DNA of 64,000 nucleotides from Tenacibaculum sp. 190130A14a. Lineage in GTDB: Bacteria; Bacteroidota; Bacteroidia; Flavobacteriales; Flavobacteriaceae. The stretch covers positions 186,001 to 250,000 of the forward strand of contig NZ_OZ040189.1 of assembly GCF_964048965.1 (NCBI RefSeq), read 5' to 3'. Positions 1 through 64,000 of this stretch are shown here, piece by piece; position 1 is the first letter of the stretch, and the number at the start of each line of letters is the position of its first letter. The notes beneath the pieces are model-generated. The model made no database searches, was not told where the DNA came from, and was given only the letters and a program-made list of their open reading frames with translations. The translations under genes and the position numbers were made by a program.

Positions 1-1135
1 ACATCAAAATGAGTATTGGGATGGTTCTAAATGGCTACCAACATCTGGAATGATGATTGGTTTCAATACAGGAATAAATAACACAGGAGTAAATGCTAGT
101 GGTTATGGAACGAACTCTTTAAAAGACAACACAGGAATAAATTCTAGCGGGTTTGGTAATGGAGCATTACAAAATAACGTTGGAGCAAATTCCAGTGGTT
201 TTGGTGTATCAGCTCTTTTTAATAACACAGGAGTAAATGCCAGTGGTTTCGGATTGAATGCACTGAGTAGTAATACAGGTCATTATGTCAATGCTGTAGG
301 AATAAATACGATGTTACTTAATACGGGTGATAATTCGAATGCTTTTGGATCGGGAGCACTAAGTAATAACTTAGGAGATAGATCTAATGGTTTTGGAAAT
401 TACGCGTTACAATTTAATACTCAATATGATTGTAATGGATTTGGATATCATGCTTTGAATAAAAACTCTGGAATCAATTCAAATGGTATCGGAACTAACG
501 CATTAAGATATAATTCAGGAAACGATTCTAATGGGATAGGTAACTCTGCTTTAATTAATAATCTTGGGGCAAGATCTATTGGAATAGGTAGTTATGCTTT
601 AAGGTATAATGAAGGAGGTGATAATATTGCTATAGGTTATAGCTCGTTTGGGAGTTTTTACCCTGATATTTCAAAAGCCAAAACAATTCTGTCTTCTGAA
701 GTTGATATTAATAATAATAGGGTTACCATGCTTAATCATGGGTTTGGAAATAATGGTAGTTTAGTGAACCTAAGATATAGTACAACAGGAACTGCTATTG
801 GAGGACTAAATATCAATGGTATTTTCGTCTTTAAAATTATTGATTCTAACACATTAGAAGCTTCGAGTAATCTAATAAATGAAGGATCGGGACAACATAC
901 CTTTACACCTCAATACACTTTTGTAAATACAACAACAATTGGTAATAATTCTCAACCTACAAAATCTAATCAAATAGTTTTAGGGAATACAAGTCTTAAC
1001 GAAGTAACAACTTCTGGAGATTATGTAAGTACAGGTATTGGTGGTAAAGGTTTGATATTAACCACGCCAGATGGTACAAAACAATATCGCATTAGCGTTG
1101 ATAACTCAGGTAGTATAATAACAACTTTAATTTAA
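1..1135 (+). CDS. Tail-fibre-like repeat protein, 5' truncated by window edge
   Basis: The reading frame is open from the first bases of the window, so the gene starts to the left and the Met codons near base 50 are internal. From about base 80 to 650 it encodes about twelve copies of a 16-residue repeat of the form N-T-G-x-N-S-x-G-F-G-x-x-A-L-x-N, the type seen in trimeric beta-helical stalks of phage tail spikes and YadA-like adhesins. After the repeats comes a roughly 160-residue C-terminal region ending in a segment about a gold-standard tail-protein style terminus (GKGLILTTPDGTKQYRI). It is followed 7 bases later by a small gene and then two other tail-fibre-like genes. Likely role (inference): trimeric receptor-binding fibre of a prophage or tail-like particle. 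Confidence 0.7.
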   Translation, partial: HQNEYWDGSKWLPTSGMMIGFNTGINNTGVNASGYGTNSLKDNTGINSSGFGNGALQNNVGANSSGFGVSALFNNTGVNASGFGLNALSSNTGHYVNAVGINTMLLNTGDNSNAFGSGALSNNLGDRSNGFGNYALQFNTQYDCNGFGYHALNKNSGINSNGIGTNALRYNSGNDSNGIGNSALINNLGARSIGIGSYALRYNEGGDNIAIGYSSFGSFYPDISKAKTILSSEVDINNNRVTMLNHGFGNNGSLVNLRYSTTGTAIGGLNINGIFVFKIIDSNTLEASSNLINEGSGQHTFTPQYTFVNTTTIGNNSQPTKSNQIVLGNTSLNEVTTSGDYVSTGIGGKGLILTTPDGTKQYRISVDNSGSIITTLI

Positions 1136-1142
1136 ATTGATA

Positions 1143-1292
1143 ATGAATAAAGAACAAAAAGAAGCGATGACATTTTTAATTAGATGTACAGAATTTGCGC
1201 AAGGAAAGGGAATCTTAAGTTTATTAGAGGCTAATAAAGCATTTAATTCAATAAATGTATTAATACCACTGTTAGAGGAAAAAGAACAATAA
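1143..1292 (+). CDS. Small conserved-looking protein of 49 residues, unknown function
   Basis: A 49-codon frame begins 7 bases after the stop of the preceding fibre-like gene and ends just before an intrinsic terminator, so it is probably the last gene of that transcript. The product (starting MNKEQKEAMTFLIRC) is soluble, predicted helical, with no signal peptide and one Cys. It contains a pattern of hydrophobic positions (FLIRCTEFAQGKGILSLLEA) that looks like a real small helical protein and not random translation. I do not recognise a family with certainty. Small proteins of this size often accompany tail-fibre genes in Bacteroidetes phage-like regions, which is the only functional hint. 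Confidence 0.5.
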   Translation: MNKEQKEAMTFLIRCTEFAQGKGILSLLEANKAFNSINVLIPLLEEKEQ

Positions 1293-1300
1293 GAAATTTT

Positions 1301-1343
1301 AAAAGTTTAGTCGCTAGCATTCGTTTTTGGCGCCTCTTTTTTA
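1301..1343 (+). terminator. Intrinsic terminator, cassette copy 1
   Basis: An AGTCGCT arm pairs with GGCGCCT across an AGCATTCGTTTTT-type loop and is followed by a run of six T. The same sequence with one stem change recurs at 2910-2953 and a covarying relative lies at 5004-5046. Confidence 0.75.
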
Positions 1344-1367
1344 TTAAAAACAATAAAAAAGAAGAAA

Positions 1368-2894
1368 ATGAAAAAAAGTAAAGAAGAATTAAAACAATAT
1401 TTTGAAACGGGAGACAAACCTACACAAGAACAATATGCCGATTTAATCGATAGCTATATCGATGTAAAACAACCTGCAGGAGAAGCTAATAGAAGATTTG
1501 TAATTGATGAAACCGGAGAAGTAAGTGTTGCTTCGGAACAAAAAACTCCGGAATATACTTTGTCAGATATTGATAATAATAAGTTATCTCTATTAAAAGA
1601 TGGGGTTAAAGTGAAAGAAATAGACTTAACAACTTATTTAGATGATACGAATTTAGCAAGATTAGTTTCTGGGTCTATAGATGCAAATGGGATTGCAACT
1701 TTTATACGTGATGATAGTACCACATTTATAGTTGATTTAAGTAATTTAAAAGAAGATACAACACATTTTGCTAAATTAAATGCAGAGAATAATTTTACTG
1801 AACAACAAGTAATACAGTTATCAGGAACAACTAGTGTGGTTGATACGCTAAACTTAAATACTTTTGGTAATAGTGGATTGGGAAGAGGAACTGGAATTTT
1901 GTTTAACATTCCGGGAGCAGCTTCTACAGTAAAAGGAGGAAGAATTGCTGTTTTAGGTGATGGTGGAGGAGCAATGACGTTCAATACTGCGCCTAATTAT
2001 TTAGATTCAGAACCTGTTGAAAGATTGCGAATTAAATCAGACGGTAGTTTTGATTTTAAATCTGGAAAAGTAAATTTTGGAGGAGATTTAAAATTAGAAA
2101 ATAAGTTATTAGTTGGAGCTTCTACACCAATTGCGGGCGCTCTTGTTACAATGGTAAAAGAAGAAGCAGAAGGAGCCAATAATGTAGGAGCATTTTTCGA
2201 TCTTAATAATACTTTTGCTGGATCTAATACTAATTTTACTTATGCAAGTGTATCAAGAGCAGATTATAAAGGAACAGGTACTTCCGGAAACATTTATGGA
2301 GCTCAATTAATAGGAAGAAATTCAGGAACAGGTACTTCTGGGTTACTGGTGGGATCATACGCTGTAGGAAGTTTTAAGGGTTCAGGAAATACTTCAAATG
2401 TATATGGAGCTTTAGGGTATGCAGAAATTGAAGGTTCTGGAACTCCAAATATTGAAACGGTACTTGGAACTTGGTCAAAAGGAGAATTGTCAAATGCAGG
2501 AGCAACCATACAAGATGTATTTGCGTCACACTCAGACGTTCGCTTAATAGGAGGAACAGTTACTGGAGATGTTACTTTAAATTATTTAGACTTAAAGTAT
2601 GATAGCGCAAATGCAGCAGATGTATCGGTTAACAATCTATACTACATCAAGGCAAACAACGATAACTTACCTAGTGTTTCAGGTGAAGCTTATTTTATAA
2701 AGTCTGATGTTGCTTTACCAAGTAAATTAAGTGGAGAGTTGGAAACTACATCTTACAAAGTAAGTACTTTAAATACTGCTCCTGCTTCAGCTTCAGACAC
2801 TGGAAAAACAGGAGAAATTAGATATACTACAGATTACATTTATGTATGTGTTGCAACTGATACATGGAAAAGAGTGCCATTATCAACTTGGTAG
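1368..2894 (+). CDS. Tail-fibre-like protein, paralogue A (508 aa)
   Basis: The N-terminal about 125 residues (ETGDKPTQEQYADLIDSYID, then EANRRFVIDE, then LARLVSG) are closely related to the start of the next gene, while the rest differs. The ETGDKPTQxQYADLIDS signature is one I associate with tail proteins of Bacteroidetes phages and phage-like elements. The middle is Gly/Ser/Thr-rich and predicted beta-strand. The C-terminus (GEIRYTTDYIYVCVATDTWKRV) is a widespread short terminal domain of phage tail fibres. There is no signal peptide, which fits a cytoplasmically assembled particle. It is preceded and followed by near-identical terminators, so it is its own transcription cassette. Role inferred: distal fibre determining host or receptor binding. 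Confidence 0.7.
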   Translation: MKKSKEELKQYFETGDKPTQEQYADLIDSYIDVKQPAGEANRRFVIDETGEVSVASEQKTPEYTLSDIDNNKLSLLKDGVKVKEIDLTTYLDDTNLARLVSGSIDANGIATFIRDDSTTFIVDLSNLKEDTTHFAKLNAENNFTEQQVIQLSGTTSVVDTLNLNTFGNSGLGRGTGILFNIPGAASTVKGGRIAVLGDGGGAMTFNTAPNYLDSEPVERLRIKSDGSFDFKSGKVNFGGDLKLENKLLVGASTPIAGALVTMVKEEAEGANNVGAFFDLNNTFAGSNTNFTYASVSRADYKGTGTSGNIYGAQLIGRNSGTGTSGLLVGSYAVGSFKGSGNTSNVYGALGYAEIEGSGTPNIETVLGTWSKGELSNAGATIQDVFASHSDVRLIGGTVTGDVTLNYLDLKYDSANAADVSVNNLYYIKANNDNLPSVSGEAYFIKSDVALPSKLSGELETTSYKVSTLNTAPASASDTGKTGEIRYTTDYIYVCVATDTWKRVPLSTW

Positions 2895-2909
2895 TAATAT
2901 AATAAATAC

Positions 2910-2953
2910 AAAAGTTTAGTCGCTAGCATTCGTTTTTAGCGCCTCTTTTTTAT
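2910..2953 (+). terminator. Intrinsic terminator, cassette copy 2
   Basis: AGTCGCTA pairs with TAGCGCCT (one mismatch), followed by a T run. About 43 bases are almost identical to the copy at 1301-1343; where copy 1 has a G the pairing changes from U-A to U-G. Confidence 0.8.
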
Positions 2954-2989
2954 CAAAAACAATTTATAAACAGATAAAAAAGAAGAAAA

Positions 2990-4996
2990 ATGAAACAAAA
3001 CAAAGAAACTTTAAAGAAATTTTTTGAAACAGGTGATAAACCTACGCAACAACAGTATGCCGATTTAATCGATAGTTACATCGATGCAAAACAACCCGAT
3101 GGAGAAGCTAATAGAAGATTTGTAATTGATGAAGTAGGAGAAGTAAGTATTGCTTCTGAACAGAAAAATCCGGAATATACTTTATCAGATATTGTGAATA
3201 ATAAATTATCATTGTTAAAAGATGGAGTTCTTGTTAAAGAAATTGATTTAACAAACTATATAGATGACACCAATTTAGCGCGTTTAGTTTCAGGAACAGT
3301 AGATGTAAATGGTATGGCAACTTTTACAAGAGATGATAATACAACTTTTACAGTGGATTTAAGTGGTTGGAAAAATGATCAATCACTACAAGAAATAACA
3401 GATAATGGAGCTACCACCACAAATGATATTACTTTAATATCAAATAAAGGAGGGTACATTGCTGAGCAAGTTAATCTACCAAATAATAAATCTATTCAAA
3501 ATTTTGGGTCTATTTATTTTCAAAATGAATTTGGTATGGCAACAGCTTATGGAATTGATGATTGTCATTACATTGAAACAAATCCAGTACGCAAACAGAT
3601 AAGAGTGACCCCAGAAGATAAATTTAAGTCATCTTCAGAGCCGGGAACAACAAAATTAGAATATCCTTACAAAGGGAATGGGACCTTTATGTTGGTGACA
3701 AAAGATGAAATTCCGGAATATCAAGAAGGAGTTAATATCACTATTGATAAAACCAATCCTTTACAACCCGTTATTAGTGCTTCTGGAGGAGCTTCAACAG
3801 GACTAGAACAAGTTACAGAAGAAGGAAAAAAAGGATGGAGATTAATAGGTAAAGACCCTGCTAAATATGGTAATATAGGTTCTAATGCTTTAGATTTATC
3901 CACATCAACAATACCTACTACGAACTTTGGAGCTAGAGGTGATAATTCCTTAGCAGCAGGTTTTAATACAATTGCTTCAGGTGCTAACTCTTTTTCAGTA
4001 GGAGAAAATTCGAACGCTGGAGGAAAAGGAGCAGTAGCATTAAATAGAAATACTAACGCTGGAGGAATAGGAGCATTAGCTGTTAATTTTAATACTAATG
4101 CATCAGGACTAGGAGCTTTTGCATCAGGAGATAGGTCTATAGCATCAGGTAGTTATTCAAATTCATCGGGAGTTAGAGCTATAGCTAGGTCTCTTGGTGA
4201 AATTGCAACAGGAATATATAATACTGATTATACCCCTGGTTCAGCTACAACATTGGTTACAACAGATAGAGTATTTGTTGTAGGTAATGGTGCTGATACA
4301 TCTAATAGAAGTGATGCTCTTATTATTTTAAAAGATGGAACAATTACTGCTCCAAGCTTAACCAATACATTAATAAATACAGCAGGTAATAAATCGCTAA
4401 TAACTAAAGAATATGCCGATGCAAATTATGCTAGCGGAGGAACTACAGATTTATCTTATGACGCTTCTACTAGAACATTAGCTTCTAGTACAGGTATAGA
4501 TGCAGTATTACCAGTTGCAGATGCTTCTAATGCAGGATTGATGAAAGCAAATTTTTATGAAGAGGGAACTTTTACTCCCACTATTTCGGGAGTTTCGGGA
4601 AGTACTATAGTAAATTACACCTCAAGTGGTTTAAATACCGGAAGATTTGTAAGAGTTGGTAATAAAGTAACAGTAATTTATAGTATAAACTCTCTTAGTG
4701 GAGGAGGGGCTAGTTCAGGGTCTTTATTAATAAATGTTCCCAATTCTGTCCCTTTAACAATCGGATTAGACACTCATATTAGTAATATTGATCATTTTAA
4801 TACAGGAACAGGAGGTACTGCAGTAAATATAGATGGTTTAAAAACAACTAGAGTAGATGGTTTTAGGTTTAGTTTTATTGAACAAGGAGATAGTTCGGTT
4901 TTAGATAACATAACTTTTGTAGACACAGGGAACCCTAATACATCAGGGGCAATACATTTAACAATTACTTATTTAACAAACGTATACACTCCTTAA
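2990..4996 (+). CDS. Tail-fibre-like protein, paralogue B (668 aa)
   Basis: Residues 1 to about 125 match paralogue A closely at both protein and base level. After a unique region, residues about 300-400 hold Ala/Gly/Ser/Asn-rich left-handed beta-roll repeats (SLAAGFNTIASGANSFSVG) like YadA heads. Then comes a linker of the type LSYDASTRTLAS and ADASNAGLM, common in phage tail fibres, and a C-terminal domain starting YEEGTFTPTISG with RVGNKVTVIY, another common tail-fibre module. No signal peptide is present. Inferred role: alternative or additional fibre. The shared N-terminus is the likely attachment domain and the variable C-terminus the binding part. Confidence 0.7.
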   Translation: MKQNKETLKKFFETGDKPTQQQYADLIDSYIDAKQPDGEANRRFVIDEVGEVSIASEQKNPEYTLSDIVNNKLSLLKDGVLVKEIDLTNYIDDTNLARLVSGTVDVNGMATFTRDDNTTFTVDLSGWKNDQSLQEITDNGATTTNDITLISNKGGYIAEQVNLPNNKSIQNFGSIYFQNEFGMATAYGIDDCHYIETNPVRKQIRVTPEDKFKSSSEPGTTKLEYPYKGNGTFMLVTKDEIPEYQEGVNITIDKTNPLQPVISASGGASTGLEQVTEEGKKGWRLIGKDPAKYGNIGSNALDLSTSTIPTTNFGARGDNSLAAGFNTIASGANSFSVGENSNAGGKGAVALNRNTNAGGIGALAVNFNTNASGLGAFASGDRSIASGSYSNSSGVRAIARSLGEIATGIYNTDYTPGSATTLVTTDRVFVVGNGADTSNRSDALIILKDGTITAPSLTNTLINTAGNKSLITKEYADANYASGGTTDLSYDASTRTLASSTGIDAVLPVADASNAGLMKANFYEEGTFTPTISGVSGSTIVNYTSSGLNTGRFVRVGNKVTVIYSINSLSGGGASSGSLLINVPNSVPLTIGLDTHISNIDHFNTGTGGTAVNIDGLKTTRVDGFRFSFIEQGDSSVLDNITFVDTGNPNTSGAIHLTITYLTNVYTP

Positions 4997-5003
4997 ATCA
5001 AAC

Positions 5004-5046
5004 TAAAGTTTATAGCCACTAACAATAGTTTTTAGTGGTTCTTTTC
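5004..5046 (+). terminator. Intrinsic terminator, cassette copy 3
   Basis: CCACTA pairs with TAGTGG around an ACAATAGTTTT loop, followed by CTTTTCT. Flanks (AAAGTTTA upstream, GTTTTTAG in the loop) match copies 1 and 2, and both arms changed together. Confidence 0.75.
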
Positions 5047-5093
5047 TAGTAAAAATTTTAGTGTTTTTTGTTGTTCTAAGGAAGTTTTAATTG

Positions 5094-5136
5094 CCAGGTT
5101 GAGTGCAGTCGAAATCTATCTTTTTTGAGAATAACA
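5094..5136 (+). repeat. REP-like intergenic repeat remnant
   Basis: The stretch GGTTGAGTGCAGTCGAAAT followed by a TTTTTTGAGAATAACAA tail resembles the GAGCGCAGTCGAAAT intergenic repeat that is scattered through many flavobacterial genomes. Only one copy is visible here, so the repeat nature rests on recognition and not on copies in this window. Confidence 0.4.
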
Positions 5137-5165
5137 AACACCTTTTAACCTAAAACATCAATGCT

Positions 5166-5765
5166 ATGAATTTTTTTAAAACGAAAACCGATAGGTTACT
5201 ATTGGGGGCAATTATATTATTGTTACTCATTAATTTATTTACAAAGCAAAAAGAAAAAAGAGTACCGCAAGAACCTAAAATAACTATTGTAAGAGATACC
5301 GTTTGGCAAACCAAAATAGATACGTTTAAAGTTCAAACAGTAAAATATAAAAAGGTATATGTACATAAGAATGATGTCACCAAAATTATAAAAGATACCA
5401 TTTTTATAAAAGATACCACCAATTATATAGCTGCTAAAATATACAGAGATACCCTAAATAATACTGATGTAGAAATTTATAGTTATGATTTGGTAAAAGG
5501 AAAATTGTTAGACAGTCAACTTTCATATAAACTTAAAGTACCTCGAGAAATTACCATTACAAAAACAATAGAGCATCCGAAAACTTATAGAAGCGGATTA
5601 TACCTCTTTTCGGAAGTTGGAGGAAATGCGCAAACTTTTGACAATCTAAGTTTTGGTTTACAATACAACAGAAAAGGAAAATGGTTTGCAAGCTACAGAG
5701 TCAATTTAAATCAGATACAACAACCAACACATAATGTTGGAGTTGGAGTTCGATTGTTTGACTAA
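5166..5765 (+). CDS. Membrane-anchored protein with extended extracytoplasmic region (199 aa)
   Basis: The product has a short basic N-terminus, one transmembrane helix at about residues 11-26 (LLLGAIILLLLINLF), then a Thr/Lys/Asp-rich extended stretch with repeated RDT/KDT units and a C-terminal predicted beta region (residues about 140-199, YRSGLYLFSEVGG to VGVGVRLFD). The layout resembles uncharacterised proteins found at the end of tail modules in Bacteroidetes phages, where spanin-like lysis proteins have a comparable architecture. That role is only a possibility. It follows the terminator of the second fibre gene and precedes two small frames. Confidence 0.5.
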   Translation: MNFFKTKTDRLLLGAIILLLLINLFTKQKEKRVPQEPKITIVRDTVWQTKIDTFKVQTVKYKKVYVHKNDVTKIIKDTIFIKDTTNYIAAKIYRDTLNNTDVEIYSYDLVKGKLLDSQLSYKLKVPREITITKTIEHPKTYRSGLYLFSEVGGNAQTFDNLSFGLQYNRKGKWFASYRVNLNQIQQPTHNVGVGVRLFD

Positions 5766-5779
5766 AAAAGAGAAAAAGA

Positions 5780-5905
5780 ATGAATAAAGTAATAACCACA
5801 AAAGATCTTGTCAACTACTTAAAAATCCCAGATTTTATACAAAAAGTAAACCAAGAGATCGTAGTCGTAAAAATAACAAAAGAAAAAGAAAAGTTTCAAG
5901 AATAA
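5780..5905 (+). CDS. Small 41-residue protein, unknown
   Basis: The frame starts 15 bases after the preceding stop, behind an AAAAAAGAGAAAAAG purine run typical of flavobacterial translation starts. The product (starting MNKVITTKDLVNYLK, ending in a Lys/Glu-rich tail) is small, charged and soluble. No family is recognised. Its stop is directly followed, in the same frame, by 34 more open codons, so it may also be the front part of a gene now interrupted by a stop. Confidence 0.4.
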   Translation: MNKVITTKDLVNYLKIPDFIQKVNQEIVVVKITKEKEKFQE

Positions 5906-6010
5906 GTATATGATATTAAAAGTATAGATGTCAAAGCAGTTTGGAATGCAAAAGAGGGTAGATTTGTACAAGGTAATAAAGGATTACAAGAATTAAATTT
6001 AATAGAATAA
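5906..6010 (+). pseudogene. C-terminal gene fragment before the immunity gene (possible toxin remnant)
   Basis: Thirty-four sense codons end in a TAA that overlaps the ATG of the SUKH gene (TAATG), the normal coupling of a toxin tip with its immunity gene. The peptide (VWNAKEGRFVQGNKGLQEL near its end) looks like a genuine protein C-terminus. No start codon precedes it in frame except that of the 41-codon gene, from which it is separated by one TAA. I infer that it is the 3' end of a toxin gene whose front was replaced or lost. A domain assignment is not possible from 34 residues. Confidence 0.45.
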
Positions 6011-6492
6011 TGGAAATAAAATATTTAGAGAAATTAGTTGAAAATTCTACTATTGGAAAATCAACGATTAGAGGGGTTTCAGAAAAAGAAATAGATAAAA
6101 TAGAGGAAAAGTATGGTATAAAATTTCCTCAAGCTTATAGAGAGTTTTTGTTTTTAGCAGGAGATTATTGTGGTGCTTTACCATTATATGATACAGCAGA
6201 TTTAAAAACAATAGGATCGGACTGGCACCAAGAAATCATGAAAGAAACAATGGAGGAGTTTGGAACAGAAATAGAAAAACCTTTTTGGTTATATGCTGAA
6301 AGTAATGGGTGTGAGCAGTTTGTTTTTTTCTATTTAGATGAAGGAGATGATCCATATATTTATGTTGTAGATTATGACCATAATAGCAATTATGAAAAAC
6401 AAAAAATAGTTAAATCTGAATATACTTTTAGTAAAGGGATAGAAGGAGCTATAAAACAAGCTTATGATATTGTTGAAAAAGGTCTTTGGTAA
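6010..6492 (+). CDS. SMI1/KNR4 (SUKH) family immunity protein
   Basis: The 160-residue product has the SUKH pattern: a helical start with VSEKEIDKIEEKYGIKFPQAYREFLFLAG (split: ISEKEI...FPQAYREFL), a central Trp-containing strand region, and an acidic stretch YLDEGDDPYIYVVDYD. SUKH proteins bind and neutralise C-terminal toxin domains of polymorphic toxins. The start overlaps the stop of the preceding fragment by one base. A terminator follows at once, so it ends this accessory block. No intact toxin gene is seen next to it, so it appears to be an orphan immunity gene. Confidence 0.8.
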   Translation: MEIKYLEKLVENSTIGKSTIRGVSEKEIDKIEEKYGIKFPQAYREFLFLAGDYCGALPLYDTADLKTIGSDWHQEIMKETMEEFGTEIEKPFWLYAESNGCEQFVFFYLDEGDDPYIYVVDYDHNSNYEKQKIVKSEYTFSKGIEGAIKQAYDIVEKGLW

Positions 6493-6508
6493 AATTTTTT
6501 CAGCAATG

Positions 6509-6541
6509 AAAAAGCCACCCGTAAACAGGTGGCTTTTCTTG
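6509..6541 (+). terminator. Intrinsic terminator after the SUKH gene
   Basis: AAAAGCCACC pairs with GGTGGCTTTT around CGTAAACA, followed by a T-rich tail. Confidence 0.85.
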
Positions 6542-6677
6542 TTTTGTAAAGTTTAATGTTTTTATTAATTTCAAATACGAAACACAGCAATTAGTTAAAC
6601 ATGATAATGCAGTAACTTTAAAGAAAAATGTTAGCTATCTCGATTTTTCCGACCAATAAAAAAACTATGTAAAGGCC

Positions 6678-7526
6678 ATGGCGGTACAAGATATTATTTC
6701 CTATACCTATAAAGATATTTTTAGTTTGCAAACAGTACAGTTTGAAAAAGCTTGTGTGGTAAATGAACCGGAACAAATGCAACAACTAAAAATTATATGG
6801 ATAAAAGAAGGAAAAGGTACTTATAACATCGACTTTAAAACCTACTCTTTTTCAAATGGAGTGTTGTTTTTTTTATCACCAGGACAAGTGTTTTCTGTAG
6901 AATCTGAAAAGATAAAAGAAGCCTATCAACTAAGTTTTCATAAAGATTTCTATTGTATTCAAAATCATGATGCTGAAATTTCTTGTAATGGAGTGTTGTT
7001 TAACAATGTATATGAAACACCCCTAATAAAACCCGAAGAAGCAGATGTTGTTAAGTTAGATATGATTATTGATAATATGATTGAAGAATTTCAACAAAAA
7101 GAAGCTGCTCAATATGACATGTTACAAGCCTATTTAAAACAATTTATTATTTCAGCAGTTCGAATTAGAAAAGAGCATGATGTTGTAAAAGATGATACAG
7201 AAACCAAATTATTCAAAGATTTTAGCATACTCGTAGAGCAAAACTTTAAAAAACTACACAGCGTAACAGATTATGCAAATAGATTAGGTATTTCGCCAAA
7301 ATCACTTACCAAACATTTTCAAAAGATAGGTGTACAAACACCAAGCGACTTTATTAAAAACAGAATTATTACTGAAGCCAAAAGACAGCTGTTATATTCT
7401 TCAGAAGCTGTAAAACATATCGCTTTCGACTTAGGGTTTAATGACCCAGCATATTTTTCAAGATTCTTTACTAAAACTACAGGAAAGTCTCCAAAACAAT
7501 TTCAAAAAGAAAAAACCACGCTGTAA
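6678..7526 (+). CDS. AraC-family transcriptional regulator (282 aa)
   Basis: Residues 1 to about 160 form a cupin-like sensing domain (GKGTYNIDFKTYSFSNG, then LSPGQVFSV). The C-terminal about 100 residues form the double helix-turn-helix of AraC proteins (DYANRLGISPKSLTKHFQK, then VKHIAFDLGFNDPAYFSRFF, then TGKSPKQF). It probably acts in the cytoplasm on the downstream operon at 8086-9157, whose promoter carries a 21-base-spaced direct repeat. The last codons overlap a hairpin (7516-7537) that has T runs on both strands and can terminate this gene and an antisense RNA. The ATG at 6678 is the only reasonable start. Confidence 0.9.
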   Translation: MAVQDIISYTYKDIFSLQTVQFEKACVVNEPEQMQQLKIIWIKEGKGTYNIDFKTYSFSNGVLFFLSPGQVFSVESEKIKEAYQLSFHKDFYCIQNHDAEISCNGVLFNNVYETPLIKPEEADVVKLDMIIDNMIEEFQQKEAAQYDMLQAYLKQFIISAVRIRKEHDVVKDDTETKLFKDFSILVEQNFKKLHSVTDYANRLGISPKSLTKHFQKIGVQTPSDFIKNRIITEAKRQLLYSSEAVKHIAFDLGFNDPAYFSRFFTKTTGKSPKQFQKEKTTL

Positions 7527-7576
7527 TACACACGTGGATTTTTTGGGGATTAATGAAATAAGGGGAATAAAAAATG
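7509..7576 (-). ncRNA. Candidate small RNA, array member 1 (degenerate)
   Basis: On the minus strand a TACTTTTG box (7582-7589) precedes about 68 bases that contain two CCCC motifs (7562-7565 and 7545-7548) and end in a CCACG/CGTGG hairpin (7516-7537) followed by a T run. The layout is that of the two better copies at 7631 and 7815, but the -33 TTG is not present at the expected place and the palindrome is reduced to a TTAACAT half. The 3' end is antisense to the last codons of the AraC gene. RNA boundaries are estimated from promoter and terminator positions. Confidence 0.45.
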
Positions 7577-7581
7577 TTTCG

Positions 7582-7611
7582 CAAAAGTAAATTGCATTTT
7601 AATTTTTAATG
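7582..7611 (-). promoter_or_regulatory. Weak promoter of candidate small RNA 1
   Basis: TACTTTTG reads on the minus strand at 7589-7582. No TTG is found 19 bases upstream (CAT instead), so this promoter is weaker than the two others or decayed. Confidence 0.4.
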
Positions 7612-7630
7612 TTAAGAAAAGATTAAGAAA

Positions 7631-7716
7631 TAAAAAAACTCGCAACTTTGGGGGCTACGAGTCGTAAGGGGTTTACATTAGGGGAATGTATAGAGGGGAT
7701 CTATTATTCATATTTA
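7631..7716 (-). ncRNA. Candidate small RNA, array member 2
   Basis: A minus-strand RNA of about 86 bases is predicted from a TATCTTTG box at 7729-7722 to a terminator (ACTCG 7658-7662 with CGAGT partner at 7638-7642, T run to 7632). It carries runs of C at 7695-7698, 7681-7684, 7668-7671 and, in the terminator loop, 7650-7654. The upstream -33 TTG (7751-7749) is exactly 19 bases away. It aligns over about 130 bases with the copy at 7815-7950. Spacings between the C runs differ by 3, 1 and 1 bases from that copy, so reading frames are not kept, which argues for RNA and not protein. Confidence 0.65.
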
Positions 7717-7721
7717 CACTA

Positions 7722-7765
7722 CAAAGATATAAGGTTTTTACAATCAACCAATTAACATAGGTTAA
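7722..7765 (-). promoter_or_regulatory. Promoter plus palindromic operator of candidate small RNA 2
   Basis: Reading on the minus strand: TTAACCTATGTTAA (7765-7752, imperfect palindrome), TTG (7751-7749), 19 bases, TATCTTTG (7729-7722). This matches the Bacteroidetes primary sigma pattern TTG-N19-TAnnTTTG. Confidence 0.65.
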
Positions 7766-7814
7766 TAAATGTGTTTTTAGAAAAAAAACAGGATAAACAC
7801 TGTAAGATAAAGCA

Positions 7815-7901
7815 CAAAAAAAACTCGTAATACTTGGGGTACACGAGTTTAAGGGGTTTACTATTATAGGGGAAATATATAGAGGGGAATCTATATATAG
7901 A
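7815..7901 (-). ncRNA. Candidate small RNA, array member 3
   Basis: A minus-strand RNA of about 87 bases is predicted from a TATATTTG box at 7914-7907 to a strong terminator with an 8-base perfect stem (AAACTCGT at 7850-7843 with ACGAGTTT at 7828-7821 in minus-strand sense) and an eight-base U run. Four CCCC motifs lie at 7884-7887, 7869-7872, 7853-7856 and in the terminator loop at 7836-7839, spaced 15-17 bases. The -33 TTG and a perfect 14-base palindrome lie upstream. Unpaired C-rich motifs are a known seed type in small regulatory RNAs of other phyla; targets here are unknown. No RNA family name can be given from sequence alone. Confidence 0.7.
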
Positions 7902-7906
7902 TGCAA

Positions 7907-7950
7907 CAAATATACATGAGATTTACAATTAAGCAATTAACATATGTTAA
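7907..7950 (-). promoter_or_regulatory. Promoter plus perfect palindrome of candidate small RNA 3
   Basis: Reading on the minus strand: TTAACATATGTTAA (7950-7937), TTG (7936-7934), 19 bases, TATATTTG (7914-7907). The palindrome abuts the -33 element, so a dimeric regulator bound there would touch RNA polymerase. Confidence 0.7.
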
Positions 7951-7976
7951 TAAATGAAAAATATGTAAAATAAATG

Positions 7977-8004
7977 TTGTCCAAGTATAAGGAACTTTTG
8001 TCCA
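7977..8004 (+). promoter_or_regulatory. Direct repeat, likely AraC-family binding site
   Basis: TTGTCCA occurs at 7977-7983 and again at 7998-8004, exactly 21 bases apart, that is two turns of the helix on the same face. It lies upstream of the -7 box of the 8086-9157 operon and downstream of an AraC-family gene. AraC proteins typically bind such direct repeats next to the promoter they activate. The link to this particular regulator is inference. Confidence 0.6.
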
Positions 8005-8027
8005 TTTTTTGAGGTGTATTCTCGTCG

Positions 8028-8035
8028 CATCTTTG
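8028..8035 (+). promoter_or_regulatory. -7 element of the CPxC/AhpD-like operon
   Basis: CATCTTTG fits TAnnTTTG with one change. A poor -33 element agrees with a promoter that needs an activator. Confidence 0.5.
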
Positions 8036-8085
8036 TATCAGAAATTTTAACCAAGGATTATTTGGTTAACAAAAAAAGAAGAAAG

Positions 8086-8181
8086 ATGAAAGAACAAATA
8101 AACATTCAATGCCCTAACTGTTGGGGATACCAAGAATACGATGAGCAATTCTCAGATAGAGAATTATGTAACTGTAAATAA
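8086..8181 (+). CDS. 31-residue four-cysteine (CPNC...CNC) protein
   Basis: A short gene with a clear purine-rich leader (AAAAAAAGAAGAAAG) encodes 31 residues with CPNCWGYQEYD near the start and CNCK at the end. Two Cys pairs in this arrangement suggest a small zinc-binding ribbon. It is the first gene of the operon; the next gene starts 25 bases after its stop. I have the impression that CP-x-CWG-x-QEY proteins recur in Flavobacteriia next to AhpD-like genes, but cannot verify this. Function unknown. Confidence 0.65.
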   Translation: MKEQINIQCPNCWGYQEYDEQFSDRELCNCK

Positions 8182-8206
8182 TAATAACCTAAAAAAATCT
8201 ATAAAA

Positions 8207-8764
8207 ATGAGTACAAGAATTCAAACATTAAATCCAGAAACAACTACAGGAGCGTCAAAAGAATTATTTGATGCAGTACAAGGTAAATTAGGATTCATTC
8301 CTAACTTAATTAAGGTAATGGGAAATTCTCCAGCTTTATTAAAAACATATTTGACTTTAGGAGAGTTAAATGGAGAAGGAAACTTTTCTAATAAGTTTAG
8401 AGAGCAATTGGCCTTGGCTATTGCAGAAGAAAATACATGTAACTACTGTTTATCTGCCCATACAGCCATAGGAAAAATGAATGGTTTAACTGAAGCAGAA
8501 ACTGTTGAAAATAGAAAAGGATTGTCTTCAGATGCAAAAGTACAAGCAGCACTAAACTTTGCACAACTTGTTACTAAGAATAGAGGAAATGTTACTTCTG
8601 ATCAAATTGCTGAGGTAAAAGCGGCAGGATATAATGATGAAGATATTTTAGAAATCTTATTAAATGTTGTAGTAAACACATTAACAAATTACGTAAATCA
8701 CATAGCAGAAACTGAAGTTGATTTTCCAAAAGTAGAAGCAGGAAAGTTTTCAGTGGAAGCATAA
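8207..8764 (+). CDS. Carboxymuconolactone decarboxylase / AhpD-like family protein (185 aa)
   Basis: The product has the AhpD core motif EENTCNYCLSAHTAIG with the redox CxxC and following His, within an all-helical protein of usual family length. Members reduce peroxides or handle reactive electrophiles in the cytoplasm; the substrate here is unknown. The frame is open from 8141, but that part overlaps the 31-residue gene. The ATG at 8207 follows an AAAAATCTATAAAA leader and gives the usual start STRIQTLNPE, so I take it. It is in an operon with the small Cys protein before and a cupredoxin-like protein after (30 bases), all probably under the AraC regulator. Confidence 0.88.
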   Translation: MSTRIQTLNPETTTGASKELFDAVQGKLGFIPNLIKVMGNSPALLKTYLTLGELNGEGNFSNKFREQLALAIAEENTCNYCLSAHTAIGKMNGLTEAETVENRKGLSSDAKVQAALNFAQLVTKNRGNVTSDQIAEVKAAGYNDEDILEILLNVVVNTLTNYVNHIAETEVDFPKVEAGKFSVEA

Positions 8765-8794
8765 CCTAAATTATAAACTTAAAATAATATACAA

Positions 8795-9157
8795 ATGAGA
8801 AAAATAATAGCAATTTTAGTAGTAGTGATGGGATTCGCATTCCAAGCACAAGCACAAGAAGTAAAAACAGTTTCTTTAGAGCAAACTAAAGGAGAGTTTA
8901 CCCAAAAATCAATCACTTTAGAAGAAGGAACATACATTTTTGAGATTTCAAACTCTAATGTTGGTCATGATGTAGGATTTGTGTTAGCTCCGAAAGGAAA
9001 AACCGACCAAAAGCACCATATCAAGAATGCATATGTTACTTCATTAGTTAAAAATAACTCTAAATCAACATCAAAGAAAGTAGCATTAACAAAAGGCGAG
9101 TATGTATATTTCTGTCCGTTAAATCCGACTCCTCAATATACATTACGAGTAGAATAG
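8795..9157 (+). CDS. Secreted cupredoxin-like protein (120 aa)
   Basis: A signal peptide (residues 1-20, ending AQAQ) precedes a about 100-residue beta domain of cupredoxin type, with EEGTYIFEISNSNVGHDVGF and the terminal YFCPLNPTPQYTLRVE. In true blue copper proteins the Cys is followed by a His and a Met; here neither is present after the Cys, although one His (GHDVG) and a His pair (QKHHIKN) remain. It is therefore either a non-copper cupredoxin fold or uses other ligands. It is the last gene of the operon, followed by a strong terminator, and acts in the periplasm. Confidence 0.7.
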   Translation: MRKIIAILVVVMGFAFQAQAQEVKTVSLEQTKGEFTQKSITLEEGTYIFEISNSNVGHDVGFVLAPKGKTDQKHHIKNAYVTSLVKNNSKSTSKKVALTKGEYVYFCPLNPTPQYTLRVE

Positions 9158-9181
9158 GTAGATTTTAAAGTTTAATGCTAA

Positions 9182-9210
9182 GACTCCCACTTTTGGTGGG
9201 AGTTTTTTTT
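9182..9210 (+). terminator. Intrinsic terminator of the 8086-9157 operon
   Basis: ACTCCCAC pairs with GTGGGAGT around TTTTG-like loop bases, followed by eight T. Confidence 0.9.
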
Positions 9211-9217
9211 GATACAT

Positions 9218-9254
9218 AAAAAAGCCAGATCAATGTAAATTAATCTGGCTTTTT
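9218..9254 (-). terminator. Bidirectional terminator between the AhpD-like operon and pepP
   Basis: AAAAAAGCCAGAT pairs with ATCTGGCTTTTT; A and T runs on both sides serve the convergent pepP gene as well. Confidence 0.85.
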
Positions 9255-9270
9255 AGAAACGGTACGTTTT

Positions 9271-10563
9271 TTATTTATTCATAATGTCTTCAATTTCTTC
9301 TGCTTCTATAGGAATATTGCGCATTAAATTAAATGGTTCACCAGTTTCTTGGATGACAACATCATCTTCTAAACGGATTCCAAACCCTTCGTCAGGAATA
9401 TAAATTCCAGGTTCTACAGTAAACACCATATTCGCTTGCATTGGTTCGTGCAATAGTCCATAGTCATGCGTATCTAACCCTAAATGATGAGAAGTACCAT
9501 GCATAAAATACTTTTTATAGGCTGGCCAGTTCGGATCTTCATTAGCAACATCAGCTTTGTCTATTAAGCCTAACCCTAACAATTCAGAAGTCATAATTTT
9601 TCCTACTTCTACATGATAGTCTGCCCAAATAGTTCCAGGTACAAGCATTTTAGTAGCTTCATTTTTTACTCTGTTAACTGCATTGTAAACCTCTTTTTGT
9701 CGGTCTGTAAAACGTCCAGAAACAGGAATCATACGAGACATATCTGATGAGTAATTTGCATATTCTGCTCCTACATCTAATAAAATTAAATCACCAGCTT
9801 TACACTGTTGGTTGTTTTCGATGTAGTGCAAAACATTGGCATTATTTCCACTGGCAATAATTGGTGTGTATGCAAATCCTTTAGAACGATTTCTTAAAAA
9901 TTCATGAGCAAACTCTGCTTCGATTTCATATTCCCAAACACCTGGTTGTACAAACTCTAGAGCTCTGCGATATCCTTTTTCTGTAATGTTACACGCTTGT
10001 TGCATTAACTCAAGCTCAATAGCGTCTTTTACAGAACGTAAACGTTGTAAAATAGGATTACTTTTAGCTACTGAATGAGCTGGATATTTATTTAATAACC
10101 ATTTTGTAAAACGAGCTTCGCGCGTTTCTGTTTCTACAGAAGCACGATAATGTTCGTTGGTATTAATGTAAACCGTATCTGCCAAGGCCATCATTTCTGC
10201 AAGTACCTTTTCTAAATCTTGTAACCAAAAAACGGTTTTAATTCCGCTCGTTTCAAAAGCTTTTTCTTTAGTAAGCTTTTCTCCTTCCCAAACAGCAATA
10301 TGCTCGTTAGTTTCTCTTAAAAAAAGAACCTCTCTAAGGTTTTCTTTTGGACAATCAGGAAAAACAACTAATATGCTTTCTTCCTGATCTACACCACTTA
10401 AATAAAAAATATCTCTATGTTGTTGAAAAGGTAAGGTAGAATCTGCACTAACTGGATAAATATCGTTTGAATTAAAAACAGCTAAACTATTTGGCTTCAT
10501 TTGCGCCATAAAGTTTTTACGATTTTTAATAAATAACTGGCTGTTTATAGGATGGTATTTCAT
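9271..10563 (-). CDS. pepP: Xaa-Pro aminopeptidase (aminopeptidase P, M24)
   Basis: The 430-residue length and layout fit bacterial aminopeptidase P: an N-terminal creatinase-like domain (residues 1 to about 165) and a C-terminal pita-bread metallopeptidase domain. The dinuclear metal site is visible as LLDVGAEY, SSDMSR, MHGTSHHLGLDTHD, VEPGIY and IRLEDDVV, supplying two Asp, one His and two Glu. It removes N-terminal residues before proline in cytoplasmic peptides, with manganese as the likely metal. It is monocistronic between two terminators or spacers. Confidence 0.95.
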   Translation of the reverse strand: MKYHPINSQLFIKNRKNFMAQMKPNSLAVFNSNDIYPVSADSTLPFQQHRDIFYLSGVDQEESILVVFPDCPKENLREVLFLRETNEHIAVWEGEKLTKEKAFETSGIKTVFWLQDLEKVLAEMMALADTVYINTNEHYRASVETETREARFTKWLLNKYPAHSVAKSNPILQRLRSVKDAIELELMQQACNITEKGYRRALEFVQPGVWEYEIEAEFAHEFLRNRSKGFAYTPIIASGNNANVLHYIENNQQCKAGDLILLDVGAEYANYSSDMSRMIPVSGRFTDRQKEVYNAVNRVKNEATKMLVPGTIWADYHVEVGKIMTSELLGLGLIDKADVANEDPNWPAYKKYFMHGTSHHLGLDTHDYGLLHEPMQANMVFTVEPGIYIPDEGFGIRLEDDVVIQETGEPFNLMRNIPIEAEEIEDIMNK

Positions 10564-10636
10564 AATTGTTTCAATTTATTGTAAAGTTGTTTTCAAAAAT
10601 ACAGAAACAATTTATGTAAAATTAAGCCATTTGGCA

Positions 10637-11209
10637 CTATTTGATAAGTTTTCGAATTCTACTCATATGTCTTGTGGAAATTCCTAAAAAAGAAGCCAAA
10701 TAATGTAACGGAACTGTTTGTAATAATTCAGGTTCTGTTGTAAGTAATTTTTGATAACGCTCTTCTGGAGACAATGTAAGTAAGTCAATTCTATAATCAT
10801 CAATTAGAAAAATCTGATTTTCAATCAAATTGAAATAAAATTGATGGAAAGCTTTGTTGCTTTTTAAAAGCTCTTTAAAATCTGTTACGGAAATAACCCA
10901 GAGTGTACATTCGCTTAAAGCTTTGATGTTTTTGCGAGAAGGCTTTTTGTGTAAGAAGCTTTGCAGGGCTGAGGTACAGGTGTTTTTTAAACCGAGATAG
11001 GTGGTTTTCTCTTCACCAGAAATTTCTATGGAATGTTGAAGGATACCACTTTCTATAAAGCAAAAGTATTTACATACATTACCTTCTTTTACGAAATATT
11101 CATTTTTACCAAGAGTTATTGATTTAAAGCAAGAAACGATTTCAGGAATGAACTCGTTTAAAGAATTTTCTTTGATAACAAGTTGTAAGTATGTTTGCAA
11201 AGGTGTCAC
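10637..11209 (-). CDS. Crp/Fnr-family regulator, cyclic-nucleotide-binding domain
   Basis: The 190-residue product has a cNMP-binding beta-roll (residues about 20-115; LGKNEYFVKEGNVCKYFCFIESG split over two strands) followed by a C-terminal winged helix with LASFLGISTRHMSRIRK. The family is common in Bacteroidetes as short Crp-like regulators; the effector is unknown since the nucleotide-binding Arg/Glu motif is not conserved in a clear form. It lies alone on the minus strand. Confidence 0.85.
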   Translation of the reverse strand: MTPLQTYLQLVIKENSLNEFIPEIVSCFKSITLGKNEYFVKEGNVCKYFCFIESGILQHSIEISGEEKTTYLGLKNTCTSALQSFLHKKPSRKNIKALSECTLWVISVTDFKELLKSNKAFHQFYFNLIENQIFLIDDYRIDLLTLSPEERYQKLLTTEPELLQTVPLHYLASFLGISTRHMSRIRKLIK

Positions 11210-11245
11210 TTAAAAACAGAATTAAAAAGTATGTTTTAAAGGTAT

Positions 11246-11275
11246 AAAAAAAGCCCAACAAAATGTTAGGCCTTG
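11246..11275 (-). terminator. Intrinsic terminator after the Gly-rich membrane gene
   Basis: On the minus strand AAGGCCTAACA pairs with TGTTGGGCTT (one bulge), followed by seven T. Confidence 0.75.
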
Positions 11276-11293
11276 TTCGTTTTATGTTGCTAA

Positions 11294-11545
11294 TTATTTC
11301 TTCATGGCAGACTTAATTAAACCAATAATAACCATTAAGACAGCACCTCCAACACCACTACCTGCAATGTTTCCAATTATACCTGAAATGTCAATATTTA
11401 GCATACCTAACAGTTGGGAACCTAATCCTCCACCAAGTATACCCACTACTGAGTTCCACAGTGTACCCATTGAAAACTTTTTTAGCAAAGCACCTGCAAT
11501 ATTACCACCTACGGCACCACTTAATAAGCTAATAATTAATTCCAT
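11294..11545 (-). CDS. Glycine-rich small membrane protein (83 aa)
   Basis: The product is dominated by glycine zippers and three hydrophobic segments (SGAVGGNIAGALL, VVGILGGGLGSQLLG, GIIGNIAGSGVGGAVLMVIIGLI), with a basic C-terminus. It is probably an integral or membrane-associated protein of unknown role. A frame of similar length on the other strand is a shadow: only the minus strand has a terminator at its end and sensible hydrophobic composition. Confidence 0.65.
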   Translation of the reverse strand: MELIISLLSGAVGGNIAGALLKKFSMGTLWNSVVGILGGGLGSQLLGMLNIDISGIIGNIAGSGVGGAVLMVIIGLIKSAMKK

Positions 11546-11675
11546 AATTTGTTGTTTTTAATTAGTTAATAGATAATAAATTAACAATAATTTAATTAAT
11601 AAAGCAAATTGAGGTTAAGTGCGGTTGTTGAAAAACACTTATGATAACTTTAACAAAATCAAACATTTAAATGAG

Positions 11676-11683
11676 TAACTTTG
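11676..11683 (+). promoter_or_regulatory. -7 element for the 11699 gene
   Basis: TAACTTTG ends 15 bases before the ATG at 11699. It covers the upstream in-frame TTG at 11681, which therefore cannot be the start. Confidence 0.6.
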
Positions 11684-11698
11684 AGAAAAACCAGTAAT

Positions 11699-12154
11699 AT
11701 GAGAACAATTGTTGTTATTTTAGTTGTTGCATTTTCTGCAAATATTTTTTCTCAAGAAAAAAAACTAGCAGTGAAAGAAGTAACTGAAGCTGCTAGTAAT
11801 TATATCAATACTTTTTACAAAGCAGATACCACTTTAGCTTATAAAAGTGTACATCCAAAACTTAGAAAAGTTGGATGGTGGTTTAACAAGAAGAAAGAGC
11901 AATATTCAAATGCTTCTGAAATGTCTTTTGATCGACTGATTGGTTTAGCAAAAAGATGGAATGCAAAAGGAGATAGAGCAAATGATAATAGTATACAAAA
12001 AGTAGAAATTTTAGATGTATGTGATAAAATTGCAGTGGCAAAAGTTACCGCAGTTTGGGGAATTGATTATTTAAATATGGTACATACAAAAGATGGCTGG
12101 AAAATAATCAATATTGTATGGCAATCTGAACCTAAATTTTCAATAAGAGAATAA
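11699..12154 (+). CDS. Secreted NTF2/lumazine-binding-like protein (151 aa)
   Basis: A signal peptide (residues 1-19, ending NIFSQ) is followed by an alpha/beta cone fold typical of the nuclear transport factor 2 superfamily: an N-terminal helix (AASNYINTFYKADTTLAYK), a Trp-rich middle (KVGWWFNKK) and final strands (KIAVAKVTAVW, then HTKDGWKIINIVW). This matches the putative lumazine-binding (SnoaL-like) family found secreted in Bacteroidetes; the ligand is unknown. It converges on the next gene with only 4 bases between stop codons and no evident terminator. Confidence 0.75.
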   Translation: MRTIVVILVVAFSANIFSQEKKLAVKEVTEAASNYINTFYKADTTLAYKSVHPKLRKVGWWFNKKKEQYSNASEMSFDRLIGLAKRWNAKGDRANDNSIQKVEILDVCDKIAVAKVTAVWGIDYLNMVHTKDGWKIINIVWQSEPKFSIRE

Positions 12155-12158
12155 AATC

Positions 12159-13121
12159 TTAGCTTCCAAAATGAAATAATGCATCTCCCATATTAACAAT
12201 TGGGAAGTTGTTTTTTGCAATAATGTATCCGTCTTTTTGAGCTCTTACAGGGAAATTAGTTTCACCGTAGGTGTCCATAATGTTACCAAGAATTTCGCCT
12301 TTTTTAACATGAGCTCCATTATTAACTTTAGTATTAAAAATACCTGCCACGCGAGCGCGAATCCATTTTCTTGATTGGATGTGAATTGTTTTTTTTCCTT
12401 CAGACACAACTACGCTTTCATGAATCATTTTAAAATGTTTAAGAATACGCAATGTTCCATTGATTCCCTCTTGAATAGCATTTTCTTCTAGTCGTAAAGA
12501 CTCACCACCTTCATAAACAATAACAGGAATGTTGTTTTTATAACATTCATTTCTAAAAGATTTTGCAATTAATTTCGAGCCAAACATAAGAGGAGCATTA
12601 AACAACTTGGCAAGTTTAAACCCTCGCTCATCTTCAGGAGTAAATCGTATTTGAGGAAAATTATTGCGTTGTGCTCCGCCTGTATGAAAATCGATAGCGA
12701 AATCTACATTTTTAATAATCTCTTTCATTAAGTAATACGCCATTCTACTAGCTAAAGAACCCTTTCTTGACCCTGGAAAACTTCTATTTACATCTTTTCC
12801 ATGCATATCTCTAGAGAGATTTAAGAAACCAAAAACATTCAGTAATGGAACAACAATAACACATCCTCGATGTATTTTATAAGACTTGTCAATTAGCATT
12901 CTACGAACTAATTCTACACTATTTACTTCATCTCCATGCAATCCTCCTTGAAGTAAAACAGTAGGGCCTGGTTCTTCACCATTAAAAACATATACTGGAA
13001 TTTCTATTAAAGTACCTGTGGGTAATCGATCTACAGGTATCTTGATGAGTTTAGATTCTCCTAATTCAATTTTTTGCCCCCTAATTTCTACGATCTCGTT
13101 TTTATATGCTTTTTGAAACAT
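12159..13121 (-). CDS. Succinylglutamate desuccinylase/aspartoacylase family zinc hydrolase
   Basis: The 320-residue product has the M14-like zinc site of the family: LQGGLHGDEVNSVE supplies His and Glu, and DFHTGG the second His; VIVYEGGE probably carries the catalytic Glu. The C-terminal about 75 residues form a barrel-sandwich (biotinyl-like) domain (VAGIFNTKVNNGAHVKKGE). The family hydrolyses amide bonds to acidic amino acids. The start overlaps the end of the upstream rimK-like gene by 20 bases, so the two proteins are translationally coupled. I infer that they act on the same modification, one adding and one removing glutamate-like residues. Confidence 0.85.
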   Translation of the reverse strand: MFQKAYKNEIVEIRGQKIELGESKLIKIPVDRLPTGTLIEIPVYVFNGEEPGPTVLLQGGLHGDEVNSVELVRRMLIDKSYKIHRGCVIVVPLLNVFGFLNLSRDMHGKDVNRSFPGSRKGSLASRMAYYLMKEIIKNVDFAIDFHTGGAQRNNFPQIRFTPEDERGFKLAKLFNAPLMFGSKLIAKSFRNECYKNNIPVIVYEGGESLRLEENAIQEGINGTLRILKHFKMIHESVVVSEGKKTIHIQSRKWIRARVAGIFNTKVNNGAHVKKGEILGNIMDTYGETNFPVRAQKDGYIIAKNNFPIVNMGDALFHFGS

Positions 13122-13989
13122 GCTCTTCTAAAAATTTAACAATAGCTCTGGCTATATCTACTTTGGTATACGCTTCAATTCCTTGTAAACCAGGAGTCGA
13201 ATTTACTTCAATAAGTAAAGGACCTCGTTTTGATCGAATCAAATCTACTCCGGCTATGTCAAGATTTAGAAGTTGAGCAGCTTTTATCGCTATTTCTTCT
13301 TCTTCTGGAGTCAAGTCAATTTTAAACCCACTACCACCTCTATGAATATTAGAACGAAAATCATCTTCAAGTCCCTTGCGTTTCATTGCGGCTACGACTT
13401 TATTACCAACTACAAAAGCACGAATGTCTTCACTATTACTTTCTTTGATAAACTCTTGAAGCAAAATATGTGTATTGGTACTATACATGGTATCGATTAT
13501 AGATTTAGCCGATTTTTTACTTTCAGCTAAAATTACACCAGAACCGTGGGTGCCTTCTTGCAGTTTTATAATGATAGGAGCACCTCCTAGCAAGTCAATT
13601 TGTTCGCCAATATTTTCTGGATTTACAGAAAAAAGAGTACTTGGAATTGGTATAGATTCTTTATTCATAATCTGTAAAGTGCGCACTTTATTTTGTGCTC
13701 TCAAAATTCCTAAGGAAGAAGCAGTGGTATACACATTGTTCATTTCAAATTCTTTGACAACATCTGAACCGTGGCGAGTTGCTGAAGCGCCTATTCTAGG
13801 AATAATAATATCAGCTTTTTCACTAATGTTTTCACCGTCGTAAAAAATTTGATGTTCTCCTTTGCTAAGCTTGATTGAGCATTTTAAATGATTAATAACG
13901 TTAACCTTATGCCCGCGTCTTTTAGCTTCTTTAAATATTCTTTGTGTAGAATATATATATTCACCAACCGAGAGAATAAAAATGTTCAT
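13102..13989 (-). CDS. rimK: RimK-family ATP-grasp ligase
   Basis: The 295-residue product has the RimK layout: an N-terminal pre-ATP-grasp domain (residues 1-90) and an ATP-grasp domain with IIIKLQEGTHGSGVI, HILLQEFI, DIRAFVVGNKVVAAMKRKG, and LLIEVNSTPGLQGIE for ATP and magnesium binding. RimK ligates glutamates to the C-terminus of ribosomal protein S6 in gamma-proteobacteria; the substrate in Bacteroidetes is not known to me. It is the first gene of a two-gene operon with an aspartoacylase-type hydrolase. Confidence 0.88.
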   Translation of the reverse strand: MNIFILSVGEYIYSTQRIFKEAKRRGHKVNVINHLKCSIKLSKGEHQIFYDGENISEKADIIIPRIGASATRHGSDVVKEFEMNNVYTTASSLGILRAQNKVRTLQIMNKESIPIPSTLFSVNPENIGEQIDLLGGAPIIIKLQEGTHGSGVILAESKKSAKSIIDTMYSTNTHILLQEFIKESNSEDIRAFVVGNKVVAAMKRKGLEDDFRSNIHRGGSGFKIDLTPEEEEIAIKAAQLLNLDIAGVDLIRSKRGPLLIEVNSTPGLQGIEAYTKVDIARAIVKFLEEHVSKSI

Positions 13990-14121
13990 AGCTTAAAATA
14001 ATTGTGCTCTCACAAATCTAATCTTTTATTTTTTATGTTACGAAAAGAATTTAGTATCTGTTAATTTTTTTGATTTAAGATAGTGATGTAGTAACTTCAT
14101 CCCTTTCTAAACCAAACTCTA

Positions 14122-16944
14122 ATGAAACAAATTATATGTGGATTAGGTTTTTTACTAACCACCACAACCATAATAGCTCAAAATTCAGCTACTTCAGCAG
14201 CAATAGTTCAAAAAGCACTTGAGCAAAAGGCACAACTAACCCAAAAATCAACGGTAAAAAATATACCTTTTGAAAATATAGGTCCAACAGTAATGAGTGG
14301 ACGTGTAGTTGATATTGATGTAAACCCAAATAATACTACAGAGTTTTATGTAGGTTATGCCTCAGGAGGTGTTTGGTATACCAATAACAATGGAACCACG
14401 TTTACACCTGTTCTAGATAGTTCTCCAACGCAAAATGTTGGTGATATTGCTGTAGATTGGAAAAATGGAACACTATGGGTTGGTACAGGAGAAAACAATT
14501 CATCTCGCTCATCATATGCTGGAATTGGAATTTTAAAGTCTATCGATAAAGGGAAAACCTGGGTTAATGTAGGTTTACATGATTCTCATCACATAGGAAG
14601 AATTTTACTAAATCCGAATAATCCAGATGAAGTAGTAATTGGAGTCATAGGACATTTATATTCGTCAAATGTAGAAAGAGGAATTTTTAAAACTACGGAT
14701 GGCGGGAAAACATGGAAAAAGACCTTATTTATTAACGAAAATACAGGTGTTATAGATGTACAGCAAGCTCCAGATAATTTTAATGTGCTGTATGCAGCAG
14801 CATGGGAACGTGATAGAAAAGCTTGGAACTTTGATGGAGATGGAAGAAACTCTGCAATATATAAATCAACTGATGCAGGAACTACTTGGACAAAAGTGTC
14901 CGAAAACAATGGTTTTCCAAATGGAGATGGAGTTGGTAGAATAGGATTGGCAGTTTTTGATGAGAACACAGTGTACGCTTTTCATGATAGCCAATTCCGC
15001 AGAAAAAAAGAAAATAAAAAGAAAGGAGATTCAAAAGCATTGTCGAAAGATGACTTTAAAACAATGACGGTTTCTGAGTTTTTAAGCTTAAAGGATAAAA
15101 AATTAAATACCTATTTAAAAGCAAATGGGTTCCAAGAAAAATATCGAGCCGAAAATGTAAAGCAAATGGTACGAGCGGGATCTGTAAAACCTATTGACTT
15201 AGCAAAGTATTTAGAAAATGCAAACGCCTTATTATTTGATACTCCAGTAATTGGAGCTGAGGTTTTTAAAACAGACAATGGAGGTAAATCATGGAAGAAA
15301 ACACATGAAGGATATTTAGATGATCTTTACTATTCATATGGATATTACTTTGGAGAAGTACGTGTAGACCCACAAGATAAAAATGCAATTTATGTGTTAG
15401 GAGTTCCAATATTAAAATCGAAAGACGGAGGAAAAACCTTTACTTCTATTAGTAAAGAAAATGTGCATGCAGATCATCAAGCATTATGGGTAAACCCTAA
15501 AAAACAAGGACATTTAATTGATGGTAATGATGGAGGATTGAATATTTCGTATGATGATGGTGAAAATTGGATCAAGTTAAATCAACCAGCAGTTGGACAG
15601 TTTTATACTGTGTATGCAGATAACCAAAAGAATTATAAGGTATACGGTGGACTGCAAGATAATGGCGTTTGGGTAGGAAGCCATAATGCAAAAATGGATA
15701 AAAGATGGCATCAAACAGGTAAAAATCCTTATGAAAGCATTATGGGAGGTGATGGAATGCAAGTAGCTGTTGACGATAGAGACCCAAATATTGTATATAC
15801 AGGATATCAATTTGGAAACTATTATAGAATTAACAGAAAAACAGGACAAAACAGGTATATACAACCAAAGCATAATTTGGGAGAAGCACCATATCGTTTC
15901 AATTGGCAAACACCAATACATTTGTCAAAACACAACCAAGATATTTTATATCTAGGAGGAAATAAATTACATCGTTCTTTAAATAAAGGAAACGATTGGC
16001 AAACTATTTCTGGCGATTTAACACAAGGAGGTAAAAAAGGAAATGTAGCTTACGGAACTTTAACAACAATTGCAGAAAGTCCATTTCAATTTGGAGTGTT
16101 GTATGTAGGATCTGATGACGGATTGGTACATGTTTCTATGAATGGAGGAGGTAGTTGGGAAAAAATTTCTAATAGTTTCCCAAAGAATTTATGGGTAAGC
16201 AGGGTAATTGCTTCGAAACATAAAAAAGAAAGGGTATATGTAACCTTAAACGGATATCGATGGGATGATTTTACACCCTATGTTTATATGTCAGATGATT
16301 ATGGAAAAACATGGAAGAATATAGGAGGTTCTTTACCTGCATCACCTGTAAACGTGATAAAGGAAGACCCTGTAAAAAAGAATGTTTTATATCTAGGAAC
16401 CGATAATGGATTATACGTGTCGTTTGACAATGGAAGTAACTGGGAGGCTTTTGAAAAGGGATTACCAAATGTTGCTGTTCACGATTTAGTAATTCAACCC
16501 AAAGCAAAACACTTAATCGTTGGAACTCATGGACGTAGTTTGTACAAGGCAAATGTAGCTCCGTTACAAGAGTTTGATAAAAAGGAAGCGATATTTTCAA
16601 TTAAAAACATTAGAAAGAGAAGCTCATGGGGAAGTACATGGAGTAAATGGTTAAAACCTAATACACCAGAAATTACCATTCCGTTTTATGTGAATTCGGA
16701 AGGAGAAACAGAAGTGAATATTTATTCTGGAGATATTCTAGTGAATTCATTGAAAGTGAAAACAGCAAGAGGATTTAATGAGGTGTTATATGATGTTTCA
16801 TTTTCTAAAAAAGGGAGAAAAGCATACTTAAAAATAAACAAAGAAGCAGTTCTTAAAAAAGCAAAAAACGACATCTATTATTTACCAAAAGGAAAGTATA
16901 CTGTTAAAATAAATAATCAAAAAGAAACATTTGAAATAAAATAA
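14122..16944 (+). CDS. Secreted Asp-box (BNR/sortilin-like) beta-propeller protein (940 aa)
   Basis: A signal peptide (residues 1-19, ending IIAQ) is followed by at least ten Asp-box repeats of the form S/T-x-D-x-G-x-T-W (SIDKGKTW, TTDGGKTW, STDAGTTW, TDNGGKSW, SKDGGKTF, SYDDGENW, SMNGGGSW, SDDYGKTW, SFDNGSNW), which make one or two beta-propellers as in Vps10/sortilin. Residues about 290-370 form a Lys-rich helical insertion. The last about 120 residues are a beta domain. Genes like this are often labelled glycosyl hydrolase, but no catalytic residues of sialidases are evident. Role unknown; location extracytoplasmic. Confidence 0.85.
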   Translation: MKQIICGLGFLLTTTTIIAQNSATSAAIVQKALEQKAQLTQKSTVKNIPFENIGPTVMSGRVVDIDVNPNNTTEFYVGYASGGVWYTNNNGTTFTPVLDSSPTQNVGDIAVDWKNGTLWVGTGENNSSRSSYAGIGILKSIDKGKTWVNVGLHDSHHIGRILLNPNNPDEVVIGVIGHLYSSNVERGIFKTTDGGKTWKKTLFINENTGVIDVQQAPDNFNVLYAAAWERDRKAWNFDGDGRNSAIYKSTDAGTTWTKVSENNGFPNGDGVGRIGLAVFDENTVYAFHDSQFRRKKENKKKGDSKALSKDDFKTMTVSEFLSLKDKKLNTYLKANGFQEKYRAENVKQMVRAGSVKPIDLAKYLENANALLFDTPVIGAEVFKTDNGGKSWKKTHEGYLDDLYYSYGYYFGEVRVDPQDKNAIYVLGVPILKSKDGGKTFTSISKENVHADHQALWVNPKKQGHLIDGNDGGLNISYDDGENWIKLNQPAVGQFYTVYADNQKNYKVYGGLQDNGVWVGSHNAKMDKRWHQTGKNPYESIMGGDGMQVAVDDRDPNIVYTGYQFGNYYRINRKTGQNRYIQPKHNLGEAPYRFNWQTPIHLSKHNQDILYLGGNKLHRSLNKGNDWQTISGDLTQGGKKGNVAYGTLTTIAESPFQFGVLYVGSDDGLVHVSMNGGGSWEKISNSFPKNLWVSRVIASKHKKERVYVTLNGYRWDDFTPYVYMSDDYGKTWKNIGGSLPASPVNVIKEDPVKKNVLYLGTDNGLYVSFDNGSNWEAFEKGLPNVAVHDLVIQPKAKHLIVGTHGRSLYKANVAPLQEFDKKEAIFSIKNIRKRSSWGSTWSKWLKPNTPEITIPFYVNSEGETEVNIYSGDILVNSLKVKTARGFNEVLYDVSFSKKGRKAYLKINKEAVLKKAKNDIYYLPKGKYTVKINNQKETFEIK

Positions 16945-16990
16945 AGTGTAACATTTTTAAAGGTTTGTGCTCTTATAAATAAAAAAGAAT

Positions 16991-17203
16991 ATGAACAAAC
17001 CTTTAAATTATGTGTGTCCAAAGTGTAATAATACTTCTTATGAAGTAGGAGAAATGCGTGCAACGGGAGGAACTTTATCTAAAATTTTTGATGTTCAAAA
17101 TAAAAAGTTTACCAGTGTTACTTGCAAACGATGCAGTTATACAGAGTTTTATAAAGCAAGCACAAGTGCATTGAGTAACATTTTTGATTTCTTTACCAAT
17201 TAA
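16991..17203 (+). CDS. Zinc-ribbon protein, COG3478/DUF2082-like (70 aa)
   Basis: CPKCNN near the N-terminus and CKRCSY about 33 residues later supply four Cys for a zinc ribbon; between them lies EVGEMRATGGTLSKIFDVQ, characteristic of this short family of predicted nucleic-acid-binding zinc-ribbon proteins. Function not known. It lies just before folB. Confidence 0.75.
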   Translation: MNKPLNYVCPKCNNTSYEVGEMRATGGTLSKIFDVQNKKFTSVTCKRCSYTEFYKASTSALSNIFDFFTN

Positions 17204-17213
17204 GAAACATTGG

Positions 17214-17221
17214 TATCTTTG
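17214..17221 (+). promoter_or_regulatory. -7 element immediately before folB
   Basis: TATCTTTG ends 5 bases before the folB ATG, so transcription would begin at or very near the start codon. Confidence 0.6.
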
Positions 17222-17226
17222 CTTTT

Positions 17227-17589
17227 ATGGGAATTATACGTGTAAACAACATTCGATTATTTACAAATCACGGATGTTTAGAAGAAGAAGCAAAAATAGG
17301 TTCAGAATATAGGGTAGATGTTGAGGTAAAAGCAGATTTATCTCGATCGTCTCAAACGGATGAATTAGTAGATACGGTAGACTATGTACACCTAAATCAT
17401 ATTGTAAAAGAGGAAATGGCTATCCGTTCGAAACTATTAGAGCATGTAGCGCAAAGAATTTTAGATAGAATGTTTAATGAGATACAACTAATTGAGGAAG
17501 CGGAAGTTAGCGTAGCTAAAATAAATCCGCCAATTGGAGGAAATGTAGAAGAGGTTGTAATTGTTTTAAAAGATGTGCGTAAAAAGTAA
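17227..17589 (+). CDS. folB: Dihydroneopterin aldolase
   Basis: The 120-residue length and pattern fit FolB: IRLFTNHGCLEEEAKIGSEYRVDVEV at the start (Glu of the HGCLEEE segment binds the pterin) and LEHVAQRILDRM, with AKINPPIGG near the end. It cleaves 7,8-dihydroneopterin to 6-hydroxymethyl-dihydropterin and glycolaldehyde in folate synthesis, in the cytoplasm, as an octamer in known members. A promoter element almost touches the start codon, so the message is probably leaderless or nearly so. Confidence 0.92.
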   Translation: MGIIRVNNIRLFTNHGCLEEEAKIGSEYRVDVEVKADLSRSSQTDELVDTVDYVHLNHIVKEEMAIRSKLLEHVAQRILDRMFNEIQLIEEAEVSVAKINPPIGGNVEEVVIVLKDVRKK

Positions 17590-17644
17590 AAAAAGCTTGC
17601 AAAAATAGATAAAAACTGTAAATTTGCAGTCCTTATTAGTTTAA

Positions 17645-17715
17645 GGTGCCGTGGCCGAGTGGCTAGGCAGTGGTCTGCAACACCATCTACAGCGGTTCGA
17701 ATCCGCTCGGCACCT
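17645..17715 (+). tRNA. tRNA-Cys (GCA)
   Basis: A 71-base cloverleaf: 7-base acceptor stem GGTGCCG/CGGCACC, anticodon loop CTGCAAC with anticodon GCA, T arm with GGTTCGAATCC, and U as discriminator base, which is an identity element of tRNA-Cys. The CCA end is not encoded. Confidence 0.97.
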
Positions 17716-17717
17716 CT

Positions 17718-17747
17718 AAAAGCACATCAAATTTGATGTGCTTTTTT
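17718..17747 (+). terminator. Terminator after tRNA-Cys
   Basis: AAAGCACATCAAA pairs perfectly with TTTGATGTGCTTT, followed by more T. Confidence 0.9.
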
Positions 17748-17793
17748 GTTTTTCTTAACAAAAAGCTCATAAAAATTCTGCATCTTTGTGGTT

Positions 17794-18639
17794 ATGCGAA
17801 TTTATCCGATAGAAACTGGTAATTTTAAATTAGATGGAGGTGCTATGTTTGGTGTAGTTCCGAAATCATTGTGGGAAAGAACCAACCCAGCTGACGAAAA
17901 GAATATGATTTCAATGGGAATGCGCTGCATGCTTATTGAAGACGGAGATAGATTAACGTTGGTAGATACCGGGATTGGAAATAAACAATCCGATAAGTTT
18001 TTTGGATATTACTATTTATATGGTGATTTTTCGCTTGATACTTCTTTAGCACAATATGGATTCCATAGAGATGATATTACCGATGTTTTTTTAACCCATT
18101 TACACTTTGACCATTGTGGAGGTGTCATTCAATGGAATAAAGATAGAACCGGTTACATGCCTGCATTTAAAAATGCGAAGGTATGGAGCAATGAACGTCA
18201 TTGGAATTGGGCAATCAAACCCAATGCTCGTGAAAAAGCATCCTTTTTAACAGAAAACATTAAACCTATTGAAGAAAATGGGCAATTAAATTTTGTTCAT
18301 AGAAATGCGAAAGATCAGGTAGGTTTTGATGTGTTATTTATGGATGGGCACACCGAAAAACAGATGCTTCCAAAAATAGAGTATCAAGGAAAAACAATAG
18401 TTTTTATGGCCGATTTATTGCCAACAGTAGGGCACATTCCATTACCATATGTAATGGGGTATGATACCCGACCACTACTTACCCTAGAAGAAAAAAGAGT
18501 CTTTTTAAACGAAGCAGCCGATAAAGAATTCTATTTATTTTTAGAACACGATGCTTACAATGAATTATGTACTGTAAAGCATACAGAAAAAGGTGTTCGT
18601 TTAAAAGAAACATTTAAATTTACAGATATATTTAATTAA
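17794..18639 (+). CDS. MBL-fold metallo-hydrolase (281 aa)
   Basis: The metallo-beta-lactamase motif THLHFDHCGG gives the HxHxDH metal ligands at about residues 106-111, with MDGHTEKQM and later LEHDAY supplying further ligands. The family includes lactonases and other hydrolases; the substrate is not clear. No signal peptide, so cytoplasmic. The ATG at 17794 lies 5 bases after a CATCTTTG element (17781-17788), which rules out the GTG at 17788 as start and suggests a nearly leaderless message. The next gene follows after 12 bases and may be co-transcribed. Confidence 0.85.
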   Translation: MRIYPIETGNFKLDGGAMFGVVPKSLWERTNPADEKNMISMGMRCMLIEDGDRLTLVDTGIGNKQSDKFFGYYYLYGDFSLDTSLAQYGFHRDDITDVFLTHLHFDHCGGVIQWNKDRTGYMPAFKNAKVWSNERHWNWAIKPNAREKASFLTENIKPIEENGQLNFVHRNAKDQVGFDVLFMDGHTEKQMLPKIEYQGKTIVFMADLLPTVGHIPLPYVMGYDTRPLLTLEEKRVFLNEAADKEFYLFLEHDAYNELCTVKHTEKGVRLKETFKFTDIFN

Positions 18640-18651
18640 GATAGAGCGATT

Positions 18652-20274
18652 ATGAGAGTTTTAAAACCCGTATTTTACTCAGCGATAGCAGTAGCTACAC
18701 TAGCAAGTTGTAAAACAGTAAGTAAAATACCAGTACCAACTGGACCGAATACTGTTGTGAATATTCCAGCTAAAAAAGCAAAATTAACCGATTACGAAAA
18801 AGATAATTGGCAACATTTAGATTTGGCTACAGATTCTATACCAGGAATGAGTGTGCTGAAGGCATATGACTTTTTAAAAGGTAAAAAAGGAGTTGAAGTA
18901 GTTGTTGGAGTTGTAGATAGTGGTACTGATTTAAAGCACGAAGATTTAGTTGATGTTGCTTGGGTTAATGCTGATGAAAAACCAGGAAATGGAATAGATG
19001 ATGATAAAAATGGATATGTAGATGATATCAACGGATGGAATTTCTTAGGAGATTCTTATAAAGAAAACTTAGAGTTTGAGCGTATTATGAAAAATCCATC
19101 TATAGCAGATGCTGAAACTGCTAAGGAGGTAAAAGAATATTACGATAAGGAATTAAAGAAAGCAGAACAAAGTAAAGCTAGATACGGACAAATTTTAATG
19201 GCTGTAGAAGGTGCTGATGGACTTTTAGCTAAACATTTTGGTAAAAAAGATTATACGCACAAAGAAATAACTGCAATCAATACACAAGATGAATCATTAA
19301 AAGGAGCTATTGCAACTGCAGAGAGAATGCATGGTTTTGGTTTATCTTTAGGAGATGCTAAAAAAGAATTAGGAAAACTAATTGATGGTGCTAAAAAAAC
19401 AATTAGCGGTGAAAGTTTAAAAACTAATTACCGTAAAGTTGTAGGTGATAATCCAGAAGATATTAATGATAAACCAGGTTATGGAGATAATAAGTCTGGT
19501 CATCATGTAAAAGATGAGGCACATGGATCTCACGTTGCTGGTATTATTGGTGCAACTAGAGGAAATGGGAAAGGAATGGATGGTGTAGCAAATAATGTAA
19601 AAATTATGGCGGTTCGTTCTGTGCCAGACGGAGATGAGTATGATAAAGATGTTGCTTTAGGTATTCGTTATGCTGTTGATAACGGGGCAAAAGTAATTAA
19701 CACAAGTTTTGGTAAGTCTTTTTCTCCACATAAACAATGGGTATATGATGCAATTAAGTATGCAGCAGATAAAGATGTATTAATTGTAAATGCAGCAGGA
19801 AACTCAAGTAAAAATATTGATGTTGAAAAAACATTCCCAAATGATGCACCTGACTTATTAAATGAAGTTTCAGATAACTTTTTAACAGTAGGAGCAATGA
19901 GTGCTAACTATGACAAAAATTTACCAGCTACTTTTACAAACTATGGTAAGGTAAATGTAGATGTTTTTGCTCCTGGGGTTAGAATTCATTCAACTACTCC
20001 TGATGGAGAATATAAGAAGTTCAGTGGTACATCGATGGCTTCTCCAGCTACAGCAGGTGTAGCGGCTTTAATTCGTTCATATTATCCAGAATTAAGTGCT
20101 AGTCAAGTAAAGCATATCTTAATGAACTCTGGAACAAAGATTGATTTGAAAGTTATCAAGCCTGGAACAAAAGAAGAATTAGTTCCTTTCTCAGATTTAT
20201 CTGTTTCTGGTCGTGTAGTAAATGCTTACAATGCATTACGTATGGCTGATAGAATGGTAAACGGAAGAAAATAA
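18652..20274 (+). CDS. S8-family serine protease, lipoprotein (540 aa)
   Basis: A lipoprotein signal with lipobox LASC (Cys20) is followed by a subtilisin domain with catalytic Asp in VVDSGTDLKHED, His in AHGSHVAGI and Ser in SGTSMASPATAGVAAL. About 150 residues of helical, charged sequence are inserted between the Asp and His motifs (from about residue 140 to 285), which is longer than in subtilisin. It probably acts at the outer membrane or cell surface. It ends at a strong terminator and lies 12 bases after the MBL-fold gene. Confidence 0.92.
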   Translation: MRVLKPVFYSAIAVATLASCKTVSKIPVPTGPNTVVNIPAKKAKLTDYEKDNWQHLDLATDSIPGMSVLKAYDFLKGKKGVEVVVGVVDSGTDLKHEDLVDVAWVNADEKPGNGIDDDKNGYVDDINGWNFLGDSYKENLEFERIMKNPSIADAETAKEVKEYYDKELKKAEQSKARYGQILMAVEGADGLLAKHFGKKDYTHKEITAINTQDESLKGAIATAERMHGFGLSLGDAKKELGKLIDGAKKTISGESLKTNYRKVVGDNPEDINDKPGYGDNKSGHHVKDEAHGSHVAGIIGATRGNGKGMDGVANNVKIMAVRSVPDGDEYDKDVALGIRYAVDNGAKVINTSFGKSFSPHKQWVYDAIKYAADKDVLIVNAAGNSSKNIDVEKTFPNDAPDLLNEVSDNFLTVGAMSANYDKNLPATFTNYGKVNVDVFAPGVRIHSTTPDGEYKKFSGTSMASPATAGVAALIRSYYPELSASQVKHILMNSGTKIDLKVIKPGTKEELVPFSDLSVSGRVVNAYNALRMADRMVNGRK

Positions 20275-20294
20275 CTTAAGTTTATAAAAGCATA

Positions 20295-20325
20295 AAAAAA
20301 GAGCATTGTTTAATGCTCTTTTTTT
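20295..20325 (+). terminator. Intrinsic terminator after the S8 protease
   Basis: AAAAAGAGCATT pairs with AATGCTCTTTTT around GTTT, followed by T. Confidence 0.9.
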
Positions 20326-20353
20326 GATGAAGCATACAACTAAAATATACAAT

Positions 20354-22186
20354 ATGAAGAAAATTTTATTCGGCCTTTCTTTATTATCTATGGTTGCTTG
20401 TGCAAGCAACAAACAAATGTCTCATAAAGGACAAACTGATGATAAAGGGTACTGGCAACAGCACGCAGATTATACTATGGATATTGATATGGATGTAAAA
20501 ACATATCAGTATAAAGGAACACAAAAATTAGTGTATACGAACAATTCTCCAGATGTGTTAAATAAAGTGTATTACCACTTATATTTTAATGCGTTTCAAC
20601 CGAATTCTCAAATGGATATTCGCTCTAGAAATATTGCCGATCCAGATGGAAGAGTAGGGGATAGAATTAGTAAGTTAACACCTTCTGAAATTGGATACAT
20701 CAAAGTAGGATCTTTAAAGCAAAATGGAGTAGCAGTTTCGCATGAAACAGTAGGTACTATTCTAGAGGTTACTTTAAATCAACCTATTCAACCAGGAGAA
20801 AGTGTAACTTTTGATATGATTTTTGATGCACAGGTGCCAAAGCAAATCCGTAGATCTGGTAGAAACAGTAAAGAAGGGGTTGCTTTGTCAATGACGCAAT
20901 GGTATCCTAAAATGGCAGAATACGACTTTGAAGGATGGCACACACCTCCATATTTAGGAAGAGAATTTCATGGAGTTTGGGGTAATTTTGATGTAACACT
21001 TCATATTGATAAAAATTATGTAGTTGGAGGAAGTGGTTATTTACAAAATCCACAAGAAGTAGGACATGGTTATGAGAACAAAGGAGAAAAGCTAAATCTA
21101 CCTTCTGGAAGTAAATTAACTTGGAAATTTAATGCGCCAAATGTACATGATTTTACTTGGGCTGCAGATCCAGACTATACCCATGATGTTTATAAAATGA
21201 AAAATGGGGTAGATTTACATTTCTTATACAAGAAGACACTTGATGCGCAATTCTTAGAAAACTGGAAAAAACTGCAACCTAAAACAGCAGACTTAATGAA
21301 GTATTTTAGCGAGCATATTGGTCCTTATCCATATAAGCAATACTCAGTAATTCAAGGAGGAGATGGAGGAATGGAGTATGCTATGTGTACTTTAATTACT
21401 GGTAAACGTAAATGGGGAAGCTTATTTGGTGTTACAGCACACGAGTTAGCACATACATGGTTCCAGTTTTTATTAGCTACAAATGAAAGCAAACACCCAT
21501 GGATGGATGAAGGGTTTACAACCTATATTTCTAATAAAGCAGAGAATGAAATATTAAATGAAGGAAAAGAAAATCCTCATTCTGGTTCTTATAGAGGATA
21601 TAACTACGTGGTAAAAAATAATATAGAAGAACCATTATCTACGCATGCAGATAGATACCATTTAAATACTGCTTATGGAGTAGCGAGTTATTCGAAAGGA
21701 AATATCTTTTTATCACAATTAGAATATATTATTGGAGCAGAGAATGTAGCAAATACATTGAAAAAATATTTTAATGATTTTTCATTCAAGCACCCTACAC
21801 CAAATGATATTAAGCGCACTGCCGAAAAGGTATCTGGAATACATTTAGATTGGTATTTAAATGAATGGACACAAACAACACATACAATTGATTACGGAAT
21901 AAAATCTGTAAATGGTAAAGAGATTACTTTAGAGCGTATTGGTAAAATGCCAATGCCAATAGATATTGAAGTAACTTATAAAGATGGCTCTAAAGAGATG
22001 TTTAATATTCCATTACGAATGATGAGAGGAGAGAAACCAGGTACTGCTAAGAAATTAGAAGATTGGACTTTTGCACATCCTACATATAGTTTTTCAACTA
22101 AGAAAGACATAAAATCTGTAGAAATTGATCCATCAAAACTAATGGCTGATATTAATTTAGAAAATAATACGGTTACTGTAGAGTAA
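20354..22186 (+). CDS. M1-family metallopeptidase, lipoprotein (610 aa)
   Basis: The gluzincin motif HELAHTWF at about residue 363 with WMDEGFTTY 18 residues after the second His gives the zinc ligands and catalytic Glu of M1 peptidases; GGDGGMEYA is the family GAMEN-like substrate motif. A lipoprotein signal ends at Cys16 (MVAC). The open frame reaches back to 20306, but that part lies in the preceding terminator, so the ATG at 20354 is the start. It likely trims peptides at the cell envelope, like the S8 protease before it. Confidence 0.92.
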   Translation: MKKILFGLSLLSMVACASNKQMSHKGQTDDKGYWQQHADYTMDIDMDVKTYQYKGTQKLVYTNNSPDVLNKVYYHLYFNAFQPNSQMDIRSRNIADPDGRVGDRISKLTPSEIGYIKVGSLKQNGVAVSHETVGTILEVTLNQPIQPGESVTFDMIFDAQVPKQIRRSGRNSKEGVALSMTQWYPKMAEYDFEGWHTPPYLGREFHGVWGNFDVTLHIDKNYVVGGSGYLQNPQEVGHGYENKGEKLNLPSGSKLTWKFNAPNVHDFTWAADPDYTHDVYKMKNGVDLHFLYKKTLDAQFLENWKKLQPKTADLMKYFSEHIGPYPYKQYSVIQGGDGGMEYAMCTLITGKRKWGSLFGVTAHELAHTWFQFLLATNESKHPWMDEGFTTYISNKAENEILNEGKENPHSGSYRGYNYVVKNNIEEPLSTHADRYHLNTAYGVASYSKGNIFLSQLEYIIGAENVANTLKKYFNDFSFKHPTPNDIKRTAEKVSGIHLDWYLNEWTQTTHTIDYGIKSVNGKEITLERIGKMPMPIDIEVTYKDGSKEMFNIPLRMMRGEKPGTAKKLEDWTFAHPTYSFSTKKDIKSVEIDPSKLMADINLENNTVTVE

Positions 22187-22211
22187 CACGAAGGTATCTT
22201 TTAAATATGTT

Positions 22212-22246
22212 TAAAAAAGGTTGAGAATATTCTCAACCTTTTTTTA
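22212..22246 (+). terminator. Bidirectional terminator between M1 peptidase and AraC genes
   Basis: AAAAAGGTTGAGAATA pairs perfectly with TATTCTCAACCTTTTT; it serves both converging genes. Confidence 0.9.
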
Positions 22247-23062
22247 TTGAAGCGTTAGTTGTTTTTGAAGCTTAGTTGGTGTTAAACCCGTATGCTTTTT
22301 TATAAAGATGCTGAAGTTAGATGGGCTGTCAAAATTGTAATGATAAGCAATCTCTTTATGTGTTAATTGTTTAAAAGCTAAATCTCTTTTAATGTTAAGA
22401 ATAAGAACATTATGAATGTATTTCAGAGGAGTGTAATTGAGATCTGATTTTACAATTTCGGTTAATTTTTTTGTAGAAATACTTAATTCTTTGGCGTACT
22501 CAGAAACCGTTAAATTACTAATATGTTTTTCTACTAAATCAATAAAGTGAATGGTAACTTCATTCAGTTTGTTTTTCTTTGATTTTATGTTTTGCTCTTC
22601 AAGTGAATATAGTAGGGAAGAGAGCATATGAATCGTTTTTTCTCTGTAAAAAACAGATTTGCTTTTTTGTATATCTATAATGCTATTTAATAAAGAAAAG
22701 AACACTTCAGACAAAGCAGAATCTTCCTCAAAAATTACTTCAGACTTGGTAAAGCTTTTGAGTAAAGTGAACGAATCACTAAAAGGCATTTCTCTTGTAA
22801 ATTGTATGAGCAATCCATCAGCATCAGAATTCCTTTTTACCAAATGAATCTGTTTGGGTTTTACAATATAGCAGCTATTATCTTCAATAGGAATTTTTTC
22901 AAAATCAATTAATTGATAACCTCCGCCTTTTTCAAAAAATAAGATTTCAAAATAATTATGTTTATGAATAGTATTAAAATCATAACTATTGTCATGAGAT
23001 ATTTTCTCAATATTGATATTATATGAGGTGTTTAGATCGTGGGTAGGGATATCTATTGGCAT
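22244..23062 (-). CDS. AraC-family transcriptional regulator (272 aa)
   Basis: An N-terminal cupin-like domain (HKHNYFEILFFEKGGGYQLIDFE with metal-like His pair) is followed by a C-terminal AraC DNA-binding domain (YAKELSISTKKLTEIVKS, then HKEIAYHYNFDSPSNFSIFIKKHTGLTPTKL). It is divergent from yceI, 85 bases apart, so it may control that gene. Effector unknown. Confidence 0.88.
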   Translation of the reverse strand: MPIDIPTHDLNTSYNINIEKISHDNSYDFNTIHKHNYFEILFFEKGGGYQLIDFEKIPIEDNSCYIVKPKQIHLVKRNSDADGLLIQFTREMPFSDSFTLLKSFTKSEVIFEEDSALSEVFFSLLNSIIDIQKSKSVFYREKTIHMLSSLLYSLEEQNIKSKKNKLNEVTIHFIDLVEKHISNLTVSEYAKELSISTKKLTEIVKSDLNYTPLKYIHNVLILNIKRDLAFKQLTHKEIAYHYNFDSPSNFSIFIKKHTGLTPTKLQKQLTLQ

Positions 23063-23114
23063 AAATTCATAAGTTATATTCTGTTTTTAATAACTTTTGA
23101 TTTTTAAGAGTAAA

Positions 23115-23122
23115 TACTTTTG
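23115..23122 (+). promoter_or_regulatory. -7 element for the YceI gene
   Basis: TACTTTTG ends 25 bases before the ATG at 23148, in the divergent region with the AraC gene. Confidence 0.5.
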
Positions 23123-23147
23123 CGAGACACTTTAAATTTTAAAAATA

Positions 23148-23708
23148 ATGAAAAAAATAGTTTTCACTTTAATAGCCTTAATAGCGCTTACAAATGTATA
23201 TGCACAAACAACTTGGAAAGTAGATAAAGCACATTCATCTATCACTTTTTCAGTTTCTCATTTTATGATTTCAGAGGTTACAGGAAACTTTGGTAAATTT
23301 GATATTACTGCGGTTAGTAATGAAAAATTCGAAGAACCAAAATTTGAAGTTTCAATAGATGCAGCTACAATCAATACCAATCAATCTGGAAGAGATAATC
23401 ATTTAAAAGCAGCAGATTTTTTTGATGTTGCAAATCATACAAATATTGTATTCAAGAGTAATTCATACAAGAAGTTAGAAGGAAAAGATTTCGAAGTTAC
23501 TGGACAAATAACTATTAAAGGAGTTACAAAGGAAGCTGTTTTTAAAGGAAGATTGAATGGAATCATAGAAGGAAGAGGAGGAAAGAAAAAAGCAGGATTA
23601 AAATTGACAACCTCTATTAAAAGAGAAGATTTTAATGTAGGAAAAGGAATGAAGCCTATAGGAAAAGATGTTGAGGTAGTTGTTAATATCGAAATGAACG
23701 AACAATAA
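23148..23708 (+). CDS. YceI-family secreted lipid-binding protein (186 aa)
   Basis: A signal peptide (residues 1-19, ending NVYAQ) precedes a lipocalin-like YceI domain: TTWKVDKAHSSITFSVSHFM at the start, then DAATINTNQSGRDNHLKAADFFDV and the strand KREDFNVGKG. The family binds isoprenoid or other amphiphilic ligands in the periplasm. It is followed by a terminator and then a PepSY-helix protein. Confidence 0.92.
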   Translation: MKKIVFTLIALIALTNVYAQTTWKVDKAHSSITFSVSHFMISEVTGNFGKFDITAVSNEKFEEPKFEVSIDAATINTNQSGRDNHLKAADFFDVANHTNIVFKSNSYKKLEGKDFEVTGQITIKGVTKEAVFKGRLNGIIEGRGGKKKAGLKLTTSIKREDFNVGKGMKPIGKDVEVVVNIEMNEQ

Positions 23709-23735
23709 GATATCTTTAATTTTTAACATCATTTT

Positions 23736-23768
23736 AAACCCAAGAAATACTATCTTGGGTTTCTTTAT
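23736..23768 (+). terminator. Intrinsic terminator after yceI
   Basis: AAACCCAAGA pairs with TCTTGGGTTT around AATACTA, followed by CTTTATTT. Confidence 0.8.
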
Positions 23769-23788
23769 TTAACGCTTTTAATAAAATA

Positions 23789-24328
23789 ATGAAAATAACA
23801 AATAGAAGTTTACATAGAGATTTAGCATATTTTTATGTTGGATTAATTATCGCATTTTCTTTTTCTGGAATAATATTAAACCATCGTCAAGATTGGTACC
23901 CTATGGATTATACCTATGAAAATAAACCATTTGATTTAACAATTCCTTCGGAAGAAAAAGAACTTACAAAAGAATACATAACTGAACTTACCAAGGATAT
24001 TGGAAAATATGATGGGCATAGAGTAAGAAACGGAAAAATTAGAGTGTATTTTAAAGATAATATCATCTTAGATGCAGATGCTAAATCAGGAGAAGGAGTT
24101 GTTGAGTATAAAAGGAAAGTTCCTATTATAGGGCATTCAATGTATTTGCATAAATCAACAAACAACTTTTGGGTTTGGTATTCAGATATTTTTGGAATAG
24201 CCATGTTAGTTATTGCTATAACAGGGGTTTTAATTCCATTAGGGAAAAAAGGATTTAAAGGAAGAGGTTGGAAATTAGCCGTAGCGGGAATGCTATTCCC
24301 TTTACTGTTTTTATTTTTATTCGCTTAA
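23789..24328 (+). CDS. PepSY-associated transmembrane protein (179 aa)
   Basis: Three hydrophobic helices are visible (FYVGLIIAFSFSGIILN at about 13-30, GIAMLVIAITGVLIPL at about 132-150, and the C-terminal VAGMLFPLLFLFLF). The first is preceded by LHRDLAY and the second by HKSTNNFWVWYSDIF, the conserved heme- or metal-associated His segments of PepSY-TM proteins, which are found in iron-reductase-type membrane proteins. Function here unknown. It ends 10 bases before the next gene, so both are probably one operon. Confidence 0.75.
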   Translation: MKITNRSLHRDLAYFYVGLIIAFSFSGIILNHRQDWYPMDYTYENKPFDLTIPSEEKELTKEYITELTKDIGKYDGHRVRNGKIRVYFKDNIILDADAKSGEGVVEYKRKVPIIGHSMYLHKSTNNFWVWYSDIFGIAMLVIAITGVLIPLGKKGFKGRGWKLAVAGMLFPLLFLFLFA

Positions 24329-24338
24329 ATAGAATTAG

Positions 24339-25394
24339 ATGGACTCAATAACCTTAGATTTTAGTATGTTGTCTATTATAGATGTGTTATCTATAGCAAC
24401 GTCTTTAATGCTAGGATTTTTATTTATTTCACTTAAATCTAGAAATCAAAAGGCGAATATATTTTTAGGGCTTTTTTTATGGTCTTTGGCAATAGAAGTA
24501 TTAGATGCGTTTTTAGAGTCGGTACAATTTAAAGAAGTTGAGGTGCACGTATTACAAACCTCTTTAGCAACCATTTCTTTGTTGTTTTTATATGTAAGAC
24601 TAACTTTTAATTTGAGTATTGAGTTAAAATCTGTGTTACTATTCCTACCTTTTATTATAGTTAACTTTTTTGATTTTCCTGAAGAGCTTATAAAATGGTT
24701 TGAGTATTGTTTTAATGGTGTGCTTTTATTACTCTTGTTAAAAGAAGTAAGAAACCATCAAAAGAATATAAAAGATTACTATTCTGATATTGAAAACAAG
24801 AGTTTAAATTGGATTAAAACAATTGTATTTATTTATCTCTTTTTCTACGTGTTTTGGATTCTTGAAGAAATAGTTGGTGTGGCAAACGAAGACGTTATGC
24901 ATTACTTCGCTGCTATTTCTACTATTCTTACTTTTTTTATGATTTATTGGATTGCCTACAATGGATTTTCGCAAATTGAAATATTTAAATCAAAATTGTT
25001 TCTAGAGGAAGAGGTTCAAGAAGTAAAGGAGTATAAAGAAAAAGATGCGAAAGATTTATTCGATAAAATTATAAATCAAATCGAAGAGGAGAAGATTTAT
25101 ACAAATAAAAACTTAAATCTACGATTGCTTTCGGAAAAAGTAGGAATTAGAGAAAAAGAACTGTCCAGACTAATTAATCATCATACTCAAAATAATTTTT
25201 ACTACTTCATTAATAAATTTAGAGTAAAAGCCTTTAAAGAGTTACTGTCTTCTAAGAAAGCAAAGCAATTATCACTTTTAGGTTTGGCAAACGAAGCGGG
25301 GTTTTCTTCCAAGTCCACCTTCTATGCAGTTTTTAAAAATATTGAAGGAATTACTCCTAAACAGTACCAAAATCAATTAAAAAAGTCCGAATAA
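24339..25394 (+). CDS. Membrane-bound AraC-family regulator (351 aa)
   Basis: The N-terminal about 220 residues contain six or seven hydrophobic helices; the C-terminal about 110 residues form an AraC DNA-binding domain (LRLLSEKVGIREKELSRLINHH, then LSLLGLANEAGFSSKSTFYAVFKNIEGITPKQY). Such one-component membrane sensors are common in Bacteroidetes. It follows the PepSY gene directly. The stop lies inside the terminator hairpin. Target unknown; the lipoprotein pair downstream is one candidate. Confidence 0.85.
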   Translation: MDSITLDFSMLSIIDVLSIATSLMLGFLFISLKSRNQKANIFLGLFLWSLAIEVLDAFLESVQFKEVEVHVLQTSLATISLLFLYVRLTFNLSIELKSVLLFLPFIIVNFFDFPEELIKWFEYCFNGVLLLLLLKEVRNHQKNIKDYYSDIENKSLNWIKTIVFIYLFFYVFWILEEIVGVANEDVMHYFAAISTILTFFMIYWIAYNGFSQIEIFKSKLFLEEEVQEVKEYKEKDAKDLFDKIINQIEEEKIYTNKNLNLRLLSEKVGIREKELSRLINHHTQNNFYYFINKFRVKAFKELLSSKKAKQLSLLGLANEAGFSSKSTFYAVFKNIEGITPKQYQNQLKKSE

Positions 25395-25414
25395 CCGTTA
25401 TTCGGACTTTTTTA
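25380..25414 (+). terminator. Terminator overlapping the end of the membrane AraC gene
   Basis: AAAAAGTCCGAATAAC pairs with GTTATTCGGACTTTTT; the stop codon lies within the stem. Confidence 0.9.
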
Positions 25415-25481
25415 ATGAACTAAGCTATAGTGTTGGGCAGTCTTTTGCTGTTATACATCATAATGATAAAATTTTCAAAGT

Positions 25482-26333
25482 ATGATTAAAAAAGCTGTTT
25501 TAACAAGTATGTTGTTTTCTATTTTAATGAGTTGTATGTCTTGTTCAAATAATGATACAATCGTTAAAAATGATACATTATCTCTAGAAGAATATTTAAA
25601 AAAGAATGCAGATTATGTGCATAATATCTATGGATTTTATATTGTAGGAAGCGCTTCAAAACCTAAAGAAGCCACCCCAAATACAACTACAGGAAAAGAA
25701 ATATTCGAACATAGTGTGCGTCTGTTTAGTAGTTTTTTGGATCAAAATAATGATGGGGAGGTTGACGATGATAAAAAGAATTTAAACCAATGGCTTGCAC
25801 AAAAAACCATGTTTATTTCTGGGCCGTTAAAGATGGTAGATAAAATATCAGAAGCTTCACAATTAAGAAAAAAAGGACTTTATGGAATGAGTATGCAAAC
25901 AGATAATTGGCCTTATGTAAAAAACTACAACGGTAAAGGTTGGACTTTAGATAAGCTTTCATCTTCAACATGGAGGCCGCAAGTATTTAATGCATTATGG
26001 GAGGAAGTTTTTCATACAGTAACAGAAGCAATAAGTAGAACTGATAATGAGTTTGCTTTTACAAATGGTAAAAAGTTACGTCAATTTATGGAAGATGATA
26101 TTGCCGCAAAAACTTATGATATTTCGGAACAAAATGCTGCTGAAAATGGAAATTATGATAAAGTAACTGCGGTGAATGAATATATACATCAAATTTGGGC
26201 AATCAACTTTGCTGGGTTAAGTGAAAAACTGAATTCACATCAAAAAAAGGCATTGGAGTTTATGAAAACTAAAAAAGTGCCAATGTCAATAGATGCTAAA
26301 TATAACAGAATGATAGGAACAAAAATTAAGTAA
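25482..26333 (+). CDS. EF-hand-like lipoprotein with EEVxH motif, paralogue 1 (283 aa)
   Basis: A lipoprotein signal with two possible lipobox Cys (LMSC at 18, CMSC at 21) is followed by a soluble domain. LDQNNDGEVDDD near residue 90 looks like a calcium-binding EF-hand loop. LWEEVFHTVTEAI at about residue 170 and NEYIHQIW at about 230 give a Glu-Glu...His...Glu pattern that could bind a metal. The next gene shares the EF-hand loop, EEVxH and EY motifs in the same order. I do not recognise the family. Likely outer-membrane or surface anchored. Confidence 0.65.
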   Translation: MIKKAVLTSMLFSILMSCMSCSNNDTIVKNDTLSLEEYLKKNADYVHNIYGFYIVGSASKPKEATPNTTTGKEIFEHSVRLFSSFLDQNNDGEVDDDKKNLNQWLAQKTMFISGPLKMVDKISEASQLRKKGLYGMSMQTDNWPYVKNYNGKGWTLDKLSSSTWRPQVFNALWEEVFHTVTEAISRTDNEFAFTNGKKLRQFMEDDIAAKTYDISEQNAAENGNYDKVTAVNEYIHQIWAINFAGLSEKLNSHQKKALEFMKTKKVPMSIDAKYNRMIGTKIK

Positions 26334-26344
26334 AATTAGATAAT

Positions 26345-27217
26345 ATGAGAAAATTAATGAAATTAGGAATGTTGGTGTTTGCCTTGATTGTTATGGGATG
26401 TGTTGCTTGTTCTCAAAATGATGATCCAATTAATAATGGAAATCAAAATGGAGTTATTAACGAAGGGAATGACCCTAATTTTAAGATTATAGCAAACTCA
26501 GATGCAGGAATGTCTAGCTTTAATAGAAAAGTGGTGGTTTTTGGAATAGACATTTATGCAGTGGCTAAAGTAGAAGACGCAAAATTATTACATGCGGCTA
26601 ATGTAATGGCGCAATACTTAGATAATAATGAAGATGGAGTTGTTGATAACATCAAGGTGTTAGAGGAAATGAAAAAGAATAAAGCATTTTTGTTTATGTG
26701 GAAGTCAGAATCTGATATGAACAATATCAATCCACCTTCAGGTAGATTGGGACAGGATTTAGGAAACGAAGAAACAGTACCGAATTATGTTACTGGAGGT
26801 AAGAAAGGTCGTTTTGATGCGTCATTAGAAGAAGTGTGGCATATTATTACACATGCAGGGTATTCGAAAGCGTATCCTGAGGTGTTTGGCGAGAATGCAG
26901 GAACATCGTTAACAAATGCTATGGACAATGCAAGAGGTGGTAGTTTTACAAGTATACCAAACCCTTATCCAGCAAATGCTTGGTATACTTATGACGATAC
27001 AACTTGTACCTACGATTGCCAGGCTACAGAATATTTTTATTGGGCAATGAGCTCTATTTTAGGAGCACAAACCACTAGGTTAAATGAAATTCAACAAGAG
27101 TGGAGGTTGAATACTAAAGACAAAGTTCAAAAAACAGATGCTGCGATATACGGGTTATTAACAGATAACCAATATAAATTCCCAACGGAGTTACCCGATG
27201 GAACTTATAAGAGATAA
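26345..27217 (+). CDS. EF-hand-like lipoprotein with EEVxH motif, paralogue 2 (290 aa)
   Basis: A lipoprotein signal (VMGC, Cys at about 19) leads into a domain with LDNNEDGVVDN (EF-hand-like loop, about residue 98), SLEEVWHIITHAGYSKA (about residue 160) and TEYFYWAMSS (about 235). It starts 11 bases after the previous gene and shares its motif order, so the pair is a tandem duplication in one operon. Two extra Cys (TTCTYDCQ) could form a disulphide. Family and function unknown. Confidence 0.65.
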   Translation: MRKLMKLGMLVFALIVMGCVACSQNDDPINNGNQNGVINEGNDPNFKIIANSDAGMSSFNRKVVVFGIDIYAVAKVEDAKLLHAANVMAQYLDNNEDGVVDNIKVLEEMKKNKAFLFMWKSESDMNNINPPSGRLGQDLGNEETVPNYVTGGKKGRFDASLEEVWHIITHAGYSKAYPEVFGENAGTSLTNAMDNARGGSFTSIPNPYPANAWYTYDDTTCTYDCQATEYFYWAMSSILGAQTTRLNEIQQEWRLNTKDKVQKTDAAIYGLLTDNQYKFPTELPDGTYKR

Positions 27218-27391
27218 GTTTGGCGTATTCTTAAATGAATGTTTCTAAATATCACTAGAAAAACCCCAGTAAAACTGAGATGTGAAGTAGGGTAAATCTT
27301 TTTGATATTGTTTTAAATAAAAGCGAATAGCTTTTAATGTTGTACTTTATCACTGAAGAAGAAATTGGAAGTATAACATAAGTTTTGTGCG

Positions 27392-27458
27392 AAAAGCGCA
27401 TACTTCAGATGTCATCCTGAAAAGGGATTTGATATAACTGAAGTATGTGCTTTTTTTA
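27392..27458 (+). terminator. Long-looped hairpin with T run and REP-like loop
   Basis: AAAAGCGCATACTTCAG (27392-27408) pairs with CTGAAGTATGTGCTTTT (27438-27454; one G-U pair) and is followed by T. The loop includes GATGTCATCCTGAAAAGGGAT, similar to a GTCATCCTGA intergenic repeat common in Flavobacteriia. It can end the lipoprotein operon, or act in the leader of the gene at 27486. Confidence 0.65.
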
Positions 27459-27485
27459 TTTGATAAATTTTTAAAACAGGTAAAG

Positions 27486-28091
27486 ATGAAAGTAAGAAAG
27501 ATTGTGTTGTTAATAACAACAATATTTGTATTAGTTGCTAGTTGTAGTAGCAATGATGAATTAGTAAATACTCAGAAAACTTTTGGAATATTCAGAGTAT
27601 TGGATGATGGAAAAACTGTTGAAATGAACGGAACAATTAATAGTTCTTCATTAGTCAACTTTAATAAGTTGTTTACGCGTTATTCAGAGATTAACAAGAT
27701 TAATATTAAGAACTGTGATGGTTCGTCTGACGATCGAGTAAACTTGCAACTTTCTAAAAGAGTATTTGATTTAAATATAGAGATTCATTTATTGGAGAAT
27801 GCTGAAATTGCTTCAGGAGGAGTAGATTTCTTTCTAGCAGGAAAGAAAAGAACTAGAGATATAGGAACGAAGATAGGCGTACATTCTTGGTCGGATGGAA
27901 CAAATGAAGCTACTGATTTTCCAGAGGGGCATGCCAATCATTTACCGTATATAAATTATTACAAATCAATTGGTTTTAGCGATGCAGATGCAAAGGCATT
28001 TTATTATTTTACAATTAATGCTGCAAAAGCACGTGACATACATTGGATGACCGAAGCTGAAATCCTTAAATATAAAATGTTAACACCATAG
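27486..28091 (+). CDS. Lipoprotein with ClpP/crotonase-like fold (COG3904-like), 201 aa
   Basis: A lipoprotein signal (lipobox VASC, Cys19) precedes a domain with the pattern of periplasmic ClpP-like proteins: IASGGVDFFLAGKKRTRDIGTKIGVHSW, where the Ser and the His of GVHSW would be catalytic, followed by YKSIGFSDADAKAFY and IHWMTEAEI. The assignment is from motif layout only. The frame is open back to 27447, but the segment lies next to the hairpin T run, and the ATG at 27486 gives the proper lipoprotein signal. Confidence 0.6.
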   Translation: MKVRKIVLLITTIFVLVASCSSNDELVNTQKTFGIFRVLDDGKTVEMNGTINSSSLVNFNKLFTRYSEINKINIKNCDGSSDDRVNLQLSKRVFDLNIEIHLLENAEIASGGVDFFLAGKKRTRDIGTKIGVHSWSDGTNEATDFPEGHANHLPYINYYKSIGFSDADAKAFYYFTINAAKARDIHWMTEAEILKYKMLTP

Positions 28092-28114
28092 AGTGCTTCA
28101 GTTTAAGTGGATAT

Positions 28115-28148
28115 GAACTCCTTTCTAATTAAAAGAAAGGAGTTTTTA
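28115..28148 (+). terminator. Intrinsic terminator before glnS
   Basis: AACTCCTTTCT pairs with AGAAAGGAGTT around AATTAAA, followed by TTTATATTT. Confidence 0.85.
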
Positions 28149-28177
28149 TATTTAGGAAAGAGCTCAACTATTTTCAT

Positions 28178-28185
28178 TAATTTTG
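28178..28185 (+). promoter_or_regulatory. -7 element of glnS
   Basis: TAATTTTG lies 19 bases before the ATG at 28205. Confidence 0.5.
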
Positions 28186-28204
28186 CACTTCAATTTAAGA
28201 GAAA

Positions 28205-29893
28205 ATGTCAGAAGAAAAGAAATCATTAAATTTTATTGAACAAATCATTGAAGAGGATTTAGCGAATGGGATGCCTAAAGAAAACTTACGCTTTCGTTTC
28301 CCACCTGAGCCTAATGGATATTTACACATTGGTCATACAAAAGCTATAGGAATTAGTTTTGGTTTAGGAGAGCAATACAATGCTCCAGTTAACCTTCGTT
28401 TTGACGATACAAACCCTGCAAAAGAAGAGCAGGAATATGTAGATGCTATTAAGCGAGATGTGGCATGGTTAGGATATCAATGGGAAAACGAATGTTATTC
28501 TTCTGATTATTTTCAGCAACTATATGATTGGGCTGTTCAATTAATAAAGGATGGAAAAGCATATGTAGATTCTCAAACTTCTGAAGAAATGAGAGAACAA
28601 AAAGGAACTCCTACGCAAGCAGGATCTAATAGTCCATACAGAGATAGAAGTATTGATGAAAATTTAGATTTATTTACACGAATGAAAGCTGGTGAGTTCG
28701 ATGAGGGAACTCATGTATTACGTGCTAAAATAGATATGGCTTCTCCAAATATGTTGATGAGAGATCCATTAATGTATCGTATATTAAAGAAAGCACATCA
28801 TAGAACTGGAAATGATTGGGTAATTTATCCTATGTACGACTGGACACATGGAGAGAGCGATTATTTAGAACAAATATCTCATTCTTTATGTTCTTTAGAA
28901 TTTAAACCACATAGAGAATTGTATAACTGGTTTAGAGATAATGTATATGAATATAGTAAAGAAGCCTTTCCTTTAGTTCCTAAACAAAGAGAGTTTTCTC
29001 GTTTAAACTTAAGCTACACAGTGATGAGTAAGCGTAAGTTAATGAAGCTAGTGGAAGAAGGAATTGTATCTGGATGGGATGATCCGCGTATGCCAACAAT
29101 TTCAGGATTACGCCGTAGAGGATATACCCCAGTAGCTATTCGCAATTTTGTAGAAACCGTTGGAGTTTCGAAAAGAGAAAATGTAATTGATGTTGCACTG
29201 TTAGAGTTTAAGATTAGAGAAGACTTGAATAAAACGGCTAATAGAGTAATGGGAGTTCTAAATCCTGTAAAATTAGTAATTACTAATTACCCTGAAGGCG
29301 AAGAGGAATTCTTAGTTGCAGAAAACAATCCAGAAGATGATAACTCTGGAAGTAGAGAAGTCCCTTTTTCAAGAGAATTATATATTGAAAGGGAAGATTT
29401 CAAAGAAGAAGCAAACCGTAAATATTTTCGTTTAACTATTGGGAAAGAAGTACGTTTAAAGAACGCTTATATTATCAAAGGAGAGTCTTGTGTAAAAGAT
29501 GAGGCAGGTAATATTACAGAAATTCACTGTACATACGATCCTTTAAGTAAGTCTGGTAGTGGTACAGAAGAAAGTAAACGTAAGGTAAAAGGAACTTTAC
29601 ATTGGGTTTCTATAAAACATGCTGTGCAAGCTGAGGTTAGAGTATACGATAGATTATTCTCTGATGAAGCTCCTGATAGTCATAAAGATAAGGATTTTAT
29701 GGAATTCTTAAATCCGAATTCTTTAGACACGATCAATGCTTTTGTAGAGCCTAGCTTAAAAGAAGCAAAGATTGGAGATAGATTCCAGTTTCAGCGTTTA
29801 GGATATTTTAATATGGATGATGACTCAACTTCAGAAAAACTAGTATTCAATAAAACAGTTGGATTGAGAGATAACTGGGCAAAAAAGAAATAG
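28205..29893 (+). CDS. glnS: Glutamine--tRNA ligase
   Basis: The 562-residue class I synthetase shows RFPPEPNGYLHIGHTKA (HIGH motif at about residue 40) and VMSKRKLM (KMSKS-type loop). Residues about 340-562 form the anticodon-binding beta-barrels. It charges tRNA-Gln with glutamine in the cytoplasm; its presence means that the organism does not depend only on the GatCAB route for this tRNA. Length is normal for bacterial GlnRS. It ends at a bidirectional terminator. Confidence 0.97.
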   Translation: MSEEKKSLNFIEQIIEEDLANGMPKENLRFRFPPEPNGYLHIGHTKAIGISFGLGEQYNAPVNLRFDDTNPAKEEQEYVDAIKRDVAWLGYQWENECYSSDYFQQLYDWAVQLIKDGKAYVDSQTSEEMREQKGTPTQAGSNSPYRDRSIDENLDLFTRMKAGEFDEGTHVLRAKIDMASPNMLMRDPLMYRILKKAHHRTGNDWVIYPMYDWTHGESDYLEQISHSLCSLEFKPHRELYNWFRDNVYEYSKEAFPLVPKQREFSRLNLSYTVMSKRKLMKLVEEGIVSGWDDPRMPTISGLRRRGYTPVAIRNFVETVGVSKRENVIDVALLEFKIREDLNKTANRVMGVLNPVKLVITNYPEGEEEFLVAENNPEDDNSGSREVPFSRELYIEREDFKEEANRKYFRLTIGKEVRLKNAYIIKGESCVKDEAGNITEIHCTYDPLSKSGSGTEESKRKVKGTLHWVSIKHAVQAEVRVYDRLFSDEAPDSHKDKDFMEFLNPNSLDTINAFVEPSLKEAKIGDRFQFQRLGYFNMDDDSTSEKLVFNKTVGLRDNWAKKK

Positions 29894-29922
29894 TACCCAA
29901 AGAAGAATTATAATTATTAACT

Positions 29923-29958
29923 AAAAAGGCCTGCTAATTTTTTAGCAGGCCTTTTTTT
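29923..29958 (+). terminator. Bidirectional terminator after glnS
   Basis: AAAAAGGCCTGCTAA pairs with TTAGCAGGCCTTTTT; serves the converging lipoprotein gene too. Confidence 0.9.
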
Positions 29959-31555
29959 ATTTTATCGTAAAAACTTCATTTTGAATAACCCAGTTAGCTC
30001 TAAGTTTAAATTCCGTTTCATAATAAATTATTTTTTCAGGCTGTATCTTTTTTAGAAAATTACCTGTATCCCATTTTCTGTTATTGTTTTCATCAATAAT
30101 TGCCCTCACCGAATATTCTTTAGGCTCTAATAAGTTGAATTCTATTTTCTTAGAGGAAGAGATATATTCAGTTTTTACAACTTTATCTTTTTGAAGTAAC
30201 TCAATAATTAAAGGTTTGTTTTGTTCGTTTTTTATCTCTAAAATAATACTACCATAGTCTTCAGCTTCTAAAGTTTTAAAGCTATAGTTTAAACTGTCAT
30301 TAGAAGTTTCGTAAAGGTCTATAATTCCCTTTGGTAATACTTTTAGACTATATCTATTGTTAGGAGTTTGTTTAAATAGTACTGCCAGCTTGTTGATTCC
30401 TATTTTTTGCAGTTTGTAATCAATATTTACAGTGTCTTTATCAATTAATGTAAACTTACTAGTATCATGCTTTACTATAGGGTTGTTTGTAGTTAAAAAC
30501 AGCGTATCTGTTGGGTGTAAGGTTGATGAAATATTTGATTTAACATTTATAGAATCAACTTTTTTCTTTCGTAATCGAACCGTTACTGTATCGATAAATT
30601 TTTGATGAGATACTTTAAAGTTTAAAGAATCAGCCTCTACTAAAGAATGCCAGTAATTTAGCGTGTCTTTCTCTTGTTCAAATTGTGTAAAATATTTGAA
30701 ATCATTAGGTACTTGAGAAAGTAGTTCTATTTTTAAATCTTTTTGTTTTCCTTCAAAACCAAATTCAATTTTTCCTTTAGATACTTCTTTTGCCTTTTTA
30801 AATTGAAAAGGTTGTATTTCTTTAAAAAACACAATATCCTCTTCAATAATGCTGTCTTTTGGTAATAGTATAGGATCTTTTAAAAAACCTATTTTATCTG
30901 TTTTTGAATTGAAGATAAAATCATTTGCTTCTTCTTTTAAAGCTAACAATACATATTTTCCTTCTCTAATGTTTGTTATATTAAAAAGAGTAGAATCTAA
31001 AGTGTTGGTGATGTAGTCAGGTTTACGCTTATAAACAATAGAATCGTTATAAGTGCTATCTACTCTATAAAGAAGGACATTTATATTTTTTTGAGTTTCT
31101 TTTTCTAGTGCATCAGCAACGTTACCTTTTACAGATAAAGAATCAATATAAGTTCCTGTAGAAAAAACATATTTAAAACTTTCTAATTTGTTGTTTTCAT
31201 TATTGTCCTGAACAGCATTACCAAAATTAAAGGTATAGGTGGTGTTGGGTTTTAAAGTGTCTAGTATTTTGATGTTTATGTACTTACTAGCAGTTCCTTG
31301 TGGTGTAATTAAAGGAGGGTTTTTCATTGGAGGAGAAACGACAAGTTGTTTTTGTAGTTCCTTTAAAACGATATATTCATCAAAATGAATTCGGATTTTA
31401 TCTTCTTTAAAGTTTACAGATTCGTAAGGAGGTGAAGCTGTTACCATGATAGGAGCAGTTTCATCTTTCGGACCACCTTCAGGCCTTCCTCTTCTAGCAC
31501 AACCTATGGTTAATAATACTAATAAAAGAACAAAAATTTGATTGAAGTACTTCAC
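29957..31555 (-). CDS. Ig-like domain lipoprotein (532 aa from a GTG start)
   Basis: The N-terminal Ig-like (Big_5 type) domain starts after a lipoprotein signal with lipobox TIGC and the linker ARRGRPEGGPKDETAP, typical of this Bacteroidetes family; ISPPY/IHFDEYI motifs follow. The rest is beta-rich, with SVKGNV...I repeats resembling carboxypeptidase-regulatory-like folds. The frame is open to an ATG at 31639 inside comF, but this would put 28 extra residues before the signal. A TACTTTTG promoter box on the minus strand near 31590 and a purine run favour the GTG at 31555. It is probably envelope-bound; function unknown. Confidence 0.8.
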   Translation of the reverse strand: MKYFNQIFVLLLVLLTIGCARRGRPEGGPKDETAPIMVTASPPYESVNFKEDKIRIHFDEYIVLKELQKQLVVSPPMKNPPLITPQGTASKYINIKILDTLKPNTTYTFNFGNAVQDNNENNKLESFKYVFSTGTYIDSLSVKGNVADALEKETQKNINVLLYRVDSTYNDSIVYKRKPDYITNTLDSTLFNITNIREGKYVLLALKEEANDFIFNSKTDKIGFLKDPILLPKDSIIEEDIVFFKEIQPFQFKKAKEVSKGKIEFGFEGKQKDLKIELLSQVPNDFKYFTQFEQEKDTLNYWHSLVEADSLNFKVSHQKFIDTVTVRLRKKKVDSINVKSNISSTLHPTDTLFLTTNNPIVKHDTSKFTLIDKDTVNIDYKLQKIGINKLAVLFKQTPNNRYSLKVLPKGIIDLYETSNDSLNYSFKTLEAEDYGSIILEIKNEQNKPLIIELLQKDKVVKTEYISSSKKIEFNLLEPKEYSVRAIIDENNNRKWDTGNFLKKIQPEKIIYYETEFKLRANWVIQNEVFTIK

Positions 31556-31607
31556 AAACTCTTTTTTAAATTCATTATCAAAAGTAGTAAATATGCAGCA
31601 TAAAATT

Positions 31608-32300
31608 TTAGGTTTTTTCGGTAAAGGCCATGGTTGCAATACTAATTGTAATGTTTGGAGTATTTAAAAGTTCGTTACAACAAGCTTGTAGTGTTGCTCC
31701 AGTGGTAATAACATCATCAATTAGTAAAATATGTTTATTTTTAAATATTTGATTGTCAGACAGTTTGAAAGAAGTGTTGTCATTTGAAAAACGTTCGAAT
31801 CGTTTTTTAAAAGTTTGAGTCTTTGCTAAAGAAATTTTAACTAAAATTTGAGGTTTGTATTCGGCATCAAGAAGATTGGCAAGTGTTTTTCCAAAAGTAC
31901 TTAGTTGGTTATATCCTCTTTTTTTTAATTTTTTATAATGTAAAGGAACAGGAACTATATAATCTATATTTTTAAAAACATTAGATTCTTTCAGTTGACT
32001 TCCAAACCAATTAGCAATGTAATCACCAAGCTCAGGACGATTTTTATATTTTAAGTTATGTATAATTTTTTGAGTGATTCCATGTTTTTGATAATATAAA
32101 AATGAACGCACATTTTTAACAGGAATCTTTCCTAAAAAAGTAGCATGTAGTGTAACATTTGTATGGGGGTTGTCGTCAATAATTGGTAGATCATTCAAAC
32201 AGTGAGTGCATAAATGTTTTTCATTTTGCAACAATGTTGTTTCACAGTTTACGCACAGATTAGGAAAAAATAAATAGAATATATCTTTTAAATATCGCAT
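31608..32300 (-). CDS. comF: ComF-family phosphoribosyltransferase-like protein
   Basis: The 230-residue product has the N-terminal zinc finger CVNCETTL and CTHCL, and the C-terminal PRPP-binding loop ILLIDDVITTGATLQACC. ComF proteins take part in uptake of transforming DNA, through an unclear step at the inner membrane or cytoplasm. Its 3' end lies close to the following lipoprotein gene. Confidence 0.9.
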   Translation of the reverse strand: MRYLKDIFYLFFPNLCVNCETTLLQNEKHLCTHCLNDLPIIDDNPHTNVTLHATFLGKIPVKNVRSFLYYQKHGITQKIIHNLKYKNRPELGDYIANWFGSQLKESNVFKNIDYIVPVPLHYKKLKKRGYNQLSTFGKTLANLLDAEYKPQILVKISLAKTQTFKKRFERFSNDNTSFKLSDNQIFKNKHILLIDDVITTGATLQACCNELLNTPNITISIATMAFTEKT

Positions 32301-32336
32301 ATTTACAGGGAAAAACTTCAGTTAAACAAAAAACAA

Positions 32337-32897
32337 TTGAGTAAAAAGATACAATTTTTTAAGGAGGCAGTAAAAAATTATAAAACATCTGGTACGGTAA
32401 CACCAAGTTCTAGATTTTTGGCTAAGAGAATGTTAAAGCAAATTGATTTTTCAAAAGCCGAAATTATTGTTGAACTAGGTCCAGGAGATGGAGCAATTAC
32501 CAAAAGAATTTTAAAGAAGATACAACCCAATACTGTTTTAATCTGTTTTGAAATTAATGAAGCTTTTTATTCGGAGTTAAAAAAAGTAGAACACTCACAA
32601 TTAATTGTTTTAAAAGCCTCGGCAGAACATATTAAAGAAGAACTTCATAGACTTGGATATGATAGTGTAGATTATATTGTGTCGAGTCTACCACTTACAA
32701 TAATACCAAAAGAAATATCATCGAATATTTTAAAAGAAAGTTATACTTCACTTAAGAAAGAAGGCTTGTTTATTCAATATCAATACAGCCTAACGTACTA
32801 CAAAAAATTAAAAAAGGTATTCGGAGATTTCATTGAGTTAGATTTCGAGCCTTTGAATTTCCCGCCCGCTTTTGTATATAAGTGTACTAAAAAATAG
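32337..32897 (+). CDS. SAM-dependent methyltransferase, phospholipid N-methyltransferase-like (186 aa)
   Basis: Motif I EIIVELGPGDGAITKRIL at about residue 40 and the CFEIN acidic loop bind S-adenosylmethionine; SSLPLTIIP replaces the NPPY-type motif IV. The layout resembles the small PmtA/rRNA-adenine-methyltransferase-like family. The substrate may be a phospholipid (PE to monomethyl-PE), but this is inference. No ATG lies in frame upstream; the start must be the TTG at 32337, giving the expected beginning SKKIQFFKEAVKNYK. It is divergent from comF, 36 bases apart. Confidence 0.8.
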   Translation: MSKKIQFFKEAVKNYKTSGTVTPSSRFLAKRMLKQIDFSKAEIIVELGPGDGAITKRILKKIQPNTVLICFEINEAFYSELKKVEHSQLIVLKASAEHIKEELHRLGYDSVDYIVSSLPLTIIPKEISSNILKESYTSLKKEGLFIQYQYSLTYYKKLKKVFGDFIELDFEPLNFPPAFVYKCTKK

Positions 32898-32950
32898 TAT
32901 ATTAGCACACAAATTCGACGTAATCACTTAATGTCCCCCTTTGATATTAA

Positions 32951-33856
32951 ATGAACAAAGAAGCTAAAAGATATTATTATGGCTTAATCATCTTTTTGCT
33001 TTTTTTAATCGGAGCTATAGGTATTTTGTCTTATCAAAATGCACGTGACTATTCTCGATTAAAAGGAGTATTTGATGAAGAAAAAAAAGAGCTGGAGAAG
33101 AGTCTAGGAAATGTAATTGAAGATTATGAAAGCGCATTGACTAGTAATAGACACTTGTCCTATAAAATTAATGAAGAATTAGAAAAACTAATTCTTTTAA
33201 GAGATTCTGTAAGTAATCTAAAAGAAACCAATTATGGTTTGATGAAGCACTTCAGAAACAGAATCTATGAATTAGAAAAAACAAATAAGGAGTTATTTGT
33301 ACAAATAGATTCGTTATACGCTGAGAATAATGTTCTTAATGAGGAGAATTTAGGTGTTAAGAAAATTCTAAACGAAAAAGAAAACCAAAACAGTTTATTA
33401 AAAAGAAAAAACAGATATTTAAGAGCAACTAAAGAAGATTTAGAAAAGAAGATTGCTTCTGCAGTAGTTATTGAAACTACTCCAATAAAAGCTGAAGCAA
33501 TGAAGAAAAAGAATAGTGGCAGGCATGTGTCTACAAGTAGGTCTTATAGAACAGACGCTTTTAGAATATCTTTTGATTTATTAGAGAATAAAATAGTTGA
33601 TCCAGGACTTGTTCCTGTATTTGTTCAAGTGTTAGATGAAAATAATACCATTATTTCTAAAAAAGGTAAAACAGCAGTAAAAGGTGGTAAGAAGGTGCCT
33701 TACAGTGATGCTTTTTTAGCAGAATACCATAATAAAGAAATAAATGTTATATCTTTCATATCTGTAGAAAGAGAAATGATTAAGAAAGGAGTATATACTA
33801 TTAAAGTTTTTGTAAATGAAATGTACTCTGGAGAAACAAAATTAAAGTTGAAATAA
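32951..33856 (+). CDS. Membrane-anchored coiled-coil protein, paralogue 1 (301 aa)
   Basis: A transmembrane helix (residues about 9-27) is followed by about 130 residues of heptad-rich coiled coil (LKGVFDEEKKELEKSL to EDLEKKIASA) and a C-terminal beta domain from about residue 170 (SYRTDAFRISFDLLENKI, then VFVQVLDENNTII). The next gene has the same architecture and alignable sequence. Such proteins are sometimes labelled chromosome partitioning protein in Bacteroidetes, without support in the sequence. Probably extracytoplasmic; function unknown. Confidence 0.8.
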   Translation: MNKEAKRYYYGLIIFLLFLIGAIGILSYQNARDYSRLKGVFDEEKKELEKSLGNVIEDYESALTSNRHLSYKINEELEKLILLRDSVSNLKETNYGLMKHFRNRIYELEKTNKELFVQIDSLYAENNVLNEENLGVKKILNEKENQNSLLKRKNRYLRATKEDLEKKIASAVVIETTPIKAEAMKKKNSGRHVSTSRSYRTDAFRISFDLLENKIVDPGLVPVFVQVLDENNTIISKKGKTAVKGGKKVPYSDAFLAEYHNKEINVISFISVEREMIKKGVYTIKVFVNEMYSGETKLKLK

Positions 33857-33901
33857 ATGAATATATAAATATTAGTTGAACCCCCTAACCATCCCTTAAT
33901 T

Positions 33902-34804
33902 ATGAATCCCCTTAAGAAAAAATCCAACGCGATTATTTATGCATTGTCATTAGCCTTTGTTTTTTTAGGCCTTTATTCCCTCAAAAAAACCAATGACTAC
34001 ACCGAATTAAAAGGTGTTTTTCTTCAAGAAAAAAAAGATTTACAAGCCAATTTAGATGAAATGATAAAGGATTATACAGATGTTGTAGTCCGAAAAAAAA
34101 GATTGTCTAAGAGACTTAAAGTTGAGCTGGTAAAGATGAAGAATCTTAGAGATTCTATCGCAACACTAAAACTAGATAATTTTGACCTTATTCGAAAGTA
34201 TCGAAGAAAAATAGCAACATTAGAAAGAGAAAATCGAAATTTATTTATTAGAATAGATTCGTTAAATACCGCTAACCAAGCATTAGCTCAAGAAAATACA
34301 ATAGCAAAGGAAATTTTAGTTCAAAAAGAAACGATTAATGTTAACTTGGAGAAAAAGTACAATGAGCTAGAAGTTAAGCAGCAAACATTAGAGAAGAAAG
34401 TTGCAATTGCTGGAGTTATAAAAACAAGCCCTATTAGAGCTGTTGCGATGAAAGAAAGAAGTAGTGGTAAACTAGTAACAACTTCTAGATCAAGTAGAAC
34501 AGATGCGTTTAAAATTAATTTTGATTTGTTAGAGAATCCTGTAACAAATTCAGGAGAAAAAACGGTTTACATTCAAATTATTGATGAGAATAAGAAAGTT
34601 GTTTCTCCAAAAGGAAAAGCTAGTTTAAAAAATGGAGCAATGATCCAATACACAGATTCATTAGAGGTAAATTATTTAAATGATAGAATGAGTTTGGTTT
34701 CTTTTGTTTTGGTGAACAGAGATGATGTAAATAAAGGAAAATATACCGTGAGTGCTTTTGTAGATGGTAATTATACTGGAAATGCAGTTGTAAAACTTAG
34801 ATAA
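33902..34804 (+). CDS. Membrane-anchored coiled-coil protein, paralogue 2 (300 aa)
   Basis: It repeats the previous gene: one transmembrane helix (about 11-27, YALSLAFVFLGLYSL), the motif YTELKGVFLQEKKDLQANL, about 130 residues of coiled coil, then KTSPIRAVAMKERSSGK and SSRTDAFKINFDLLEN. The two proteins share most of the C-terminal domain. The gap is 45 bases, so this is a tandem duplication, likely one operon ending at a strong terminator. Confidence 0.8.
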   Translation: MNPLKKKSNAIIYALSLAFVFLGLYSLKKTNDYTELKGVFLQEKKDLQANLDEMIKDYTDVVVRKKRLSKRLKVELVKMKNLRDSIATLKLDNFDLIRKYRRKIATLERENRNLFIRIDSLNTANQALAQENTIAKEILVQKETINVNLEKKYNELEVKQQTLEKKVAIAGVIKTSPIRAVAMKERSSGKLVTTSRSSRTDAFKINFDLLENPVTNSGEKTVYIQIIDENKKVVSPKGKASLKNGAMIQYTDSLEVNYLNDRMSLVSFVLVNRDDVNKGKYTVSAFVDGNYTGNAVVKLR

Positions 34805-34825
34805 AAAATAAAAAAAATAGTTTTT

Positions 34826-34861
34826 TAAGTGAAGAATAAAGTTATTCTTCACTTTTTTTTT
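34826..34861 (+). terminator. Intrinsic terminator after the coiled-coil pair
   Basis: AAGTGAAGAATAA pairs with TTATTCTTCACTT, followed by eight T. Confidence 0.9.
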
Positions 34862-34892
34862 GTGTTATAGTCAATAGTTTGATAGCTTATTT

Positions 34893-34900
34893 TATTTTTG
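34893..34900 (+). promoter_or_regulatory. -7 element touching glyS
   Basis: TATTTTTG ends 4 bases before the ATG at 34905. Confidence 0.5.
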
Positions 34901-34904
34901 CACC

Positions 34905-36449
34905 ATGGCAAAACAAGAAGATCAATTTAAAAAGGTATTATCACACGCAAAGGAATATGGATATGTATTTCAATCGTCTGAAATTTATGATGGTTTAAGT
35001 GCGGTGTATGACTATGCTCAAAATGGAGTTGAGTTAAAGAAGAACATTCGAGAATATTGGTGGAAAGCAATGGTGCAAATGCACGAAAATATTGTAGGTA
35101 TAGATGCTTCTATTCTGATGCACCCTACAACATGGAAAGCTTCCGGCCACGTAGATGCTTTTAATGATCCTTTAATTGATAATAAAGATTCTAAGAAACG
35201 ATATAGAGCAGATGTTTTGGTAGAGGATTACTGTGCTAAAATTGAAGGGAAGATTGATAAAGAAGTAAAAAAGGCGGCTAAGCGTTTTGGTGATGCTTTT
35301 AACAAAGAAGAGTTTGTTTCTACTAATGGAAGAGTACTTGGGTACCAAGAGAAAATTAATACAATTTTAGGGAGATTAGCTAGGTCTTTAGAAAATGAAG
35401 ATTTGGCTGATGTAAAATTATTAATTGAGGAACTAGAAATAGCTGATCCATTAACGGGATCTAAAAACTGGACAGACGTTAAGCAATTTAATTTAATGTT
35501 TGGTACTCAATTAGGAGCTTCTGCAGAGAGTTCAATGCAAGTATATCTAAGACCAGAAACAGCTCAAGGTATTTTTGTGAATTTTTTAAACGTTCAAAAG
35601 ACTGGACGTATGAAAATACCATTTGGAATTGCGCAAACAGGAAAAGCTTTTCGTAACGAAATAGTTGCACGACAATTTATTTTTAGAATGCGTGAGTTTG
35701 AACAAATGGAAATGCAATTTTTTGTAAAACCAGGGACGCAGAGAGAATGGTATGAGCAATGGAAAGAAACACGTTTAAAATGGCACCTGTCTTTAGGAAT
35801 GGGAGAAGAGAATTATCGTTTCCATGATCATGAAAAATTAGCACATTATGCAGATGCTGCCGCTGATATTGAATTTAAATTTCCTTTCGGATTCAAAGAA
35901 TTAGAAGGTATTCACTCACGTACAGATTTCGATTTGAAAGCGCACGAAGAATTTTCAGGAAAGAAATTGCAATATTTTGATCATGAAGAAGGTAAAAGTT
36001 ATGTGCCATATGTAGTTGAAACATCTATTGGTTTGGATCGTATGTTTTTAGCGGTGTTTTCTAAATCTTTACAAGAGGAAGAATTAGAAAATGGAACGAC
36101 AAGAACAGTATTAAAATTACCAGCTGTTTTAGCACCTGTAAAAGCGACAATAATGCCATTAACAAATAAAGATGGTTTGCCAGAAATAGCTCAAAAGATT
36201 TATGAAGAGTTAAGATGGGAGTTTAATACTATCATCGATGATCAAGGGGTAAGTATAGGTAAGCGTTATAGAAGACAAGATGCTGCAGGGACACCATTCT
36301 GTATTACTGTAGATCACGATACGTTAGAAGATAATACAGTTACCATTCGTCATAGAGATACAATGGAGCAAAGAAGGGTTAAAATTGATGAATTAAGAGC
36401 TATTATTAAGGAAGAGGTAGATGTACGCTCTTGGTTAATGAAAATGTAA
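34905..36449 (+). CDS. glyS: Glycine--tRNA ligase (single-chain type)
   Basis: The 514-residue class II synthetase is of the homodimeric type: WWKAMVQMHENIVGIDAS and HPTTWKASGHVDAF at the N-terminus, class II motif 2 FRNEIVARQFIFRMREFEQMEMQFFV and motif 3 TSIGLDRMFLAVF, and a C-terminal anticodon-binding domain with IGKRYRRQD and GTPFCITVDH. It charges tRNA-Gly in the cytoplasm. A promoter element lies so close that the message is probably leaderless. Confidence 0.97.
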   Translation: MAKQEDQFKKVLSHAKEYGYVFQSSEIYDGLSAVYDYAQNGVELKKNIREYWWKAMVQMHENIVGIDASILMHPTTWKASGHVDAFNDPLIDNKDSKKRYRADVLVEDYCAKIEGKIDKEVKKAAKRFGDAFNKEEFVSTNGRVLGYQEKINTILGRLARSLENEDLADVKLLIEELEIADPLTGSKNWTDVKQFNLMFGTQLGASAESSMQVYLRPETAQGIFVNFLNVQKTGRMKIPFGIAQTGKAFRNEIVARQFIFRMREFEQMEMQFFVKPGTQREWYEQWKETRLKWHLSLGMGEENYRFHDHEKLAHYADAAADIEFKFPFGFKELEGIHSRTDFDLKAHEEFSGKKLQYFDHEEGKSYVPYVVETSIGLDRMFLAVFSKSLQEEELENGTTRTVLKLPAVLAPVKATIMPLTNKDGLPEIAQKIYEELRWEFNTIIDDQGVSIGKRYRRQDAAGTPFCITVDHDTLEDNTVTIRHRDTMEQRRVKIDELRAIIKEEVDVRSWLMKM

Positions 36450-36471
36450 TAGAATCATTTATAAATAAGTT

Positions 36472-36506
36472 TAAAACCTATCAATTAACGTTGGTAGGTT
36501 TTTTAT
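36472..36506 (+). terminator. Intrinsic terminator after glyS
   Basis: AAAACCTATCAA pairs with TTGGTAGGTTTT (one G-U), followed by T. Confidence 0.85.
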
Positions 36507-36530
36507 TTTTGTAGGATTAAAAGAATTTTG

Positions 36531-36755
36531 ATGAAAACAGTACTGAAAATATTATTTATCATCTTTTTACTATGGATGGTTACGGGAGCATATTTGCTAA
36601 ATACAGAGCATCCTAAAGCACGAATAGTGATGGGGTTAGGGGTTTTGTATATGGCCTTTATATTAATGCCAATATTTATTTATCATCGTTATAAAGATGG
36701 TAAGTATAAGAAGTATATAATTAATAACAATAGTAATAAAAAAGAGGAGATTTAA
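36531..36755 (+). CDS. Small membrane protein (74 aa)
   Basis: Two transmembrane helices (ILFIIFLLWMVTGAYLL and IVMGLGVLYMAFILMPIFI) and a basic, Asn/Lys-rich cytoplasmic tail are visible. A TATTTTTG box (36505-36512 region) lies about 18 bases upstream. No family is recognised. Its stop lies inside the following terminator. Confidence 0.65.
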   Translation: MKTVLKILFIIFLLWMVTGAYLLNTEHPKARIVMGLGVLYMAFILMPIFIYHRYKDGKYKKYIINNNSNKKEEI

Positions 36756-36770
36756 ATCTCCTCTTTTTTA
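36737..36770 (+). terminator. Bidirectional terminator after the small membrane gene
   Basis: AAAAAGAGGAGATTT pairs with AAATCTCCTCTTTTT; it includes the stop codon and also faces the converging SGNH gene. Confidence 0.9.
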
Positions 36771-36800
36771 TTACGATATTGTACTATGTATACTCTTCTA

Positions 36801-38456
36801 TTATTGTAAAAGAGGTGAGTAGTTCGTTGGGTAATCTTCAGATTTTGCTAACCCATTAGTTGCTTGTCCAAAGTTAGAACCGTAAGCAGTATCAATAGCT
36901 TCTAACATTTTGTTAGCCATCAATGCATACCCCTTACCAGTTAAGTGAATACCGTCTAAACTAACTAAACCTCCAGTTACTAAACTAGTCGTTAAAAGGT
37001 TGTTGTCAAAAGGTAATCCGGTAGTTGCTGCTTGCTGTAATATAGCATTAAAATCTACAAATGCATAACCGTTTGCATCAGCTTTAGCTTTTAAACTAGT
37101 GTTGTAATCGTCTGTAGCAGTTTTAATTTCCATTTGCTCTTCTGGAGTTAACACCCATTTATCAGCTAATGGTAACGTAACACCTTCTGCTGAGAATTGA
37201 CCAGCTAATGAAGCAGGTAATAACCCTCCACTTGCAGCAATTAAGTTTGCTGCTGCATCTGTATTTACTGTTGAAATAATAGTGCTACTAGGTAAAACAA
37301 TTAAGTCATCTTCAGTTGCAGGTCTAGCTTGTCCATATTGGTTACCCATTAACTGTGCAACTAAAGGAGCTGCAGAAGCAGGTAATCCCAAAGATTGAAC
37401 AAAAGGAACAAAAGCTGGATTAGCACCTAATGCAGCAGTAATTGTTGCTGATAAAGGAGCTAAGTTCTCATCATGAATAATAACTGGATTTGCAGCAGTT
37501 GTAGAAAATTGAACAATTCTTTCTGTTTCTCCTAAAGCAGAAAATACTTGATTTAAAGCACCGTAAACAGTGTTTAAGGTTGGTATTTGAGCTGCTAATG
37601 CAGGATTAGATGGATCTAATGGTGCATGAGGTACAGTTGTAAAGTATGGTAAACTTGTAATATATGGAACGTTTGCAATAAGCCCTTTAGCATTGGTAGC
37701 AGCTAAAGCATTTATTGTTAAATCTAAAGCCCCGTTGAAAGTAGCAGTTGGAGTGATAGGGTTTGATCCGTCTCCTCCAGTAATTGCATATCCTAAAACA
37801 TCATTTCCTCCAAATTCTGATAACGTAAAGAAAGTTGGATTTTGAGCAACCGCTAAACCAATAATTGAGGTATTTGTATTTCCAGCAATTCTAATCGCGT
37901 ATGGATTCGCTGCAGCAGGAAAATTAGCTAAGCTTCCGTAACCATCTGCAAGTAAATGAAAACTTTTAGCTCCTGGTACACCTAAGTTACTAAAAGGTCC
38001 TGTAGGATTATTTAAAGCAAAATCTGTAGTAGACATTGCCAAAGGATTTAAGCTTGTTAAAGAAGCTGGTCCTGTACCATTAAAAACTAATCTTTCTGCA
38101 AATAATCTTTGTCCTGTAGATGGGTTGATAACAGGATTTCCAGCTAAAATAAGCCCTCCAAAGTTATCGTTCATTAAAGGTTGAGAGAAATTACCTCCAC
38201 CTACCATAGCAAATTTCTTAGCTAGTGTATTAGGGAAAGAATTTTCTTGAGCGGCTTTAAATAAAGCGTTGTCTGTAAAACCAGCAGTAAATGAAGCTCC
38301 GATTGCAACATACTTAGAAAAATCAGCTGAACCTGCACTTGCAGTTATAGTTTCAGAAGAAGCTTCCTTTATTTCTGGCAATGTATTGTCTACATCACAG
38401 GCAACAATACCTGTGATTAGTGCAGACAAAAAAGTATATTTTATAATATTTTTCAT
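36801..38456 (-). CDS. SGNH/GDSL hydrolase lipoprotein (551 aa)
   Basis: Lipobox IVAC puts the lipid on Cys20. Block I is AIGASFTAGF with the nucleophile Ser55, block III is EFGGNDVLGYA, and block V DGIHLTGKGYALMA near residue 515 supplies Asp and His. About 250 residues between block III and V are Ala/Pro-rich and longer than in small GDSL esterases. It lies 11 bases after a TonB-dependent receptor, so both form an operon for binding and hydrolysis of an esterified ligand at the outer membrane (inference). Confidence 0.88.
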   Translation of the reverse strand: MKNIIKYTFLSALITGIVACDVDNTLPEIKEASSETITASAGSADFSKYVAIGASFTAGFTDNALFKAAQENSFPNTLAKKFAMVGGGNFSQPLMNDNFGGLILAGNPVINPSTGQRLFAERLVFNGTGPASLTSLNPLAMSTTDFALNNPTGPFSNLGVPGAKSFHLLADGYGSLANFPAAANPYAIRIAGNTNTSIIGLAVAQNPTFFTLSEFGGNDVLGYAITGGDGSNPITPTATFNGALDLTINALAATNAKGLIANVPYITSLPYFTTVPHAPLDPSNPALAAQIPTLNTVYGALNQVFSALGETERIVQFSTTAANPVIIHDENLAPLSATITAALGANPAFVPFVQSLGLPASAAPLVAQLMGNQYGQARPATEDDLIVLPSSTIISTVNTDAAANLIAASGGLLPASLAGQFSAEGVTLPLADKWVLTPEEQMEIKTATDDYNTSLKAKADANGYAFVDFNAILQQAATTGLPFDNNLLTTSLVTGGLVSLDGIHLTGKGYALMANKMLEAIDTAYGSNFGQATNGLAKSEDYPTNYSPLLQ

Positions 38457-38467
38457 TGTGTCTTTTT

Positions 38468-41248
38468 TTAGTTGTTAATAGTCCAAGAGATGTAGTATTG
38501 AGATCCAATAGCACCAACACCTGGAGCACTTAAGTACTCTTCACCTGTTAAGTTAGTACCTCCAACTTTAAATATAGATTTAATAGATGGTACAGCATAG
38601 TTAATTTGAGCATCAATTACAGTTCTGTCTTCAACATTTCCTTCTAAGAAAGTAGATTGCCAGTAAAATTCGTTTTGCCAACGAGCACTTACATTAAATC
38701 CGAAGTTTTCAAATAAGTTAGGGTGGCCAAATTGTGCTTTAACTTTGTGTTCTGGAGTGTTAAATCCAGCTTCAAAATCAGGATCTTTAGCTTGATCAAA
38801 ATCAAATTTAGACCAAGTATAGTTTAATCCAACGTTAAATCCATTAAATACTTTTGTGTTCAATCCAAGACCAATTCCGTAAGAAGTTACATCAACTTCT
38901 GAGTTTGTTTTAGTACTAATAGCAACTCTACTAGCACTACTAGATAATGCCGCTAATGCTAAAGCATCTGGAATTCCATTGTTGAAAGAACCAAATAAAG
39001 GAACAATAATATCTTTGTTTGCGATAAAGTTTTCATATTGGTTGTAGTATGTACTAAAATCAACAGATAATTTGTTTTCTCCTAACGGAATAGCACCACG
39101 ATAACCAACTTCAAAAGCAGTAACTTTTTCAGGTTTTACTAAATCAGTAGTAGTTAACGTTGGAGTTCCAGCTCTCAATGAAGCAGCAGATACCCCTCTG
39201 GTAAATGCATCTCTACCAGTTATAGTGTAATTTGTTCCGTTGAAAGATTGATTTACAACAAATCTATCTAAATTATCTTCAGCAGTACCCATAATGAATC
39301 CAGCACCAGTACCTAAACCAATATATTGATCTTGCGTAGTTGGATTACGGAAACCTGTTTGGAATGAAGCTCTGAAGTTATGGTTTTTAGTCTCACCAGC
39401 AGCATATGCTAAAGATACTCTTGGAGAGAAGTTACCATCAAAGTTTTGAGCTTTATCATATCTGATAGATCCAGTAAACTTTAATCTATCATCCATCATT
39501 TTTTTCTGAATTTGAGAATATACTCCGTACTCATCATAGCTAATAGGACTATCTCCATCGGTATAGATAGTTCCGAAAGAGTTTAGGTTGTATTGACGAT
39601 AAGAACCTCCAAATTGAACTTCTGCCCAGTCAATATAATCACGTAAGTTTAAGTTACCATCTGCGTGGTAGTAGTTCGTGTTGTCTCTAAATTTAGAACC
39701 TGTTAAAAGATCTGGGTCAGCAGTAACTTCGTTGAGAATTCTAGTGAATTCAGCAGAACCTGGCTCTGGACGTCCAGTATCTGCAACGTCTCTTGCAGCT
39801 TGATGAATTTGAGCTTCCGTTAAACCTAATGGGTTACCTGCTAGATTAATTCCAGCAATTGTATTGATGTATTCACCGAACCAAGCAGTGTTTGATTTCC
39901 ACTTGCTGTTAACACCAATAGCAGCAAAACGAGTATCGTAAGAGTCTCCAGCATCTTCTCCAGCAAAATAACCTCTAATAAAGAAGTTTTTACCTCTTAC
40001 TTCTAATTTATGTTGCTCCATAAAGAAGTTCTTTAAACTATATCTGTTTTGTCCTTGGTAAATAGTGTTACCAGTACCAAATTTAGAATTCCAAATAATT
40101 TCAACTCTATCATTTCCTAATGGACGATAGTGAATAGCACCGTTAAACTTAACACTTTTAGCTTCGTAGTTCATTAAGTCTCTTTCGTGGTATCCTGTTC
40201 TACTTACGTTAACATTAGGAATGATTCCTAACCCACCTGAAGCTTCTCTAATGTTTGTAGAAACCTCATCACCGTATACATTCGCACCATCATAGTTAGG
40301 ATCAGAAGCAGGGTTTCCTGGCTCTCTAAAACCTGGAATATAAGTTCCTCCAATACCATTGGTATTTCTCGTATCAGTAGCATGCCATTCTTCACCTTTT
40401 AAATAGCTTAAACTAACTTTTGCAGCAAATTTATCATCAAAAACATGCGCCATTCTAATACTTGCATCATAGTATGCATTGTCACCAGCAGCTTCTTGAC
40501 TAGTAATTCCTCCTTTTAATCCTACACTGATCCCTTGATCATCAAAAGGGTTTCTACTTGTCATTAACATGATACCGTTAAATGCGTTTGCCCCATATAA
40601 AGCAGAAGCAGCACCTGGTAAAATTTCTACACTTTTCACATCTAATTCAGAAATACCTAAAAGGTTTCCAATTGCGAAGTTTAAGGCAGGAGATGCATTA
40701 TCCATTCCATCTACTAACTGAACGAAACGTTCATTACCAAATGTAGCAAAACCACGAGTATTAACTGTTTTAAAAGTTAAACCTCCTGAGTTTACATCAA
40801 CTCCTTTTAAATTTTCTAAGGCGTCATAGTAAGAAGCAGAAGCAGCATTTTTAATTGCTCTAGAATCAAAACGCTCAATTGTTACAGGAGATTCCATAAC
40901 ACGTTCTGGAGTTCTAGAAGCAGATACTACAACCTCGTCTAAAGAAGTAGCATTCTCCGTTAAACTAACTTCAACAACTTGGTTGTTTTGAGTTATTTCA
41001 ACACTTTTTGTTTGGTACCCTAAAGAAGAAATTTCAATAGTAAAGGGAGGTTGATCAGTCACTGTAAGGGTAAAATTCCCATCAAAATCAGTAGTCGTAC
41101 CTACAGCTTTCCTTGAAACCTTAATGTTTGCTCCTGGTATTCCTTCACCTAGAGCTGCATCTTTAACTGTACCCGAAATGGTTGTTTGAGCAACCATTGC
41201 AGCTGAGCTAAACAGCACAAATGCAACAAGTAATAGTCTTTTAATCAT
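38468..41248 (-). CDS. TonB-dependent receptor with carboxypeptidase-regulatory-like domain (926 aa)
   Basis: A signal peptide (ending MVAQ) leads into a CarboxypepD_reg-like domain (TISGTVKDAALGEGIPGANI), a plug domain (LDEVVVSASRTPERVMESPVTIE; NTRGFATFGNERFVQLVDGMDN) and a 22-strand-type beta-barrel ending ...SQYYISWTINN. It is an outer-membrane active transporter. It differs from SusC-type receptors in lacking the typical SusD partner; the next gene is a GDSL-type lipoprotein instead. Substrate unknown, possibly a lipid or ester. Confidence 0.93.
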   Translation of the reverse strand: MIKRLLLVAFVLFSSAAMVAQTTISGTVKDAALGEGIPGANIKVSRKAVGTTTDFDGNFTLTVTDQPPFTIEISSLGYQTKSVEITQNNQVVEVSLTENATSLDEVVVSASRTPERVMESPVTIERFDSRAIKNAASASYYDALENLKGVDVNSGGLTFKTVNTRGFATFGNERFVQLVDGMDNASPALNFAIGNLLGISELDVKSVEILPGAASALYGANAFNGIMLMTSRNPFDDQGISVGLKGGITSQEAAGDNAYYDASIRMAHVFDDKFAAKVSLSYLKGEEWHATDTRNTNGIGGTYIPGFREPGNPASDPNYDGANVYGDEVSTNIREASGGLGIIPNVNVSRTGYHERDLMNYEAKSVKFNGAIHYRPLGNDRVEIIWNSKFGTGNTIYQGQNRYSLKNFFMEQHKLEVRGKNFFIRGYFAGEDAGDSYDTRFAAIGVNSKWKSNTAWFGEYINTIAGINLAGNPLGLTEAQIHQAARDVADTGRPEPGSAEFTRILNEVTADPDLLTGSKFRDNTNYYHADGNLNLRDYIDWAEVQFGGSYRQYNLNSFGTIYTDGDSPISYDEYGVYSQIQKKMMDDRLKFTGSIRYDKAQNFDGNFSPRVSLAYAAGETKNHNFRASFQTGFRNPTTQDQYIGLGTGAGFIMGTAEDNLDRFVVNQSFNGTNYTITGRDAFTRGVSAASLRAGTPTLTTTDLVKPEKVTAFEVGYRGAIPLGENKLSVDFSTYYNQYENFIANKDIIVPLFGSFNNGIPDALALAALSSSASRVAISTKTNSEVDVTSYGIGLGLNTKVFNGFNVGLNYTWSKFDFDQAKDPDFEAGFNTPEHKVKAQFGHPNLFENFGFNVSARWQNEFYWQSTFLEGNVEDRTVIDAQINYAVPSIKSIFKVGGTNLTGEEYLSAPGVGAIGSQYYISWTINN

Positions 41249-41414
41249 AATGTAAATTAATTTGTTAACTAAAGCGCAAAATACAATTTTTTTTTATTTA
41301 TAAAATATATGTAAACAGATTTTGTGATAATATCATTTTTGACGTTAATATTTTGTAAAATGTGCATTTTTGAAGAAAATAGAGTAAGTTTTTAGAGAGT
41401 TTTATGCATAGTTG

Positions 41415-41422
41415 TACCTTTG
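41415..41422 (+). promoter_or_regulatory. -7 element of ribF
   Basis: TACCTTTG lies 19 bases before the TTG start of ribF and overlaps the upstream in-frame TTG at 41412, excluding that start. Confidence 0.6.
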
Positions 41423-41441
41423 TAAAAATAATTTTGGACGA

Positions 41442-42374
41442 TTGGAAATAACCCACTCAATTTTTGATTTTAAGCCGACGGAAGAAACCATTGTAACCAT
41501 TGGAACATTTGATGGTGTTCATATTGGACATCAAAAAATCATTGAAAAATTAGTGAAAGAAGCTCGTAAAACAGGGAAAAAATCTGTTCTGTTAACATTC
41601 TTTCCTCACCCAAGAATGGTACTTCAAAAAGATGCTTCTATAGAATTGATAAATACGATCAATGAAAGAGCAAGTCGTTTAGAAAAATTAGGACTCGATT
41701 ACTTAATTATTCATCCTTTTAGTAAAGAATTTTCCAGACTTACTGCATTAGATTTTGTACGTGATGTTTTGGTAAATCAACTAAATACACACAAATTGAT
41801 TATAGGATACGATCATCATTTTGGGAAAAATAGGGAAGGGAATATAGAACAGCTAACAGAGTATTCTCATTTGTACGACTTTACAGTGGAAGAAATTCCA
41901 GCACAAGATATAGATGATGTTTCTGTAAGTTCTACAAAGATAAGAAGAGCTCTTTCTGGTGGTGAATTAAGAACGGCTAACAACTACTTGGGATATCATT
42001 TTTCTTTAACTGGAAAAGTGGTCAATGGAAAAAAGTTAGGAGGAAAGATAGGGTACCCAACCGCTAATATAGAAGTTGAAGAAGCGTATAAATTGATTCC
42101 AAAAACAGGGGTTTATGTTGTAAAGTCTGTAATCGATAATCAAAAAGTTTACGGGATGATGAACATTGGTAATAGACCAACGGTAAATGGTGAATATCAA
42201 ACAATAGAGGTGCATTTTTTTGATTTTGATGATGACTTATATGGTAAAAAACTTACCGTGGAGTTGATGTACTATTTAAGAGAAGAACAAAAATTTGATT
42301 CAGTAACTTCTTTAATGAATCAACTAGAGAAAGATAAAGAAGACTCACTTTTACATATTCAAACAAACCAATAA
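41442..42374 (+). CDS. ribF: Bifunctional riboflavin kinase / FAD synthetase
   Basis: The 310-residue product has the N-terminal nucleotidyltransferase with TIGTFDGVHIGHQKI and the SSTKIRRALSGG loop, and a C-terminal flavokinase with GKKLGGKIGYPTANI and MMNIGNRPTVNG. It turns riboflavin into FMN and FAD in the cytoplasm. A TTG start at 41442 is chosen: no ATG is available, a promoter box lies at 41415-41422, and EITHSIFDFKPT is the usual family beginning. Confidence 0.93.
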   Translation: MEITHSIFDFKPTEETIVTIGTFDGVHIGHQKIIEKLVKEARKTGKKSVLLTFFPHPRMVLQKDASIELINTINERASRLEKLGLDYLIIHPFSKEFSRLTALDFVRDVLVNQLNTHKLIIGYDHHFGKNREGNIEQLTEYSHLYDFTVEEIPAQDIDDVSVSSTKIRRALSGGELRTANNYLGYHFSLTGKVVNGKKLGGKIGYPTANIEVEEAYKLIPKTGVYVVKSVIDNQKVYGMMNIGNRPTVNGEYQTIEVHFFDFDDDLYGKKLTVELMYYLREEQKFDSVTSLMNQLEKDKEDSLLHIQTNQ

Positions 42375-42403
42375 ATAAGATTGCTTAAATCTGTAACAAG
42401 CTA

Positions 42404-42411
42404 TATCTTTG
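42404..42411 (+). promoter_or_regulatory. -7 element of serS
   Basis: TATCTTTG ends 21 bases before the ATG at 42433. Confidence 0.55.
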
Positions 42412-42432
42412 CGTTTCTTAAAATTTAAAAAG

Positions 42433-43707
42433 ATGTTACAGGTTCAGTTTATTAGAGAAAACAAACAAACTGTTTTAGAAGGATTGGCAAAAAGAAATTT
42501 TGCGAATGCAGAAGCAATAATTGAAGAAGTATTAACTGCTGATGAAGCTCGTAGAGCTACACAAGTTTCATTAGATAATGTTTTAGCTGAATCTAATAAA
42601 ATATCCAAGGAAATAGGTGGGCTTTTTAAATCTGGAGAAGTACAAAAAGCTAACTTACTAAAAGAAAAAACGGGTCAATTAAAAGAGCAATCTAAAGAAT
42701 TATCAGAGAAGTTAAACGAAGCAGCAAATACTTTACAAGGGTTGTTGTATCAAATCCCAAACATTCCACATGCTTCAGTTGTTGCTGGTAAAAATGAGGA
42801 AGATAATGAAGAAATTTTTAAGGAAGGAATTGTTCCAGAATTAGGAGAAGAAGCATTGCCTCACTGGGAATTGGCGAAGAAGTATGATATTATTGATTTC
42901 GAATTAGGAGCGAAAGTAAGTGGAGCAGGTTTTCCTATTTTCAAAGGAAAAGGAGCTCGTTTACAGCGTGCATTAATTAGTTATTTCTTAGATAAAAATA
43001 CTGCTGCAGGATATACAGAAGTGCAAGTTCCGCATTTAATTAATGAAGCTTCGGGTTATGGTACTGGACAATTACCAGATAAAGAAGGTCAAATGTATCA
43101 TGTAACAGGAGATGATTTGTATTTGATTCCTACTTCAGAAGTTCCTATTACGAATATGCACAGAGGTGATTTATTGCAAGAAAGTGATTTGCCAAAAGCG
43201 TATACGGGGTATACACCATGTTTTAGAAGAGAGGCAGGAAGTTATGGAGCACATGTAAGAGGTTTGAATCGTTTACACCAATTTGATAAGGTAGAACTTG
43301 TTCGTGTGGAGCATCCAGATAATTCATACAATGCTTTAAATGATATAGTAGAGCATATCAAAGGGATTTTACGTGATTTAAAATTACCGTATCGTATTTT
43401 ACGTTTGTGTGGAGGTGACACTGGATTTACAGCTGCACTGACATTTGATTTTGAAGTGTATTCTACAGCACAAAATCGTTGGTTAGAAATTAGTTCAGCA
43501 TCAAATGTAGAATCTTTTCAAGCAAATAGATTAAAGCTACGTTTTAAAAATAAAGAAGGAAAGAGTCAATTAGCACATACATTAAATGCAAGTTCTTTGG
43601 CTTTACCAAGAGTATTGGCTGGAATTCTAGAAAACTATCAAACTCCTGAAGGAATTAAAATACCAGAAGTATTGGTTCCATATTGTGGTTTCGATATCAT
43701 TGACTAA
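42433..43707 (+). CDS. serS: Serine--tRNA ligase
   Basis: The 424-residue class II synthetase has an N-terminal coiled-coil arm (about residues 25-105) that grips the long variable arm of tRNA-Ser, then motif 2 PCFRREAGSYGAHVRGLNRLHQFDKVE and motif 3 HTLNASSLALPRVLAGILENYQ. The TTG at 42409 overlaps the promoter box, and the ATG at 42433 follows a TTAAAAAG leader. It ends before a strong terminator. Confidence 0.96.
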   Translation: MLQVQFIRENKQTVLEGLAKRNFANAEAIIEEVLTADEARRATQVSLDNVLAESNKISKEIGGLFKSGEVQKANLLKEKTGQLKEQSKELSEKLNEAANTLQGLLYQIPNIPHASVVAGKNEEDNEEIFKEGIVPELGEEALPHWELAKKYDIIDFELGAKVSGAGFPIFKGKGARLQRALISYFLDKNTAAGYTEVQVPHLINEASGYGTGQLPDKEGQMYHVTGDDLYLIPTSEVPITNMHRGDLLQESDLPKAYTGYTPCFRREAGSYGAHVRGLNRLHQFDKVELVRVEHPDNSYNALNDIVEHIKGILRDLKLPYRILRLCGGDTGFTAALTFDFEVYSTAQNRWLEISSASNVESFQANRLKLRFKNKEGKSQLAHTLNASSLALPRVLAGILENYQTPEGIKIPEVLVPYCGFDIID

Positions 43708-43733
43708 AAAGTCTTTATCAAAATATATTATAT

Positions 43734-43773
43734 GAAAAACCCAAGGCTGCAATACGCAATCCTTGGGATTTTT
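43734..43773 (+). terminator. Terminator after serS
   Basis: AAAACCCAAGG pairs with CCTTGGGATTTT around CTGCAATACGCAAT, followed by CTTTTATT. Confidence 0.8.
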
Positions 43774-43807
43774 CTTTTATTCCCCTAAAAATAAATATAT
43801 ATAATCA

Positions 43808-43951
43808 TTAATTGGCAACTACCGCTACCATTAATTTTTTGTACTTGTTCATTTCTAACAACGCTTCAAAATATTTAGATATTTGACCATTCTTCATAAA
43901 CTCATTAGCATTGTTTCTTGCTGTTTCGTATTGTTTAGTTAAGTTTTTCAT
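43808..43951 (-). CDS. Small 47-residue helical protein, conserved-looking
   Basis: The minus strand encodes MKNLTKQYETARNNANEFMK... to ...MNKYKKLMVAVVAN, 47 residues, charged and predicted helical, with no signal or membrane segment. A purine/AACAGGAACT leader precedes the ATG. The sequence has clear amphipathic regularity, and I believe that close relatives occur next to serS or in similar places in other Flavobacteriia, though this is from memory. It explains most of the 434-base gap between serS and the TPR gene. Function unknown. Confidence 0.65.
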   Translation of the reverse strand: MKNLTKQYETARNNANEFMKNGQISKYFEALLEMNKYKKLMVAVVAN

Positions 43952-44141
43952 AGTTCCTGTTGTTTAGTTATGTTATTAATAAGACAAAGTTCATGCCAAA
44001 ATGTTACAAACATGAAATAAAAACCAGTGGTTTTAATAAACTATTAACAATTAAATAGTTAATTCCCCTACTTTTTTAAAATGAATTGTAAAAAATCATA
44101 GAACCTCAAAAAACTAAGTTTTGATTTCATAAATTTGTTAT

Positions 44142-45914
44142 ATGAAGAAGACCTTTCTGTTTATATTTTTGATAATGAGTTCGCTAGTATGGGCGCAACA
44201 AAATGATTTTATTATAGCTGAAAATTATTTTAGAAATAATGAATATCATAAAGCATTATCCATATATGAATCGTTGTATGAGAAAAGCCCTTTCAACACA
44301 ACTTATTTGAGAAGATTAATTACCTGTTATCAAGAAACAGAACAATATAACGTTGCAGAAAACTTACTTTCAAGAAAGTTAAAAGAACAACCGAGATTAT
44401 CTTTTTTACATGTGATTCTTGGAAATACTTACGAGAGACAACAAAAGAAAGAAGCTGCAGAAGATAGCTATAAGAAGGCATTAGAATCACTCAATAAAAA
44501 ATCAGGATATGGAACTATTGTAGCTAGCTTGTTTAGAAATTATACAAAATTAGACTATGCAATAGAAGCTTACGAAAAAATTATGGCAAACAACCCAAAT
44601 TCGAATTATGGGTTTCAACTAGCACAAATTTATGGTGAAAAAGGAGATTTTGAGAGAATGTTTGAGTCTTATGTAAATTTAGTAGACAAGAACAAGAACT
44701 ACCTAAATAATGTAAAAAGATATACTTCAAGATATATCAATGATGATGCTGAAAATGAAAATAACATTTTGTTTAAAAGAGCTTTGCTAAGGAAGTCTAT
44801 TAGCAATCCAAAAGATATTTGGAATGATTTATTGGCTTGGTTATTTATACGTCAGAAAGAATATAGTAAAGCATTGATACAGAAGAAAGCGTTATTAGCT
44901 CGAGATCCTGATAAATTAGCAGCAATTAATGATTTAGGTAAAATTGCACTTGATAATAAAGATTACGAAACTGCTAAAGAGTGTTTTGATTTGGTAATTG
45001 AAAAAACAAATTACCCAACAGATAAATTCATTGCAATAAATAATAACTTAAGAATAGCTGTTGAAACGAAGCAACCTAATGTTGACGAGCAGTTTCAGAT
45101 GATTTTTAAAGAATACGGGATTAATCGTAATACGTTTAGAACCCAAATTGCATATGCAGATTATTTGACCTTTGAAAAGGGAAGCCCTGAAAAAGCCATA
45201 GAAGTATTAGAGGGAGCAAAGAAACATGCTAACTCAAAATTTTCAAAAGCTACATTAAAACTTAAACTAGGTGATGTTTTAGTGTTTACAGAAAAATTTA
45301 ATAAGGCTCTTATCTATTACTCACAGATACAAACACAGTTTAAAAATCATTTTTTAGCTCAGCAAGCACGTTTTAAAGTAGCACAGGCGTCTTACTTTAA
45401 AAATGATTTTAAATGGGCAAAAGCACAATTAAAAGTATTAAAAGGATCTGCTAGTCAATTAATAGCAAATGATGCAGCTGCTTTGTTTTTGATAATTTCA
45501 GATAATGAACCAAAAGACAGTGTCTCTTCAGGGTTAAAGGAATATGCAAAAGCAAGTTTATTGGCATACCAAAGTAAAAATGAGGAAGCGGTTGCATTAC
45601 TAAAAGAGGTCATTACTAACTTTAAAGGACAACCGATAGAAGACGAAGCCTTATTTAAACAGGCAAAAATATATATTGAACTAAAAAGATATGACGAGGC
45701 TATTTTAAATTATGCGAAGATTTTAGAAATGGATGCTGAAGGTATTTTAGTAGATGATGTGTACTATCATTTGGCTAAATTATATCACAATGAATTAAAT
45801 GATATAGAAAAGGCAAAAGAATACTATCAAAAGATTATTTTTGACCACCCCAATAGTATCTATTTAGTAGACGCTAGAAAGAAATTTAGAAAGTTAAGAG
45901 GAGACAATATTTAA
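44142..45914 (+). CDS. Secreted TPR-repeat protein (590 aa)
   Basis: A signal peptide (residues 1-18, ending VWAQ) is followed by tetratricopeptide repeats over most of the length, visible as A-x-x-x-Y-x-x-A-L-x-x-x-P patterns at about residues 25-60, 75-110, 265-300 and 475-585. Such proteins act as scaffolds in the periplasm or at the outer membrane. It starts a run of closely spaced genes (DUF4286, a small membrane protein, rsmA, mgtE) that is likely one operon. Confidence 0.85.
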   Translation: MKKTFLFIFLIMSSLVWAQQNDFIIAENYFRNNEYHKALSIYESLYEKSPFNTTYLRRLITCYQETEQYNVAENLLSRKLKEQPRLSFLHVILGNTYERQQKKEAAEDSYKKALESLNKKSGYGTIVASLFRNYTKLDYAIEAYEKIMANNPNSNYGFQLAQIYGEKGDFERMFESYVNLVDKNKNYLNNVKRYTSRYINDDAENENNILFKRALLRKSISNPKDIWNDLLAWLFIRQKEYSKALIQKKALLARDPDKLAAINDLGKIALDNKDYETAKECFDLVIEKTNYPTDKFIAINNNLRIAVETKQPNVDEQFQMIFKEYGINRNTFRTQIAYADYLTFEKGSPEKAIEVLEGAKKHANSKFSKATLKLKLGDVLVFTEKFNKALIYYSQIQTQFKNHFLAQQARFKVAQASYFKNDFKWAKAQLKVLKGSASQLIANDAAALFLIISDNEPKDSVSSGLKEYAKASLLAYQSKNEEAVALLKEVITNFKGQPIEDEALFKQAKIYIELKRYDEAILNYAKILEMDAEGILVDDVYYHLAKLYHNELNDIEKAKEYYQKIIFDHPNSIYLVDARKKFRKLRGDNI

Positions 45915-45934
45915 AATATTAAAAGGAATTAATA

Positions 45935-46264
45935 ATGTATATATATAACGTAACAGTCAATGTAGACGAAAGTATTCATGCTGAATGGTTAGTGTGGATA
46001 GAAAAACATATTCCAGAAGTGTTAGCAACAGGTAGATTTGTTAGTGCTAAAATGACGCAGGTTTTGGTTGAAGAAGAAATGGGGGGAATAACCTACTCAA
46101 TACAATATACAGCAAAATCTAGAGAAGATTTAGATGCTTATTATAAGCACGATGCAGATAGATTAAGAAGTGATGGTTTAACTCGTTTTGAAGGGAAATC
46201 GTTAGCCTTCCGCACTGAGTTAAAAGTGATCAATGAATTTTATCCTGTTGTGAGTAGTAACTAG
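45935..46264 (+). CDS. DUF4286 family protein (109 aa)
   Basis: The start MYIYNVTVNVDESIHAEWL and the mid-part YSIQYTAKSREDLDAYY mark the DUF4286 family, a small ferredoxin-like alpha/beta protein widespread in Bacteroidetes next to rsmA. Function unknown. Spacing is 20 bases to the TPR gene and 5 to the next. Confidence 0.88.
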   Translation: MYIYNVTVNVDESIHAEWLVWIEKHIPEVLATGRFVSAKMTQVLVEEEMGGITYSIQYTAKSREDLDAYYKHDADRLRSDGLTRFEGKSLAFRTELKVINEFYPVVSSN

Positions 46265-46269
46265 ATAAA

Positions 46270-46467
46270 ATGAATCAAGTTGTTTATAGAAATAGAAAGA
46301 AAATTTTAATTGTAAGTGTTTTTCTATTAATCATAGGATTTGTAATGACTTACTTGAAATATGGTATTGAACCGTGGGAAACAATTGGAGGATTTTTATG
46401 TGGAATAGGAATTTCTTTTGGAATTATATCTTTAAGTTCAAAAAAAATAGAATCTAATAGATTGTAA
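46270..46467 (+). CDS. Small membrane protein (65 aa)
   Basis: Two hydrophobic helices (ILIVSVFLLIIGFVMTYL and TIGGFLCGIGISFGIISL) and basic ends suggest a hairpin in the inner membrane. It sits between the DUF4286 gene and rsmA with gaps of 5 and 3 bases, which supports that it is translated. No family recognised. Confidence 0.65.
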   Translation: MNQVVYRNRKKILIVSVFLLIIGFVMTYLKYGIEPWETIGGFLCGIGISFGIISLSSKKIESNRL

Positions 46468-46470
46468 TTA

Positions 46471-47283
46471 ATGACTGTAAGAGCAAAGAAACATTTAGGA
46501 CAACATTTTTTAAAAGATGAGAATATAGCGAAAAAGATTGCAGATTCTTTAACAGAAAATGGGTATGATAATGTATTAGAAATAGGTCCGGGAATGGGAG
46601 TACTAACAAAATATTTATTAGAAAAATCACCAAAGGTTACCGTAATGGAACTTGATTCTGAATCTGTAGAGTACTTGCAAGAAACTTTTCCTGTGGAGCA
46701 TATTAAATTAGATACTTCTAAAGATAAATTCAATATTCTAGAAGGGGATTTTTTAAAACAAGATTTATCAGCTATTTTTAAAGGAGAACAAGTTGCTATT
46801 ATTGGTAACTTCCCATATAACATTTCTTCTCAAATTGTTTTTAAAGCTATAGAGAACCGAGATATAGTTCCTGAATTTTCTGGAATGTTTCAAAAAGAAG
46901 TAGCACAAAGAGTTGCTGAGAAGGAGGGAAGTAAAACGTATGGGATCTTGTCGGTTTTAACCCAAGCATTTTATGATGCGGAATATTTATTTACCGTACC
47001 GCCAACGGTTTTTAACCCACCTCCAAAAGTAGACTCTGGAGTTATAAGACTTATAAGAAAAGAAAATTATACACTTCCAGTTGATGAGAAACTGTTTTTT
47101 AGAGTAGTAAAAACAGCATTCAATCAACGAAGAAAAATGTTACGAAGTAGTTTAAAATCCTTTAAACTTTCGGATAGCTTGAAAGAAGACCCTATATTTG
47201 CGATGCGTCCCGAGCAATTGTCGGTTGAACGTTTTATTGAATTGACATCAAAAATCGCAAACGATGGCATTAGAAATCACTAA
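46471..47283 (+). CDS. rsmA: 16S rRNA (adenine(1518)/(1519)-N6) dimethyltransferase
   Basis: The 270-residue product has [18 protein letters not shown] at the start, SAM motif [17 protein letters not shown], acidic VMELD and the catalytic [14 protein letters not shown], followed by the C-terminal helical domain ([27 protein letters not shown]). It dimethylates two adenines near the 3' end of 16S rRNA late in 30S assembly. Its end overlaps mgtE by 20 bases. Confidence 0.96.
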
Positions 47284-48613
47284 AGAACTTTTAGATAACG
47301 TACGAGCACTTATTCAAGATAAGAAAGACACTGCGCTTTCTGATTTTTTTGCAGATGTACACCATGCTGATATTGCAGAAGTATTGGACGAATTGTCGTT
47401 TGATGATGCAGTATATATTATTCGTTTGTTAGATTCTGAAACTACTTCAGAGGTGCTAATGGATGTTGATGAAGATGTACGAGAAAAAATTCTTTCGCAG
47501 CTTACAGATAAAGAAATTGCAGAAGAAATTGAAGAGCTTGACACCGATGATGCAGCAGATGTAATTGCTGAGCTTCCTGAAGATCGTAAGCAGGAAGTAA
47601 TGCAACAGATAGAAGACAAAGAGCACGCTAAAGAAATTGTAGAGCTTTTACGTTATGATGAAAACTCGGCTGGTGGTTTGATGGCTAAGGAGATGGTGAA
47701 AGTGAATGAAAACTGGAACGTCTTAACTTGTGTAAAAGAAATGCGTGTTCAAGCGGAAGAAGTTACAAGAGTACATTCTATTTATGTAGTTGATGATGAT
47801 GGAAAGTTAAAAGGAAGGCTTTCTTTAAAAGACTTGTTAATGGCGTCTACTAGATCAAGAATAGCAGATGTTTATATACCAAGAGTAGATTTCGTGAATG
47901 TACACGAATCTGCAGAAGAGGTGGCTAATATAATGCGTAAATATGACCTTGAGGCCATTCCGGTAGTAGATGAATTGGGAGTTTTGGTTGGAAGAATTAC
48001 TATTGATGACATTGTGGATGTCATTAAAGAAGAAGCAGAAAAAGATTATCAATTAGCGGCGGGTATTACGCAAGACGTAGATTCTGAAGATAGTATTTTA
48101 GATTTAACAAAAGCACGATTACCATGGTTGTTCTTAGGTCTTTTAGGAGGAATAGGAGCTTTCTTGATCATGGGTAATTTTGAACATACCTTTAAAGAGA
48201 ATGCTGTTTTATTCTTTTTTACTCCGTTAATTGCCGCTATGGCTGGAAATGTTGGAGTGCAATCATCAGCAATTATTGTGCAAGGTTTAGCAAATGATGA
48301 GGTAAGAGGGAGTATGAAAAACCGTTTGATAAAAGAGATGCTATTAGCATTGTTAAACGGTGTGGTATTAGCAATTTTCTTGTTTCTTTTTGTATTTGTC
48401 TACGAACAAGAAATGATGAAGGCTTTGGCTATTTCTGTATCGTTAGTAGTGGTTATTGTGGTTGCAGGTTTAATAGGAACCTTTATTCCTTTGTTTTTAC
48501 ACAAGAGAGGAATAGATCCAGCTATTGCTACAGGACCATTTATTACTACCAGCAATGATATTTTTGGAATCTTGATTTACTTTTTAATTGCACAGCTTAT
48601 TTTAGGAGTATAA
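47264..48613 (+). CDS. mgtE: Magnesium transporter MgtE
   Basis: The 449-residue product has the helical N-domain (residues 1-130, [20 protein letters not shown] and [19 protein letters not shown]), two CBS domains (about 130-255), a plug helix and five transmembrane helices with [19 protein letters not shown] and [19 protein letters not shown] forming the ion path. It is a magnesium-gated channel in the inner membrane. Translation may be coupled to rsmA by the overlap. Confidence 0.95.
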
Positions 48614-48629
48614 CAAGCATAAATTGAAG

Positions 48630-49286
48630 TTATACGTTGTCTATTATCTCTTCTAAAGGAATAAAAGCTTTAAGCATAAGAAAAGCACCAAAAACAATAA
48701 GTAAAACTCCCATAGCTCTTTTAATTCTATAAATAACTAGAGGAGTCATTTTCTTTTTAAGTTGTTTGGCTAATATTATCTTTACTAAATCTGTTGTTAG
48801 ATACCCTATAATTACAGTGACAAAATACCAAAAAATAGAATTTGGGTTCATGTTTAGCGTGGGGCCAACAACAACCATAATACCAAGCCAACCAGCCAAT
48901 ACACCAATATTTATAAAGTTTAAAAAGAAACCATTTATAAAAAGTCTAAAATAATTATTAGCCTTAGGAACTTCTACTTCAGTTTCATCAACTTCTTTTT
49001 TATTATTCTTATCTAAGTAAGTAATAAGACCATAAATTACTAGAATTAGACCCCCAACGAGAAACAAACGAGGGTCATCTTTAATTTTTTCTAGTAAGCT
49101 TCTACTACCATAATATGCGATTAGTATGAAACTAATATCACCAAGAATTACACCTAAATCAAAAGCAATAGCTGCTCGCGCCCCTTTTAAAATACTAGTT
49201 TTAATGAGCATAAAAAAAACAGGACCAATCATAAAGGCCATGAAAACCCCGATTAAAAACGCATCCTTTAGTGTAGTTAGTTCCAT
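48630..49286 (-). CDS. LysE-family transporter (218 aa)
   Basis: Six hydrophobic segments with the N-terminal signature FLIGVFMAFMIGPVFFMLIKTSILKG and the mid-motif FINGFFLNFINIGVLAGW fit LysE/RhtB exporters, which export amino acids or similar solutes at the inner membrane. A charged cytoplasmic loop lies at about residues 90-108. It follows the ferredoxin reductase gene with 17 bases between, so co-transcription is likely. Substrate unknown. Confidence 0.88.
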   Translation of the reverse strand: MELTTLKDAFLIGVFMAFMIGPVFFMLIKTSILKGARAAIAFDLGVILGDISFILIAYYGSRSLLEKIKDDPRLFLVGGLILVIYGLITYLDKNNKKEVDETEVEVPKANNYFRLFINGFFLNFINIGVLAGWLGIMVVVGPTLNMNPNSIFWYFVTVIIGYLTTDLVKIILAKQLKKKMTPLVIYRIKRAMGVLLIVFGAFLMLKAFIPLEEIIDNV

Positions 49287-49303
49287 AGTAATTTTTTTAA
49301 TTT

Positions 49304-50347
49304 TTATACGTCGTCAAAATCAAGTACAACTTTCGCAGTGGTTGGATGCGCCTGGCAGGTTAAAACTAACCCTTCTTCTAATTCGTCATCAGTTAAAATA
49401 GAGTTTTTAGTCATTACCGCTTTTCCTTCAGTTACCTTCGCAATACAGCTACTACAAACACCTCCTTGGCACGAGTATGGAGCGTCTAACTTATTACGTA
49501 AACTAGCTGCTAACAACGTATCTGTTTGTTTCATAGAAAATGTAGTTTCTTCATCATCTAATAAAACAGTGATTTCACTTTCTCCATTTTGTATAGCATC
49601 TGTATTTTCTTCAGAGGTAGAGGCTGTAAATAGTTCAAAATGAATATGCTCTTTGTTAAAACCGTTCTCTTGTAAGGTTTCAGAAACCACATTGATCATT
49701 TCCTCTGGCCCACATAAAAAAGCAGCATCAAAAGAAATATTTTTATAAATATTCTTTACAAAATAATTGGTATGCGATTTATCGATTCTACCTAACAAAG
49801 TATCTTCATTACGTTCTCTACTAAATACATAGTGTAGTTTTAAACGATCAGTATATGTCGTTTGTAAAGTATTTAACTCATTGTAAAAAATAGTGTCTTC
49901 AGTAGACTTGTTACCATAAATCAATGTAAAAGTAGATGAAGAATTTTCTAACACTGCTTTTACCATAGAAATTACAGGAGTAATTCCACTACCAGCGGCA
50001 AACCCAAGATAATTTTTATCGTTTTGTGCTTCTAAAGTAAATTTACCTTCAGGAGCCGATACTTCTAATTCATCTCCTTGTTTCAATTGAGAAGTAGCGA
50101 ATACAGAAAATTTACCATTTTCAACCGCTTTTACTGCTACTTTCAGCTCATTACTGTTTGGAGAAGCGCATATAGAATACGCTCTACGAACTTCTTCATT
50201 ATTAATAATTGCTTTTACAGTAACATATTGCCCTGAAATAAATTGAAATGTATCTTTTAAATCAGAAGGAATATTAAAAAGTATAGAAACGGCGTCTTTT
50301 GTTTCTTTAATTATTTGTTGTATAGATAGTTTATAAAAAGTACTCAT
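49304..50347 (-). CDS. Ferredoxin--NADP-type reductase with C-terminal 2Fe-2S domain (347 aa)
   Basis: From the N-terminus: FAD-binding barrel (FISGQYVTVKAIIN, RRAYSICASPNS), NAD(P)-binding domain (GFAAGSGITPVISM, FLCGPEEMI), then a plant-type ferredoxin domain with PYSCQGGVCSSCIAKV and LTCQA, giving the four cluster Cys. This is the PaaE/Hmp-reductase layout. It passes electrons from NADPH to an unknown oxygenase or other partner. The frame is open to 50392, but the ATG at 50347 gives the usual start STFYKLSI. Confidence 0.9.
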   Translation of the reverse strand: MSTFYKLSIQQIIKETKDAVSILFNIPSDLKDTFQFISGQYVTVKAIINNEEVRRAYSICASPNSNELKVAVKAVENGKFSVFATSQLKQGDELEVSAPEGKFTLEAQNDKNYLGFAAGSGITPVISMVKAVLENSSSTFTLIYGNKSTEDTIFYNELNTLQTTYTDRLKLHYVFSRERNEDTLLGRIDKSHTNYFVKNIYKNISFDAAFLCGPEEMINVVSETLQENGFNKEHIHFELFTASTSEENTDAIQNGESEITVLLDDEETTFSMKQTDTLLAASLRNKLDAPYSCQGGVCSSCIAKVTEGKAVMTKNSILTDDELEEGLVLTCQAHPTTAKVVLDFDDV

Positions 50348-50413
50348 GTAGTCAGTTTTGTTGGGCAAAAATAACAAACTCCTTACGAACAAAAGTTAGA
50401 GTTCTTATAAAAT

Positions 50414-50478
50414 TATACCTAAGATTTTTATGTATAAGAAAATTATGTATATTTGTATACCTAAGTTTTTTGGGTATA
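50414..50478 (+). promoter_or_regulatory. Promoter and putative PadR operators
   Basis: A TATATTTG box lies at 50448-50455. Directly after it TATACC (50456-50461) and GGTATA (50473-50478) form an inverted repeat, and a further TATACCTAAG half lies at 50414-50423. The repeat covers the transcription start of padR, as expected for autorepression. Confidence 0.65.
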
Positions 50479-50490
50479 ATACTAAAGTTT

Positions 50491-50829
50491 ATGGGAAATC
50501 AAAAATTGTATAAAGGATCATTACAAACTATTATTTTGAAATTATTGGCTCAAAATGATAAAATGTATGGTTATGAAATTACACAAAAAGTAAAGGAATT
50601 GACAAAGGGAGAATTGCAAATTACAGAAGGTGCTTTATATCCAGCATTACATAAACTAGAAGCAGAAGGTTTATTAGATGTTGAGGTGACCAAAGTAGGA
50701 AACCGATTACGTAAGTACTATAAACTTACAGAACAAGGGACTACAGAAACAGCAAATAAGTTGGCAGAAATGCAAGAATTTTTAAAAACAATGCAACAAT
50801 TAGTGAATCCGCAATTGGGATTAGAATAA
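50491..50829 (+). CDS. PadR-family transcriptional repressor (112 aa)
   Basis: The winged-helix core (LQTIILKLLAQNDKMYGYEITQKV, then ELQITEGALYPALHKLEAEGLL and GNRLRKYYKLTEQG) is that of small PadR regulators, followed by a C-terminal dimerisation helix. The ATG at 50491 is preferred to the upstream in-frame codon inside the operator. The next two genes encode membrane proteins with related N-termini, starting 11 and 6 bases after the previous gene. Confidence 0.92.
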   Translation: MGNQKLYKGSLQTIILKLLAQNDKMYGYEITQKVKELTKGELQITEGALYPALHKLEAEGLLDVEVTKVGNRLRKYYKLTEQGTTETANKLAEMQEFLKTMQQLVNPQLGLE

Positions 50830-50840
50830 TTTGATTAGCT

Positions 50841-51506
50841 ATGGAATTAACTAAGGAACAAATAAAAAGAATTGATGCTTTTTTGGAAGGAATTGGAGTA
50901 GAGTATATAGATATTCGACTGGAAATGGTAGATCATATTGCTAGTGAAATAGAAGAAAAAGTAGATGATGTAGATGCTTTTTTTGATAATCAAAGGTTTC
51001 AAACTCCTTTTATAAAATATATGTTGAGTCAAAAGTTGAGACTCTTCAAGAATTATAAGAAGCAAGTAAAGAGAAGTTTTTGGTTTAATATTATAAAGAT
51101 AATTATTGATGTTTTTAAAGAAGGAATAGCTCCTTTGAATGCGTTGTTTATTTCTTTATTTATGGTAATGATATTTTTTGTTGGAAAATTGAACTTAGCG
51201 TTTGTTACCAATGCTGCTTTTGTGGCTTTTTTTGTAAGCTATTGTTATATGACATTTCTGTTTCACAAGCTTAGAAAGAAGTTTGGAAATATCAGGCTAC
51301 TTCAAGCTTATGCAGTGATTTTAACTTGTACCTATTTGATCTCATTATATATACCAACGTTAATATTTCCTTTTTTTGATGGGCAAGATTATACCATTTT
51401 TAACTTATACAAATTAGCAGCAATGTTAAGTGTTAACTTTTTAGTTTATAAGAGTTATATGAGCAGAAAAAATACAATTGAAACCTATTGTAGAACTTTT
51501 ATTTAA
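50841..51506 (+). CDS. Membrane protein with HAAS-like N-terminal domain, A (221 aa)
   Basis: Residues 1 to about 65 are a helical cytoplasmic domain (LTKEQIKRIDAFLEG, then DIRLEMVDHIASEIEEKV) that resembles the HAAS-type helical domain seen next to PadR genes in Firmicutes. Four to five transmembrane helices follow (about 80-205). The next gene has the same order of parts with the same MELT...VDH...IE pattern. Inferred role: membrane sensor that works with PadR. Confidence 0.6.
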   Translation: MELTKEQIKRIDAFLEGIGVEYIDIRLEMVDHIASEIEEKVDDVDAFFDNQRFQTPFIKYMLSQKLRLFKNYKKQVKRSFWFNIIKIIIDVFKEGIAPLNALFISLFMVMIFFVGKLNLAFVTNAAFVAFFVSYCYMTFLFHKLRKKFGNIRLLQAYAVILTCTYLISLYIPTLIFPFFDGQDYTIFNLYKLAAMLSVNFLVYKSYMSRKNTIETYCRTFI

Positions 51507-51512
51507 TAGCCT

Positions 51513-52205
51513 ATGGAATTAACAAACAAACATATTGAACAATTATACAAGTTTACACGCCAACATTATGTAGAGCATTATGATGTACAAACTGAGTTGG
51601 TAGATCATTTAGCAAATGATATTGAGCAAATATTAGAAGAAGATACTTTCTTAACATTTGAGCAAGCTAGAGATCGCTCGTTTAAAAAGTTCGGTGTATT
51701 TGGATTTATGGATGTTGTTGAAGAGAAACAAAAACAGATGGGGAAACAATATTTTAAGTTAATCTTGTCTTTTGTAAAAGAATGGTTTCAATTACCTAAG
51801 TTAATCTTAACATTGGGTATTTTTTATATGTTCTTTTTGTTACAAGATTTTTCTTTTTCCTATTACATGTTAACGGTATTGTACTTGGTGGTGTTTGCAG
51901 TTGAAATTGGCATTATGATCAGTAGAAAAAGAAAATATAATAGAAAAGTAAAACGTACTGGAAGACGTTGGATGTTTGAAGACATCATTGTTTCACAAGG
52001 TTATGGAAATATAGCTTTTATGTCATATTATGTATTATACTTTACTTCTCCTGAAAACATGGGGAGCTCAAGTTTAGTTAGTAAAATATTGGTTGCTTTT
52101 GCCATAACACTGGCAATAATTGTTGGCTATATTTCAATGGTTATGATTCCTAGCAAATCAGAAGAACTATTAGCGAAACAATATCCCGAATATATCTTGA
52201 GCTAG
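51513..52205 (+). CDS. Membrane protein with HAAS-like N-terminal domain, B (230 aa)
   Basis: The start LTNKHIEQLYKFTRQ and DVQTELVDHLANDIEQIL align with those of the preceding gene; residues about 45-70 (TFEQARDRSFKKFGVFGFMDVVEE) look like the typical end of such domains. Four transmembrane helices follow. It ends 8 bases from the stop of the converging rsmI. With padR it makes a three-gene operon. Confidence 0.6.
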   Translation: MELTNKHIEQLYKFTRQHYVEHYDVQTELVDHLANDIEQILEEDTFLTFEQARDRSFKKFGVFGFMDVVEEKQKQMGKQYFKLILSFVKEWFQLPKLILTLGIFYMFFLLQDFSFSYYMLTVLYLVVFAVEIGIMISRKRKYNRKVKRTGRRWMFEDIIVSQGYGNIAFMSYYVLYFTSPENMGSSSLVSKILVAFAITLAIIVGYISMVMIPSKSEELLAKQYPEYILS

Positions 52206-52213
52206 GCTATAGC

Positions 52214-52885
52214 TTATTTTTTACCTTCAACAATAATTACAATTTCACCTTTAGCAGGTTTTTCAGTATAATATGATAATACTTCTTGTACGCTTCCTCG
52301 TTTGGTTTCTTCATATAATTTGGTCAGTTCTCTAGAAACAGAAACCAACCTATCTTCTCCGAAATATTCAGCAAAATGGCTTAAGGTTTTTAATAACTTA
52401 TGAGGACTTTCATAGAAAATCATAGTACGTGATTCTTTAGCTAATAACTTTAAACGAGTTTGTCTTCCCTTTTTGACTGGTAAAAAACCCTCAAAAACAA
52501 ATTTGTCGTTTGGTAAACCCGAGTTAACTAATGCAGGCACAAAGGCAGTTGCACCTGGTAAACATTCTACAGCTATGTTATTTTGAATACAAGCACGAGT
52601 AAGTAAAAAACCAGGGTCTGATATTGCAGGAGTACCAGCATCCGAAATTAGGGCAAAGGTTTCTCCACCTTGCATACGCTTAATGAGTATATCTACTGTT
52701 TTATGTTCGTTATGCATATGATGCGATTGCATTGGAGTGGTTATATCAAAATGCTTTAAAAGTTTTCCACTGGTACGAGTGTCTTCAGCAAGAATATAAT
52801 CTACTTCTTTTAAAACGCTTAAAGCTCGAAAAGTAATATCTTCTAAGTTTCCAATCGGTGTAGGTACAATATACAATTTACTCAT
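52214..52885 (-). CDS. rsmI: 16S rRNA (cytidine(1402)-2'-O)-methyltransferase
   Basis: The 223-residue product begins LYIVPTPIGNLEDITFRAL and has LAEDTRTSGKLLKHF, LISDAGTPAISDPGF, CLPGATAFVPALVNSGLP and FYESPHKLLKTL, all diagnostic of RsmI. It methylates the ribose of C1402 in 16S rRNA. It is shorter than in E. coli because the C-terminal extension is missing, as is normal in Bacteroidetes. Confidence 0.95.
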   Translation of the reverse strand: MSKLYIVPTPIGNLEDITFRALSVLKEVDYILAEDTRTSGKLLKHFDITTPMQSHHMHNEHKTVDILIKRMQGGETFALISDAGTPAISDPGFLLTRACIQNNIAVECLPGATAFVPALVNSGLPNDKFVFEGFLPVKKGRQTRLKLLAKESRTMIFYESPHKLLKTLSHFAEYFGEDRLVSVSRELTKLYEETKRGSVQEVLSYYTEKPAKGEIVIIVEGKK

Positions 52886-52939
52886 GCTACAAAACTACAA
52901 AGTTTTTGTGCTATTTAAATGCCAGTACAAAGCTTTTTG

Positions 52940-52947
52940 TACTTTTG
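52940..52947 (+). promoter_or_regulatory. -7 element touching dxs
   Basis: TACTTTTG ends 4 bases before the ATG at 52952. Confidence 0.5.
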
Positions 52948-52951
52948 TTTT

Positions 52952-54721
52952 ATGCAAAATGAGCTGTTAGATAAAATTAAGTTGCCTAAAGATATTCGAC
53001 AAATATCGATACCGAAACTACCGATGTTAGCAAAGGAGTTGAGAGATTTTATTATTGATGTAGTGGCCACCAAAGAAGGTCATTTAGGTGCAAGCTTGGG
53101 AGTTGTAGAGTTAACTATTGCACTACATTATGTATTTAATACACCCGAAGATATGTTAGTTTGGGATGTTGGACATCAGGCTTATGGGCATAAAATTTTG
53201 ACTGGAAGAAAAGATGTTTTTCATACGAATAGACAATTAGAGGGAATTTCTGGTTTTCCAAAGCGAAGTGAAAGCGAGTATGATACTTTTGGAGTAGGGC
53301 ATTCATCAACCTCCATTTCAGCTGCTTTAGGAATGGCTATAGCTTCACAATTAAAGGGAGAAAATAAGCACCATATTGCCGTTATTGGTGATGCGTCTAT
53401 TGCAAGCGGAATGGCTTTTGAAGCATTGAATCATGCTGGAGATACCAATGCAAACCTATTGGTTATTTTAAACGACAATGCTATTGGCATTGATCCATCC
53501 GTAGGAGCTTTAAAAGACTATTTAACGCGTATAAAGTCTATTCGTAATGATGTAGAGCAGCATAATATTTTTGAGGCGTTAAACTTTGATTATTCTGGTC
53601 CTATAGATGGACATAATTTAGAAGAATTAATTACTGAGTTAAATAGATTAAAACAAATTGAAGGTCCAAAATTTTTACATGTTATAACTACCAAAGGAAA
53701 AGGATTAAAACAAGCAGAACAAGATCAGGTTAAATACCATGCTCCAGGTAAGTTTGATAAAATTTCTGGAGATGTATTGCCAAAACAGCAGAGTAAGTTT
53801 ACCAAGTTTCAAGATGTGTTTGGAAAAACTATTGTAGAGTTAGCTGAGGTGAACAACAAGATTGTTGGTATCACACCGGCAATGCTTACAGGAAGCTCTT
53901 TAAAGTTTATGTTAGAAGCGTTTCCAGAAAGAACATTTGATGTTGGGATTGCAGAACAACACGCTGTTACACTGGTAGCAGGTATGGCGACAGAAGGATT
54001 GATTCCGTTTTGTAATATCTATTCAACATTTTTACAAAGAGCATATGATCAAGTAATACACGATGTGGCGTTGCAAAACTTACCAGTAATTTTCTGTTTA
54101 GACAGAGCAGGATTAGTAGGAGAAGATGGAGCAACACATCATGGAGTGTTTGATTTGGCTTATTTACGTTGTATACCAAACTTGATTGTTGTTGCACCTC
54201 GTAATGAGATTGAGTTACGAAATATCATGCATACTTCACAATTAGGCTTAGAAAATCCAATAGCAATTCGATATCCTAGAGGTAAGGGGAGGTTGGAAAA
54301 GTGGCAGCTACCGTTTGAAACAATTGAAATAGGAAAAGGTGAATGTTTAAAAGAAGGTTTTAAGGTTGCAATATTGTCTATTGGAACGATAGCGAATAAT
54401 GTTATTGATGCGATAGAGGAAATAGAAGAAAAAGAAGTATTTGCACATTATGACATGCGTTTTGTTAAACCATTAGATAAGGAATTATTGCATGCTATTT
54501 TTGATCAATTCAATACAATTATTACGATTGAAGATGGAACTATAAGTGGGGGATTTGGTACGGCAATATTAGAATATGCTGCTGAGGTAGATTATAATGG
54601 AAGTATTCAGCTATTAGGGGTACCAGATAATTTTATTCATCATGGAACAGTGAAAGAACTACAGAAGTTATGCGGAATTGATAAAGACTCGATAAAAAGT
54701 GAATTGTTAAGTTATTTATAA
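52952..54721 (+). CDS. dxs: 1-deoxy-D-xylulose-5-phosphate synthase
   Basis: The 589-residue product has the transketolase-like order: thiamine-diphosphate site (GHLGASLGVVELTIALHYVF, VWDVGHQAYGHKIL, then IGDASIASGMAFEALNHAG with the GDG-like loop and NDN), a pyrimidine domain (DVGIAEQHAVTLVAGMA, DRAGLVGEDGATHHGVFDLAY) and a C-terminal domain. It makes DXP from pyruvate and glyceraldehyde 3-phosphate, first step of the MEP isoprenoid route. The GDG motif reads GDA here, which deserves a look but occurs in the correct place. The ATG at 52952 is chosen because earlier codons lie in the promoter. Confidence 0.95.
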   Translation: MQNELLDKIKLPKDIRQISIPKLPMLAKELRDFIIDVVATKEGHLGASLGVVELTIALHYVFNTPEDMLVWDVGHQAYGHKILTGRKDVFHTNRQLEGISGFPKRSESEYDTFGVGHSSTSISAALGMAIASQLKGENKHHIAVIGDASIASGMAFEALNHAGDTNANLLVILNDNAIGIDPSVGALKDYLTRIKSIRNDVEQHNIFEALNFDYSGPIDGHNLEELITELNRLKQIEGPKFLHVITTKGKGLKQAEQDQVKYHAPGKFDKISGDVLPKQQSKFTKFQDVFGKTIVELAEVNNKIVGITPAMLTGSSLKFMLEAFPERTFDVGIAEQHAVTLVAGMATEGLIPFCNIYSTFLQRAYDQVIHDVALQNLPVIFCLDRAGLVGEDGATHHGVFDLAYLRCIPNLIVVAPRNEIELRNIMHTSQLGLENPIAIRYPRGKGRLEKWQLPFETIEIGKGECLKEGFKVAILSIGTIANNVIDAIEEIEEKEVFAHYDMRFVKPLDKELLHAIFDQFNTIITIEDGTISGGFGTAILEYAAEVDYNGSIQLLGVPDNFIHHGTVKELQKLCGIDKDSIKSELLSYL

Positions 54722-54729
54722 ATCAATTC

Positions 54730-55230
54730 TTATTTGATAGTAAATGAAATTGGAGGAAGTATGTATTTCACGTTTACAATTTTTCTTGCTTCTCTTCCTG
54801 GTTTCATTTGTGGTAGGAGTTTCACAACTCTTAGACCTTCTTTTCGTAATTTTGGATGAATAGCTCTAACAATTATATTTGATGGGTTTCCCTTTCTGTT
54901 AATTGTAAATTCAATAATGGTATTATAGGTTCCAGGTAGAAGTAAAGGTTTATAATTTTTATTATGCTTGTTTTTCTTTTTCTGTATGATAATTTCTTGT
55001 TGTAATGTTTTGATAATTGAGTAATTAAAATGTTGTTGAACATGTTTTTCTAATTGTGTATTCATACAGGTTCTTTTAGTTTCTTTTGTTGTCAGTTTAT
55101 CACATTCAGAAAGTAAAGGAACAACATCTACTATTTGAGAAGATATATAATCTCCGGAATCATTAGTGTTTGAAGTTTGTCCGTAGATTGTCGTACAGAA
55201 TAATAATAAGATTAGATATATATATTTCAT
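54730..55230 (-). CDS. Secreted protein with TonB C-terminal-like domain (166 aa)
   Basis: A signal peptide (residues 1-17, ending TIYGQ) is followed by VVPLLSECDKLTTKETKRTC, similar to the conserved V-P-x-x-x-C...C segment that precedes TonB domains in Flavobacteriia, then a basic linker and a C-terminal domain with NTIIEFTINRKGNPSNIIVRA and KLRKEGLRVVKLLPQMKPG, typical of the TonB C-terminal fold. No transmembrane anchor remains apart from the signal, so it cannot transduce energy on its own. Role unknown. Confidence 0.7.
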   Translation of the reverse strand: MKYIYLILLLFCTTIYGQTSNTNDSGDYISSQIVDVVPLLSECDKLTTKETKRTCMNTQLEKHVQQHFNYSIIKTLQQEIIIQKKKNKHNKNYKPLLLPGTYNTIIEFTINRKGNPSNIIVRAIHPKLRKEGLRVVKLLPQMKPGREARKIVNVKYILPPISFTIK

Positions 55231-55242
55231 AGATTTTAAATA

Positions 55243-55278
55243 TAAAAAAAGCGAACCAATTTGGTTCGCTTTTTTATT
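55243..55278 (-). terminator. Terminator of the ATP synthase operon
   Basis: AAAAGCGAACCAAAT-type arm (AAAAAGCGAACCA) pairs with TGGTTCGCTTTTT around ATT; A and T runs on both sides. Confidence 0.9.
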
Positions 55279-55300
55279 TTATTGATTGACTTCTATGAGT

Positions 55301-56161
55301 CTAGTTGTTTAATGCTTCAGCACCACCTACAATCTCTAAGATTTCTCCAGTAATTGCAGCTTGACGTGCTTTGTTATAAGTTAACTTTAAATCGTCACGT
55401 AACTCCTTAGCATTATCAGTTGCTTTGTGCATTGCAGTCATACGAGCTCCGTGTTCGGCAGCAAATGAATCACGTACTGACTTGTATAACTGAGTTTTTA
55501 ATGACTTTGGAATTAACTCTAAAACGATTTCTTCTTTCGATGGTTCGAAGATATAGTCTAAGTTTACGTCTGCATCAGTTTCTACAGGCTTAATAGGCAA
55601 GAATTGCTCTACCTGAGGAATTTGAGTTGCAGCGTTCTTAAATCTGTTATAAATAACTTCGATTCTATCGTAAGATCCGTCAACATATAAATCCATTAAC
55701 TGTTGAGCAATACCAGAAACATTATCAAATGTTAAGTTATCAAAAACATCATTTCTGTTGTCAATAACCTTATATTCTTTTGATAAGATATCGTTTCCTT
55801 TTTTACCAATAGTTAATAATTCAACAGTAGTATTACCGTATTTTTCATTGATTGTTTTAACTGTTTGCTTCACAATAGAAGAGTTAAAACCACCACATAA
55901 ACCTCTGTTAGAAGTTACAATTACTAATAATACTTTGCTTACTTCTCTTTGCGTTGAATATACTCCACCAGCGTCACTATCTAAAGTAGCACTTAAGCTT
56001 TGTAATAATTCAGTAAGCTTAGATGAATACGGGCGCATAGCTGTAATTGCATCTTGAGCTTTTTTCAACTTTGCAGCCGATACCATTTTCATGGCAGAGG
56101 TAATCTGCATTGTTGATCCAATTGAAGTAATTCTGTTACGTATTTCTTTTAAGTTTGCCAT
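55301..56161 (-). CDS. atpG: ATP synthase F1, gamma subunit
   Basis: The 286-residue product has the conserved ends of the rotor shaft: ANLKEIRNRITSIGSTMQITSAMKMVSAAKL at the start and SEHGARMTAMHKATDNAKEL near the C-terminus (here AAEHGARM), with ITSNRGLCGGFNSS in the middle. It couples rotation in Fo to catalysis in F1. It is the last gene of the cluster; no atpD or atpC follows. Confidence 0.96.
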   Translation of the reverse strand: MANLKEIRNRITSIGSTMQITSAMKMVSAAKLKKAQDAITAMRPYSSKLTELLQSLSATLDSDAGGVYSTQREVSKVLLVIVTSNRGLCGGFNSSIVKQTVKTINEKYGNTTVELLTIGKKGNDILSKEYKVIDNRNDVFDNLTFDNVSGIAQQLMDLYVDGSYDRIEVIYNRFKNAATQIPQVEQFLPIKPVETDADVNLDYIFEPSKEEIVLELIPKSLKTQLYKSVRDSFAAEHGARMTAMHKATDNAKELRDDLKLTYNKARQAAITGEILEIVGGAEALNN

Positions 56162-56185
56162 CTAATTTGAACTTAAAATTATAAA

Positions 56186-56210
56186 AGCTCCCGCCCGAAA
56201 GCGGGAAGTT
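56186..56210 (-). promoter_or_regulatory. Intercistronic hairpin between atpA and atpG
   Basis: On the minus strand TTCCCGC pairs with GCGGGA(G) around TTTCGG, 20 bases before atpG. The T run behind it is poor, so it may attenuate or protect mRNA rather than terminate. Confidence 0.55.
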
Positions 56211-56223
56211 ATTTTTTTGTTTA

Positions 56224-57804
56224 TTAAGCTGTATACTTAGCTGAAATCTCCTTAGCAGCGTCTTCTAATACAGCAACTGCTTCGTCAGTTAATTTTCCAG
56301 CTTTTAAAGTATCTAACGTATCTCTGTGCTTAGCATTTAAGTACTCGATATAGTTAGCTTCGAATTCTTTTACTTTGTTTACAGGTACGTCTTTTAATAA
56401 GTTTTTAGAACCTGCATAGATAATTGCAACTTGATCTTCTACAGTAAAAGGATCTCCTTGATTTTGCTTTAAGATCTCTACGTTACGCTTACCTTTAGAG
56501 ATAACGTTCATAGTAGCAGCATCTAAGTCAGAACCAAACTTAGCGAATGCTTCTAATTCACGGTATTGAGCTTGGTCTAATTTTAATGTACCAGATACTT
56601 TCTTCATTGATTTAATCTGAGCAGAACCCCCTACACGAGATACAGAAATACCTACGTTAATTGCAGGACGAACTCCTGAGTTGAATAAATCAGACTCTAA
56701 GAAAATCTGTCCATCAGTAATCGAAATTACGTTTGTTGGAATATATGCAGAAACGTCTCCAGCTTGAGTTTCAATAATTGGTAATGCAGTTAAAGATCCT
56801 CCACCTTTTACTTTACCTTTTAATGATTCTGGTAAATCGTTCATTTCAGCAGCAATAGCATCATCATTAATAACTTTTGCAGCACGCTCTAATAATCTTG
56901 AGTGTAAGTAGAAAACGTCTCCAGGATACGCCTCACGTCCTGGTGGACGACGTAATAATAAAGATACCTCACGGTAAGCAACCGCTTGCTTAGATAAATC
57001 ATCATAAACAATTAAAGCTGGTCTACCAGTATCACGGAAATATTCTCCGATTGCAGCTCCTGCGAATGGAGCATATACCTGCATTGGTGCAGGATCAGAT
57101 GCGTTAGCAGCTACAATAGTAGTATAAGCTAAAGCTCCTTTTTCTTCTAACATGTTTGCGATTGCAGCAACTGTAGAACCTTTTTGTCCTACTGCAACAT
57201 AAATACAGTAAACTGGCTCACCTGCATCGTAAAATTCTTTCTGGTTTAAGATAGTATCAATAGCAACTGTTGATTTACCAGTTTGACGGTCTCCAATGAT
57301 TAACTCACGTTGTCCACGTCCAATAGGAATCATTGCATCTACAGATTTAACACCTGTTTGTAATGGTTCAGTTACTGGTTGACGATAGATTACCCCAGGA
57401 GCTTTACGCTCTAATGGCATCTCATAAGTTTCACCTTCGATTGGTCCTTTACCATCGATTGGATTACCTAATGTATCTACTACACGTCCAACAATTCCTT
57501 CTCCAACTTTTAAAGAAGCAATTCTTTCTGTACGTTTTACTGTAGATCCTTCACTTACTCCTGTTGATGATCCTAATAATACCACACCAACGTTGTCTTC
57601 TTCTAAGTTTAATACGATTCCTTCTAAACCGTTACCAAAATCTACTAATTCACCATATTGAACATTTGATAAACCGTATACACGAGCAATACCATCACCC
57701 ACTTGTAATACAGTTCCAACTTCGTTTAACGTAGCTTTCGCCTCGAAATTTGTTAATTGTTCCTTTAAAATTGCTGATACTTCAGCTGGTTTAATTGCTG
57801 CCAT
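56224..57804 (-). CDS. atpA: ATP synthase F1, alpha subunit
   Basis: The 526-residue product has the P-loop [14 protein letters not shown], the alpha-specific GQKGSTVA, and the [28 protein letters not shown] block with the signature [17 protein letters not shown]. It forms the non-catalytic nucleotide-binding subunits of F1 at the cytoplasmic face. Confidence 0.98.
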
Positions 57805-57825
57805 CTTATATAATTTGATGTATAA

Positions 57826-58383
57826 TTAAATTTTTGGAATATAATGACTATTGTCAAATTCTCTTCTTAATTCATTAAATTGGTTAGAAATACTCGCATC
57901 GTATTGAACATCTCCAACGCGTAAAATAAATCCTCCTAAAATATCAGGATTTACTATATTTTCAATATTAGCTTTGTTTCCAGTGATCTCTACGATCTTA
58001 GCTAATACTTTTGTTTCTAATTCTTTACTTAAAGGTACTGCGGTAGTAACCTTTGCTACTTGCATGCTTTTGTAGTAATCGTAAATAACAGAGTATTGCT
58101 TAGCAATAGGCTCTAACATTAACATACGTTTGTTTTCTTCTAATAAGTTAAACAAACCTTTAACAATGTTGTTTACGTTTTCCCCGAAAAGTGCAGTTAA
58201 TACTTTACGCTTATCTGCAGCTTTAATCACAGGGCTCTTAAGCATTGCATCTAAATCGTTACTTCCAGCAATCGTGTCAACAATAAACTTCATGTTATCA
58301 TTCACCTCTGTTTCTTTACCTGACTCTTTTGCTAGGTTTAAGATTGCTTTTGCATAACGTAATGCTGGTCTTCCTGCTTTCAT
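57826..58383 (-). CDS. atpH: ATP synthase F1, delta subunit
   Basis: The 185-residue product begins with RPALRYAKAILNLAKESGKE (N-terminal helical domain) and ends with IENIVNPDILGGFILRVGDVQYDASISNQ, the conserved C-terminal signature of delta/OSCP. It joins the peripheral stalk to F1. It starts 7 bases after atpF. Confidence 0.95.
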   Translation of the reverse strand: MKAGRPALRYAKAILNLAKESGKETEVNDNMKFIVDTIAGSNDLDAMLKSPVIKAADKRKVLTALFGENVNNIVKGLFNLLEENKRMLMLEPIAKQYSVIYDYYKSMQVAKVTTAVPLSKELETKVLAKIVEITGNKANIENIVNPDILGGFILRVGDVQYDASISNQFNELRREFDNSHYIPKI

Positions 58384-58390
58384 TGAGTGA

Positions 58391-58891
58391 TTAGTTTAAA
58401 GTAACGTCTTCTAACATTCCTTCAACAAGCTTTAATTGATCGTCTTGTGAAGCTAATTCTTTTTTAACAACAGTTTGAGCTATACCTATAGATAAGTCAG
58501 CTACCTGCTTTTTAACGTGTGCTAAAGCTGCTTGCTTTTCTTGTTCAATTGAAGCCTTTGCGTTTTCAATTAACTTAGCTGCTTCTTCAGAAGCTTCTTC
58601 TTTAGCATCAGCAACGATCTTATCTTTAATCTCACGAGCTTCTTTTAACATTGCGTCTCTTTCTGCTCTAGCTTCTTTTAATAATCTATCGTTATCAGCC
58701 TGTAAGTTTTGCATTTCTTTCTTTGCTTCTTCAGCTGCGTCTAATGCATTTTGGATACCTTCTTCACGTTCCGTTAACGAAGCTAAAATTGGTTTCCAAG
58801 CAAACTTACCTAATAAAAATAGTATTATAAGAAGGATTATCACTTGCATGAAAAATAACCCTGGAGAAAAATCATTTAATAACTGATCCAT
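58391..58891 (-). CDS. atpF: ATP synthase Fo, subunit b
   Basis: One transmembrane helix (about residues 12-30, FFMQVIILLIILFLLGKF) is followed by KPILASLTEREEGIQNALD and a long charged helix (coiled coil to about residue 145), the usual layout of subunit b as peripheral stalk. Length 166 is normal. Confidence 0.95.
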   Translation of the reverse strand: MDQLLNDFSPGLFFMQVIILLIILFLLGKFAWKPILASLTEREEGIQNALDAAEEAKKEMQNLQADNDRLLKEARAERDAMLKEAREIKDKIVADAKEEASEEAAKLIENAKASIEQEKQAALAHVKKQVADLSIGIAQTVVKKELASQDDQLKLVEGMLEDVTLN

Positions 58892-58936
58892 TATATATGT
58901 AATTTATTCTTTTAAAAAATATTATTGTTTAATTTG

Positions 58937-58976
58937 AAAACATTTCCTGCAACCAACCGTTACAGGAAAATGTTTT
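58937..58976 (-). promoter_or_regulatory. Long hairpin after atpE, before atpF
   Basis: On the minus strand AAAACATTTTCCTGTAAC pairs with GTTGCAGGAAATGTTTT (one bulge, one G-U) around GGTTG. There is no long T run behind it. It could protect the 3' end of an atpE message or reduce read-through. Confidence 0.65.
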
Positions 58977-58988
58977 TTGTTTTGTTTC

Positions 58989-59198
<210 letters not shown>

Positions 59199-59215
59199 TT
59201 AAACAAATTCTTATT

Positions 59216-60337
59216 CTAATGATGTTCGTGTTCTTCTACCGCCATTCCAATAAATAAAGACGATAACATTGTAAAAATAAATGCTTGTAAGAACGCTACT
59301 AATAGTTCTATTACCATTATAAATGTTGCCAACACTAAAGACATTGCAGTTGAACCAACTACAGTGAATGATTCTTTCATAGTAATCATTAAAGCAATTA
59401 AACTCATTACTACGAAGTGTCCAGCTGTAATGTTTGCAAATAAACGTACCAATAATGAGAAAGGTTTGATTAATACAAAACCTATTAACTCAATAACTGC
59501 TAAGATTGGTCTTAACACTACGGGAACTCCTGGCATCCATAAAGTGTGTGCCCAGAAATCTTTCGTTCCACTTGCTAAATAAATTACTGCTGTAAATAAT
59601 GCTAAACAAACTGTAATAGCTATTTGTCCGGTTACGTTAAATCCTAATGGAGTTAATCCCATTAAGTTTAATATCCAGATAAAGAAGAATACCGTTAATA
59701 AATAAGGCATGAACTTCTTATATTTTTTCTCACCAATATTTGGTCTTGCAATTTCGTCTCTTACGTATAATACTAACGGCTCTAATATACGACCAACTCC
59801 TGTAGGAATTGCTCCTTTTTTGTACCCCTTAGCCAACGCTCCAAATCCTAAGAACATTAATAAACCTGCTATTAAAATTCCAAATACACTTTTAGTAATA
59901 GAAAAATCTAATACTTTGTGAGCATTGGTAGCATGATGCGTGTCATCAAAAGACACCGCTGTTGCCCCTTCGTTTAATTCATAAATTTTACTATGAATCT
60001 TTACTAATTTCACATCACCTCTATCAACGATTACGGTACCGTCATCATTGTGATGAAAAGCGGAAGACATAAAGGTTTTTAAACCTTTGCTAGTCCAAAC
60101 AATTACGGGTAATGGAAACCCTACATGTTTGCGCTCACCTGCATCGTTTGTGTACGAGTACAAAGCAAAGTCATGCGAATCTGCTAAGTGATGTTTGATA
60201 TACGCCTTAATTTTACTTGGTGTGTTTACTTGTCCTCCTTTATCTGAAGAACCACCACCTCCTGCAAATGCAGTGAACGAAGAAAATACTATTGCTAGTA
60301 TTGTTAAAAACTTGATAGAATTTTTTGCTATCATCAT
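59216..60337 (-). CDS. atpB: ATP synthase Fo, subunit a, with N-terminal extension
   Basis: A signal-like helix (FLTILAIVFSSFTAFAGG) and about 120 periplasmic residues precede the typical subunit a membrane domain (from about residue 130), which includes RPILAVIELIGFVLIKPFSLLVRLFANITAGHF with the essential Arg and ends with LLVAFLQAFIFTMLSSLFIG. The extension is usual in Bacteroidetes. The upstream open frame to 60391 overlaps the promoter box, so the ATG at 60337 (or the next codon at 60334) is the start. Confidence 0.94.
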   Translation of the reverse strand: MMIAKNSIKFLTILAIVFSSFTAFAGGGGSSDKGGQVNTPSKIKAYIKHHLADSHDFALYSYTNDAGERKHVGFPLPVIVWTSKGLKTFMSSAFHHNDDGTVIVDRGDVKLVKIHSKIYELNEGATAVSFDDTHHATNAHKVLDFSITKSVFGILIAGLLMFLGFGALAKGYKKGAIPTGVGRILEPLVLYVRDEIARPNIGEKKYKKFMPYLLTVFFFIWILNLMGLTPLGFNVTGQIAITVCLALFTAVIYLASGTKDFWAHTLWMPGVPVVLRPILAVIELIGFVLIKPFSLLVRLFANITAGHFVVMSLIALMITMKESFTVVGSTAMSLVLATFIMVIELLVAFLQAFIFTMLSSLFIGMAVEEHEHH

Positions 60338-60378
60338 ACCTTTACTAAATATAGATTTATGCTCTCTAAATTTCCGTG

Positions 60379-60408
60379 CAAAGGTACACAATTAATTAAA
60401 ACTACAAA
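60379..60408 (-). promoter_or_regulatory. Promoter of atpB
   Basis: On the minus strand TTTG (60408-60405), 18 bases, TACCTTTG (60386-60379). It lies about 40 bases before the atpB ATG and fits the Bacteroidetes consensus very well. Confidence 0.75.
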
Positions 60409-60464
60409 CCCTTTTTTTGTCTTAGTTTTTTAAAGATGTTTTTTTAAGGAATTGCATAGTTGAT

Positions 60465-60854
60465 TTAACTAAACTGTTTGTTATTCAGTAGTTTTGAAAC
60501 CGCAATAGCTTCAATGATTAAAAATAGGAATAACGGGATAACAAGAGAGACTCTTTCAGGTTTGTTAAGTGCTTCATTTGCAAAGACAGATGCTTGAAAA
60601 ATTAGGACAAAAAATCCGATCTTTAAAAATATTGATGCGAGATAGGCATATCCTGCTTGGTTAGGTAATTTATCAGCAACTAGTTCAATAATGGTGTATA
60701 CAATAAGTGCAGAGATCACATGGAAACTATACACTTTAAGTAGTGAAAAAGATAAATAGATATCTTTAGTAGCTAACGTGTAGTCATGAGAAAAAAAGCT
60801 GATAGCAAATATTAAAAGAATGGTTGCTGTAAAATAAAAAATACGCTTAATCAT
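60465..60854 (-). CDS. Four-helix membrane protein between atpZ and atpB (129 aa)
   Basis: Four hydrophobic helices (TATILLIFAISFF, VYSFHVISALIVYTII, YAYLASIFLKIGFFVLIFQASVF, LVIPLFLFLIIEAIAVSKLL) with short loops. It lies where atpI is found in many other operons and overlaps atpZ by 8 bases, so a role in ATP synthase assembly is plausible. Similar proteins occur in Flavobacteriia as a DUF (DUF6168, from memory). Confidence 0.7.
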   Translation of the reverse strand: MIKRIFYFTATILLIFAISFFSHDYTLATKDIYLSFSLLKVYSFHVISALIVYTIIELVADKLPNQAGYAYLASIFLKIGFFVLIFQASVFANEALNKPERVSLVIPLFLFLIIEAIAVSKLLNNKQFS

Positions 60855-61077
60855 TATCTTTTGAAAGGTTTGTTACTTGTACAATTACCGAAAGCATAGC
60901 TCCGAAAACGGCTACAAGTGTACAAATTTTTGTGTAAAGTTGATCGTCGTTTGGAAATTTTTGATCTAACCATTCACCTAGTAAACTTCCTAAGTAAATG
61001 GTTAAACCCATTTGAAGTGCGATTCCACTGAATCGGATAAATTTATTAAGCGGTCTTTTCTTTTCGCTTTTCTTCAT
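60847..61077 (-). CDS. atpZ: AtpZ/AtpI-family protein (76 aa)
   Basis: A basic N-terminus and two transmembrane helices (SGIALQMGLTIYLGSLLGEWLDQKF and YTKICTLVAVFGAMLSVIVQV) are typical for the short AtpZ/AtpI proteins at the head of F-ATPase operons, which help c-ring assembly or magnesium supply. Its start overlaps the end of the bactofilin gene by 32 bases. Confidence 0.85.
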   Translation of the reverse strand: MKKSEKKRPLNKFIRFSGIALQMGLTIYLGSLLGEWLDQKFPNDDQLYTKICTLVAVFGAMLSVIVQVTNLSKDND

Positions 61078-61456
61078 CTTTGTTTAATTCTTTCACAGCA
61101 CCTTTCATAGAACATGTTGCGTTAAAACTTGCTCCTGGTTCTACTGATAATTTTCCAATAATAACGTCTCCGTTAATATTTGCAGATGATTTAACTGTTA
61201 AGGTATTAGTAACCATTAATTCACCAGAGAATTTACCTTCAACATCAGCATTGGTACATTCTACTTTACCTTTAATTAAACCGGTTTGACCTACGATTAC
61301 TCTTCCTTCTGTTTTAATAGTACCTTCTAATGTACCATCAATTCTAAAATCTCCTTCAGAGATAATATCACCAGTAATAGTAGTGTTTTGTCCGATGATG
61401 TTTCTTTCTGATACTTTTTTTTCTCCTGAAGATTTTTTACTGTCTTTACTAAACAT
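61046..61456 (-). CDS. Bactofilin (polymer-forming cytoskeletal protein)
   Basis: The 136-residue product has a central beta-helix (residues about 20-115) with repeats such as NTTITGDIISEGDFRIDGTLEGTIKTEGRVIVG and LIKGKVECTNADVEGKFSGEL, between disordered, Lys-rich ends. Bactofilins form filaments linked to membrane and cell wall. It lies between sprE and atpZ, an order I believe is kept in many Flavobacteriia. Confidence 0.92.
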   Translation of the reverse strand: MFSKDSKKSSGEKKVSERNIIGQNTTITGDIISEGDFRIDGTLEGTIKTEGRVIVGQTGLIKGKVECTNADVEGKFSGELMVTNTLTVKSSANINGDVIIGKLSVEPGASFNATCSMKGAVKELNKDEEKRKEKTA

Positions 61457-61478
61457 GGTTATGGGGAAATTTATTTTT

Positions 61479-63710
61479 TTATTCTATTCGTTGACTAATT
61501 TGTTTTGCTTTTTCGCCAGCTTCGGTGTTTGCATAACTCAAAGCTACAAAATTTAATGCTTTTTTGTAGGCTTCTTTGTCTTGGTATTTACCTATTGCTA
61601 AGGCTTTTAGAAGTGCAAATTTAGGGATTAATTCCGAATTAGCTTTACTCGGAGTGTAGTTATCTATTTGATTTACAACTTCTTCGAATTTACTTTCTTT
61701 ATATAAATAGTATAGTTCTTTGTATTTTTCTTCATCTTCGTCTTCATTTTTCTCTTGGTCAATTTTCTTTTCAGGATTTAAAAGGATTTGAGCAAAAGTG
61801 GTTTCTGGGTACTTTGTTAAAATGATATTTTTACTAGTATCTGCCTTGTCATTATCATTTACCCTAGTGTATAATTGGTATAGGTGATAATTGATAGGGA
61901 GCTCTAATTCATTGTCTTTTTTTACTTTTTGTAAGCGTTCTAAATTTTGTATTGCTTTCTTATTATTTTTAAACTGCTCTTTGTAAATAAGACCTAATTG
62001 ATATAGGGCTTCATTTCTGTCAATTTTTAGTTTTTCAATTTCTGTAGCATCCGTAGGAATAGCATCTAAATAAGTAGATAATTCATATCGTTTATTTACT
62101 TTTTCTTCAGAATTAGCCAGTTCATCAAGAGAAGAATCACTAATAACAGATTTGTCAGAAATTCTCCAATTGTCTTCTAAAGGTCGATTTCCCCAAACAC
62201 GTTGAAACTCTCCACGACCAAATGCTATAGTTTGGTTACTGTAAAAATACCATTTACCACTATTGTTTGTGTTCACTGAATTTCCACCTCCAAAAGAGTT
62301 TCCAAAATTCTGTGAGTTTAGTAACTGTTGACGTTTGTCTTCGTCTTCCTTTTTAATTTTTTCAATATATGCTTCAAAGAAAGCTGTTCTTTCGGCTTTA
62401 TTCATAGCTACTAAATCTAATATACTATCGTTATTAGTAACTAAGTCTTCATACTTTTTAAGTGTTGTTAACCCTTTGTTTTTTCTTTTAATCCTACGAA
62501 TTCTTTTCTCCTGATCAAAATCTTTCGATACATTCTGTAAAACGCTGTCGTAATAAGAACCAGCTAATAAATAATCTTCTTTTTGAAAAGCAATATTTCC
62601 TAGACTTTCGTACGCATAAGTTTTTTGATACTTTGTGTTGTTTTTTGCTTTAATAGATTTTTTGAAAAACTCTACAGCCTTATCTGTTGCTCCTCTGCGT
62701 TGTTCTAAGACACCTGCTTGATAATATAAAGAAGCTAAAAACTTACGGTTGTCTGAATTTCTAATAAGCTTGCGTAAACGGTATAGGACCCCTAAAGCGG
62801 CAGAATCATTTTCTACATTTTTAGCAAGTTCAATATTTGCTCTTATACGATATTTATAAGGTGCTTTTTTTAAATCAGATAATCTTCTAAAAACCATGGT
62901 AGCAGAGTCTTTTCTGTCTAATTCACTATACACTTGTCCTAAAATGAACATGTTTCTAGCCGACTGATCTGCATTTTTAAAAGTTCGTGAAGCTAATTTT
63001 AAATGATCAATTACTTTTTGAATAGTATCTGTTTTTTCATAAGCCATTGCCATTGCTGTATGTGCTTGTTCTCTTTGTAAATCAGAAAGTGTTTTTTCGT
63101 TTTTGTCTAAGTCGATTAAGAGCTTTAGAGATTCAATGGCAAATTTTTCGTTGTCAAGTCTAATATTCGCTTTAGCTCTCCAAATTTTAGTTTCATATAT
63201 AAGGTTTGCCTTAGGGTAGTTGGCAATGATATAATTAAAAGCATCAATAGCAGGAATAAATCGTTGTGTATAATATCTCGACTTTCCTAACAATAAATAG
63301 GCGTCATCAATTTGACGGTTTTTTTCATAACCGTTGATATTCATAGAATGGGTTTCTATAGCTTTTCGAGCTTTGTCTTCGGCCTTATCAAAAGAGGTAA
63401 GTTTAGATGTATCATCACTGCTATCATCAGTATCGTCAAAACCTGTACCTGGTTGAAATACTGGCGAAGCAATTTTTCTTTCATCAAAAGTAATCGGCTC
63501 TATTTGTAATCGTTTCCAAAAATTATCTTTATGCTCTTGTTCAATTTCTTCTAATCCTTTTAAAAAGGCTTGCTCTCCATTAAACAACACATTGTATTTT
63601 GTGGTTAAAGCATGGAAATTACGGTTAATAAAAGAATCCTTTTTTACACTGCAAGAGTATGTGACTACAATTATTACCGCGAATACTAAAATTTTTGAAA
63701 TTTTCTTCAT
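61479..63710 (-). CDS. sprE: Type IX secretion/gliding lipoprotein SprE (PorW)
   Basis: Lipobox TYSC (Cys at about 20) is followed by VKKDSFINRNFHALTTKYNVLFNGEQAFLKGLEE, the hallmark start of SprE/PorW, and many TPR units (for example residues about 120-160, 230-270, 315-370, 560-640). SprE is an outer-membrane lipoprotein needed for type IX secretion and gliding in Flavobacterium. With 743 residues it is a little shorter than the F. johnsoniae protein as I remember it. The ATG at 63710 is chosen over the upstream frame because it gives a proper lipoprotein signal. Confidence 0.9.
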   Translation of the reverse strand: MKKISKILVFAVIIVVTYSCSVKKDSFINRNFHALTTKYNVLFNGEQAFLKGLEEIEQEHKDNFWKRLQIEPITFDERKIASPVFQPGTGFDDTDDSSDDTSKLTSFDKAEDKARKAIETHSMNINGYEKNRQIDDAYLLLGKSRYYTQRFIPAIDAFNYIIANYPKANLIYETKIWRAKANIRLDNEKFAIESLKLLIDLDKNEKTLSDLQREQAHTAMAMAYEKTDTIQKVIDHLKLASRTFKNADQSARNMFILGQVYSELDRKDSATMVFRRLSDLKKAPYKYRIRANIELAKNVENDSAALGVLYRLRKLIRNSDNRKFLASLYYQAGVLEQRRGATDKAVEFFKKSIKAKNNTKYQKTYAYESLGNIAFQKEDYLLAGSYYDSVLQNVSKDFDQEKRIRRIKRKNKGLTTLKKYEDLVTNNDSILDLVAMNKAERTAFFEAYIEKIKKEDEDKRQQLLNSQNFGNSFGGGNSVNTNNSGKWYFYSNQTIAFGRGEFQRVWGNRPLEDNWRISDKSVISDSSLDELANSEEKVNKRYELSTYLDAIPTDATEIEKLKIDRNEALYQLGLIYKEQFKNNKKAIQNLERLQKVKKDNELELPINYHLYQLYTRVNDNDKADTSKNIILTKYPETTFAQILLNPEKKIDQEKNEDEDEEKYKELYYLYKESKFEEVVNQIDNYTPSKANSELIPKFALLKALAIGKYQDKEAYKKALNFVALSYANTEAGEKAKQISQRIE

Positions 63711-63799
63711 ACAAATTACGCCTTTACTTAACAACAACATTCTTTGTGTGTTATTGTATGTAAAAGCGTAAAAATAGTAATAAAAACCAAATTATTTAC

Positions 63800-64000
63800 T
63801 TAAGCTGAAAAATAGCTTTCTAATTCTTGTAAGGTTTCTTGTGAGGTGTTAATATCTTTTACTACGTTTCCTTTATCTAACACAACAATTCTCTCGCAAA
63901 CTTCGGTAACATGACTTAAGTCGTGACTTGAAACTAAAACGGTTATATCTTTATCTTCTGTAAGTTTTTTGATCAAGTTTTTCAAACGAATTTGTGTAGT
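63800..64000 (-). CDS. ABC transporter ATP-binding protein, C-terminal part (cut by window edge)
   Basis: The frame stays open to the end of the window, so the gene starts beyond it. The visible 66 residues hold the H-loop in VSSHDLSHVTEVCERIVVLDKG and a short C-terminal tail, as in ABC-2 type export ATPases. The Walker motifs are outside the window. It reads in the same direction as sprE, 90 bases upstream of it. Confidence 0.85.
   Translation of the reverse strand, partial: TTQIRLKNLIKKLTEDKDITVLVSSHDLSHVTEVCERIVVLDKGNVVKDINTSQETLQELESYFSA

Follow-up and report, generated by a model that had tools for sequence, protein, structure and literature searches.

What are the three C-rich repeats that lie on the minus strand between an AraC-family regulator gene and a carboxymuconolactone decarboxylase (AhpD-like) ORF in Tenacibaculum sp. 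190130A14a? The window, which is the whole stretch of 64,000 nucleotides that was analysed, carries them at 7509-7950, and the plus strand of this segment holds ten G4 runs, against a mean of 3.45 and a maximum of 7 in 1000 dinucleotide shuffles; all other 442-base stretches of the window have at most three G4 or three C4 runs. The araC-type gene (6678..7526, plus strand), which also adjoins sRNA units in other Tenacibaculum, is convergent with the array, and the AhpD-like ORF (8141..8764, plus strand, with a true start that is probably 8207 rather than 8141) forms the other flank, so that both serve as synteny markers. The answer preferred here, to which we give a probability slightly below one half, is that the repeats belong to a set of small RNAs activated by a Crp/Fnr-family protein and acting by titration of a C4-binding factor.

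An earlier note on this DNA had described three minus-strand units, each with a box, C4 runs and a hairpin followed by a T-run, and all three are confirmed where it placed them. Copy 3 has the palindromic operator TTAACATATGTTAA (7937..7950, minus strand), which is centred at about -41.5 and is followed 22 nt further on by the -7 box TATATTTG (7907..7914, minus strand). Its predicted sRNA of 87 nt (7816..7902, minus strand, T-run end at 7816) has four C4 runs (7884-7887, 7869-7872, 7853-7856 and 7836-7839, minus strand), which are distributed over a hairpin with a UUCCCC loop, two linker runs and a terminator hairpin with C4 in its loop. Copy 2 has the palindromic operator TTAACCTATGTTAA (7752..7765, minus strand), the -7 box TATCTTTG (7722..7729, minus strand) and a predicted sRNA of 86 nt with a terminator (7632..7717, minus strand, T-run end at 7632), in which four runs of C4 or longer occur (7695-7698, 7681-7684, 7668-7671 and 7650-7654, minus strand). 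The palindrome upstream of the box that had been noticed in these two copies is thus present in both. Copy 1 has a degenerate operator, TAATCTTTTCTTAA (7612..7625, minus strand), at the expected distance from its -7 box TACTTTTG (7582..7589, minus strand; R2 E = 0.018), and a predicted sRNA of 68 nt (7510..7577, minus strand, T-run end at 7510) with two C4 runs (7562-7565 and 7545-7548, minus strand), whose terminator shares sequence with the 3' end of the convergent araC-type gene; the sequence marks this copy as a short paralogue whose operator has decayed. A strict terminator scan flags copy 2 alone among the three, and in copies 1 and 3 the hairpin plus T-run is visible in the folds. All three RNAs fold better than their shuffles (z of -3.25, -3.87 and -5.62). 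The TTG found 19 bases before the box is present in copies 2 and 3 as had been observed, but as a conserved -33 element it is rejected, being retained in just 6 of 59 units.

The array is part of a larger family. Five full units are found in the organism's own genome, two of them being array copies 2 and 3, and the unlinked units at 144752, 3262563 and 2854379 show the whole anatomy, that is a TTAAC-N4-GTTAA palindrome, about 22 nt, TAnnTTTG, a short C-rich and G-poor RNA and a terminator. The own genome has five sites that differ from the full pattern by no more than one base, and four of them are sRNA units, the fifth being L162; the own-genome palindromes L008, L009 and L011 were inspected and judged to be chance as regards sRNA. 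The search for the repeat beyond the window, which the earlier note had proposed, recovered many units with terminators across the genus: 72 loci yielded 87 distinct units (R2 matches with E up to 0.05), and of these 32 follow a Crp/Fnr gene directly, 25 are close to araC-ahpD, 20 are close to a gene for a metallophosphoesterase and 10 lie elsewhere. The dispersal of the copies and their tandem arrays, with four units in a row at locus L221, could also be expected of a decaying DNA repeat, either a mobile element or REP-like, that merely bears a promoter and a terminator; this explanation is highly improbable, as the spacing of operator and box is kept, the stems are compensatory, and the units recur beside homologous genes in several species, with a sister form by Crp/Fnr genes of other genera.

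The RNA body behaves as a non-coding one. The predicted lengths of the 87 units, taken to the first T5 run after 40 nt, vary freely from 46 to 126 nt (median 85), a spread that argues against protein, and a TTG frame of 87 aa, which lies over copies 2 and 3 on the minus strand, is not kept, which bears out the opinion that the repeat is not maintained as protein. Runs of CCC or longer number 0 to 5 per unit, with 2 and 4 the commonest counts, and the motif that repeats is CCCCUWA, not GGA. Most RNAs are predicted to leave several CCCC(U) runs unpaired, in hairpin loops and linkers, with an intrinsic terminator at the end. The hairpin arms that flank the CCCC runs co-vary, since none of 300 arm swaps reaches the observed energy, and when terminator hairpins are left out the signal is strong at the first C4 run and weaker at later ones (3 of 300 swaps reach it). 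The excess of C runs in hairpin loops is modest, 35 of 101 against 25.3 +/- 3.6 and a maximum of 33 in run-preserving shuffles. With a TAnnTTTG box, covarying hairpins and a final hairpin plus T-run, the units have the make-up of putative sRNA genes, and we infer that they are transcribed.

The centre of the operator at -41.5 is the class II Crp/Fnr position, a figure that assumes a box at -12 to -5, as reported for Flavobacterium psychrophilum (PMC9723704). Among 28 loci of regulator homologues chosen by protein similarity alone, the palindrome adjoins the stop codon in 27, and in these 27 the box stands exactly 22 nt off in 22, 28 nt off in one and is missing in four. R2 matches occur in 25 of the 29 genus genomes with a regulator homologue (E <= 1e-50) and in 16 of the 87 others (Fisher p 7e-11, with a cut-off picked afterwards and kinship not corrected). 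In the own genome the Crp/Fnr-family gene (G000:C1:2853800-2854372) adjoins the sRNA copy at 2854379. Its product has a cNMP-binding-type domain (PF00027, E 2.4e-11), and its best PDB match, 3dn7, covers residues 28-187 of 191 and reaches into the HTH; Pfam gives no HTH family, and the helix IASYLNITPVQLSR comes from inspection by eye and from a script. In our own alignment, V stands in the helix at the position of CRP 181 in 25 of 28 script-readable loci out of 46, or 23 of 26 after correction for two places counted twice, and one further locus has V and then a stop. The specificity code fits part of the paralogues: L250 and L253, which are P180/E181 paralogues, lack TTGAC-N4-GTCAA. The palindrome is likely read by a Crp/Fnr-family protein, which presumably acts as an activator; direct binding, and activation rather than repression, are what we infer from this arrangement. 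The proposal that the RNAs are regulatory paralogues controlled by a single palindrome-reading protein is supported by comparison, because unlinked copies occur in the same genome, the operator-promoter spacing is kept, the hairpins are compensatory and terminators are found genus-wide.

Outside the genus the control module persists with another RNA. In 249 genomes of the family, TTAACN4GTTAA-N22-TAnnTTTG has 42 sites and the reversed control has 3. Among the 42, 29 were retrieved as new loci, 26 of which lie just downstream of the end of a Crp/Fnr homologue. Sites L210, L213 and L214 look like chance, and at L198 and L199 the Crp match is weak and no sRNA is evident. The regulator is present at 12 of 14 non-genus R2 loci, while the family R2 matches L151 (a tRNA) and L153 (without a Crp/Fnr gene) are false or doubtful. 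In other genera of Flavobacteriaceae the regulator-operator-sRNA arrangement recurs with a different RNA body, and C4 is mostly missing from these sister RNAs; their CTAACC-type motif is at most weakly enriched in the leaders of one non-genus genome (G327). Across the order the pattern is near background: 12 of 246 genomes have it, at 15 sites in all, and the control has 6 sites; four of the 15 had already been counted in the own genome (G000) and in G020. The module is present at L326, which is of the same genus, and at L332 and L335, from another family, a hairpin-like RNA is found together with a Crp/Fnr gene.

The comparison with Rfam that had been suggested, with flavo-1 as an example, gave no family for the array RNAs. 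At gathering score the window matches tRNA only in Rfam 15, and 20 loci give only a DUF805b element, away from the sRNA; positions 7300-8300 at E <= 5 give two chance-level matches to unrelated families, and 16 loci at E <= 0.05 give none, negatives that are bounded by the content of Rfam 15, which may lack FopS, LhrC and FnrS. In open-licence literature nothing was found that describes a C-loop sRNA family, and this family of marine Flavobacteriaceae is apparently undescribed so far.

Several known systems share a part of the arrangement. FnrS of enterobacteria has an sRNA promoter under a Crp/Fnr-family activator, whereas the present sRNAs have several copies, a regulator gene that adjoins one of them and no Rfam match. 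In the HcpR-SnoA-hcp system of Bacteroides thetaiotaomicron, also a member of Bacteroidota, a non-coding RNA lies beside a Crp-family regulator gene, but SnoA is antisense to the hcp promoter and its level is reported to be independent of HcpR (PMC13370916); in the present multicopy family it is the sRNA promoter itself that carries the operator. NssR of Campylobacter jejuni is a Crp/Fnr-family protein with the same motif, TTAAC-N4-GTTAA, which is reported to activate a globin gene under nitrosative stress and to have A180/Q181 as specificity residues (PMC1274295), whereas the present regulator has P180/V181 in our alignment. Rfp18 of F. psychrophilum is likewise a conserved structured flavobacterial sRNA, which is presented through a pairing third stem-loop and protease targets (PMC9723704); compared by that description, it may be identical to the sister form.

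How the C4 loops would act is suggested by the leaders of protein genes. Palindrome L009 of the own genome led to the observation of C4 in leaders. The lipocalin-like gene has a CCCCUWA-type motif in its leader, as do 9 of the 9 orthologues found, and the bactofilin gene (61049-61456, minus strand) has a CCCC element 6 nt before its start codon (61463..61466, minus strand), a candidate mRNA-side site that is retained in 4 of 4 relatives compared. In a sample of 426 gene starts, which is 22 percent of the genome, C4 was seen 15 times in -35..0 against 4.5 expected, and in a ranking of all 256 tetramers by how far they exceed base composition it comes second, or first if only those with at least 10 counts are taken; in -40..0 it is third, and its count is about 1.5-fold that of more distal intergenic DNA (15 against 10.2 per 40 nt). 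The presence of C4 before genes of distinct pathways (bactofilin, the lipocalin-like protein and unrelated ORFs), together with the like over-representation of CCCT, is what would be expected if the transcripts are real and efficient initiation in this lineage generally involves C4, for instance as a ribosome contact, with its presence in sRNAs and leaders merely parallel; with C4 in just 9 of 430 sampled leaders (-30..-1), too few for such a role, this account is unlikely.

In the preferred reading, the Crp/Fnr-family activator would bind TTAAC-N4-GTTAA at about -41.5 and switch on the dispersed sRNAs of roughly 55-100 nt (copies 2 and 3 and units 144752, 3262563 and 2854379), with copy 1 perhaps weakly under the same activator. 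A putative factor would recognise CCCCUWA in short mRNA leaders just before the start codon, and the C4 loops of the sRNAs would capture it, so that the translation of those mRNAs changes. CsrB, RsmY and RsmZ are protein-titrating RNAs with a short motif that is repeated in hairpin loops and also found in target leaders near the start codon; the proposed likeness to them would lie in both of these traits, while here the motif is CCCC, not GGA, and a few motifs occur in each of several small RNAs. We know of no CsrA-type partner for CCCC-loop RNAs. The fuller version, a Csr-like Bacteroidota switch in which the sRNAs under a Crp/Fnr sensor soak up a C4-reading protein or a ribosome-associated factor, which otherwise binds one or two C4 elements in leaders such as those of the lipocalin-like envelope protein and bactofilin, is put forward only tentatively. 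The titration reading draws on two genes, and the genome-wide excess of leader C4 is weak. It is not favoured by counts over 864 kb, where CCCC then ATG is not enriched over CCCC then GTA (332 against 360, counted anywhere) and two CCCC before ATG show no excess (5 against 9), while GGGG is followed by ATG within 25 nt more often than by GTA (409 against 327, any place and not only gene starts).

This last count agrees with another possible use of the same regulon, held as doubtfully as the Csr-like switch, in which the exposed CCCC loops pair with GGGG of mRNAs and block translation or alter decay. The C-rich and G-poor composition fits such pairing, and the family shares with LhrC1-5 of Listeria monocytogenes a multicopy layout in which loops and linkers hold redundant C-rich motifs. 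Each LhrC copy has several UCCC-type motifs, and all belong to one regulatory system; LhrC is reported to block translation by pairing under LisRK (PMC4132741), whereas the present family has rare G-rich start sites, a presumed Crp/Fnr-type regulator and no Rfam match. FopS/GibS of B. thetaiotaomicron, linked to the RNA-binding protein RbpB, is a paralogous Bacteroidota family (14 FopS copies) that works through base pairing and has canonical Bacteroidetes promoters and a terminator; it has a conserved single-stranded 5' seed, and the passages compared name no common operator (PMC11697453), whereas C4-loop hairpins and an operator at -41.5 characterise the present one. The called starts nevertheless give no support to the idea of C-rich seeds that act on G-rich, start-proximal sites, since GGGG is rare there: the 426 genes have 5 runs in -35..0, where 2.3 are expected, and 4 runs within their first 35 coding bases. 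F. psychrophilum is described without Shine-Dalgarno sites (PMC9723704), so the usual G-rich target would be missing. In the orthologue leader test GGGG is retained as well (4 of 4 pairs), which is discounted because the only GGGG leader of the window, that of the ORF called at 8141, is an upstream small frame. The motif conserved in the two leaders is C4 itself and not its complement, and C4 is unable to pair with C4. We lean towards titration of a C4-binding factor over antisense pairing.

Target rules familiar from other sRNAs do not transfer to Bacteroidota, because these bacteria largely lack Shine-Dalgarno-based initiation, and to our knowledge few of their sRNA systems have been worked out. 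The present comparison of sequences predicts an entire regulon, from regulator and operator to RNA and two conserved leader elements, and this offers directly testable predictions in a large group of marine bacteria. The modules of other genera, which have a different RNA body, form a natural series of sRNA motif change under one operator, and the CCCC loops in sRNAs together with CCCC before some protein genes hint at a new mode of translational control.

The three tandem C-rich units that the earlier note had placed on the minus strand of the window are present at 7509-7950 on reading both strands of 6800-8700, with a convergent araC-type gene on one side and an AhpD-like gene (carboxymuconolactone decarboxylase) on the other. 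Each unit is formed by an operator palindrome (TTAAC-N4-GTTAA; degenerate in copy 1), a box (TAnnTTTG), a predicted RNA and a terminator. The array contains 10 CCCC (C4) runs; 1000 dinucleotide shuffles gave no more than 7, and nowhere else in the window are 442 bases so rich in such runs. The predicted RNAs of all three copies fold better than shuffles, and one copy is picked up by a strict scan for terminators. The araC gene adjoins a SUKH/SMI1-KNR4-type, immunity-protein-like gene (6010-6492, plus strand), and a tiny cysteine-containing ORF (8087-8179, plus strand) lies immediately 5' of the AhpD-like gene and overlaps its called start at 8141.

The loose palindrome TTAACNNNNGTTAA has 20 matches per strand in this genome against 23 for its reversed control, which is no excess. 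Inspection of the sites that match TTAAC(A/C)TATGTTAA gave two further units. One, at 144752 (L007), is complete and unlinked, and its terminator loop resembles the copy 2 loop; the other, at 2854379 (L010), lies immediately behind a Crp/Fnr-family gene (2853800-2854372), the presumed regulator of these units (below, the regulator). The covariance-model search proposed beforehand bore the family out, with unlinked units in this genome and matches in further genomes of the genus, which is Tenacibaculum as judged from named relatives of the AhpD-like gene. Model R1, built from copies 2 and 3 and the unit at 144752, additionally matches 3262563 (E 3.7e-6) and 2854379 (E 0.035) in this genome; it matches 11 of 58 genus genomes, this one counted, and finds 16 units around the AhpD-like gene in 10 of 79 fetched loci, all ten from Tenacibaculum. 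R2, a broader model of 25 sequences, matches 41/116 genus genomes at E <= 0.05 (38/84 among good genomes). On 72 loci, at the same threshold and with weak matches counted, it gives 96 matches, 87 of them distinct by sequence. Of these, 32 lie immediately behind Crp/Fnr genes, 25 close to araC-ahpD, 20 close to a metallophosphoesterase gene and 10 elsewhere. The longest tandem array has four units (L221).

The units co-occur with the regulator. R2 matches are found in 25 of the 29 genus genomes with a regulator homologue (E <= 1e-50) against 16 of the 87 others (p 7e-11, with the cut-off set afterwards and genomes taken as unrelated), and in the four regulator genomes that R2 does not match (G011, G016, G025 and G040) the fetched loci all show a C5 run in the predicted RNA. 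From operator start to box start the distance is 36 bases in 59 of 87 units, 37 in 12 and 35 in one; an exact box is missing at the expected distance in 15. Class II Crp/Fnr activators are positioned at -41.5. With the box placed at -12 to -5, as reported for F. psychrophilum (PMC9723704), the operator spans -48 to -35 and is centred at -41.5. Because positions in model-found units are biased towards the model, two other operator tests were made. A fixed operator-box pattern matches 42 sites, spread over 36 of 249 family genomes, and its control matches 3; a Crp/Fnr homologue ends just upstream in 26 of the 29 sites fetched as new loci. Among 29 loci fetched by regulator protein similarity alone, the gene end is readable in 28, and 27 of these have the palindrome (one mismatch allowed) close to the stop, between 4 bases before it and 11 after. 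Of the 27, 22 have the box at a distance of exactly 22 nt, one has it at 28 nt and four lack it.

Outside the genus a Crp/Fnr gene is found at 12 of 14 R2 loci, and most of the RNAs read there have a different body, often a UUUCC/AAGGA-type hairpin followed by UAGCUAACCAACC or a variant and the terminator; operator, regulator and sRNA therefore travel together in many genera of the family. The C4 body itself was observed in Tenacibaculum and partly in a single further genus (L148, L158). Other Flavobacteriaceae genera carry, behind a regulator gene of the same type, a sister sRNA (L192-L220) in which UAGCUAACCAACC and an A-rich segment precede the terminator; the loci tested gave no Rfam match. 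The comparison of the C4 sRNAs with Rfam 15, also proposed earlier, gave no match in the stretches searched. A related locus contains an Rfam DUF805b cis-regulatory element (L146:567-605, minus strand), which is unrelated to the sRNA.

For the 45 non-redundant RNAs carrying two or more C runs, the pre-terminator part is more stably folded than shuffles in which the C runs stay fixed (median z -2.3; below -1 in 35), and 35 of 101 C runs lie in hairpin loops, a modest excess over 25.3 +/- 3.6 in shuffles (maximum 33). When right arms around the C runs are exchanged between RNAs, the own arms fold better for 36 first runs (mean -2.65 kcal/mol against -0.88 +/- 0.19), 27 second runs (-2.68 against -0.98) and 12 later runs (-3.59 against -1.88), with 0/300 swaps reaching the own value in each case, in a set that contains some runs in terminator hairpins. 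Minus these hairpins, the values are -2.88 against -0.99 for 29 first runs (0/300) and -1.74 against -0.68 for 14 later runs (3/300). The stems thus co-change around a constant CCCC loop, most clearly in the first hairpin. The consensus from 109 runs of at least four in 59 units is (U/A)CCCCUWA.

The same motif is found in mRNA leaders. In 864 kb of this genome (the window and 40 stretches), 426 ORFs have an upstream gap of 60 or more together with sufficient flank; CCCC occurs in -35..0 of these 15 times against 4.5 expected. Ranked by excess over composition, it comes second of all 256 tetramers, and first once those with fewer than 10 counts are set aside. The excess over intergenic DNA further upstream is only about 1.5-fold. 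Leader conservation is more telling than these counts. A lipocalin-like gene, whose Pfam matches are weak and fall below cut-off, was picked for its striking leader before its orthologues were examined. The leader has little besides two C4 runs, and C4 in -30..-1 is kept in all nine orthologues found in 58 genomes, with proteins 36-67 percent identical and a mean right-aligned leader identity of 0.41. The ten leaders have two C4 runs in eight cases, CCC plus CCCC in one and a single run in one, and only 9/430 sampled leaders have C4 in -30..-1. The leader C4 of the window's bactofilin gene is kept in 4/4 relatives; for genes whose leader in this genome lacks C4, the relative has it in 0/85 gene-relative pairs, the closest relative omitted. 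Two adjoining similar ORFs of about 300 aa (32951 and 33902, plus strand) both have leader C5 runs, which are kept in the close relative G089, the sole relative with a match.

The motif is shared, not complementary, between sRNAs and leaders, which points to a common C4 reader. On sequence grounds, the mechanism ranked first is titration, in which the sRNA loops would capture a factor that reads C4 in leaders. Pairing of the sRNAs with targets, as in LhrC, is ranked second, and C4 as a general leader feature third. GGGG is rare near the starts of the 426 ORFs, and a cruder count before ATG anywhere in the 864 kb gives some excess of GGGG and none of CCCC. This count and the arm-swap result minus terminator hairpins slightly lower the odds of titration. 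Among known systems, LhrC is closest to the C4 sRNAs in layout, FopS in phylum, Csr/Rsm RNAs in the proposed logic, and FnrS and HcpR-SnoA in regulator type. Rfp18 of F. psychrophilum was compared with the C4 and sister sRNAs by description only.

This genome has 14 regulator paralogues, the query counted. For three others, a palindrome of their own (TTGACAATTGTCAA, TCAACAAATGTTGA and TTAAGATATCTTAA) precedes the box of the following gene by exactly 22 nt, one has a CRP-like TGTGA-N6-TCACA downstream without a box at the 22-nt distance, and in the remaining ones the palindrome-box arrangement is not seen or less clear. Paralogues with their own 3' palindrome lie around 1338580, 1396690, 588565 and 1770850 (L247, L248, L249 and L254). 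A further Crp/Fnr-type gene of the window (cNMP_binding; 10637-11209, minus strand), immediately before an aminopeptidase P gene, has a recognition helix unlike the sRNA-linked type. In the sRNA-linked regulators, position 181 was readable by script in 28 of 46 loci and is V in 25 of these, a count that includes two places twice and is 23/26 without duplicates; one more has V, then a stop. In G020 (L270, L217) an in-frame stop interrupts the recognition helix of the sRNA-linked regulator gene, and the adjoining operator and sRNA look intact. PMC1274295 gives TTAACnnnnGTTAA for NssR of Campylobacter. Nitrosative stress as the inducing signal of the sRNA-linked regulator is only a lead. In our alignment to CRP, the CRP-like site is accompanied by R180/E181 and TTGAC by P180/E181, which agrees with the residue-site code of Rodionov and colleagues (PMC1274295); two more P180/E181 paralogues (L250, L253) lack the TTGAC site. 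In some of the paralogues the palindrome varies along with the recognition residues, and site prediction for such local regulators looks feasible.
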